64,000 bases of DNA from Crambe crambe (taxonomy: Eukaryota; Porifera; Demospongiae; Poecilosclerida; Crambeidae), in contig OZ004583.1 of the NCBI GenBank assembly GCA_963924555.1, positions 4,187,501 through 4,251,500 of the forward strand, given 5' to 3'. The position numbers were made by a program, and so were the translations under genes. The notes below the pieces were generated by a model, which saw only the letters and a list, made by a program, of their open reading frames with translations, made no database searches and had not been told where the DNA came from. Below, piece by piece: positions 1 through 64,000 of this stretch. The first letter of the stretch is position 1, and every line of letters starts with the position of its first letter.

Positions 1-1
1 T

Positions 2-7222
<7,221 letters not shown>

Positions 7223-8216
7223 TGTCTATTATGGAATTGAAAATCCTGTTCTTTTGTGTATGATATCAATTTTTTTATTCAATGGGTATTTGCAATGGCT
7301 TTGCCCATGGATCTCCAATCCATGGACTGTATGCCCTAGCTCTACCTTGTTTGCCACTATGTTTGCCAGTCATACTCAAAGTTTTAAAGCAGAGAAAGAA
7401 TCTAAAAGGCATTTCTAGCTCTTTGGGGGAGTTGTTTGAGAACACCAGAATACTAGGGGAGTTATGAGAACACTGGAACACGTTTATTCTTGACAAGAAC
7501 ACTGGAACGCTGGGGGAGTTTGTTCTCAATGAGAACACTGGAATGCTATTTATTCTTAATGAGAACACTGGAACACTAGGGGAGTTATTCTCAATGAAGA
7601 CACGGGAACACTAAGGAAAGGGAGTTATGAGAGGGAGTTGTGAGAACAATACAGAATTCCTGTTTTATGCTGAAAGAATAATTATTGCAAGGAAGTTTAT
7701 AATGGTGGTGTATATACAGGCTGATATAAAGGTTATCAATGGAGCCTATGATCAGACACAAGCTATTCTGCTACCATGATTATAGTGCAAAATTTTTGTG
7801 GATTTCATGGTTTTGACACAAGAGTAGGGAATTTATATGGTTTACAATATTTGCAAAACCACAAAAATTTCACTATACAGTATTACAGTATTCTACCGAG
7901 TAGGGAACAGAGGAGGGGAGGGAGAGACATCATACAGTGGCATAAACATTACAACCGAGTAGGTATTCATGGAGGTGAAATAATTTCTCTTTGCATGTCT
8001 ATATATGGTACTGCAATTCACATTGCTAGTAATCCCTTATTATGGCTAAGGTAGCTAATAATCATTATCAAAACATATATCATGATAGCTATGGCATAGG
8101 ACAAATGGACTAAAAAATTATCACAGATCAAGTCAACTAGCTACAAAAAATACCACATTTAGTAGTAGCCATAATCATACAAGTTATTACTGAGTCAGTT
8201 TTTCATCACTGCAAGC
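7223..8216. other. Intergenic, convergent 3' ends; degenerate tandem repeat
   Basis: The F-box/WD gene and the receptor gene converge on this stretch. 7437-7640 holds a degenerate tandem repeat of roughly 45 bp built on gagaacactggaacactagg. A fragment resembling a WD exon lies at 7719-7761 (separate entry). I see no other gene here. Confidence 0.7.
7719..7761 (+). pseudogene. Fragmentary duplicate of WD-blade exon (3354-3442)
   Basis: After a splice-like tatatacag the sequence runs gctgatataaaggttatcaa and so on. It matches the start of the WD exon at 3354 (GCTGAC...GTTATCAGTGGA..CCTATGATCAGAC) over about 45 bp and then diverges. It lies ~500 bp past the stop codon of the same gene, in the same orientation. 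A partial exon duplication or leftover of a tandem gene copy fits best. Confidence 0.55.
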
Positions 8217-9310
8217 CTAACTAGTGTTCAGTTCACCAACTGGACCTTCAGGGAGGTCTTGATAGTTCTCGTTCAAATTTTTATCGTCTCTGCACCCATA
8301 TGTACTGCCTCCTTTCAGCGTTTGAGGAGCCACAGCCCCTGCTGAATCCATCACTGTGTAGGCATCTTCACTCGCTGGAATCACCTGTGAGTTCAGAGAA
8401 GAGAGATAGTGTTTTAATTTATTATTGTAGGCTAGTTGTTGACATACTTATTATTAGCACTAGCAACTGAAAAAAAAAAACTTGTTGAGATAATACATAC
8501 AGTCTTATTTAATGGCAACATTTTTAGGAACTGAGGGGTTGCTAATAAGAGGGTTGGACTTTTTAGGAATGGAGGGGTCGCTAATAAGAGGGTTGGACGT
8601 TTAGAAATGGGGGGATTGCTAATAAGAGGGTTGGACTTTTTAGGAATGGGGGTCGCTAATAAGAGGATTGGACTTTTTAGGAATGGGGGTCGCTAATAAG
8701 AGGGTTAGACTTTTTAGGAATGGAGGGGTTGCTAATAAGAAGATTGGAGTTGTTTTTTTTTTACCTCGTAGTGATTTTCAGGGTGGTTATAGCATGCATG
8801 TGAGTCCTTGCTTGTCATAGTTGAAGCTTCCCTTTCGATCATATGAATATGTTTAGGGACTGGCTTGAAGAAGGTAGAGCACGAAATCTCCGCGTAAGTT
8901 GATCCTCCAGCATATATAGGGTTTGGCGTCATGGGGGCTAAGATCTTTGATGCTCTTTCAGACCTTTTAACTGTGCAATATTACCCCCAAAAAATCATAC
9001 ATTAATGCTATTAATTTTGCAAACTGACTAGAAAAGTACTTCTTGTAAATATCTAGATCTATGTCCTGACCTGTTCTCCTATAATAGCACTGCCCCTTCT
9101 TTCTGCATACTGCAATGCCAATTATACCAACTACGAATAGTAGTATAATAGCTCCTACTCCTCCTGCAGTCCCTATGACTACATAGTTTTCTTTATCTAA
9201 GGGCACCAATTGATAGAATAAGTATTCAAGGTTGATCTAGAGAACTTGAGATAGTATTAAAGACCTATTCACCTATTTAACCAGTCAGCTCACATCCACC
9301 TTTTTTGAAG

Positions 9311-9367
<57 letters not shown>

Positions 9368-12300
9368 TCTCCCTTCTCTCTAAAAGAATACCAAACACCT
9401 AAGTTGACTGGCTCATGCTTGAAATACTAACTTGCATGATTAGTCGATTCACGATTTTCTGGTGGGCTGGGTGGAAATGAAAGTGATACAGTGCTACTTC
9501 CACCTGGATATGTATAAATAAAAGCTAATTAATGACAAACCTTAATGACACATGTGCAGCCCTGTGTGTGTTAACCTGAAACACTTTGGGTGTGTTGCTA
9601 TAGCTAGGTGTCCCTCCCCTCTAAGTTGACTGGCTCATGCCTGAAAGCTAGCTATTGCATGATTAGTCCATTCATAATTCTCTGGTGGGGTGGGTGGAAA
9701 TGAAAGGATACAGTGCTACTTCTGGCGCCTGGATATGTATTAACAAAAGTGACATGCTATAAGTGCAGCCCTGGGTGACTGAAAGTGTTAACCCAAAACA
9801 CTATAGGTGATGTGTATAATAAACTATACTCCATTCTGAAGAAATGTGTACTGCAGGGTAGTTGGTGGAGTATAAATAGCCTGCTATTAGTGCTATTCCC
9901 AAAAACTCCACTGATAGTTGGGACTTGAACGACTAGTTGAAAGTGACATGAAAGGAAATTTACAACTATAAAACTGTTAAATTGAATTTAGCAAGAAAGC
10001 AAAAAGCATATTTACAATGATATCAAAATCTTATCATGAAGAATTGTTGTTGTTTTTTTATTTGTTTTTTGTTTTTTTGGTTTGTTTGTTGTTGTTTTTT
10101 TTGGTTGCTTTTTGGCAAACTATATTAACTAAATTAATATACAAGCAAGGGTAACATGACTACCAGTGGGAAAAAATGCTATTAGATAATAAAGCCCTAT
10201 ATTTATAATTTCTTGGACATGTGTTCCCTTGTTAATGACTTGTGTAAAATTTCTAGAGCCCTGGTGAATAATACATTTCCCTAAAACGTAACAATAACAA
10301 GTAGTCAAAATTACATCTTCTAAAAGAGATGAAACAATGCCAAAATGCATTATTTCTAGCTAACACAGTTTCCATCTCATGACAGTACAGAAAACTGATT
10401 GGATTTCTAAAACTTTATTGGAAAAAATTACACCATAGCAGGCCACTCAGGTGGATAGGTTATACAGATCATACCATATGGGGGAAAATGACAGTGTCAG
10501 AATGCCATATAGCAGGTAACCACTCAGTTTTCAAGTACACACTTTATCTCACATAACCAACAATTTATAGCTTACTGGTGGGTGAATTCATAATTACAAA
10601 AGTGGGTTTGATGATGATGGAAGACACTAAGCCATTGGGAAGAATCTCAGCCACGGTCACCACCACTTGGTCATGATAGTCATCAAGTGATATACTCATA
10701 ACACCAAATGCAATATTAGCATCAGGTGGTTCTCGTGTAATGTTGTGGAATGAAGTTCCAATAGAAACCTGGCACCCTAAAGCATTGGCCCCTCTAGCAA
10801 AGGAGCAAGTGATAATAACATTCGAAGAGACGTAATTCACTGATACTTTGGATGACTGCAAGCCAGTGGTATCTGTAGAGTACAGAGAAGGAAAACATCT
10901 GTGGTAACACTCTCTATGTAGGGACGAACCCTCCCTGAAGAAAAATATTCTTTCTATATCTACAGCTCAATGGATATTGTTCAAGTGATTGAAATCATTA
11001 CTACTGCCTTAACTTGGCCCTTCTTACAACCAATGGTACCTTTGAGTTAGTAAAAGATATTGGGATGACCATAAACGAAAGAACAGATGAAGGAAAAAAG
11101 AAAGACTCTCTTAATATGTAATTTAAAAAAACAACAACAATAACTAGAATTGCACGTGCAATCTATATCCGGCATGCCCTAGAGGTGGAGCCAGCAAGCA
11201 AGAAAAACATGCATTCAAGCCACCAAGAGAGTGTTCTTTAAATCCCAACCGATTGCTTAACCCCTTGCTGCAGGGCAAAAAAAATGAATGAGTGTATACA
11301 AGGAACAGTACTTGGATTTTTAACTATTACCTTTAATTTCGTGAGTACATGAACAGGAAGCATACCTGCTAACAATAATATTATCACTGATTTTTAGCCT
11401 GATTTGTTGATATATTTAGTTCCCAATATTCGTCTACATGTTAAGAATGTGTGTAGTAGATATTATGCTGAGAAAAATCTAATTATAGGTCACCTCCAGC
11501 TACATAGAAAGAACTATCCTTTCTGCTGTAGTCCTCTAGAGTATAATTATTATGGCTATGTGACCATACTCACAGACAGTGAGGCTGCTTTGAGAGGAGC
11601 CAGCTGCATTGAAGGCAGAAATAGTGGCATTATACTGTCTTCCTGGAAGGAGGCCATCTCTGGAACTCACCACCAAAGAGACAGACCTGTTACTGTTATT
11701 ATGTACAGAGCGAGATACATTGAAAGCATGGAATGGCTCCATCCCAAGAAAGTTGGCCTCTTCAACAAATTCCAGAGTATAATAATGCACTCTGTACTCC
11801 TGACAGGGAGAGGGATCCTGCATAGTATGATCACAAACATGCACATTAGTTATAGAAAAGTATCTGGAAACTTTGATGTGGGGGCACAGCCACTTGAGAT
11901 GTGAATAAGGTATAATTGCAATATACTGGGATAAGAATGATTGTGGAGATGAGTACAATCCATGTATAGCTCACATTGAATGAAAATGTGATTGAAGATC
12001 CTGCTTCCAGTGATGTGGTGGTTGTTATACTGTCTACCAGATCAGTGGGAACTGTAGAATAGTCAGTTAAATTTAATAGCTAGCTAGGAAATGGTAGCTA
12101 TAATTATTAGAGGAGTGTTGAAGTCATGTGTGAATAACAGGATTATTTTCAGCTATAGAATATAATAATATTATTATTACTGACAAAATAAATACACACT
12201 GCTAGTATAGCTAACTTCTGTGTTCTTTGTGCCCTGTCTCCTCTCATTAGAATTACTAGATTCCCTTAATGGCATTAGCTGGCAGCACTGACCTCCAGGT

Positions 12301-13220
12301 ATGAGAGTGACCTCACTCACACCTGAGATGCTACGACTGAATCTATTCTCAGAGTAGACGGTGACATTGAAGGCAGGACAAATGCTGCTTTCAGAGGGAG
12401 GAATCAGGGTGTAAGATGTAGTGTTGACACTGAACTGCATTTGTTCATCGGAGGCTAGGTTGTGAGATATGATAATGAAGGTTACTTCCTCCCCATCCAA
12501 AGAAAACCCAGGGATCCATGTGAGTAATATTCCTTGATGCTGAGGAAGAAGAGTCAGGGTAAGGTTGGTAGGAGGTGATGTCTCTCCTGAATAGAAACAA
12601 TTCCCACTCATGTAACAACCACAAATTGATATTAACTCGCATAGCCATCATGCTTCCAATAATAACCCCCATGATGATCGTATACTCCCAATCTATACTG
12701 ATACATAAAGCCCCCATGCCCCCCCCATGATAATCTTAGCTATGCTTCCAACCTATACTTAAAAGATTACTTACCGTAAAAAAGGGCAGTAACTACATCA
12801 CTTCTGTCAGTAATAGCAAGAGATCCCACTAAACATTCCAATCTAGTTCCATTATTTCTAGGACTTGCAGCAATAGTCACTCTTGAATTGCTCAGCAGAG
12901 GCAGGGGTGCAAAGATTCCATAATTCGCAAAAATGGCCTGTGTTTCACTATCCCCGACTTGTCTGGAAGCACTTAACCCTGGCAAGAAAACACCCCAAGT
13001 GATAAGGGCAGTTGCACTGCAGTCAAAAGTAACATTAGAGTCCTTGGGTGCAACCACTGACTTTGGAGGTACAAGAATCCGCTCTACAATGAATTAATAG
13101 TTCGTTTAATACGGACACCACCAGCTATATTTGTAGGCTTCCAAATAATGAAATTTACCCTATGATTTTACCTGTAGAAACTTGTAATATCACTGCGAAT
13201 ATAACCATTAACGACCGCAT
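8217..13220 (-). CDS. Single-pass receptor: Ig-like + FN3-like ectodomain, tyrosine-motif tail
   Basis: Exons in order (minus strand): 13220-13172, 13083-12775, 12586-12293, 12051-11975, 11892-11574, 10872-10576, 9503-9432, 9196-9040, 8963-8765, 8384-8217; about 646 aa. Residues 1-16 form a signal peptide (MRSLMVIFAVILQVST). Exon 2 is an Ig-like domain (VTFDC...TRLEC). Exons 3-6 encode about three FN3-like units rich in N-x-S/T sites. One transmembrane helix follows (IILLFVVGIIGIAVC), then a basic RKK stop-transfer. The tail has YAEI, YEVI, YTVM and YQDL tyrosine motifs; YEVI-x6-YTVM spans the last exon junction. There is no kinase domain. Most extracellular exons are phase 1-1, as expected for shuffled domains. 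I recognise no named orthologue. A cell-surface recognition or signalling receptor is inferred. Confidence 0.85.
8521..8747. repeat. 39-bp tandem repeat, about 6 copies, intronic
   Basis: The unit reads roughly tttttaggaatggaggggtc followed by gctaataagagggttggac. It lies in the last intron of the receptor gene, just downstream of the donor of exon 9. Spacing is regular at 36-39 bp and copies differ by a few substitutions. Confidence 0.9.
9314..9364. repeat. (CT)n microsatellite
   Basis: About 25 CT units in the intron between exons 7 and 8 of the receptor gene. Confidence 0.95.
9615..9800 (-). pseudogene. Decayed tandem duplicate of receptor exon 7 and its flanks
   Basis: The stretch 9395-9600, which carries the 72-bp linker exon 9503-9432, is repeated about 220 bp further on. 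Shared blocks include ctaagttgactggctcatg, ggtgggtggaaatgaaa and acagtgctacttc. In the second copy the donor gttagt is changed and small indels shift the frame, so it is probably not spliced in. Confidence 0.7.
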
Positions 13221-13505
13221 CTTTAGCTTTTCGATCTGAGGATCCACCACGCATGCGCATTTTTTCGAGTAAAGCTTATTATTATTTTGATAACGACCAT
13301 TACCTATTAAGTATTGCACCACCATAGTTGCTTCATCTTGGTTGCACAACTTCAATGCAATTGCATTTGGGTACGTTACCCATGATAGAATGTCTATAAA
13401 AGCCATGAACCTGTAGGCTGTATGGTAGCTAGTCTGGCTAGCACGCACGGTTAACATAAATTCGACTCCTCTGTTCAATAGCGATCGTTTAATAATCTCG
13501 ACGCC
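13221..13505. promoter_or_regulatory. Divergent promoter region, receptor (-) / CCCH-CHY gene (+)
   Basis: 285 bp separate the two start codons, so both promoters must lie here or overlap the first exons. No TATA box is evident at a typical distance. The right half holds cagcgatcgtttaataatctcgacgcc just before the plus-strand ATG. The regulatory role is inferred from gene layout only. Confidence 0.5.
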
Positions 13506-16134
13506 ATGTTTAGGAGCAAACCATGTAGGTACATTCTAAACAAAGAAAGCTGCCCCTTCGGAAAAAAATGCAGATTCTTGCATGAATTTGAGAGTCAAGT
13601 TGTGGATAAGAAGTCTACAATCCAAGATCAGTGTGATTTGGGATTTAAACAAGATGGACATGATCCAAAAGTAGGAAGGAACACTTTAAAGACTCAACAG
13701 GGCAAAGGAAAAACTCGAGAATGCCAGTTTTTCCTCCGATCTCATTGCAGGTATGGAGATAGTTGTAAATTTGTCCATTCTGGAAGGGTAGAAGATGTTC
13801 CCAAGGAGCCAATAGAAGACCGAAAAATATCACAACCTGGAAATAGATTAAAAAATCAATTTCCATCAAATGAATTTAAAGATAGAGTGACATATAAAAG
13901 TGGAGTGGTGTCTGAAAATGAATCCAGAACTGGGATGATATTTGAAAATGGATCCAGAACTGGAGTGACACCTGAAAATGGATCCAGAACTGGAGTGACC
14001 TCCGAGAGTAGATTCAGAAACAGAGTGACATCTGAGAACAAGAATTTGACGTTTGAAAATAATAGAGTTGAAAGTAAATCCAAAAGTAAAGGATCATCCA
14101 ATACTTCACACAATCCTCCACCGTTAACTCTTGCTTCATTCATTGGGGGAAGGGGTCATATGACACGTCCCCGTAGAGAGAAACAGAAGGAGCTGTCAAA
14201 TGACCACTTACGAGAAGTGCATAAAGATACCATTTATTTTCTCACTACTGATTTGTATTAATTGTAGGTAGAATTGGAGCAGTTACAGGCACGTTTTCCT
14301 GGGGAGGCTTGTGGTTTGGTACAGAAAAGTCGAGATGCCATCACTTATCAAGTGTATTTTGCACCCACCGACCAAGAATGGGTGAGTCGACTCCAGTGGT
14401 CGTGAATGCACTATCATTGTGACCATTTGTATATTATTCTTGCTCTGAAGTGTGGACCATCCAGTATACTGTTAAAAGTCACCTTTCCTGAAAGCTACCC
14501 AATGAAGTATTGTCATATTGAGCTATCACCAGATCAAGATCTTGAACCACAAGTTATTGATTGTGGAAATAAAGCAATTAATGATTATTGGCAGCCTGAC
14601 ATGCTTGGTGGCCTGATGTTTCGACCATTTCTACATTGGTGGGATAAGAACATTGTAACTATTTTACAATCTCCATTTTCAAGGAGTGAAGAAACCAAAG
14701 ATGAAACATGTGAGAACGTCAAGGAGACAATTGTGGAAGAAGTCACGGAGGAGGATAAACTAGAACAACCCCAGCCAGTAGTAAAGTCAAAGAAGGGAAC
14801 AGAAATCAGATTGTTGGGCCTTGATATCAGTGAGACTTTGGGCACAGCATTCTGGACCACTCTAAAGGTTGCCTTATCTTGTTCACGGTGTAAAAATCAC
14901 CAAGAAGCACAAATAAAAGAAGAACAGTAAGTGCAAAGAGACAGTATTATGATCATTGATAAGTACAATCATGACATAGGTTATATTCAATCACTTGCGA
15001 TCGATGTAATGGTAGTATGACGGTTATATACCATCTTTCACTGATCCACTCTGCATCCTCCACCTTAGGCTACTTGGAGCTCTCAAGGTTATTAATTTTT
15101 CATTCTAGCCCTGAAAAATAGTTGATTGATTCATTCTGTAGGTGTACACCTGTTGAGGTTGTATTTCAGTCCTCTCCTTTGACAATCACTTGCCTCAACT
15201 GTAGCAGTGAGATTGTCACACTGGGATTTTTCATTGGTCAACCAAAAGATGTGCATTGCCGCAGATGTCACACCAAAATCACTCTTAATGTCAGAGGTAT
15301 TAGATTTGTCCAGCATCAGCAGTCTGACAACAGTGAAGTGAAGGGCAGGCCTATAACTGTGGTTTCATCTGCCAAGAAACGTGTTGATAAGTTGCTGAAA
15401 GACGGAGAACCTCTTCCAAACACTGGAACATGTGAACATTATAAAAAGAGCCACCGTTGGCTTAGGTAAATTACACACACCCACAAATTACATCCTTGGT
15501 TTCTTTTTAGTGTCCCCCCTCCCCCTCTCTGTCAGCAGCCAGCACTTGGGCCCTGCATCCTCCCAAAGTATGATTGTTTTTTTTTCTACAAGGTTTCCTT
15601 GTTGTGGACGAGCATTTCCGTGTGACACATGTCATGATGCAGTGCAGGACCATCCTATGGAACGTGCAACTAGGATGATTTGTGGCTATTGCTCCAAGGA
15701 GCAGGTACAAATACTAGCTTTCCCATATTATTACTGGTGGTTTCAGCAAACTAATAATTAACTAACCAGCATTTGCTGTCAGTGGTGGTTGTGGTGTTAT
15801 GTTATTATTACTTGGACAGGCTTACTCTGGAAAGGGAATTTGTGTTAGATGTCTATCAGACATGACACTAAGTAAACACAGCAGTCACTGGGAAGGTGGT
15901 CAAGGCTGCAGGAATAAGTCTAAAATGAGCCGGTAAGAGCACATAAGGATTCCTCTTGAGTGAGAAATCAAAAACATTAATTTTAATTATAGAAGCATCT
16001 TTTTTCTTCCATAATGCATTGTTTAAGTCTCTCTCTATTACTCTTTCTCTTACAGACAAGACAAGCACAAGTACAAGGACACGAATAAGACTACTTGTAT
16101 GAAATCAGAAAGAGTGGGGAAAAAACAAACTTGA
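13506..16134 (+). CDS. CCCH / RWD-like / CHY zinc-finger protein
   Basis: Exons 13506-14216, 14268-14381, 14451-14926, 14980-15087, 15142-15465, 15593-15704, 15820-15932, 16056-16134; 678 aa. Two N-terminal CCCH fingers: C7-x8-C-x5-C-x3-H and a C-x7-C-x5-C-x3-H near residue 75. Then a low-complexity linker with a ~10-aa repeat (ENGSRTGVTP). Next comes an RWD-like fold (LEQLQARFPGEA ... VTFPESYPMKYCHIEL). Then Cys pairs (CSRC, CDRC, CLNC, CRRC). A CHY zinc finger closes the fold (CEHYKKSHRW, FPCCGRAFPCDTCHD, MICGYCSKEQ). The tail is Lys-rich. CCCH fingers usually bind RNA; CHY fingers occur in RCHY1 and Hot13. The combined function is unknown. It diverges from the receptor gene. Confidence 0.9.
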
Positions 16135-16248
16135 ACAGTTTCATTAATACAACACACAAATAATCATGATGCATTTTCCCCTCTGTATTGTTGAATTGAT
16201 ACCAGTGAGATGGCGTGGTGGATTATAATTTTTATTATAGTTTCAAAT

Positions 16249-18353
16249 TTAGTCCAGATGAGTAATGATCCAGTCCTTTATTAGGTTACGAGCTCTCTCT
16301 TGGCCTTTATCATGAAGAATCTCGTGATAGTCGCCATCAAAGATCTAAAATGCATGAGATGTGAGAATGATTTCCACCAATTGTTTTTTTTTCTTCACAT
16401 TTACATAGCTATAAATATAGCTAAACAAGATGCTAGATTGCATTATTTCTCCCTGTTCTTTTTTGTTCATGGAAAACGGGAAGGAATATTATTTTTAAAG
16501 AAAATTTCTCCTAGATCTGCTGCTCCAGCTTCCTGCAAGACTTATTTCCCCTTAATTTTCATTCAAGCCCTTCAAGTTGGTACGGTTACCTCAAATGTCT
16601 TATCAGAACTTCCAATGTTGTTAGAGATGAACTCAGAAGCTGAGAAAGGCACCAGGTGATCACCAGTTCCATGTGTGATTAAGACAGGAATTTCAATTTT
16701 ACTTATTTTCTCTCTGGCAATGGGAACCCTCTTTATCATTTCACCTGCCCACTTGGCTTTCAGTGGCTGATGGTACACCAGTGGGTCATTCTCGTACATT
16801 TCAACCTACATGAGTAGCACAAGAATAATGGAATACAGATTTCTCACTTGCTCACTGTCAAATGCTGCACATTACTATAGTAGTAGTTGTAGAGGCTCTA
16901 GGCTTATCTAAGTGCTTTGTTACATATAAATTCAACAGCAAAATCTTCTAAAGAGTTGAAGCACTACTGTTAAATGTTGCACATTGCCCTAGTAGTACTA
17001 TATCATGGTCAATCCTCCACTACTGGTTCACTGGTATTCCTAGAATACAATAATGCACTGATTACCTCATCTGGAAGGCTACTGATGAAGGCAGGATTCA
17101 CAGATGAAATGCCAACTCGAGGAGCAACATAAGATAAAACTCGTGCAAAGAATTGCTACAAAAGTAAAATACATGACATTGTGCAGAATGATGATTTTCT
17201 GGATTCAAGAGTTGGTCTATTATTGAGCCTAAGATAACTGTTACAGCAAATGAACAGGTACATCATTTGATGTAAAGTAATAATATTACAGACCTATTGC
17301 TTAATCACCTGCTTATTATGAATAACTCTAGCTACTACCTAGCAACTCACAGTCACTGCTCCTGCCGATTGTGGGTCTATTTCCAAAGCAGCTGCACTAA
17401 GGACAATCCCAGCAAACATATCTTGTGCTTCTATAGCAACACAAGATGCTACTAGTCCTCCCTGAATTATAAGGTCCATTATTAATGTAAATGCCCAGCA
17501 AGTTTATGATAAATCTGCTACTGAAAATCTAAATGGTGTTCTGAACGGTGTTCATCTCATGTGAACATTTATTAACTACCCCAATTAAGATGGGCAGTTT
17601 AATGTAAGGTTACTCATGGTCACTAGGTTACTACTGTATAGTCATGGTCACTAGTTTACTCATTTACCATAGAATGGCCTATTAGGAAGCAGGGTATTTC
17701 AGGGTAAGATGCCTTAAAATCTTTGACGTGATTAATAACATCATGAACATACACACTGAAATCTTCAATATATACTTTTTCACCACCACTTCTCCCATGA
17801 CCAACTAGAAGGAAAAGAAGAGAAGAAAGCCCATTACTAAGGTGATTAAGAAGTATTATCTTGCTTACCGTGATCATGCCCAAATGCAAAAATCCCATTT
17901 TCCGACAATTCCTGGGCTAGCTTTTCATACCGTCCCATGTACTCACCAACGCCATGGGAAATATATGCAAGAGCCCTAGAAATCATAAAAATGCAGTATG
18001 GAAATTCGACTCATGTTGGATGGCAGTGTTAACATCATAGTTCAGTGCCTCCAACCGGTGAACTTTGTGCCAATTTTCATGAATTTCAGCCATTTTATAA
18101 GTAATGCTGTTCATAGTAAGTTTGCCTAGAGTTCTTCAGTATTTTTAGGTTAAATTTCAGTAAAAATACACTGCTGAATAGTATGTCTATTAAACAGTTA
18201 GATGATATGCAAACAGCTATTGCATGATAGATTAATGCACCCCTTAGGGCTGGGATGTTCATACCTGACTCTCTCAGCCGGCATCCAGCGCCATACATGC
18301 AGAGTTATGCTATTCCAAGTCGATACTCGAGGTTCTATATCCGTATCTGACAT
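16249..18353 (-). CDS. MGLL-like: Monoglyceride lipase-like serine hydrolase, paralogue A
   Basis: Exons (minus): 18353-18265, 17975-17869, 17804-17668, 17461-17351, 17155-17066, 16805-16590, 16344-16249; 281 aa. Alpha/beta-hydrolase of the MGLL family: HG oxyanion motif (ISHGVGEY), VGHGRSGGE, nucleophile elbow GHSMGG with Ser110 split over an intron, Asp227 in THGTGDHLVPF, His257 in DYHEILH. Spacings Ser-Asp 117 and Ser-His 147 are those of human MGLL (S122/D239/H269). The family hydrolyses monoacylglycerols to glycerol and fatty acid. There is no signal peptide, so the protein is likely cytosolic or membrane-associated. The ATG at 18353 is chosen because reading upstream meets no plausible start codon in frame. 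It is an inverted duplicate of the gene starting at 18474. Confidence 0.92.
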
Positions 18354-18473
18354 GGTGCAGATGCCTGGGGTCCATGGGCGTGGCAACCATGTGGCGTAGC
18401 TGACCGGAATGCCGGGCAGAGGCCCTTTACTTCCACAAATAAAAGGAAGTAAAGAGTCCGACTATGCTGGGCA
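18354..18473. promoter_or_regulatory. 120-bp bidirectional promoter between MGLL paralogues
   Basis: The two start codons are 120 bp apart and point away from each other. The interval contains an imperfect palindrome, acttccacaaataaaaggaagt (18430-18451), with GGAA cores facing both ways (ETS-type sites), and no clear TATA box. The bidirectional role is inferred from spacing. Confidence 0.6.
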
Positions 18474-21152
18474 ATGGAGTACATTTCAGATGAGTTGCAA
18501 CTGAAAAGTCAACTGAATGGACATCGCTTATGTTGTCATCAGTGGAAGCCAAAAAATTCTCCTAGGTAAGGTTGAGATGTGGGTGTTATGAGGCATTGTT
18601 GCTTTTTTCTTGTAAATGGACTATTTTAGAAAATTGCTCCAGATATAAAATAGGTTGTGTAGAACTAAGTAAGTAATAAAAATGGTGGATAGGAGTCATG
18701 ACCTTACATGAGATAGTTACTCAGGGAGGTATTACGAGTCAAAGGTATGAATATACTGTACTACATATTTTTAGAGCCATTCTGTGTCTGTGTCATGGAG
18801 TGACTGAGCACGTGCCACATTATCGATCCTTTGCAGAAAGTCTTGCAGAATGTGAGATTCTAGTGTTTGGAAATGATCAGGGTATGTCAGGCTCTTCATC
18901 TTATAAGAATGATCATATTTATAAGCTATAGGAGCTAATGCAATTCATGATCCATCATCCCATCCAACTTTATTGCAAGAATGCTTCAAAGCTTACTCTA
19001 GTGATCATCCAGTATCAGGCCACTCCAGAGTGTTTTCCTATAAGGCTCATGAATGATTGTAGCCTGTGCTTCAGCCTCTTGCTGACTTACCTCGATCTCT
19101 CTCTAGTTGGTCATGGTCAGAGTGAAGGGGAGAGGGTGTATGTGGACACTGTGAATACGTACGTGCAGGACACTATCAACCATATCTCTGCAATGAAAGA
19201 GAAATATCCACATGTACCTTGCTTCATAATGGGTCAATCCATGGTGAGTTACGTTGGTGCTTTACAGCTGTAGATTTTTCTAGGTAGACAAGGGCCCCTT
19301 TCTGCTCCCCCCTCAGCTAAGCTCAATATACACTTAGTTGACTGATCAATGATTTTTACTTTACCATTACATGGGCAATCATAAGATCACATTAATATGA
19401 CATTGAAGCTGATTATTTTGTTTGTAGGGTGGTTTGATTGCAGCTCATGTTGCTGTGGAGAAGCAGGAGCTGATACAAGGCCTCATACTGAGTTCAGCAG
19501 CAGTTCATCCTGGGTACAATTCAGTCCTTATAAAGCTATTTGTGAGTGAATTGTTTGTTTATTTGTTTGTTTGTTCGTTGTTATTAGTTACCGATGCACA
19601 GACTTGATCTGAGTTTTAAATCATCTCTACACAGTACATAGCCTCATAGGCCATTTTGTGGCAAGATGGCATTTCTTTTGCAATCTCTTACTTCAGTTGC
19701 CTGGGTAGTAGCTTTAATGTTAATTGTTAACGTTAAGGTGGCTACCAAAAAGAGCATACCACCATTATTACATATTTGTAGTTGCCGGAAGATGGGTACA
19801 AGGGCCATGTGCCTATGAAGCAGTGTGGGTATACTTCTTTAGAAATTATGGAAGAAAGTGCCCCCTAAAAAATGGGATTTCTGATCCCTATGTATGATTT
19901 TATTTACTTTTTTGTGTGTATTTTTTATTTACAGAAATCAATAGTGGAAATAGTTACTGCAGTTGCTCCTAAGAAACCTCTGATACCATGGGACTCATCA
20001 ATAGTCAGCTCACTACCAGAAGAGGTAAAATCATCACTCTGTTCTTTTATTGATTCTTAGTGCTTTAAAAATATATACATAGTAGAAAAAGTAAATGTTT
20101 CTCTTGCAGAGTTTTATTCTTCCAATAGTTTATAATTTAGTGAGGCTCGCAGGATGCTATTTTCTTTTCTCTACATAGGTAGCTATGTAGATTGATGTGC
20201 AATTTGAACCAATGAACAAAGTTTTAGAGCTTAGACTAAAGTAGAAAGGCTACAAACATAGTGCTATAGCTAGCTAGTCAGCTTCGTGCACAGAGAATCC
20301 AATAGCAGAGAGTCCTAAGGTTTCCAGCATAAGGTAGGCTTTCCAGCTTAGCTATAAGCTTATGCTCAAAAATAATAATTATAAAAACAAACTAACCTAT
20401 CTATGCTACCTTCAATATCTTGTTGCTCTTCTCTAGGTGCTTTGTAGCAAGCTTCCATATTTTTTCAAACATTCTCTATTTGTCATAATAGTTGGAATAT
20501 TTTGTACTCAAAAAATTTTATGACCAAGTCTACAAGTTAAGTAAGGAAATGTGTACGTAGCTAGTGAGAGTGCGATACTTCAATCCCTCTGGGCATTTGG
20601 TATGACTTGACTGGGCTTGAGGCCCTTAGTGTATAAATGGACTTTTGCCTTGGAAATAATGATCAGTAATCACCTCCCTACACTCTGAGTCACTAGGTAA
20701 TCCATATATTTCATCAAACACAATTTGATACGTAAGATTGATACCCTTTATAATTATGTAATGCTAAAGGTTGCAGTGTTTGATGAGGACCCACTAATAT
20801 ATCATGGGAAGATGAGTTTTTCTTGGCTGAATGCAATGATGGAGTCGATGGAGAAGCTTCAAAGAAATATTAGTAACATAACTGTGCCAGTTTTGATCAT
20901 CCATGGGAGTGAAGATGCCATAATTCCCATTTCCAGCTCTGAGTTTGCTTATGAAAAGATATCCAGTGTCGATAAGACCTTTGAGGTGAGCAGGACTTTT
21001 CCCCCATACTAAGGATGTAAGTACATGTACTACTTGGCTTTTCATTGTAGGTTTTCGTGGGAAATTACCATCAAGTCTTGCACGATTTTGGGAAAGAGAG
21101 GGCAAGTATCGTCATAAAATATTGGATATCAAGTCATATATCCACTAACTAA
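18474..21152 (+). CDS. MGLL-like: Monoglyceride lipase-like serine hydrolase, paralogue B
   Basis: Exons 18474-18565, 18775-18881, 19107-19243, 19428-19541, 19935-20024, 20770-20985, 21051-21152; 285 aa. Motifs: LCHGVTEH, VGHGQSEGE, GQSMGG (Ser111; Gln where the family usually has His), Asp229 in IHGSEDAIIPI, His259 in NYHQVLH. Triad spacing (118/148) is within one residue of paralogue A. Exon lengths 107, 137, 90 and 216 and all phases are identical to paralogue A, which shows recent common origin. The start is the ATG in gcaATGGAG. The 745-bp intron 20025-20769 holds only A+T-rich sequence with no gene. Substrate choice may differ because the lid segment (KSIVEIVTAVAPKK...) diverges. Confidence 0.92.
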
Positions 21153-21547
21153 AAACAAAAACAAAAACAAAAAAAAAACAAAACAGTGTCCCTTCACTGT
21201 CAAACATTTTTTGTCCTCAGTTGTCATCGTAATCTACTGATCTATGTGCTATCATGTGTCATTAAAATTAATTTGAAGGGTAGCTACTAAATTTACTTAA
21301 AGGACAGCTAATGGAATAATGACATGATGAATATTTTTTCTGTCGTCTAGCTAGATTCATTGGTGGACTTTGGTCCACTGAACTGTGGTGGGAAAGGCCA
21401 TTATATTCACCAATGGCATTGATCTGATGAAACTACGCCGCGCCAACATAACCAGGGGTGACATCACACATCGCATGACGCGACGCGACGCCGAGGCTCA
21501 TAATATGCTTTTATGTTTGATGACACCGTACCTATCGACGACTCAAA
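21153..21547. other. Intergenic; probable NSUN5 promoter
   Basis: The left half is A-rich (aaaaacaaaaacaaaaacaa) and likely carries the 3' UTR of the lipase. 21430-21500 is locally G+C-rich with TGACATCA and repeated gacgcgacgcgacgc. This lies 50-110 bp before the NSUN5 ATG and could hold its promoter. No gene is seen. Confidence 0.45.
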
Positions 21548-26961
<5,414 letters not shown>

Positions 26962-28832
26962 AGTTGACTGCTTTTTTTAACCTTCCTTTTTTTTTATTTG
27001 CTGAATTTTCACTATTATAATGATACTTGGAATTATAGGCATGATCTACAGGGCAAATTATAAATTATTTTCAATCTTAGATTTTTGATACAAGACTGAC
27101 ACTGGAGAGTATGGTGCTCTCTACTTATTCCACTGGGAGTGATAGTAATACTCTCTGTTGTACAAAAGGTTGGTCCTATATGGTTTACAGGACCGGTATT
27201 ACCTCCAACCCCTGCTTGATGACAGAAATGTTTCCAGAATATTTTCTGGTATGGTATTATATAACCTGGTAAATCAGTGTAAAGTTTTTCATCAGCAGAT
27301 ATGGAAAGCAAAGCAGCTTTCACCAGACACTGGAGCATACTATCATGACGCCAGGTGAATCTCCCCATAGTTACATAGGGCAAACTTGGAGTCCCGAATT
27401 TTCCGTCTCAGATTGAGAGGGGTTGGTAGTGTCCCTGAGGATGCCCATAATATGAATGACAGCTCAATGAATTTCTTCTGGACCTCTACATTCTCTTGAC
27501 TCGATTCCATTTCTCTTCCTTGGCTTCCATATGATACAGCAGTTTAGCGATTTTTTTGTGCATTTTTTGATAAAAGCATAAATTTTGGTACATAGTTATT
27601 ATACATCATAAAGGTTATTTTCAGATAGGGAGCCCTCTTGAAATTGACTCCTCTAGTCATCAACTAACTTTGGAAACCACGACCTTCTATTTCAGTACCG
27701 TTTATACTTGGATTGACTATTAAGTGTTAGGTATCAGAGCAAAGCTGACACTTGGAGGAGTGAGATGAGACCAGAATCACGCCCATATCTCATTGCACTC
27801 CAAAGTTATAATTTTAATCTTACTTCATAAATGCATGCATGACACAACTACTACATACACACAGGACCAGTCAACTACATAGTAGGTAAAGACTCAATTG
27901 CACAGTGGATATAAAAAAGGGACTATCGAAATCATGAGCTGTTTAACAAAGAGGCCTCCACAGAAGTGTGTTTAAGAATGGGCATAGGTGAATTAGCTAG
28001 TCAGCTTTGTGTTACTGTTATGCCAATGGCAAAACGTCACATGCTGCTATCACTGATTGGGAGCTTTGTGTACTTGTCAAGAAGAGATTTACAATAACAA
28101 GGCACCCACTGATAGTGGCTACAAATCTTTAGTGACTTCGACAAATTTCAATGTCAATGTTCATTGGCATGAACAACTTGATGATGGGGATGCATGGCCA
28201 GAGGCATTGCTACGGCTGGTACGGCCATGGCCGTACCACCAGTGTGTGTGTGTATGCAATTTTAATAATAACAATGACTTATAAGTTAGTACATGGCATT
28301 GCCTAGATCGTACCAGATTGAAAAATCGAATCAATAACATTAAATTTTATTGGAGGGCTCCCCCCCCCCCCCCCCCCCCCCAAGATGGTAGCAGCTATGC
28401 ATGGCCGCACCACTACAAATGAGCTGGCTGGACTCTGGGATGACATAGAGGCAACATTGATGAGACATGCTGGCTAGCATAAATTGGTTGAAGTTCAACC
28501 AATGACTAGAAAAAAATATGAAAAAAAGGTTGGTACACCAGTACTGTGCAAACACTTTCAACCTCAAGGAGGACAAATGTTTCTCTGTAAGTATCTGCAG
28601 GTCTTATACCAATATTGATAAGGTTTGGAGACATGCAATGGAACAGGAAGACACTGTTCAATTGGCTAAGCTGTTGAACAACTAGACTTGTTAAGCGCGA
28701 CACTATCTCACAGGAGCGACGAAATCTCCCGGTAAATTGGCCATGGGACACAATTTTCAGTCATGAAATTTTGTCGCCGCACAGCGACAGAATAAACCGT
28801 GATACCGGTTAGTCTGGTCGGCGACGACCCCT
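26962..28832. other. Gene-poor intergenic stretch with repeat fragments
   Basis: No convincing gene. 28050-28200 contains a short Cys-containing reading frame (LCTCQEEIYNNKAPTDSGYK) that may be a scrap of a mobile-element protein. A run of 22 C lies at 28360-28381. 28712-28800 (aaatctcccggtaaattg ... ttttgtcgccgc ... aataaaccgtga) recurs at 35945-36030 and is a dispersed repeat. Confidence 0.5.
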
Positions 28833-29347
28833 GGTAAAAAATAGGGGGTCTGGTGACACTGTCATACCGTACCACTTCTAATGGAATGTGATCAGCGCGA
28901 ATCGAGAACGTCATCGCGGTCACGGAAAAAAACCCACAGTCAGCCGCCTGCGCGATGAACATAATTTATTTTTCAGTCATAGCACAAACTATAAATGGCT
29001 AAGGGGATCCAGAGCTGCAGATCTTGTCGAATATCCATAGCAAAGGCTTTTCGCATACCCCGTAGACGAGATCCAGAAAGCATCTCTGAAACCTGCAACT
29101 GTAGATCTTTCAGGCAACCCACCGCTACGCCAGACTAGGGGCTTAGCTGACTTAATCTTCAAAGATTCAGTCTCTGGCTCCATGGAAAATTAATTGCAGC
29201 AAGATTCATCCCTCATTGGATAATTGAATTCTTTGGTCGCGCTAATGATATTTACGATACCGCAACTTACCCCCCCCCCCCCCTCAAGAACCGCGGGGTA
29301 AAAACGGGTTCGGTATGGTGGTGTCACCAGACCCCTATTTTTTACCA
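28833..29347. repeat. 515-bp element with ~40-bp inverted termini
   Basis: The left end, ggtaaaaaatagggggtctg followed by gtgacac, is matched inverted at 29321-29347. The match continues inward (cataccgta against the inverted cggtatggtg). The interior holds a C-rich run at 29270-29283 and no coding region. A non-autonomous DNA element is likely. Confidence 0.65.
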
Positions 29348-29812
29348 GAATGATGGCATATATCCTACACAGCAAAAAATCAACTTGTAACAGGTCTGGA
29401 CTGCCCCACACGCCTAAAATCCAGCCTCAGACTATTCACCAGCATGCGCATAAAGGCAGACGTAAAGCGCTACATATATAATAGTCAATGAGTAATCACC
29501 TGAGAGTAAGCAAATTCGCTGCGCTCGCTAAATGACATTGATCTTGGAAATGGATGTGATAGTTGATGAAGCGCTGTGCACAACTGGGCTATGATCTGAC
29601 ATTGAAGAGGTATTTCTCTATGTCTCTACGACTTACAGAGTTATTGTGGTGTCTTGTGACGGCAAGGATGCAGTTGATGTCACGACTGACAGACATGCAC
29701 ACCCAGCGTTTGGAGTGAGGGATATACTTGAGGGATGGAAATGATTTTTTTAATGGGAAAGGATGTATTTATCTGCCTTTCTACTGAAAGTTACAAGTGT
29801 GTTATAGTTTGC

Positions 29813-29888
29813 TAGTCTGGCAGGCCATTTCCTTTTTCTTGGGTTTTGAGAAAGGAGTCTGGCCAAACTGCATAGGACTATAGGTAAT
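29813..29888 (+). mobile_element. Solo end related to the P-like element at 39682
   Basis: Starts TAGTCTGGCAGGCCA, then tttcctttttcttggg, gagaaaggagtctggccaaactgca and tnggac. The same blocks in the same order make up the left end of the 3.8-kb element at 39682-39760. I could not find the matching right end nearby. Confidence 0.6.
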
Positions 29889-31307
29889 ACAGTACCTCCG
29901 GTGGATACGAAGGGACCGCGTATATATACATTTTTCGGAATAATCTCTGTAACGCTTAACAATGTTCTAACTGCAACTGCGCAGCGCGGTTCAGTCCGTT
30001 TAGTATATGAATCATACTTAGTTTATCTAAACCAAAATATTCAGGATGATACTATTTAGTTACATGGAATGAAATAATTAGATAAAAATGCATTGAAAAA
30101 ACATCATGAAATCCTTGAAGACTGGGATAATGTAAAAAAAAATACGATGGTTTTTAAACAGCAACTCATAAGTTAAGACTCAATTATGGCTGATATTTTT
30201 TTCTTCCTCCAAATAATGCTGGGATAGCAATTTTTTACATCCATTTAAGGGGTCAGTGCATCAAAAGAATCAGAAATTTTAATGGAATAGTTACTCCACA
30301 CTGGCAGTATCATGCTGTCACCATTAATTGAAAATTGCCTATGGCATAATTCAGTTTTTGGACAACAGCAACATTGCTACAACATATATATCATTCAACC
30401 ATTGACATGTAGCTAATGTAGCAAACTAGCTTTTTGTATAAAAGCTAGTTATGAATTATAACAATCTACCTACCGGATCAAGGTTTAAAACTTGTATACA
30501 TCCTCCACTCTCTTCTTGACTCCATGAGACCGTCTCGAGCGCCAGTGACTATGTATTCCGCCATAGAAACCCATTATATTCATGCGTTTTGTCCGTAATT
30601 GCGAATCGAATTGCCACAATTATTAAAATTCGGATATATTTCACATCCATTTATGGTCATCCTACATAACTTTATCCCAGTATTGATTTGAATAGATATT
30701 TTTAGTCAAAGTTTCACCAGGCGTATTTTTCCCCTCATTTCCCCCTTTTCCCCAAGGCATCTGTTGTCACTGCACATGATTTGGAGCCTGCCTCATACAG
30801 TATAGTTTCTGAAGACAATCATCGGTTTTAACACTCTCTCGGAGTCTGGCCTCTCTTCCTAAACTGTATCTCTTAAGTTCTTTAAACTGTCGTTTCTGTG
30901 TTTGAGTTGCCTTATCTCTTAGCACCCTTCCTTTTCTGTCTTTTCTTTATGTTCAGCTGTCTCAGTAGCACCTCCGTTTTTTCTAAACCTGGCTTTAAAT
31001 TGATCCATTGTTTGGTAGGTAATATATTTTTTTAAAGTATGTTTTTACAATAAAAAAAATTGTGGCACTCGAGTAAGAGGCCGTTGATCATTGTTATACT
31101 GCATTAATTGAATATTTGATAAAGAATAATTGTATAATCGGTATATTTTGAGGGCAGTAGCTTGCGATCACATTTACACACTTGAAGAGCTATATATATC
31201 GATGTGTTGTGAAAAGAATCAAAGTAGAACCTTAAACAAGATTTTTAATGAAGACAGAGCCAGAATTGTCCGGTGTAGAATTTAGCCAGCAAATACGTTA
31301 TTATGCG
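29889..31307. other. Intergenic, nothing recognised
   Basis: A+T-rich sequence without a supported gene or clear repeat. Confidence 0.5.
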
Positions 31308-31430
31308 TACACTGTAAAAATGGAAGTGTGTACTGCACACCATTTTGTCCCAATACACACACTTTTTTGTTTTTAGTGTGTGTATTGGGCCAATTTAGTG
31401 TGCAGTACACACTTTCATTTTTACAGTGTA
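31308..31430. repeat. TACACTGTAAAAATG palindromic MITE
   Basis: A 123-bp near-perfect hairpin: TACACTGTAAAAATGGAAG...GTGTACTGCACAC on the left, its reverse complement on the right, and a T-rich loop. A related, more complex copy is at 58400-58570. Confidence 0.9.
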
Positions 31431-34400
31431 TGCTCTGTTAAAACGCGTAACTACGACGTCCGAAATACGCCGTAAGCGTATAATTCTGCAGAAAAGGCGT
31501 AAAAACGGCAATAATCTCGCGTATAATAACGTCTATACTCGCTTGCGCTTTTCATTGTCGCGATATAGCGCGCTTTAACCGGCCTAAACACGATAAAGTC
31601 AAAACGGGTTAGGGCTAGACTATCAATTATCGACCTCCATATATAAGAACGGACACTACTGTGGATAGCTAGGATAATAAATAAAATTCAACGATTGAAA
31701 GATAGGGCAAACGTGTTCTGAAGCCATCAACAACTTTATATTAATGATCCATCGACTCTTCTAGGCCGTTAGGAGATAAGTATTTTTGCGTATTTTAGTT
31801 GCAAAATAGTTCATCCAACGTATTCAGAAAGTTCTATCTAGTGTACTTTTACTCTATTGTTTTTCGGCCGTGTATTATCGCATTATACACGTCCAAAACC
31901 CTAAATTTGTCGAATGTGGTATATTTCATCTTAAAATTGCTCCGGAAATTACTTTTAATGCTTTGTAATGACCAAGAAAAGTCAATGGATCATTCGCAGT
32001 CCGAATTTCAAGTTGAATTGAGTGTTCATTTAAATTCAAATACCTCCGCCCAGTTTGCATCTGTGAAGATTTGTTGAATGATTGTAGTAGTTGCCAAAGG
32101 CTACCAGTTAGTTGGTATCGTGTTTTGTGTGATTCTACTAGTGGGTATCATATTATCAATGAGATTGCGCTATATTAAGTGATGTTAAGTGATCTTCACA
32201 ATGTTAAGTGATGTGATTCTACTTAATAAGTTTATTGTAGTAATGTAATTTCATATGAGCTGAATGATTCTGATCTGGAAGGACTAGTGTTGATGGAGTA
32301 AGTATCTGTACAGTTTGTAATGCTTGCACGTATAAAGCCTTCTAAAATAATATAGCGAGTAATTTTCATGTAAGTGCTTATGTGATAGTATATGCGGAAA
32401 TAATCGATCGAGAATGAAATAAAAATTCATTGACTTAGTGCGTACTATAGTGGGAGAGTAAGTTTGATATTAACAATGGAAAAAAGAATTTGAACAAGTT
32501 CTTATAATTTAATGCTTACAGGAATGGTATCCATCTTAAAAATTTTAAATATCGATATATTTGCGAACGCTAAAGCGCTCACTTAAAACTCTTTGCAGCG
32601 AGCGAGCTGACTCTTCGGTCATGACTCATAGAAATTGCAGATTTATATCTATGTCTCACTCCATAATACCACATGCTTATGTAAGGTACGTGTCGTGCAA
32701 AAGTAGTGCCCTGTGTTTTGAAGTTGTGCATGAAATTGATTTCTACAGCCTTTTGTCATAGTGGCGCAAGGCTAATCCAAGTGATTGTAGCAAATTACAG
32801 CTTTTGATGCTTGGAACTTCCTGGTTTGAACCACCACTAACAAGACTCTTAAATCTATCAAGCACTGGAGGTATCAGCTAGCTACTTGCTCACTTTTTCA
32901 CTTCAATTGCTGCACCTATAGTAGTAGTTGCAGAGGCTTTACAGGCTGCTTTGTTATATATAAACTCAGCAAAATCTTCTAAAGAGTTCGCTGTTAATTG
33001 AATGTTGAACATTGCCATAGTAGATAGAAAACAGGCAAGACTGATATTTAATTGATGTTAAGTAATAAATAAGATGTGATAAGAATTTTTATTTTATTTT
33101 TATAAAATGCTATTAGCGTACCACCAAATACGAACGTGAAATTCATTATAATGCCTGGTTACGAGGCTAATTCCTACCATTCAGTAATAAGAATCATTTT
33201 TTCCCAAAAATTTCCAACTGAATTACTTTGTTTAATTTGGCTAGCTATTGTACTAGGGCAATGTACAAAATTTGAGACATATCGAGTGTGATCTAAGTAT
33301 TTCTATGGGCTTTTGTGCTTTCAACTCTTCAGTATATGCAAGTGGAAGGCAGCTGCTATTAATACCTCAAAGCTATTTATCTAGATTAACCTAGTGTTTT
33401 CAAGCCCCTTAGTTATAAACCTTGTGCATGCTCCCGCTACCCAAAAGTATGTAGAAATCTTGAGCTGATAGTTCATTTGTTCTTTCCATATAAATCATGT
33501 AGCGAAGTGGCAGGTAGCTGCATGCATAGAAAGCTAAGTACTTACTACAAAGTCAAGTGCCTATAATCCACTTAGATAAGCCTAGCCTTACAATCGAGGA
33601 TGTTATAAACAAAGCAATTACGCGCATAAATGCACGAAAATGGCGCTACATACGTACATACGTCTGGGGCATTTTTGAGTGTAGACCTAAACTAGTATCT
33701 ATGACAATGTACAACATTTGAGTTACAGCGAGCTAGCAAGCAAGTATTCTTACCACAAATCATATATATGTCTAGTGCCAACAATACACTCAGATAAGCC
33801 TATCCACCAAGCTATAAAAAATAAAGCGTCGTATAAATCAATCAAGCAATTACAATTGGATCATGCGCAATATGCTCTCGAACGGCGCTACTATTTCGAG
33901 ACACATACGTACGTTTGTTTGCTTGGTTTTTTACGTTAACGTAAAAAAACTACATTTTATTTCATTTCATTTTAAGGCTAAAAGACACATTCTACGACTG
34001 ACGCCACCTGCGATTTTGGAGTGTAGACCTAGATATATATTTTACAATTTCAATGAGTCGTGTTTGCTCGCTCGCTGCAACTGGGACATTAATTTTGACA
34101 GCGAGCAAGCAAGCAAGTTAGTGCTACAACTTTTTAAAGGATTTCTGTTGAGTTTAGCATTTAAATAAGCCTAGAGCCTCTACAACAACTTCTATATCAA
34201 TTTGCAGCATTTGATAGAGCAAGTTAGCATCCAGTTCTTGATATTGCTAGGAGTCGTGTAAGCTTTTATTCCAACTGGGAAGCTCCATACATAGAAAGCT
34301 TTAAATGCTTACCACTATCACCAAGCGCCTACAATCGATTTAGATAAGCCTAGCGCCCCTATGACAAAAGGCTGTAGGAAACAATCTAGCTTGATTACAA

Positions 34401-34484
34401 TTGGTTCGTTCACATTATGCACACGCAAGCGCTAACGTGGATGTACGTACCATACGTACGCCTGGGGCGTAGACATAAATATAC
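31431..34484. other. Intergenic, dispersed repeat fragments
   Basis: No gene is supported. 32915-33015 matches 16867-16995, inside an intron of lipase A (shared: tatagtagtagttg, gcaaaatcttctaaagagtt, aatgttg.acattgcc). From about 33500 onward, fragments such as cacttagataagcctag recur and lead into the tandem block that follows. Confidence 0.5.
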
Positions 34485-35640
34485 TAGGGTATGATCGTGC
34501 AATCGGGCGAGCGAAGCAGTTGGTGAAAGTCATTTATACTTTGACTTTTTGGACTAAGCCTAAGATATTGCAGTTGTTGTGGCAGCTGCATACAGAGGAG
34601 GCTATATAATGCTTACCACAAGCACTTAGAAAGCCATGTGCCTAGCGCCTCTATGACAAAATGCTGTAGAAAGCAATAAACTCTAGCTACATTTGTTCTA
34701 AGTGCTATGCGCATGTTTCATTTGTGGGAGCAAAGGTCAAACGAACGTGCGCATGCGTATTATTAACTATGCCCGCTAGTTATTGACGTACGTATACATA
34801 TATATATATATAAATTTTTTTTATTTTTTTTTGAATATCATTAAACTGAACTGATAAAACAATGAAATTAAGGTGAGTTACAATATAAATAATATATATA
34901 AATATATATCTCGAACTCTCATTTTCATGACTAGAGAGAGGCTCGCTTTTCTCGCCAATTATCACTAGGGTATGTTCGTGTAACATATTCAATCGGCGAG
35001 CGAAGCAGTTGGTGAAAGTCATTTGTACTTTGACTCATTGGGCTAAGATATTGCAGTGGTTGTGGCAGCTGCATACACAGCTGCATACACCGGAGGCTGT
35101 ATAATGCTTACCACATGCACTTAGAAAGCCATGCGCCTACTATCCACTTAGCGCCTCTATGATAGAATGCTGTAGAAAGCAATAAGCTGTAGCTATTTGT
35201 TCTAAGTGCTCTTTTTATTTGTGGGGTCGAAGGTCAAACGAACGTGCGCATGCGTACTAGGGTATGTTCGTGTAACATATTCAATCGGTGAACGAAGCAG
35301 TTGCTGAAATTCATTTGTACTTTGACTTACTAAGATATTGCAGCTGCATACATAGGAGGCTGTATAATGCTTACCACAAGCACTTAGAAAACCAAGCGCC
35401 TACAATCCACTTAGCACCTCTATGACAAAATGCTGTAGAAAACAATAAGCTCAAGCTGTTTGTTCTTAGTGCTATGGGCATGTTTCATTTGTGGGGTCAA
35501 AGGTCAAACGAACGTGCGCATGCGTATTATTAATTATGCCCTCTAGCTATTGACGTACGTATATATATATTTATAAATATATATATATCTCGAGCTCCCG
35601 TTGACATGACCAGAGAGAGGCTCGCTTCGCTCGCCAATGA
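34485..35640. repeat. Tandem array of ~280-480-bp units
   Basis: Three copies (about 34485-34760, 34965-35255, 35258-35535) share cgagcgaagcagttg, ctaagatattgcag, ggaggctntataatgcttac, caaaggtcaaacgaacgtgc and gcatgcg. Two are followed by gttattgacgtacgtat plus an AT stretch and agagagaggctcgct, so the higher-order unit is longer. Confidence 0.85.
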
Positions 35641-36495
35641 TCTGATCTGAGAGTCAATTCGCTCGCTGCGATCACTTGTAACTAGGGCGAGCTATGATGG
35701 GCCAAGGGCGTATCGAGCCGTGAAGCTGCGAGAATGGTAGAGACTGCAAAATGTAAATTGTTACACTATTTAACCACAGTTTACTGCAGTATCCAGACAT
35801 AAGCGGATGGAGCCTACCCCATGCTAAGCTATTTATAGTAATATTTTACATTACATTTTTCATAACGCCGTCTATTTACAACGCATTGGAAGTTGCATGC
35901 TTCGCGGCTCAATACGCCCTTGGATTCGCGACACCATCGAGTGAAAAAATCTCCCGGTGAATTGTATCGCCATGCATGCGACAATTTTCAGTGAAATTTT
36001 GTCGCCGCGACAATAAACCGTGACACCTGTTCTGTAAGCCACTAACTCCAATTATTTGTAGATCAAAGCGCCATCAATCCCTCCCTTCTATTAAGTTTAT
36101 CTATATAGATAATACAGTCAATATGGCCACACCTTGCTATATAGTTCTCTTTACTAGCTGCAGCTTTCTTTTGGTAGTATTATAACAAGCATTCCAAGCT
36201 GCAGAATTATACTTTTTACTAGCTGTAGGTTTCCTCACTAGCTTCTAGTTATTTTATGACTAGGTTGAACTGGTTTTTTTCACTGAGGCAAACTTGAGGG
36301 TACAGTGGATCGCGTGGCCATAAGGCCGCGGCGATGGGGATGTGTCCCCTCCCGCGCGTAGTGTAAAGCAATTTTTAAAATAAAATTTGTAGACATATAA
36401 TAATTCTCTCATGCAATATAAATAGATCAATTTTCTATAACGTTTTAGTTCAGGGTGGTTGCACATCCCGCCCACAGACGGTTGTTAAGGGGTCA
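35641..36495. other. Intergenic; contains second copy of a dispersed repeat
   Basis: 35945-36030 repeats the sequence at 28712-28800 (aaatctcccggtgaattg, ttttgtcgccgcgac, aataaaccgtgac). No gene is seen. Confidence 0.5.
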
Positions 36496-36985
36496 TACCG
36501 TATAGCTGGTATATTTCGAGGGGCGAAAGTTTCGCGGATTTCGCGATTTCTCTTCTGTCCGCGAATATTTAACCACGCGAATCACGTGGAAGAAATTTGG
36601 CAAATCATAGTCTTGGGCCAGCTAGAGTTCATTGCGTCTGGCGTCTAGTTCGTGTGTCTGACTCTCGCTGTACGTAGTCTAGTATGATCTCGAGGCGGCA
36701 AAACATCTATCATCATCGCTACCGGCGGCCACGGCTGCACAATGTAACGCTTCACTAACCAGATATCGTTTTAAATCTAACCTGTCTAAAAGTAGTCTCA
36801 AACGAAAGATGGCCTAGACTTGCATGCCATCGAAGCTTTAGCTAGCTAGCTAGGTGTGGCCATGTGCAGTTTAAAGTCTATGGTGCAAGTAGTTTTGGAC
36901 AAACCGTATAGCGGGTATATTTCGAGGGGGGAAAGTTTCGAGATTAGACCTTTTTGTCTATTTCGCGGGAAAATCATTCGCGGCT
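36496..36985. repeat. Two copies of a CGTATAGC-GGTATATTTCGAGG dispersed repeat
   Basis: 36496-36580 and 36901-36985 share accgtatagc, ggtatatttcgaggg, gaaagtttcg and ttcgcgg in the same order and strand. The A+T-rich, CpG-containing unit has no coding capacity. Confidence 0.75.
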
Positions 36986-37123
36986 TAGATTTTGAAAAAA
37001 AAAATAAAAAAATTGGCCAACTAGCAAGCCAGCTGGCCATGTGCGCGCGTGCACTAGTAATACTACACACACAAAGAAAGGTCAAGTCCTGAAGGTGCTA
37101 TGAACAGTTTTCGAATTCAAACT

Positions 37124-37391
37124 AAAAAGCATTACTTCTCACCAACCACCAAGCTTCACTGGCTGATTTTTGGTTTGTAGCTTTCTAGCACCACTCCCTA
37201 AAATTTTACAGAAGGGTACCGGGTTTGTTGATATCTATTTTACTTCTTGATTTAGCCCAGGAACTTAAAATACTCACTTTTGGGAAGTCAAAAAGTAAAG
37301 TAGATACCAACAAATCCTTCTGTAAGAGGGTTACTTATAAGTTTTAGGCTAGCCACTTAATTCCAGTGGTCAGTGAGAAATAATGCTTTTT
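37124..37391. repeat. ~270-bp palindromic element
   Basis: The left arm AAAAAGCATTACTTCTCACC pairs with the right arm ending ggtcagtgagaaataatgct plus ttt. Pairing continues inward (ttacagaagg, ttgttgatatctattttact, gttcctgggct), so most of the element can fold into one hairpin. Confidence 0.8.
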
Positions 37392-39681
37392 ATCTCTAAA
37401 GAGCAAAAAAGACTCATATCACCTGTAAGAATTAACTCATTTTTAGTGTGTATATACTATCTTATAACTGTACAATTTGAAGTCCATAACTATAGTAATT
37501 TTGGAGTTATTAATATTTAATATTGTTAGCACATGCTATGTGCCACCACCCTTAGCCTTAAGCTATAATTTATAGTGATGTACATAGCTAATTATTAAGA
37601 GATATCAGCAATGCTCTGGCACTGCAAACCTCTCTGTTAATCATGTACTAATTTTTCACTGAGGCAAGTGCCTTAGTTGTCTCAATGGTAGCTACTCCTC
37701 TGGGTTCCTGTTGTACTTGCAGTGATTGTATTTTTTCCCCCTTCTTTTTGTCTATAGCAGTGTGAGACTTGTACTCTGGTATTAGGTACTTGGATATTAT
37801 CATGCTGCAGCTGCTGTAAGTGTTCTTGTTCAATATCTTTACTGGGTCATTGTTGGGTCAGCGAATCCAAAGATACAGTGCAGTGAAAACAAGTGATACT
37901 TTCTCTCCCATTTGTAGTGTGGAACTTATTCAACATCAACTCTTAATGTCACCCACCAGTCCTTTGAGATCAGAAGTCATGCCTAACTTGTACCATGCGA
38001 TCACCCAGTGTTCGTGTGTGACCAGTAGATCCTAATATAGCTTATGTGTACTTGAGAAATCAATAGGTAGTGGACCTAGCATACAATAAAGACCATCTGA
38101 GGGCCAGCCTCACGGTATGAAGTGTGCATACCCTGAATACAGGGGTGGCTTCATTTCAGGGATCCTGATTAGAAGGTATATTTCATGCAATATTTATACA
38201 CGTATGCAAGGAATAATTGCCAGTTAAAAATAGGAGCCCCATAGCAAGTTTGCTGGCTGTACTCTAACCACCACTATCATCTGCAACAAGATCAGACTTT
38301 TTCTTTCAGAAACGAGAAGCTAATTGCTGCTGATACTTAATTGCCAATTATGTACCAGAAGAGTCCGGTTTGCTCTCTCCACTAAAGTGACCACCAACTC
38401 TAAAACCACTTACAAATGCATTTCTTTTTTTGTTGGTTTTATTACCTGAAGAGGAAGACAAAGTGGAGAGAAGATATTGTTTAGACAAGCTGACTAGTGG
38501 TGATCCAAGCTCGACATGGTCTTGGCACTCAAGCCACACTTGGTTTTCCTAAAGGTCTGCTGAGGATGGTTCCACTCATCTAGAGATTACCCCCCTGCAT
38601 AACATCATCTGGTAAGGCCCTATAAGTTGTGAGACTGCATCATCTCTGTCTTGCTATATTCTATTTGAGCTTTCTGTGTGTGATAACCAACCCTCAGCTA
38701 GCCAGTTTGATAACAGTCATAACTGATGTTTTATTTTTCAACTTTAGTTTCAGCTGTGTGTGTGTGTGTGATGTACCAGATGGCTCCCAGAGGAGAAACC
38801 GGAGAGTTTCAGATTCTTTTTGGAGACAAAAATATAACTGTTTACAGCCGTTGAGGGCTCTAGGGGGTCCTTGGCAACAGTTTTGGGCTTATGGAGGCAT
38901 CCTGAGGCCAGCCCCGAGGTTTTTGGGCTCCAGGTCATCCCAGAGATTTTGGGCCAGCCCTGGAACTCTCAGGACAACATTAGCTGGGACATAAATTTCC
39001 AGCCCTAGGAGTGAAAGAGACATAAAATTGGCCCTAGAGAATAGCCCTAGCCCTACACAGGCATCACAAAGATAAATTTTTTATGTAGTGACATAATATG
39101 CACAGTATGGGAGCGATTGTAGTGACTGTCTCCAGACATACACATCTAATCGTGGGCAAGCAAAATTCTACCAGGGATGGGGGTGGCAAGGGTAAAGTTA
39201 TGTTAGGGTCTTTGCTTCTTCAACCAGCAAGGTGCTTCACTACTGCTTGCATCTCCTCAATTAGTAGCACTCGGAATGCATCCAAAACCTGAAATGCACT
39301 AAGCGCTGAGATTAATCCACAGGTGTGATCCTCATCGAATTCAACACAATTGAGGAATATCTATTACAGCACAATCCACAATCAGAGTTGGATGGCATTT
39401 AATTTATCTCACTTACCTATAAGCATCGGGGTGTGGTGATTTAATTTCTGTGGTCTGAGTGCAGCCTTCTATGGAACGTCTGTGTTTTCCCAGTCTCAGC
39501 CACCTTTTTTTGGTCCCTGGTCTCTGGTTTATCAAGTGTGGTGGGAGCTTGTTTTATCTGAATACACATATATAACATTGTGTAACATTGTTAGCTAAAG
39601 GTACGTAAAGGTCAGATAGTTTTTTATGGGGCGATATTTTGCTGCAAACGTCATGTAGATCTGTTCCATGTTACCCCACCC
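37392..39681. other. Intergenic, nothing recognised
   Basis: No supported gene. A short (GT)n run lies at 38756-38770. The short ORFs here have no recognisable motifs. Confidence 0.5.
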
Positions 39682-42600
39682 TAGTCTCGTGAGCCAGACT
39701 CAATTCTTTCCTTTTTTCTTGGGGGCGGGAGAAAGAAAGAGTCTGGCCAAACTGCACTGGACATTTATTGTACAGAGGTTTTCAGATGCACGTGCGATAA
39801 ATTCAAGCGAGCAAATATAAATGCAATGGTCTTAATTTTAGTGAGCATTAATTTAATTCTGCATTGGTGGCAAATTTTGTGCCAACCAAGAAAATCTTTG
39901 TATAATGCCACAAAAATCGTGGCAAAAACACAGTGGGAATTTTAAACGTCACTTCACGTTATGTATGACATAACATGAAGTCGCAACACCCATGCCATTC
40001 CTAAGATGCTGAGTCGGCACAAATGAAACTTGGTCCAATCATAGATACGGAACAGGATTGGAAACTGCCTATGTTATATGATGTCACGTCCATTAAACTT
40101 ATACATTTCGTGCGTGCTATCCGTGCTGTAACTGCTCAATTGTCATAATACATAGGTACAAACTTTGTGGGGCTAGAGCTACAAGTGCAATCGCTTTTGC
40201 AATATTCTTTGATAGAAATTAAATTTCCTACTGGAATAGACTGAAATAGAGTATAATAACTGTTTTTAGTGTAGAATATGTAGCCAAAGAGTTTACAGGC
40301 TTAGTAATTTGCGGGCTCACAACAGACTCGCATAAAACAGGACTCACAAACTTCGAAGTCAAGTGTTAGGTATCTTTTAGTAGTTTGCCTATTGGATAGT
40401 ATGTGTTATATTGATTCATAGCTGTTAGTTTTCTTTTTAATACAGTGTTAAATCTTGGGGTTAAAATAATCATTACATTTAATCTTATTATTAGCATGGG
40501 TAAAAGGAATTGATGCACGGAAGAACTATAAAAGAAAGAAGCATGCCAGGGCTAGAGTGATTCCACAATCACAACACGACACTGATGCATTAATAAATGT
40601 TCCAGGTACCGTGTGGCTTGCCATGACACTAGTTTTTTCCTCCAACCATTCGGCACAGCAAACGTGAATTGATCACTTTGGATGAGGTAGTTGATGCCTG
40701 CAGTGCGAGGAATACAGAGTCAACAATTGTGATAACCACACACTAATAGCATGCATGGGCATATTCCCTACTATGATGCATCTGCTATGTTATAGGAAAC
40801 TCTTAGAGCAATTGCAAGCTGTCATCAGTACGACTCCACCTAGCCACACAAATTATAGGTACCATAATAACTACACCAGAAAAGCTGTCAAGACTCCATG
40901 ATACCAAGGTGTGTTATCTTTAATTCAGTCTCAATACTATAGACTTCTAATTTAGATGCAGATTAGACCACTTCAAACAAAATTATCTGAAGTCATATCT
41001 AGTCATGGGGTATCTCTTGATGAGGAGGAAATGTCTGACTTTCGTCAGATAGTGAAAGACGATGAAAAGGTGAAGCAAGAGTACAATTTTCTGGGAACAA
41101 CAGAAAGAAGCTGCCAAAAGATCAGGTTGTGGAATGCGCTGGCACCCTACCATGATCAGGTTTAATCATCACCTACAATCTCAAAGAACCCTCTGTGACT
41201 ACACCAACCGTGTGAAAGCTTCTAAAGGCCTTTCAGTTGAGGTGGACCATCAACTTATGCAAGCCACAAGGTTGACAACTTGTCATGGCCTGCAAAAATT
41301 AGTTGTTCTCCTTGCATGTGAGAGAAGAATTGGTGCACACTGGAAAAATGATAGGGTTTGTCAATCTTGGTAAAGTGAGCAACCACCTGCCTAACGAGAT
41401 GCTGCCAGGAAATGTAGTGCCCATCCGTACCCATAGCTTTTGCCTTCAAGGCCACCAGGAAGAGGACAGGTTTTGGCTAAGTCCATGATGGTGATGATGG
41501 TGAGAGGCCATTATGATATGGATATGCCCAGTTCCATGCGAGAAAATCACAGGTTCTCTCCTTTTCCATCCATTTTGGCAAGCAGTCCATCGACTCTAAA
41601 GAATGGGATTGAAGGTAAAAGTAGTAGGAACTCAGATATCATATTTGCTAGCTACTCGTTATAGGTGTTAGGGGCAACATTGATGGTGCTTCAGTTAACA
41701 TACGTCTAGTGAAGCTTCATGACACCTCTAGTGAGAACCTACACAAGGTCCACAACATTCATGCACGTGATAAACGAGACCTGTTTTATTTTCTCGGATC
41801 CACCTCATCTCATCAAAACAACTAGGAATCGTTGGGCCTCCAAATACAGAAGACTCTGGGTACATAATCAGTAGAATTATTAGTGGTATGATTGTAATAC
41901 ACAGAAAGATGGGCAATACATTTCCTGGCAGCATCTCGTGAATTTGTATGAAAGCGATAAAGGCAAGGCATCTGGCTTTTCTTTGGTGCCAAAGCTGAAG
42001 TTCGAGCACAATGCACATAGATCTTGCTGCACAGGTTAGGATATAGTGATGTTAAAATTTGAAATTATGTTAATTGTAGGTGTTGAGTGAAAGTGTAAGT
42101 GATGCACTGATGCTCACCAGAGAGAAAGGGACAATTGAGATGTATCAATTTTCAACCAATTTTTTGACCTCCTGAATGTCGGAGAATTTTACTTTTGGAA
42201 CAAGGAAGAGAAAACCCTTTCAGCATCCATATAGACAAGTTGATGTTAGATTGCATGTAAGAAAATGAAAAAGTATACAGTTACATGCTACTGCATGTAG
42301 TGGCTACGTTGATAACTGGGAAGCAAGTGTCAATGCCCTCACACATTTGGAGAAGTCTGAGCATTAAGTTATTGATCTGAGGATGACAGGTAAAATATGC
42401 AAGCCAATCATACATATATTATGTTTAATGTGCACAGCTAAATTTTTCTGTGGACTGGTGAGGCAGATCTCCCTACCGGAGTTGAAAGGGCCTTCCTACA
42501 GCCAAGATCCCTCAGAAAATTTCTTTGGAGGGGGTCCATGTTCTGGAGTATTATCAAAACACACAGGCACTTCGTGTAGTTAATTCGCTATGTAGAGGTC

Positions 42601-43519
42601 TTGTGAAAGGAAATTGCTGTGGAACCAGAACAGAAGAGGCTGTGGATGATGATACATCCACACATCATCTCATAGTCAGTTATTATTTATAGCAAGTTAG
42701 CTATATAGCTACCACCAGATTGATTCTTCTCAGTCTTGGTACTAGTAATATTTATTTCCCAAGTCCTTTGGACTTGTGCATACTCTTCATGTGCTCCTTT
42801 TTGTATTATTCCATAAAACTACTAACATAAGAAAAGAGTCTAGTCTTCCTCTCCAGCCAGCTATAGATGCCTGTTCTTACGCAGAGAATTTATCACCGAC
42901 AAAATGATGGAAGCTCTAATCAAGTGTCATTATACAGTGGAGCAGTCGTTCCTGTAACACCATTGGACTATAAAGAAATGAATGCCCTGCAGTACATGAC
43001 AAAGAAAAGGTCATCACATCCACACAAAAAAAGAGATGATGCTTTGTTAAGAAATGGAAAGATACTGGTGAGATTTTATATAACAGCAATTAATTTTAAT
43101 GATGAAGGAAGTGCTCTCCCTTCAGATGAGTGGTAGACAGAGGAGGCATGTCAGTGACTCTGTGTTTATGCTGTTTCTCTCAGTGGAAATGGAGATTCAA
43201 ATTGTTCTCAATACCAAGAAAGCAAGTGAAACTACTGGTATAAAAAGGATGAAACTCCAGAAAATTTACAAAAATGAAGATATTGTGGCAAACTGGGTTG
43301 AGAAAGAAGCAGATGCATTGCTGTGTATGATGATTGAACAGTGGGTAAGTCTCTTTGGCAGAACTCGAAGAAGCCATTCAGTAACTATGCATTCATATCT
43401 CGCACCAAAATTTCTTGGCAAACACGGATAGCACGCACATGGTAGTATTAAGTTTCCAATCCTAATATCTATGGTCCAATGCAGTTTGGCCATTAGAATG
43501 AGTCTGGCCTGCGAGACTA
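39682..43519 (+). mobile_element. Degraded P-like (THAP9-type) DNA transposon, 3.84 kb
   Basis: The left end TAGTCTCGTGAGCCAGACTC matches the inverted right end TAGTCTCGCAGGCCAGACTC. The element is flanked by accccaccc (left) and accccgccc (right), an apparent 9-bp target duplication with one mismatch. Subterminal blocks are also inverted: GTGCGTGCTATCCGTG at 40110-40125 and its complement at 43424-43439. A broken transposase lies inside (separate entry). 42860-43420 is ORF-like sequence of unknown nature. Confidence 0.8.
40490..42670 (+). pseudogene. P-element/THAP9-like transposase relic
   Basis: Fragments of the RNase-H-like P-element transposase appear in order but in different frames. 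They are a LGTTERSCQK region at 41085, MRWHPTMIRF at 41134, SQRTLCDYTNRVKASKGL at 41175, IGFVNLGKV near 41355, a MVMMVRG strand near 41490, a DGASVNIRLVKLHD block near 41680, DKRDLFYF near 41770, and VVNSLCRGLVKGNCCGTRT near 42575. Frameshifts, stops and missing blocks rule out an active enzyme. The family assignment rests on remembered motif order. Confidence 0.7.
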
Positions 43520-43950
43520 ACCCCGCCCTACCATTCTGTAATCATACTGTATCATTCCGTACCATTTTAACAGTACATGCTCACCTCAAAGATAGTGAAC
43601 AGCCATGTTTTTAGCAATAATTTATATTAGGAGCACACCATTTGGCGTGTAAGGTAGATTGGGGTAACTTTGGACACTCTTACTACAAAGATAGAGCAAC
43701 TTTTGAGCTAAAGATGATGGGCGTGGCTTATTAATTAATATTGGCTACAATCTGCCCATGTGTAGTATGCAGAAATCCCTTTCAGGATAATTTGGGACAC
43801 CGCATGTCCATGCAATTTTGACGAAGCTTAAACAGTGCACTATGCATGTTTTGCCACTTTAAAAAAATAACAACAGAGATCATTATTATCTCAGTTAATA
43901 GAATATTGATAAATCAGTTAAGTTTGAAGTTAGTTTATCAAGTTTTTCTT

Positions 43951-44156
43951 GAAAATAAGCAATGTTTAGGGTAACCAAAGCACTCTAGACTGGCTTTAGA
44001 GACAAAGCTTTATGTGAAGATTGAACCAGCATTATAAGAGCAAGACAAACTTGTTCTTGTGGTCTTGAAAATCAGCAATGTTTTGGGTAACCAAAGCACT
44101 CTAGACTGGCTTTGGAGACAAAGTTTTATGTGAAGATTGAACCAGCATTATAAGAG
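43951..44156. repeat. Tandem duplication, ~90-bp unit, two copies
   Basis: 43951-44038 and 44066-44156 share gtaaccaaagcactctagac, tggcttt.gagacaaag and tgaagattgaaccagcatta. 43520-44640 otherwise holds no gene. At 44229, ttaagggtggccgcacactc resembles an end of the TTAA element at 52233. Confidence 0.85.
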
Positions 44157-44639
44157 CCCGGCTCTGGAGAGGTAAAGCAGAAGTAGTTGTTTTAAATTCC
44201 AGGTTAAAGCCCATTAGCTTTTTGTAAAGCCTTAAGGGTGGCCGCACACTCACCCATGCATGGTTGGTAGGGAAAACTATCTTGAAAACTACTTACAGTA
44301 GGAACTTCAAACAAGCACAGGCGTGTGGAGCACTACAGAACTACTACACCTACCAAAGTTGAAGGAAGGCAGACAATTTTTAAGGAAGATAGATATGAGC
44401 AATCTCATCCTTGACCTAAACGACATTATACACTAAAGTTCTATGGCCAATTTTTGTTCTACAGGCTCCTAAGCTAGCTGCTATTAAAATTATGTTTAGC
44501 TTTTGTTCATTTACAATCTACCCACTATATAGCACCCTGTTCTAGGCTGTATATGCATAAAAGCAAAATGTAATTTTTTTCACCTTACCTGACCCCAGTT
44601 CCATGTAACATAAGAGCCCAGTCACCTAACCATGGAAGG

Positions 44640-46960
44640 ATGAGTGATGACCTTCTCCATGATGAGAACATCAGGTAAAGCCCTGTGAGCTCCTGTAATA
44701 TAGTAATAGTCATAAATCAACTATGATCTAGTTGTGTATATCAAGGTATACCATCTATCTCAATGTGTTTATGTAGCTTTTCCATTCCCAAAGTTGTTCC
44801 ATGAAGAGTCTTGTCCCCATCCTAATAAAAGATTGATCAAATATAAGTTTTCTACGTGGCATACATGAAATACCTTCTGTAGGACTGGCAACATATCACT
44901 GATGGATATTAGACTTTGACCTGAGGACGTCTTTCCACTTCATCAAAAAGGATGAGAAAATCAAACGTGAAGCCATTGTGAGCTACTAGGACAGGATAGT
45001 GGCGTATGTGTGTGACATCACTGACATGTGAGGTGGTGGTAGCAAGCCAATTGAGGAATCCAGAGCATGGAGGTGGTGATACCTGTGACCTTGGTAACTT
45101 TGAATGAAATTAATAATAATTATATAATTATTATTAGTGCAGTACTGACTGCTGGGATTTGTCTTGACATCTTCACCAGACTGGAGAAGGTGGAGTTACT
45201 CAGTGGTACAGGAGAAGCAACAACTTTGGCGGCTATATCAGTGATGTGATCGTTGTAGATGCTGAACCCTGTTGTCTCACAGTCATAGAAGATCAGAAAA
45301 GGTTGTGCATTGTCACTGCTATCCTCCTCATCTGACTGATCGACTTCAGGAACACATTATAGGATCAAGGTCAGCTGATGTAGGTGCCTCTGTTGTACTC
45401 TCTGAATCTCCCTGGCCAGTCCTAACATACTCCCCAACTACACATCCCATCCCATGCATTGTTGCCATGTACACCTTCTCCTGCTCATAGTGTGCCTTTT
45501 TCACCCTCTTTTGCAGGTTCCTACGAGATGTATCCATTTTACTACCAAATCTAGAAATCGGCATTTACCTCTTGTGGAGATTTCAACTGAAGCTGCTGGC
45601 CGGTCCCCACCCATCAGGTCCATACTGGACCCAGGTTCTATTAAAAAGAGTGTAAGTCACTGTTATACTATTTCTATGTGGTACCTTGTGACAGATGGCC
45701 ATATCTGTCCTGCAGACATAGTGCTGATGACTCAAATCTGTGCGTTTGCCCCTGTACACAAGTGCCAAAACATGAAAACCTTCCACTGTGTTAGTGGTCA
45801 GCCTCCCATGGTCTGAAATGTAATCCAGCCATGTCTTTCAGGAGGATTTTGAAGGCATCTGTCTGGGCCTTGCATGTGAATACCACTTCACTACTGTATG
45901 GATGCCCATCCCTATTGAACTGAAGGAGAATTGGGGCTCATTCATTAGAAACATGAAGAAACTTGTACCTTATCATGGGGATGTGTGGACATCAAGGCAA
46001 TAATGTGAAAATTCAGGACTGCTTCAGAGAATGACTTCAGAGGATCATCAGACCCTTGCACCTTCTTCGAAGAAATCAAATTACTGAGAGCTGCCTTGCA
46101 GTGCTTCAGAAGTCCTTCTGTCATCCACTTGCAATGGAAACCATTAGCTCTGCACTGAAGTGGAAAGAATAAGTTTAAAAAACTGTGCTGTTATATATAT
46201 TAAACAACCTTACTTCACATTTGCTCCTCTTTATCCTCTCCAGATCTTTGTGCATATTCTTTGCACAGTGGTTGGAGCAATATGTGATCATTCCCTCTGG
46301 AAAGTGCTGGCAAAAAATCGCATTTGTCGATGAGTCCTTGTTTGTGATGGTTTCCTTGATTATGAATCCTGCATCTTTCACCTTTCATTTGATGGATTCT
46401 AACTGACTCGGGGCCACTATTCCAACAATGCTTCAGCCACTATCCATGATTTCTCCACTGGTGACATAGCATGGTTTACCAACCGCACCAAAAGAAGTCC
46501 AGGGCACAACTGGGCGGGTATCTCTGGCGGAGCGGAGGGTGACATGTTTGACGTCATCCTTGGATGCAACCCATTTCTTCTTGTCACCCCTCTGCACTAT
46601 TCATTGCTGTACCTGACTACAAGACCACTCCGCCAACTGAGTGATATGTTCCTCGAGCTTTACCATGATTCGCATCCACTGTGTATGTGAACAAGGTGGG
46701 AGTCCCAATAATCCGGCTAGTCTGACATACTCTACATGCAGATGACCGGTGGTGAGAAATGACAGCACAGGATAGTACTGTTTCCACGAACAAGTGGAGC
46801 CATGAATGTGGAGAGTTTCGTAACACTGAAACCCAATGCTGCTGTTTGATATGTATTCCAAGAGGGTAGTAACATTGGACCCCATCCCAACTTCTTCTGC
46901 CATTTGTACTAGCTGCTCTATTTGTCAGCTGATCGGATGAGATTAGGATGCATCATTGTT
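44640..46960 (-). pseudogene. Relic with DEDDh exonuclease domain, probably mobile-element derived
   Basis: On the minus strand, a Cys/His-containing block (46381-46175: SSTNAIFCQHFPEGMITYCS, NHCAKNMHKDLERI) follows a Met-starting region (46903-46601). Nearer the 3' end is a DEDDh 3'-5' exonuclease signature: LIFYDCETTGFSIYND (motif I, D-E-T) at about 45300-45240, VTKVTGITTSML at about 45085, and a HYPVLVAHNGFTFDFL block (motif II) at about 45000. The frame is broken by stops and shifts in between. Upstream, 46960-47110 repeats gactcggaagctggattgag. The coupling of a transposase-like part with an exonuclease is inferred. Confidence 0.55.
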
Positions 46961-47552
46961 GAGAGTTGGAATGTCGAGGGAAGATGGATCGTCGAGAGAC
47001 TTGGAAGCTGGATTGAGGGACTCTGAAGCTGGATCATTGAGGGACTCGGAAGCTGGATTGAGGAACTCGGAAACTGGATGGTGGAGGGTCAAGGAAATCC
47101 ATGGATTCAGAAACTGGCAATCCTTCTGGGGGGGGGAGGAAACTGATTGTTGAGGGATGGTGGAACTGGAGGGTCTGATTCTACAAGATCTTGCTCATTC
47201 ACATAGTCTGCAACAATGTTGTACCTCTCCTGGCATTCCTGCGGCAGCTGTATAGAACCATGCCGTTCCGCGCGCGCGGTCGGTGTTTGATATGATAGGT
47301 ACGGATCTTTATAATTAAAAACTTAAATAGCTGAAGAGACAGAAGAAACACAATGGAACGACTGATACCAACTCGAAGTTGAAAAGCTAGAAATGATAAC
47401 TTCTTTTAATGGAAGGTAAGCTTAAGCTTAGCCTATGAAAGTAAGGTTGAATATTAAACTATGGATACGGGGACTATTAAACTAGATGTTAATTATTATA
47501 TTGCATGGAAACTTGAGTGACGTTGTGGTATAGTGAATAATGTCCCCTGAGA

Positions 47553-47722
47553 CTAAAGCCGTGTTTACACGCGCCCAACCCAGGTTGAGATTGAATCCGG
47601 ATTCCAACCCACCTAATTGATGTGGGTTGAGCTACCTGGATTGGAATCCGGATTGGCACCATTCCCACGCAAAGTGAATCTGGGTCGAATCCGGGTTGAA
47701 ACCCCTGTGTAAACGGGGCTTA
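47553..47722. repeat. GTGTTTACAC-ended palindromic MITE
   Basis: About 170 bp. The left end taaagccgtgtttacacg faces the right end tgtgtaaacggggctta. Internal arms aatccggattcc, acccacctaattgatgtggg and gaatccggattgg also pair. Confidence 0.85.
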
Positions 47723-48626
47723 AGTTGTTGTACCCTGGACAAAATACCCTGGGAAAATCGTCCACCTAGGACACATCACCCCTCCCCCCAGTGAAAAAAA
47801 CCCCCACTTTTAGTGAGAAGAATATTATCAAGAACATACATGATGGGCTAGCTAGCTAAAATCATACAACAAATACTACAAACATGATAGAGCCAAACAG
47901 ATATTTGAAAACCATTCTTGTAAATAACTTTGTCTGGCATATTATTATACATGTACATGTACCACTTTCTGGAGTTAGCATTGCTGCAGTTAAGCACCCT
48001 TGATTTCAGGCGTGCTGCAGTTGTAGTACATTTCAAAGTCATCAAAGAATCACGAGTATAATTTTTTAAAATAACACATGTAGCCAGTAGCTTATTCCTA
48101 CCTTCAGATTTAGAGTAAAGCATACTGCTTGCCAAGTGTCATTCCCAGACCAATCATTTGCCTTTTATTATAACATTGGCCATGGTTTCGTGTAGATTCT
48201 CACATAGCCAGAGCCCTTTTTCCAGGGTTCTGGCTATCCGAGACTAGGTGGCACATGGGATACTATGGATTTGAAAGTACCAGAACATCAGATAGATCAG
48301 ATATTATTTATTCACTTACCCCAACTAAGATATGGACTGTGGCATGGTGCTTACACATAATGGAATGGAGTGGGTAGGGTCATAAATACATAAACATTAA
48401 TCATACCTAGCAAAATGATCAATGATTCCCCCTGTCCCATAATTGGGACACATACCTTAGTCCCAGTATCCCTTTGATCTGATTGCTGCCTGGCTACAAT
48501 GTTCTGTGTTTTTACTCGAGCAATACTTGTCCAGCAAGCTGTTTAAGCAAGGCATTCTGCAAGCCTTCAAAGTCTTTTGGTCCACCCATTTATTATCTGT
48601 TGTGTTTTGGTGATTTATTAGAGTAT
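47723..48626. other. Upstream of KLHL18; nothing coding recognised
   Basis: One small hairpin (agccagagccc ... gggttctggct, 48207-48235). The KLHL18 promoter and 5' UTR should lie in the last few hundred bases. Confidence 0.5.
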
Positions 48627-51120
48627 ATGATGGATGCAAGGCAAGACAAGAATGACTACCATTGGTATAAGCCGAAAGATTACTTTCTTGACATATTTTC
48701 GCAACTTTCAAAGCTGAAGAACAATGACCAACTTTGTGACATTTCCATAGCAGTTTCTGACAAATTATACAGAGCTCATAAAATAATTTTGATCTCAGCA
48801 TCACCATACTTCAGGGCAATGTTTCTTTCAGGACTATCAGAATCACATAAAGATACAGTTGTTTTACAAGATATTGATTCAGAGGCCTTTGAAGCTATTT
48901 TGAACATGATATATAATGGTAAAATTCTAATCTCAGTCAGCACAGTTCAGTCTATCCTACGTGCTGCAAGCATTTTCCAGATTGATCACTTGAAACAAGC
49001 ATGTTCAGACTTCCTAGCAAAGCAACTTTCTCCCAATAACTGCCTGGGGATAAAGGCATTCGCTGAAGCACATGGATGCTGTGTGCTGACGGAACTAGCC
49101 CATCGACATGCTCTCTCTAGATTCACTGAAGTTTCTCGCTCTGAGGAGTTTCTGTCACTTGATTTAGAACAAGTTACTGAACTGCTGAGTCGTGATAATC
49201 TCAGAGTTAACAGTGAAGAGGATGTTTATGATGCTGCAGTGGGTTGGATTAATCACTGCATCGAGAAGCGAGCATGCTATATCTCAACTCTCATGCAAAT
49301 AGTTCGGCTACCATTACTGTCTCCAGCTGTGCTTGCTGATAAAGTCAAATCCAATGAATTTATTAATAGCAGTTTGGAGTGTAGGGACTTGATTGATGAA
49401 GCTTTAATTTCTTATCACCTTTTACCAGAAAGAAGAGACAGTATACCGGTTGAAAGGACCACTGTCCGTAAATGTTACTATGACATGGGGATAATTTATG
49501 CTGTGGGAGGCTTAAATTCGTTAGGTGGGACCTTGTCATCAGTTGAAAGGTCAGACAACTCCATTAGGCTGCAGATTGTACATAGCACTTGGTTTTAAGT
49601 AATTTTGTGTGAATGTGAGAGAAAATGCTATAGTGTTTTTGTTTGTTTGTTTGTTGTTGTTTGTTTTTTTTGTTGTTTTTTGTAGATACGACTCAAGCAA
49701 GGGGCAGTGGGAGAATTCTGATCCAATGCAAACCTTACGGAGTCGAGTGGGTGTGGCAGTGGTCAAAAAAAAGCTGTATGTATTTGGTGGGTATGATGGC
49801 TCTTCAAGGTTGAACACAGTAGAATGTTATCACCCTCAGGTACATTATTACTAGTACGAACTATACAACATAAAACTCTTCTAAGACTCACTGGTCAAGT
49901 AGAGCATTTGGCAGTACTTGTAGACAGACAAAACAAATCTTGAGGAAGAACTACATAATATGCATTTTTTGATACTTGACCAACCAACATGTGACAGTTA
50001 TAAATAGGAGAGTATCTGCTGCAGTGATACTGAAACCTTATTCATTCTTGCAGGAGGTAGTAAAGTGGGAATTGAAGTCTCCAATGAGCACTAAACGGAG
50101 TGCTTTAAGTACTGCTGTATTGGGGGAAGATATATATGTGATTGGAGGTTATGATGGCAACAGTGGCCTGTGCACTGTTGAAGTGTACGTGAGGGAGCAG
50201 CTAAAATGAATTGGATATTAATTTTGTTGCCTTAGAGAAGTCTGATGTGTTTTTGTTTATCTGTATTTAGGTACAGCACATCTCAGAATCAGTGGTCTGT
50301 TGCTCCATCAATGCATACATGCCGCAGTGCTGCTGGTGCTGCTGTCTTAGAGAACTATATTTATGTAGTGGGTAAGTAGTGTTCAGTGATGTGTTGCATA
50401 AGAAATTATGTACATTAAATTTTAGGTGGTCATGATGGTCTATCGATATTCAGCACAGTTGAAGTATATGATCCAGCTGAGAAGGTATGGACTATGGTGA
50501 CCCCTATGTTCACTCGCAGATGCAGAGTTGGTGTAACTACTGCAAGAGGAAAGCTATTTAGGTGAATAATTCTTCCTCTATGGTCCTACTCTTTACCTTA
50601 AAATTTTTTTTCCTGGCATAAAATGTATGTGATAATTTGTGTGGTGTGTAGTGTAGGAGGCTATGATGGACAAGTGTTTCTCAATACTGCTGAGTGTTAC
50701 GATCCTTCATCAAACCAGTGGACAATAGTCAATCCAATGACTTGCCGGAGAAGTGAGACTGTTTCCTCTCATACAGTTACTACATTTGACTTCAGCCTAT
50801 ACATTTGTTGAAGTGATAAATCCAACCCTTACCTGGGATGCCTTGTAGAGTATGATAATGAGCCAGATAAATTTTTATCTCCAATAATAATTATGGCTAG
50901 TGATATGCTCTGGAGGTGTTACAGTAGTACTTTCTCCCTCTCAGGTCGTGTTGGTGTGGCGTCTATAGCTCATCAAATTTATGCCATAGGTGGGTATGAT
51001 GGCCTCTCCAACCTCAGTTCAGTGGAGATATATGATTTGAACAAGGAAGAATGGACTACAGGTCCACCAATGAACAGACACCAGGGTGGAGTGGGGGTGG
51101 CAGTCCTTCCATTGGACTGA
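48627..51120 (+). CDS. KLHL18: Kelch-like protein 18 (BTB-BACK-Kelch, CUL3 adaptor)
   Basis: Exons 48627-49549, 49686-49839, 50054-50184, 50271-50371, 50426-50561, 50652-50752, 50945-51120; 573 aa, equal to vertebrate KLHL18 within a residue or so. BTB ~25-130 (LCDISIAVSDKLYRAHKIIL), BACK ~135-240 (LSPNNCLGIKAFAEAHGC), then six Kelch blades with repeated GGYDG (GGLNS, GGYDG, GGYDG, GGHDG, GGYDG, GGYDG). BTB and BACK sit in one exon; each later exon is about one blade, split between blades. In the family the BTB/BACK part binds CUL3 and the propeller binds substrates for ubiquitination. The two adjacent ATGs at 48627 and 48630 are the likely start. The frame stays open further upstream without homology. 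Confidence 0.95.
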
Positions 51121-52232
51121 GACAGTGACAAACACTCATGTACTTCATAATTATCACAGTGCAAGTCAATAATAATAGCGAATTATACCACATCATGATA
51201 ATAGAGATAAAGATAAAGCTATAGAGATTGAGCTGTCTTTCTACAGAAAGGGCAGTGTCCTTTGGATAAGACTTGAAGTTCATAATCATCAGTACACATT
51301 TATATTGTGTTGGGACAAGAAAAAGTGTCCTGATTAGAGTTTTTGCATTTCAGGGAGTCCACATTTAGGGGTCCCACTGTATAGTTTCAATTCTCAGCTA
51401 TGAAAGAAACATCCATCATGCTACAGTATAGCTAACTACAGTGTGAATGAGTATAAGCATAATAGGTAGATTTCAAAGTATAATAGGTACTGTGCATGGG
51501 AATTTGAGAATAGCATAATAGGGAGAAAAACTAGCATAATTTATAGAGGCCCATGCAACAATGTACAACAGTTGGAGCATGTGCACATGCAAAAAATAGT
51601 TACAACAGTGTGTGTGAATGAGTCTGCATGCAGTTCTGAGTTCTCATAATGACATTTTTACCAACACTCCAGTTATTAAGCATGTCAGTTAGGTGTAATG
51701 TTGGGATTCTCTGGATCATATCTGCTATGAATGCCATAATGACTCTGGAAAGTGCTAGTTCTTGACGAATTACTGAAATCAGATAGTAATACCTCACCTC
51801 TACAATCATAAGAAACAACATTGAATGATGGTGTACACTGGTACCTAATATCTAGTTTTCATGACAGCCTATAGCTACTCCATAATAGTGGTCACTCAGG
51901 TGATGACACAAATCTCATTAGTTCAAAATGTCAGTCATGCAAAAAAGTATGTTATCCACTAGCTACACTTAATAATGGGTACAGAATAGCTCTCTATCCT
52001 GCCTGTGCATGTGTGCACATGCAGCAAGGTGTACAGGTTTATAATTACACCTGTAGACAATGGTTGTTTGAACAGACCACTATGTAATATAGAAAATTCA
52101 ATGCCCTCCAATTTTAAGTTCTTCATTCCACTTTCATACATAGCTAACTGGAAATACATGTTACCACCGCTTAGCCAGGTTAATTTCAGTAACCTCAATG
52201 ATCATATACTAATAAGTAAAAATCACAAATTC
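51121..52232. other. Intergenic, 3' of KLHL18
   Basis: No supported gene. The short minus-strand ORFs here have no motifs. Confidence 0.5.
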
Positions 52233-52833
52233 TTAAGGGTGCAGGCACATAGTAACCAAGGCATGCGCTAGTACTAGCACTAATTAACCACAAACACTAC
52301 CGCGCTAAAATAACAGATAGTAAACACAATAGCAGCTGCTGCTTTGGCACATATAAAATCCATGCTAGCATGAATAATGAACAAGTCATTGCAACTCAGA
52401 AACTATGCATGGGAATGAGCCAATATTTTGCATATGGCAACTACTTGATAAGGTCTAAAAAGTTACATTTTGCTTTAGTTTATAGCTAGTACAGAATGTG
52501 CAGGACACTAGATCCTATAATTATGGATAAATTAAAAAGTAGAATGTGAATTGATAAAAACTAAATGTAATTTTTATGGCAATAAGTATAAGAAGCTGTA
52601 TATCAAAAATCAGCCATTGATTCCAAGTGGTCATTGAGATGTAACACAGTTTACCTTGAGAATGGAATCAGTCATAACATCAGTCATTTAGATTGGTCCT
52701 CCTTTATTTTTGTGTATGTGGTACTATTCTGATACTTAATAATGTGGTGCAAGTTAGAAATTTCTATCATGAATAGTTTTAAGTTAATTTTCCCTAGCAA
52801 CCATGCGTGGGTGGAGTGTGCCTGCACCCTTAA
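52233..52833. repeat. 601-bp TTAA-flanked inverted-repeat element
   Basis: Begins TTAAGGGTGCAGGCACA and ends with the exact complement TGTGCCTGCACCCTTAA. Inside, catgcgctag and accatgcgtgg continue a weaker inverted match. TTAA at both ends suggests insertion at a TTAA target (piggyBac or Kolobok class). There is no transposase inside. 52834-53451 holds nothing else recognised. Confidence 0.85.
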
Positions 52834-53451
52834 AATGCTCAAAAAATGCTAGCATAATTTATCAAGGCCTATTAATAAATGTTACAGTATGTTGTCTGCA
52901 TAATGTACATGCTGCAACTGCGCCAGATGCACATTTTTTTTCCTAAAAAGATATCACACCACTATATACAATCACCACTACCCCCTAGAGCATCATACAT
53001 TTCTCCTATTTGCTTCAGCCTTCTCACAGCAGCTTCAGTCTCTCAGTGCAAGTGGTAGTTCTTGGAGGTACAGAGTGACTAGAACTACAGATTATAGTTG
53101 CTATACATTGTAGTAGTAGGTATAGAATTGACATGTGTAACACATAATAGTTGGCTCCTACATGTAGGCACACATTCCGCACATATATCAGATTGTGTGC
53201 AGCATAATAATGTGCATGCTGCTTACAAAAATGTGTGCACACATACACAGGATAGGAACAGCATGCTTTGGCCACAGTGTTGAAGTGTAGCAAAAGAAAC
53301 AAGCAAAAATGGAATAACAATACCTTTCATTGATGGACATTGTAGCTACATGTGGTCAGTGCCATGTTTAGATATTACATATCAACATGAAGTGATAATA
53401 AAAATATTCTATTGTCCTAATATAGACTGCTAATGACTAATAATGGTCCCT

Positions 53452-56400
53452 CTAACAAATGGAATCTAATGAAATTTTTAAATATACTGAGAAGAATTGC
53501 TCCCACGCTTGAAGTACACTTACAACAGTCAAAGTTGTCATGTGAGGATTATCATCTGTATTACTGTAAGAAAAAATTCTGTCACGATCTCTCTCCAAAC
53601 ACAACACTAAATGTTTTTGTGATTTCCTATGACCAGATGTTAGTACTGTTGGGAATGGAAGTTTATCTCGCATCAATGAATAACACCATAACAGGCGACT
53701 AATTCGCCCATTACCATCTTCAAAGGGATGTAGAGAGCAAATGTTAAAGTGGAGCCAACTTGCAAGCTCATATGGGTCGTGTGGACTGGAGAATTTCTCA
53801 TTATATTCTTTAACGAACTTTGCCATGTTATGAGGAATGCATGTGTAAGAAGGATAGACATGTCCACCACCTGACATCACGGAAATAGTCCGATAGGAAC
53901 CAGCATTGATTAATAGACCCTGTTCATTTTTTAAACCATGCATCATAATGCCATGTGCTTTCTTTATCACATTTTCAGTAAGATCCGGTAAATCATCTCT
54001 TCCTTCAGGGTTGCAGAGGAGTTCAAAGGCTTTAAAATGTTGTTTCACTTGGATGTGGCTCGGTGTGCTTACCTAATAAAACAAATTAGAGGTGTATATA
54101 AAGCCAAAAAACAGGTATAAAAAAGCTGAAGTTAGCTCGAGATAACTCAATCATTAATGAATATGTGAATATGTATTGCATAGTGAGAAATTTTTAAGGT
54201 CCAAAAATCATCAATAATTGATTGCCAACTGGCCACACCCCCTTGTAGACAAAGAAAGTAGCAGTGAAGGATGAGCTATGCACTAAAGCACACTTCACTT
54301 ACATAAATGTGTAAGATAGAAATTTGTGCAAATATTATTCCTCAAATTTTTTTTGCTATATTAAGCATATCCATACAAGCTGCTAGGTTTAATCATGACA
54401 TTGAGGTTGCTCACATTATCTTATCAGAGAGGACGATAGTACTCCCTAAGTAGGGATGGCACGGATTGCCCCATTGCACCAATACAAAGCATTTTTTCAT
54501 TATGCAGGAATGCTTCTCTTCTACTATCAACAGCTCCTGTCTTGAAAGACAAAGCAGTGTCATTTTACAGCGATTGCTGTTTTCATCTGGTCGTTCATCA
54601 TCATCAAATAACTTATTTCAGAAATGGTTCATTCAAATGCTTATACCACTCTACTCAGAAATGACTGTACTATAATCCTTTAATTCGACATTTCAAAAAT
54701 AATTCCAACCTGATAGCTTTCAACCTACAACGTGGCAGACATTTTTATGCATCACATCTGACTGGCACTGGTCTGGTTATGAATCAAGCCTTGATGCAAC
54801 TCTGACAATCAACTGTATAAATATGAGCATTTACCCTTCCTTTTGGCTGAAACCTCTGATAAACTGCATAGCTAAAGTACATATCTGGGATGGATAGGAG
54901 GATCACAGCATCCAGTTGCTACAAAGTAATGAGTATCTCTGAGACTATAATTATCCTAGATACATGCACCATATATTCATTATGGCTATCTGCATTATAT
55001 ATATATATATATATATAAAAATGAACAAGGAAAAATATTTATTCTAAATAAAAAGAAGTAGGGATGGCTGTGTGCGGTTCAAAAAAGTTCAGCAACAAGA
55101 GGAGTGAACTTCAGTCAAGTAACCCCATCTTGGCCTATCATGGGAGTGAAGTAGGAATAGTTAGCTCAAAGTTTGGTAATATTGGTGATGGGTAAGGGGT
55201 TACTTACTGAAGTTCACTTGAACTGCACACAGCCATCCCTACTTTTCTTTTTTATTTGTTTTCCTTTACTTGTCATAAGAGTGGCTCTGTGTATTAGTAT
55301 TCTTATGTGGTGAGGCTAGCAGAACTCCATTTTCTTCTTTCAACACAATTCAATATACCCACATCATGCATGGTGATGACCCTTACTTTAACTACACTTC
55401 TTGATATTGTTAGGCTACAAGGTGCTTTACAGAGAAATGTAGGGTGAGCCTGATGATCCTGATTGATGTGGTTAGAGTTTCTTGTGCATGGTGAATTTCT
55501 TGATTATTTGTGCAGGTATTTACCTTGAAAGCTGGTGCATATACGACTAGAGAGCCAACAACAACAGGTATTACAAGCACTAGAATCCTCGTTGTACAAA
55601 ATGCTGATTTTATAAGAGGAATATAAGGAGAATATGCATGACGAGACTCATTCCTCCCATGACTTTCATACCCTAATCTGCACTTCAACATTACCCTTCC
55701 CAGTAACAATGAGAACACCATCTTGATTCATGAAGAACATGTAATAAAACCATTGAAAAGTTCAAGTTAGATCTTAGGTGTAGTAGATGCAAAGTGACAA
55801 GACAAAGAAGTGATCCTGCACTAGCTATCGGAAAAACCGAAAAACAACTAACAAAAAAACTGACGCAGTTAAAAAAATTCTGCAAGGCATTAGCCTCGTA
55901 CCCAGGCCTTATAAATAAGGGCCTGGTATCCACTGTTTGCGCATGGCATCTATGAATATCATTATAGTGTGCCAATGACGCCGTAGAGTGGGAGGTGCTA
56001 ATTTGATGACTCAACATTTGCTGCAAGAACAAGACTCAGTAGCCAAGTTCTCCTTGGAAGCAGACTTTGAAGAGGTGATTATGGAGGCCTTCACACACTT
56101 CTTTCTCAATCCTCTGACCTGATCCTCCATCTGGAGCAAGAGCTGCGCTTCTCTTTTCCAGCTAGCTACCACCTCTTTTTCTTATTAAAGAATCTCGCGC
56201 GGCCAAACCTTTCCGAGACAAATGGAAGTTCTGGTCCACTACAAAAGGCAGAACTTAGCTCTTCCCAAAACCAGTCGGCAGACATGAAAATACTTCGTAG
56301 ACAGACCTGATGGGCCAAGCTCTGTTCCTCCACATCAGGCAAGCCCAACATCTTGGAAAGCAACGGCATCAGAGAAATAAGTGTCGTTGCCGTTGGTAGC

Positions 56401-57285
56401 CACGTTGGTAGCCTACCTTATCGGTAGCTGAAGCTGGAGAAGCACCCTGTTCTATCTAGCCGTCATAGAAACAAGGCCCCGCCCAATATATTGTGACATG
56501 TTACGTATCCTAAAATTTCCAAAAGTGCAGAAAACCGTGAAAAACCAGCACATGTGCAAACACTAGATACCAGGCCCTTATTTTAATAAGGCCTTTACCA
56601 CATTGTGTGCATAACTAGGCCTGTAGCCAGCCTGTAGACAAAGCCTATTGGCTATTGTCCAGAAAAGGTCATATCCTAGCTATAACTCTGCCCTACTGAG
56701 ACTCTAAAGCAGCAGAGACTTTGGTGCTAACTTATAAGTCTTGCTGTAAAACACTAGTGGATTGTGAAGAAGTGGTACCATCTTCATCTACTCATAATCT
56801 TCATACTTTATAGCAACAATTGAGCTAGCTGGCTAAGTCATTGTTTATTATTTCATAAAGTGGGCATGGTTTGCACACGAACGTTCAAAAGCTAGTTCTG
56901 GCCAATGTAAGGCAATTCTGTCATTTTTGATAATCTTACTAGGCTGACTGGAATATCACAGTGTCAGAATTTCCCCACCCTTATAATTGCTTAAAGGCAG
57001 GCCTTTTTCTTGACAAAGACTTACTTTTGTATTGCTCAAAGCATTCTCTACGTCATCCATGCTGATTCCTTTTGGGAGGGTATCTTCAAGAAGATTACTA
57101 AACCATATTAATTTCACTGCCATCTTATCTTTAAATTCTTTCATTCCTTTGGCGTACTTAGCTTCAAAGGACAGGGTTTTCTCCCATTTTTCTTGTATTT
57201 TCACACATTTCTGCCAAACATTAAAAGGATCTTCAAACCCCGGCAAAAATCGGAGCTTCGCTAATGGCGGGCCTGCCTGAGTCAT
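53452..57285 (-). CDS. Fic-domain protein A (AMP-transferase fold)
   Basis: Two exons (minus): 57285-57025 and 54072-53452, joined in phase 0; 293 aa. The N-terminal helical part has SNLLED at residues 63-68, matching the place of the inhibitory (S/T)-x-x-x-E-(G/N) helix, with Asp as the last residue. The flap region reads INAGSYRTISVMSGGGHVYP. The Fic motif HPFEDGNGRISR is at 202-213, with all catalytic and phosphate-binding residues. Fic enzymes transfer AMP or related groups to Ser/Thr/Tyr hydroxyls, or remove them. There is no TPR, signal peptide or membrane segment as in FICD. The 2.95-kb intron carries two inverted-repeat elements. It is divergent from Fic protein B. Confidence 0.88.
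55058..55242. repeat. GTAGGGATGGC-ended inverted-repeat MITE
   Basis: 185 bp in the Fic A intron. The left end GTAGGGATGGCTGTGTGCGG is matched inverted at the right end (ctgcacacagccatccctac), and gtgaacttcagtcaagtaac pairs with gttactt.actgaagttcac. A similar start (gtagggatggcacgg) stands alone at 54451. Confidence 0.9.
55903..56594. repeat. ~690-bp element with ~45-bp inverted ends (GGCCTTAT)
   Basis: The left end caggccttataaataagggc, then ctggtatcc.ctgtttgcgcatg, matches the inverted right end aaggccttattaaaataagg, then gcctggtatc.agtgtttgca. Each end is itself a small palindrome. A 67-codon minus-strand ORF at 56369-56166 lies inside and is not recognised. Confidence 0.8.
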
Positions 57286-57858
57286 CCCGATCCCTGAGCT
57301 GAGTGACTGGCGCTTCTTTCCAAATGTGTGTACCGCCCACAGGATTGCATCACGCAACCATCAAGACGACCATCTTGACCATCACGACCATCGATCACGA
57401 CCATCTTGACCATCACGACCATCATGACCATATCGACGACTATCATCGACCATGACGTCATCATATCGAATATCAGCACGAAAAGCCTATAGGAATACTT
57501 AGTCTGGCATAGCACCGCCCACCGACTAAAGTCGGTGGGCGGTGCTGTGCCAGACTAAGGAATACTTGCTCGTTCGCTCGCTGTAACTCAAATGTTGTAC
57601 ATTGCCCTAGTTATATTTGTTACAGTCAAGCGTTGTTGTTGGACTTGTTACTGTTGAGAAGCTTGCAGATACAACTAGCTGCACCGATTATTATGCGCAT
57701 GCGTAAAATGTGTTATGCATATCAGCTCAGGACATTCCAATAGGCATTCCTGTCGTTTCTTGAGCTTTGTATACGCTTTTTGAGTGGACCCAACGTACAT
57801 GTATAACCTGGACTGACATCTGAAGAGCAACTTTCAATCGCTGACACTTAGCGACGTC
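57286..57858. promoter_or_regulatory. Divergent region between the two Fic genes
   Basis: 573 bp between opposing start codons. 57358-57465 is a degenerate minisatellite of 9-11-bp units (ccatcacga, ccatcttga). 57500-57557 is a hairpin element (separate entry). A shared promoter is possible but no core elements are evident. Confidence 0.45.
57500..57557. mobile_element. 58-bp hairpin mini-transposon with 9-bp target duplication
   Basis: TAGTCTGGC...GCCAGACTA with 27-bp arms (one mismatch) and almost no loop. It is flanked on both sides by AGGAATACT (57491-57499 and 57558-57566). The termini resemble the P-like element ends (TAGTCTCG...CGAGACTA). Confidence 0.9.
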
Positions 57859-59685
57859 ATGGACCCTACACGTACGTCAGTCAGGTACTAGCTATAGCTA
57901 TCTATAAATCATTGGCCAGGGATTGAAACCATTGGCTTTGTTGAGAGGTTGGAGGCCCTTTGGAGGTTTTCTTTTATAGCCCCATTTAGATGAAGTCATA
58001 TAAATAGTGATTCCGGAAGCCATACATTTCCTGAAACTTTCCCTAGCTTATAACAAGGCCTACCTGCTGCTGTAGGTTTCCCAAGAACAGGTGAAGTATA
58101 TAGATGCTACAGAGATTTGCTATTTTCCCATATAAATTTCCATTGAACTAAAAATCAATGGCGACATAGCCAACTGGTCCATTTGGTGTTTGAGTAGTTA
58201 GTACATTTATTAAGCTACTCTGGATGTGAGTTTCATGTTCATGTGTTAACTTGTCTCTGAGATAGAACTAGTTATAATAATTATGTGGGCAGGTCTAGCT
58301 TTCAGAATCACTAATATAAACCCCTATGAGTAGCAGTACTGGCTAGTAGTCACTTTTGTACCAGCGAACTGCATAAATAATACTTAATACAGGAGCTTGT
58401 ACACTATAAAAACAAAGCATACACTGCACACTCATAGTGTATGTATAGGGACATTTTAGTGTGCAATGGTGTCTAGAGTGTGCATTTGAGTGTACATTGC
58501 ACACTCATAGTGTATGTATAGGGACATTTTAGTGTACATAGAGTGTGTGTATTGGGACATTTTGATATCGACATTCCAGCTTTCACAATAACATCTAACC
58601 ACATGATCCAGATCATCAGGCTCACCCCATGAATTTAATTATGCGTTATAATGCACATATGTAGTATAATACCATTGTGCCACCCTATAGCTAATGCTTA
58701 AAATATTGTAAATTTTCTAGCCGCTCTACCTCCATTTTCGGATCACAATGGATACCTATTCAAAGATATACTAGGACATACCCCTGAAGCAGCACACCAA
58801 TTTTGTACAGAAATTCAGGATAAGTGGCGTGAGGATTTTTCTAAAGATGCTGAGCTTGCTAAATATATGAAGGAATGGAAAAAAACTAGGGCTATTCATT
58901 TAGTGTGTATATCAAATAAGTTTGGGGCTACTTTTCCAGATAAAGTGGATGAATTGAAAACGTATCAGCTGCTATCTGATATTTATGATTCAAAAAAAAC
59001 ATGTGACACTGATGAAACACAGGTTGGCAGTAGTGATGCTGAAGAAGATCGGACTAGTGAACGTCAACTAAAGCAACACTTAAATGCTTTGCTTCCCCTT
59101 ATTGATAATCCTGATGATTTATCAGAAAAATTAATCAAAGAAGCACATCATCATCTCATGAAAGATCTGTCTAGTGAGGGTCATACTATTACTGCTGGAT
59201 TTTATAGAGAAAACGCAGTACATGCTGGGAATCATACTTTCATTCGTCATGAAGATGTTCCTGCTTCTATGACGAGGATTATTAAGCAATATAATGAAAG
59301 ATTTGAAAAAAAACATAATTCCATTGAACTTGCTAGTTGGCTTTTGATGGAAATGCTACAAATACATCCATTTCAGGATGGAAATGGACGTTTATCACGT
59401 TTACTTTGGTGCTATTCACTAATGAGAGATGGACTGCCATTTCCAGTCATTCCTTTCCCAGGAAGAAACAAAGCTTACAAACAGTACATAAAATGCATTC
59501 AGCGGGATCAGGATAGTTTTGATAATTCAAATAAACACATGAATTCACTAACTCTTATTAGTATCACAATGACATGGAAAAACTTTATTATAAATTTGAA
59601 ATTGGAAAATCCAACAAAGTATGACATGATCATCACTTGGTTGAAGGAAAGTGGTAACATGCTTAAGAGTAACTATGATAAGTAA
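57859..59685 (+). CDS. Fic-domain protein B (AMP-transferase fold)
   Basis: The large exon 58721-59685 is certain from residue 6 on. A 13-bp first exon 57859-57871 (MDPT, donor GTACGT) fits in phase, giving 325 aa. An in-frame Met at 58867 is the fallback start. The region aligned with the inhibitory helix of Fic A reads SNKFGA (residues 69-74), so Glu is replaced by Gly. A linker rich in Asp/Glu/Ser follows, then the flap (ITAGFYRENAVHAGNHTFIR) and the Fic motif HPFQDGNGRLSR (about 220-231), complete. The two Fic proteins share SRLLWCYSLMRD and are paralogues. Intron 57872-58720 contains only a TACACT-type repeat. The first exon is less certain than the rest. Confidence 0.85.
58400..58570. 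repeat. TACACT-type repeat, rearranged copy
   Basis: The block tgcacactcatagtgtatgt followed by atagggacattttagtg occurs twice in direct order, with a third variant gtgtgtgtattgggacatttt. It is related in composition to the hairpin at 31308-31430. Confidence 0.7.
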
Positions 59686-59871
59686 CATTGTTTTGCTGTG
59701 CTGCTTGTTTGTGTTGCATTCATTAGTTATGATATTTAAATAAATTATTTTGTTAGCTCTGGTATTCTCCTTGACACATGCGCTTGTACAAATTAACCTT
59801 TGAATCATGATGGATGTAGGTACGAGTGTAATAATATAAATATTCATACAATCAAAGTAAAACAACTATAG

Positions 59872-62800
59872 TTATTTAGCTCTATACATTGAGCCTTTTC
59901 TCCTTGACCCAGGAGGAGAAGGGTTAGAAACTCCAACAATTGGTCCATTTTTCACACTGGGTAAGAATCCGTCAGGTTTTTCTGCTTGTTCTTTAATCCT
60001 AGGAAGCATGTTGGGTTTCCTAGATGCTGCATGTGGTACACTTATAATCAGAAATGCTGATAGCTAAATGGTGAAGCATTATAGCTAATAGAGGGAAGTT
60101 GTTCCTTCTAGGCTTATGTGAAATGCTAAGAGTATGAATCATACCTCTAAGATTCATTAATTTTTTAGCAGATTTTTGGAGAGGAACAGGATGAGCTGAT
60201 GAGGGCTGGAGAGAGCTTGTTTGTGCACCAGTGAGAATTTTCCCTTTTTTGAAGGAATGTCTGTACTCATTTGTTGGACTGGAGTTAGGAGGTGGTGGAG
60301 GGGTAGGGGGAGAAACAAAAGGATCTTTACTGTGTCCATTAGACCCCGCTAATGAAGTTAAGTGAACATAATAATTATGTAGCTAACATTAAAAGTTTCC
60401 TAGGAACAGCTTACAATGACCAGGATTGACTTTGGCAAAGCCACTGGCATGAGTAGTGCTAAGATAATGACCAGGATTGACTTTGGTGAAGCCACTGGCA
60501 TGAGCAGAAATTTAACGTTAAGATGATGGGCAGACTTGGGCTGGCCAGATAATCTAAGGATCCCCTTCTGATTAAAAGGGCATTTATCCTTTGGCAGACT
60601 TGAAGTTTGAGGTTTAGGAAGGAGCGGGAGCAATAATCCAGGAGCATTCTAAGTAGAGGAAATAGAGTTATTATAAGCTCTGGAGTAGATGTAATTCTAG
60701 ATATATACTGGAATGGCTATCTCAGCCTGAATAATGACTATTGTATTCTGAGTACTTACTTGATACAACGGAATTTGAGCAGGACTTCAGTTTTTTCAGT
60801 TGCACATAAATCATTACCTCCAATTTTGGGAAATTTTATACATTCTGAATACGTGATACAAATAAAATCTAATTCATCATAACATCGACTCTCTTGCCTT
60901 TATTTCTTGAGCTGAACTCCTTCAACATGTTCTCACTACTACCAAGGTTATTCTGTACTTGCTTGGGTTTAATTTTAGGATATTCTATTTGATTATTATT
61001 ATGATCATCATTAAACTTCACTAATAATGTTAATTCGTTACCTCCATTTGAGCTTAACTCCCTCAGTTTTTTTTCGCTACCACTAGTACTGTTTTGAACT
61101 TGAGACATTTCTGAGCAGAGTGAATGATCATAAACTGACTAGTTACAACATTAACTCTTACTAGATGCAAATTTGCTGCCTGTATTTGACCTGACCTTCA
61201 AAGTGGTCCCTGGTTATAACAAAATATAGCAGAAACTAGTGACCATTACCTGATGCAAATTGACTGCCTTCATCAAAATTTGAGTTGTACTTTTTTTGTT
61301 ACACACTCACCACTACCATTTTTATCTGGATCTTGCATTGATCCAATTTGAGGCAACTTTGAACCTTCTCATTATGAATAGATGACAACATGATCAGGTG
61401 ATGAAATTTGAACTAATCTTACTGGATAAAGAGCTAGACTCCTTCAATATTTTCTCACCAATATTGTCATTATGAACTTGAAACATTTCAGAATGTATTA
61501 TTCATAATAACTTAGACATTAATAATACAATATCAGTCCTTACTTGATTGACTGCTTGCAAATGAACTAGCCTTCACTGTGGCTTTACTATCACCTTTAG
61601 GACTTTGTTCTGGTGTAATAGGGGATAGTAAAATTCATCAATTTCAAACATCAGTCCTTACTTGGTGAAATTTTATTGCCTGCTTTTTCCACTCTGCTCA
61701 AAGTATATCCTAAAATGTAATAAAAACATAACAGGTAACTAACATTTGGGACTGTCAATCCTTACTTGATGCTAATTCACTACCTGAATTTGAGCTGGCC
61801 TCCTCTACTCTGTTCAAATTACTACCTGAATATTCTGAATAGTAACAACATGTAACAGTATTTTAGGAACATAAATCCTTAGTTACTTGATGCAAGTCTA
61901 CCTGTATAGAAACAAAATGTAATAGTATTTTTTAGGAACATAAATCCTTAGTTACTTAATGCAAGTCCACTGCCTGTTTTTGAACTGGCCTCTTTTACTG
62001 TACTACTTTTATGTTCTGAATAGTAATAAAAATAATAGTAGTAACATTTTTGGAGTGTCAATAATACTTACTTGATTCTAGTTTACTGCCTGCATTTAAA
62101 CTGGCCTCCTCTACTGTGTTCAAACTACTACCTTTGTATTCTGAATAGTAATGATAGGTAGCTAACAGTAATAATTATTATTAGGAATATAAATCCATAG
62201 TTACTTGATGCAAGTTGACTGCTGGTTTTTGATCTGGCCTCTATATACCATTGTGCTCAAACTACTACCTTTGTATTCTGAATAGTAATAAAGGTAAGAA
62301 GATTCATTTTAAATACTTACTCGATGCTAATTCACTGCTTGCAGTAGAGCTGGCCCTCACTACTTTGCTCAAACTAACCCCTTGTAAATTCTGAATAGCA
62401 TAACAGTGATAATAACACGTTGTGAGTATCAATTCTTACTTGATGCAAGTTCACTGCTTGGATTTGAGTTGATCTCTTCTACTGTGCTTGAATTACTACC
62501 CGTATATTCTGAATAGTAGCGAAAGGTAACAGTAACGTTTGAGAATATAAATCCTTATTTACTTGATGCAAATTCACTGCCTGCATTAGAACTGGCTTCC
62601 TCTACTGTGCTCAAACTAACACCTATATAATAATAAAAGCAAAATAGGTAACAATTTCATTATACAGGTAACAGTAAATATTGGGAACATAAATTCTTAG
62701 TTACTCGATGAAAATTCACTGCCCGTTTTTGAGCTGGCCTCTTTCACTGTGTTCAAACTACTATCCGTATATCCTGAATAATAATAAAAGCATAAGAAGT

Positions 62801-64000
62801 AACAGTAACATTTAGTGAGCATTATTCCTTACTTGATGCTAATTCACTGCCTGCATTTGAGCTGGCCTTCACTACTGTGTTCGAAGAACTACATTCTGAA
62901 TAGTAATGACACAGGTAACAGATATAAATTCTTAGTTACTCAATGAAAACTCACTGCCTGTTTTAGAGCAGGCCTCCTTCACTGTGTTCAAACTACTACC
63001 TGTATATCCTGAATCAGTAATAACAAGTAACAGTAACATTTTGTGAGCATCATTCCTTACTTGATGCTAATTCACTGCCATTTGAACTGGCCTCCTCCAC
63101 AGTGCTCAAAGTACAACCTACATATCCAGAGTAGTAGGTACATAATAGGAACATCAATCGTTAGTTACTTGATGTTAATTCATTGCCATTTGAGCTGGCC
63201 TCCTCCACAGTGCTCCTTCACACGTTCCACTGAAATTACCTTTGTGAGGTAACGACCACTGATTTTCTCCCTGTAGGTCTTCCCTTCCACCATTCCCTGA
63301 CACGTAACACTCAAGTAACTTTGACTGTTCATGCTTACTCTGACATGGTACATACCTGAGTTAATAATTTCTGGAATGGTTCTCTTGTCTTGAGTTTATC
63401 AATATTATAGAGAAACGTGTGATGAAGTGGGCATACAAGAGGTAGAAAATTGCTGCAAAAGTTGAAGCTATTGTTAAATTTATGAAATGCTGCCATTCAC
63501 TGATGCAGAGAAACGCATGAGGAACTACGATACACAAGGATCACATTATTCCAGTGACATTAATTTATATCCAATTATGTAGGTAGATAAATTTCTGTTT
63601 TGGGTTATCTCTCTGAAACTCATTTCGGATGCATGTTACTATCAAAAAATATTACAATTGTGTTAATCTAGTGTTAAAAATAATTAAAAGCAAGCTACAC
63701 ATTGGAAATTAAATTAATAAAATTGTTCTCATGAATTATTTGTAATATGAAATATTGCCAAACTGCAATAACATGAATTGAACTGAAATTAATAGAGATA
63801 TTAGGGTGTCATCATTATACCCCTTGTCTAGCTGCATTTGAAGCCTGTCTATTCCACAATATATTTCTTAAATTACTTACTGGATACATACCATGTTCAT
63901 TGCCTCCAATATAACATCCACTGGCATCCACTGGCATCCACTTAAAGACGTCTTCAGTAAAAGGTCTGAAGATATGATATGACATGCAAACATATATAGT
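59872..64000 (-). CDS. DM9-domain protein with tandem-exon tail, 5'-partial
   Basis: The gene continues past the right edge. First visible exons (minus): 63965-63892 and 63355-about 63224. They encode a DM9-type unit: FKWMPVDASGCYIGGNEHG, then YHVRVSMNSQSYLSV and CQGMVEGKTYREKISGRYL. DM9 units bind mannose in known cases. Then a run of ~15-18 small exons (63130-60870), most with phase 1 at both ends, encodes 18-23-residue Ser-rich repeats (YTGSSLNTVKEA, YSGSNLNRVEEASS). The 3' part has Pro-rich exons 60348-60145 (SPPTPPPPPNSSPTNEYR) and 60026-59872 (stop; basic tail RRKGSMYRAK). The join around 60400-60900, where a stop at 60869 could end an isoform, is unresolved. It converges on Fic B, 186 bp away. 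Confidence 0.7.
60870..63236 (-). repeat. Tandem exon array (~15-18 exon/intron units of ~115-130 bp)
   Basis: Cores recur near 61190, 61345, 61570, 61670, 61800, 61990, 62105, 62230, 62355, 62480, 62600, 62740, 62855, 62970, 63090 and 63205. Each has a minus-strand acceptor (often ttcag), a 50-70-bp exon and a donor a|GTAAG. The best-defined unit is 62140-62072 (69 bp). The copies at 62230 and 63205 are frameshifted or lack a compatible acceptor. A second subtype at the 3' side encodes VQNSTSGSEKKLRELSS and VHNDNIGEKILKESSS. Confidence 0.8.

Follow-up and report, generated by a model that had tools for sequence, protein, structure and literature searches.

A probable decaying duplicate of a mini-exon gene beside repeated leucyl-tRNA synthetase gene copies in candidate (peri)centromeric DNA of the sponge Crambe crambe

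The window, i.e., the whole 64,000-nt stretch of Crambe crambe DNA analysed here, corresponds to C5:4187501-4251500, and the last few kilobases of its minus strand carry a series of short exons (Table 1). Exons were chained with a splice-chain script using AG/GT scores and an open frame, with all phases allowed and introns of 30-420 bp. On the minus strand of positions 59860-63215 the script called 19 exons, 15 of them phase 1-1, with a score of 108.3. Twenty dinucleotide shuffles of the same interval gave a mean score of 31.3 (SD, 11.1; maximum, 54.7) and at most six exons in any one symmetric phase class, and the plus strand yielded eight exons, one of which was phase 1-1 (score, 29.2). The mini-exon array in this interval is real, and the claim of an earlier, sequence-only reading that symmetric mini-exons are arrayed here was borne out by values above those of all 20 shuffles. 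Called unit exons were mostly 48-69 nt long (16-23 aa, Ser-rich), with one of 15 nt. Unit starts lay 100-151 bp apart in 12 of 13 cases and 67 bp apart in the remaining one. Within the array, a tandem repeat finder reported positions 61835-61967 alone; the units have diverged from one another. Over 62 aa, the last exon shows 35% identity to the C-terminal end of a paralogue at C5:1.81 Mb.

Table 1. Features at the array and its flanks (positions within the window).
Feature	Position	Strand	Remarks
Segmental duplicate, in pieces	54211..63215	.	Of C5:4338004 to ~4351.1-4351.2 kb, same orientation
Last coding exon	59872..60026	-	Ends ...GSRRKGSMYRAK, stop at 59872; boundaries by eye
Penultimate coding exon, Pro-rich	60145..60348	-	Phase 1-1; splice-chain model
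Exon with changed frame	60844-60760	-	85 nt vs 87 nt in parent
Further exons	61209-61162, 61110-60937	-	Phase 1-1
Mini-exon array	61544..63117	-	Splice-chain model, shuffles as control
Array units	63117-63061, 63008-62940, 62895-62833, 62773-62705, 62622-62563, 62508-62440	-	All phase 1-1
Array units (rest)	62140-62072, 62015-61956, 61901-61887, 61834-61766, 61709-61662, 61609-61544	-	All phase 1-1
Frameshifted unit	62205..62277	-	73 nt vs 69 nt in parent (alignment)
Frameshifted unit	62321..62390	-	70 nt vs 69 nt in parent (alignment)
First-unit remnant	63169..63215	-	Cut by breakpoint
Leucyl-tRNA synthetase exon remnant (GMVEGKTYREKISGRYLTK...)	63216..63296	-	Cut at 63216; same exon in L011: TIGR00396, 7.2e-14
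Leucyl-tRNA synthetase exon (...REPFQKLLTQ)	63346..63452	-	1-bp frameshift common to many copies
Leucyl-tRNA synthetase exon (PFTEDVFKWMPVDASGCYIGGNEH)	63892..63965	-	Between collinear L001 and L011 TIGR00396 matches

The neighbouring exons at 63216-64000 had been read as a DM9 unit, but they proved to come from a bacterial-type (mitochondrial) leucyl-tRNA synthetase gene, present here as a broken copy. A Pfam search of two pieces from 63.2-64 kb returned no DM9 (PF11901) at E values up to 10; a genome-wide DM9 profile search was also without a match, but control genomes were silent too, so this result says little alone. Collinear matches to TIGR00396 (leuS_bact) covered profile positions 13-69, 150-198, 298-360, and 475-508 in the stretch L001 and positions 561-635 and 636-702 in L011, and six of nine pieces from synthetase regions matched this profile at E = 1.4e-6 or better, a seventh being weak (0.0097). 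The window's own two pieces are too short to match TIGR00396 alone and were assigned to the synthetase by the collinear order and by the DNA identity (85-99%) of 63300-63216 with 38 other sites in the genome (among the best 40 of 64 candidates scored). A match to the editing domain (PF13603) lies at C5:4252382-4252564, and the gene runs on upstream in L001 to ~C5:4254.3 kb. Exon 63892..63965 is 9 bp longer than in L011, which has 63 nt for the same probe. The window copy of the synthetase has no intact frame, being cut at 63216 and frameshifted in exon 63346-63452; the latter lesion is missing from L015, L016, L019, L020, L021, L028, L030, and L044.

Nor does the array form the tail of a DM9-fronted protein, since what abuts it at 63215/63216 is the synthetase fragment. 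A single reading frame running from synthetase into array (63180-63395) was rejected because it meets a stop at 63180, inside the first truncated unit. A 71-aa frame that reads through an intron gave weak matches only in a search of solved structures, the best being a ribosomal protein (E = 0.095). Although symmetric units do exist, the exons contain no DM9 and are those of leucyl-tRNA synthetase, and a DM9 lectin with a splice-variable tail is thus practically inconceivable.

The array itself lies in a segmental duplicate whose main pieces are 71.6%, 78.3%, and 80.4% identical to their source, with 88.5% over 61898-63215. Similarity to the parent stops exactly at 63215, where synthetase homology starts (C5:4250716). 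Open frames with a Fic domain were observed in opposite orientations at 53452-54072 (minus strand; E = 1.8e-18) and 58702-59685 (plus strand; E = 8.6e-18), the second of which sits inside the duplicated segment. The fuller relative of the window array, referred to here as the parent gene, is located 100 kb away on the minus strand of C5:4347.8-4359.6 kb. Its first exon starts with an ATG, comprises 718 codons (4357466-4359622, including the stop of the unspliced frame), and begins MGRGKRIMKWIKRN; by eye, the start MGRGKRIMKWIKRNIF bears no resemblance to a signal peptide. Exons between the first exon and the array were joined at phase 1 by reading of the sequence, and the chain script set some of these upstream boundaries differently, nine of the 60 exons in its chain not being 1-1. 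The 8.6-kb parent array comprised 55 modelled exons, 49 of them phase 1-1, with a score of 301.9, compared with a mean of 47.6 (SD, 25.5; maximum, 94.1) for 10 shuffles. Five control stretches or strands each contained no more than four phase 1-1 exons; the minus strand of control L063 (10 kb) chained 32 exons at a score of 118.9, above the parent's shuffles, but only four were phase 1-1. Introns in the parent chain were 31-273 bp long (median, 57), and the unit spacing of the array itself precludes long introns. An open frame for a DDE_3 transposase (336 aa) was noted near the parent gene at C5:4371394-4371810 (minus strand; L026).

The parent units fall into one or two types whose copies have diverged. 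When 17 of them were compared, the synonymous share was 0.26 against 0.21 expected, a weak codon-position signal only, and coding by every unit is unproven because the units differ among themselves almost as if unconstrained. In a simulation with assumed rates of change between 0.10 and 0.20, the chance of finding 16 open units ranged from 1.3e-3 to 6.4e-6, to be read against a chain model that favours open units by design. The parent, too, includes one unit that lacks a donor, and a 2-bp difference near the end. Among 991 candidates in the protein collection, none matched residues 470-718 of the first exon at E ≤ 0.001, and no Pfam family matched this exon. A paralogue at C5:1.80 Mb (C5:1802282-1811000; L060, L065) shares with the parent its start (MGR.GK..KWIKRN.F) and the motif HLNTKVSAHA.GFT, and the two are 38% identical over 138 aa in a central block and 35% identical over 62 aa in the last exon; the Ser-rich repeats of the paralogue lie within one longer open frame. 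Given the shared N-terminus, middle block, and C-terminus, both gene ends look like conserved protein, and the paralogue supports the parent as a real gene, albeit one without a name. The parent gene probably yields a long, Ser-rich, disordered protein, and since its units are frame-neutral, the length of the tail could vary if exons are skipped or units are gained and lost. The earlier proposal that any subset of units would be frame-neutral holds for the parent gene, in which subsets would keep the frame.

In a search for the first exon, only the parent and, at 39%, the paralogue were found, leaving the window copy without one. Unit number differs between the copies as well, with 162 bp missing from the window copy at a place where the parent has portions of two units. 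Substitutions between window and parent numbered 91 in 1458 exon positions (6.2%) and 93 in 1639 intron positions (5.7%; Fisher p = 0.54), and codon positions 1+2 versus 3 showed no bias (p = 0.73). Over the same aligned bases, indels were fewer in exons (9 over 1458) than in introns (27 over 1639; Fisher p = 0.011); five of the nine and six of the 27 were multiples of 3 (p = 0.10), leaving four frame-breaking indels in exons and 21 in introns that were not multiples of 3. These comparisons used chain-called exons, so that part of the true exon sequence fell into the intron count. A separate set of 157 aligned bases at the 3′ end contained three differences (p = 0.033 versus the rest). The fewer exon indels and the conserved 3′ end make some lasting constraint on the window copy possible.

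One could take these same features, together with the retention of splice sites and frame in most units and of a paralogue-like C-terminus in the last exon, as signs that the window array is a second, active gene whose transcription begins on the synthetase side or at an internal promoter and whose protein is shortened. Such a gene would, however, be without the first exon present in the parent and, at 39%, in the paralogue; the fused synthetase frame stops at 63180, units and an exon near the 3′ end are frameshifted, and codon positions show no bias. We consider a live second gene clearly unlikely. As judged from its sequence, the window copy is most likely a decaying fragment.

Synthetase copies were then surveyed on all 18 chromosomes (C1, C3, C5, C6, and C8-C21). 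Of these, C1, C8, C11, C12, and C13 were matched to chromosomes by their order alone, and C2, C4, and C7 were presumed to be unplaced pieces. A 31-base probe from a synthetase exon, allowing up to three mismatches, hit 56 sites on 17 chromosomes, in one region each, and its reversed control hit none. The editing-domain profile gave 78 matches, 77 of which fell in the same regions or, on C12, defined one. The exception, C16:6073595, is 32% identical to synthetase probe E7 and is presumably a valyl-type synthetase. When merged by position and strand, the copies numbered ~66. Regions spanned up to 72 kb, except on C17 (267 kb), C9 (489 kb), and C1 (658 kb), and on C12, C14, and C20 the region was a single copy. 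On the 15 chromosomes carrying two or more probe sites the mean span was 0.126 Mb, versus 4.25 Mb for random placement (minimum, 2.65; 2000 draws). No bacterial-type synthetase copy was found outside these regions by the genome-wide probe and editing-domain profile. TTAGGG telomeres were looked for at contig ends and not found there.

The copies occur in both orientations, are ~85-94% alike between chromosomes, and remain similar through their introns and flanks. On C18 the orientation is ---+++; a 2.5-kb spacer separates inner arms that are 97.3% alike for at least 3.2 kb, and on C16 the arms of an inverted repeat are 97.8% alike for at least 5.5 kb. C3 has five copies that share one orientation (+++++), and three of their four intervals measure 11.3-11.9 kb; the copies with this spacing, at C3:4774661-4809743, resemble a higher-order tandem repeat. 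When 19 copy sets were compared with ten exon probes, the copies were seen to carry different lesions. In the C8 set, seven probes matched at full length and three gave no match, presumably owing to the shortness of the locus. In the C16 set, eight probes matched completely and two partially, but at a locus that holds two copies, so that its row may be a mosaic. In 17 of the ~66 copies, exon positions diverged by 0.059-0.084 and non-exon positions by 0.143; third positions were not faster, and hence there is no clear coding signature among the copies. A second repeat (L001:7121-8640; C5:4258521-4260040), self-similar at an offset of ~600 bp, gave 22 matches above 500 bits (one being itself) on nine chromosomes, all in or within ~55 kb of the synthetase regions, and weaker matches, mostly to its first 460 bases, that were dispersed (both among the best 40 of 1754 candidates). 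In contrast, matches to the DDE_3 transposase were spread along the chromosomes (best 150 of 278 candidates).

Two other origins of this distribution were weighed. The regions could be marks left, once on each chromosome, by a mobile or selfish element with a synthetase gene and a preference for one type of chromatin, rather than centromeres. Both orientations, the likeness of ~85-94% between chromosomes, and the accompanying short repeats, parts of which are also dispersed, would suit such an element, but the copies resemble one another across introns and flanks as well, none turned up elsewhere, and an unsystematic look at the stretches read revealed no element ends, transposase, or target-site duplications. 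On balance, a mobile element appears somewhat unlikely. Alternatively, both the synthetase regions and the array duplication may be products of collapsed or misjoined repeats in the assembly. Assembly is difficult where repeats are very similar, and the genome note records 62 corrected joins (PMC12166358). The same note, however, gives 459-fold HiFi coverage and a QV of 58.1; moreover, copies differ by up to ~15% and carry different lesions, and the two arrays are 80-89% identical. An assembly artefact is therefore very improbable.

One locus per chromosome was found on 18 of 18 chromosomes, as would be expected of centromeres, and we infer from this pattern, which is short of proof, that the synthetase regions are candidate (peri)centromeres. 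More specifically, the mitochondrial leucyl-tRNA synthetase gene, introns included, may be the centromere repeat unit in Crambe crambe: its ~66 copies occupy a single region per chromosome on 18 chromosomes, some of them arranged as inverted repeats and some, on C3, as a tandem of ~11.7-kb units. We regard this proposal as evenly balanced between right and wrong. The window holds the 3′ portion of a duplicated sponge gene with a central array of short phase 1-1 exons, cut at 63215 and abutting a repeat of intron-bearing mitochondrial synthetase gene copies; its duplication would be a pericentromeric segmental duplication. Taken as a whole, we think it probable that the locus is a decaying duplicate of a frame-neutral mini-exon gene beside a synthetase repeat in a presumed (peri)centromere. 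If the repeat is centromeric, the working synthetase gene would be expressed from inside a candidate centromere, since every bacterial-type copy found sits in such regions. The regions would also serve as a map of every one of the 18 sponge centromeres and show a housekeeping gene turned chromosome-wide repeat. The parent gene, for its part, offers a clean place for testing variation of frame-neutral mini-exon arrays in sponges.

In the open-access literature, no paper was found on sponge centromeric satellite DNA or on sponge mini-exons, and a search on Crambe crambe centromeres returned nothing relevant, only an unrelated marine-drugs paper. For leucyl-tRNA synthetase combined with centromere, pseudogene, or pericentromeric, the one paper found, judging by its available part, was a yeast review that shares the words (PMC5499181). 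The accessible portion of the Ephydatia genome paper mentions the centromere once, for a split scaffold, and that of PMC10232365 reports centromeres placed by Hi-C in unicellular relatives; in the main text of the Crambe genome note the word is absent (PMC12166358).

Compared with known systems, no likeness was found to DM9-domain proteins, the exons assigned to DM9 being synthetase exons. The micro-exon genes (MEGs) of Schistosoma, the exons of which are symmetric and skippable, resemble the parent gene and the window copy in having short exons in series. According to the abstract of a published account, MEGs have exons of 3-81 bp between long introns of up to 5 kbp and encode secreted products (PMC10526429). 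The parent gene shares the short symmetric exons but not the long introns; unlike MEGs, it has chain introns of 31-273 bp, a first exon coding for 718 aa, and diverged units of one or two types. With LARS2/leuS (bacterial-type, mitochondrial) the synthetase exons share the collinear match to TIGR00396, but the sponge gene is present in ~66 intron-bearing copies, many of them broken. The regional centromeres of Candida tropicalis and fission yeast (PMC4741521, in its available part) resemble the sponge regions in having a repeat shared across chromosomes, one locus each, and in places near-identical inverted arms. Unlike those of the yeasts, the sponge repeat belongs to an animal and includes an intron-containing protein-coding gene, and its orientations are not symmetric on all chromosomes, as on C3 (+++++).
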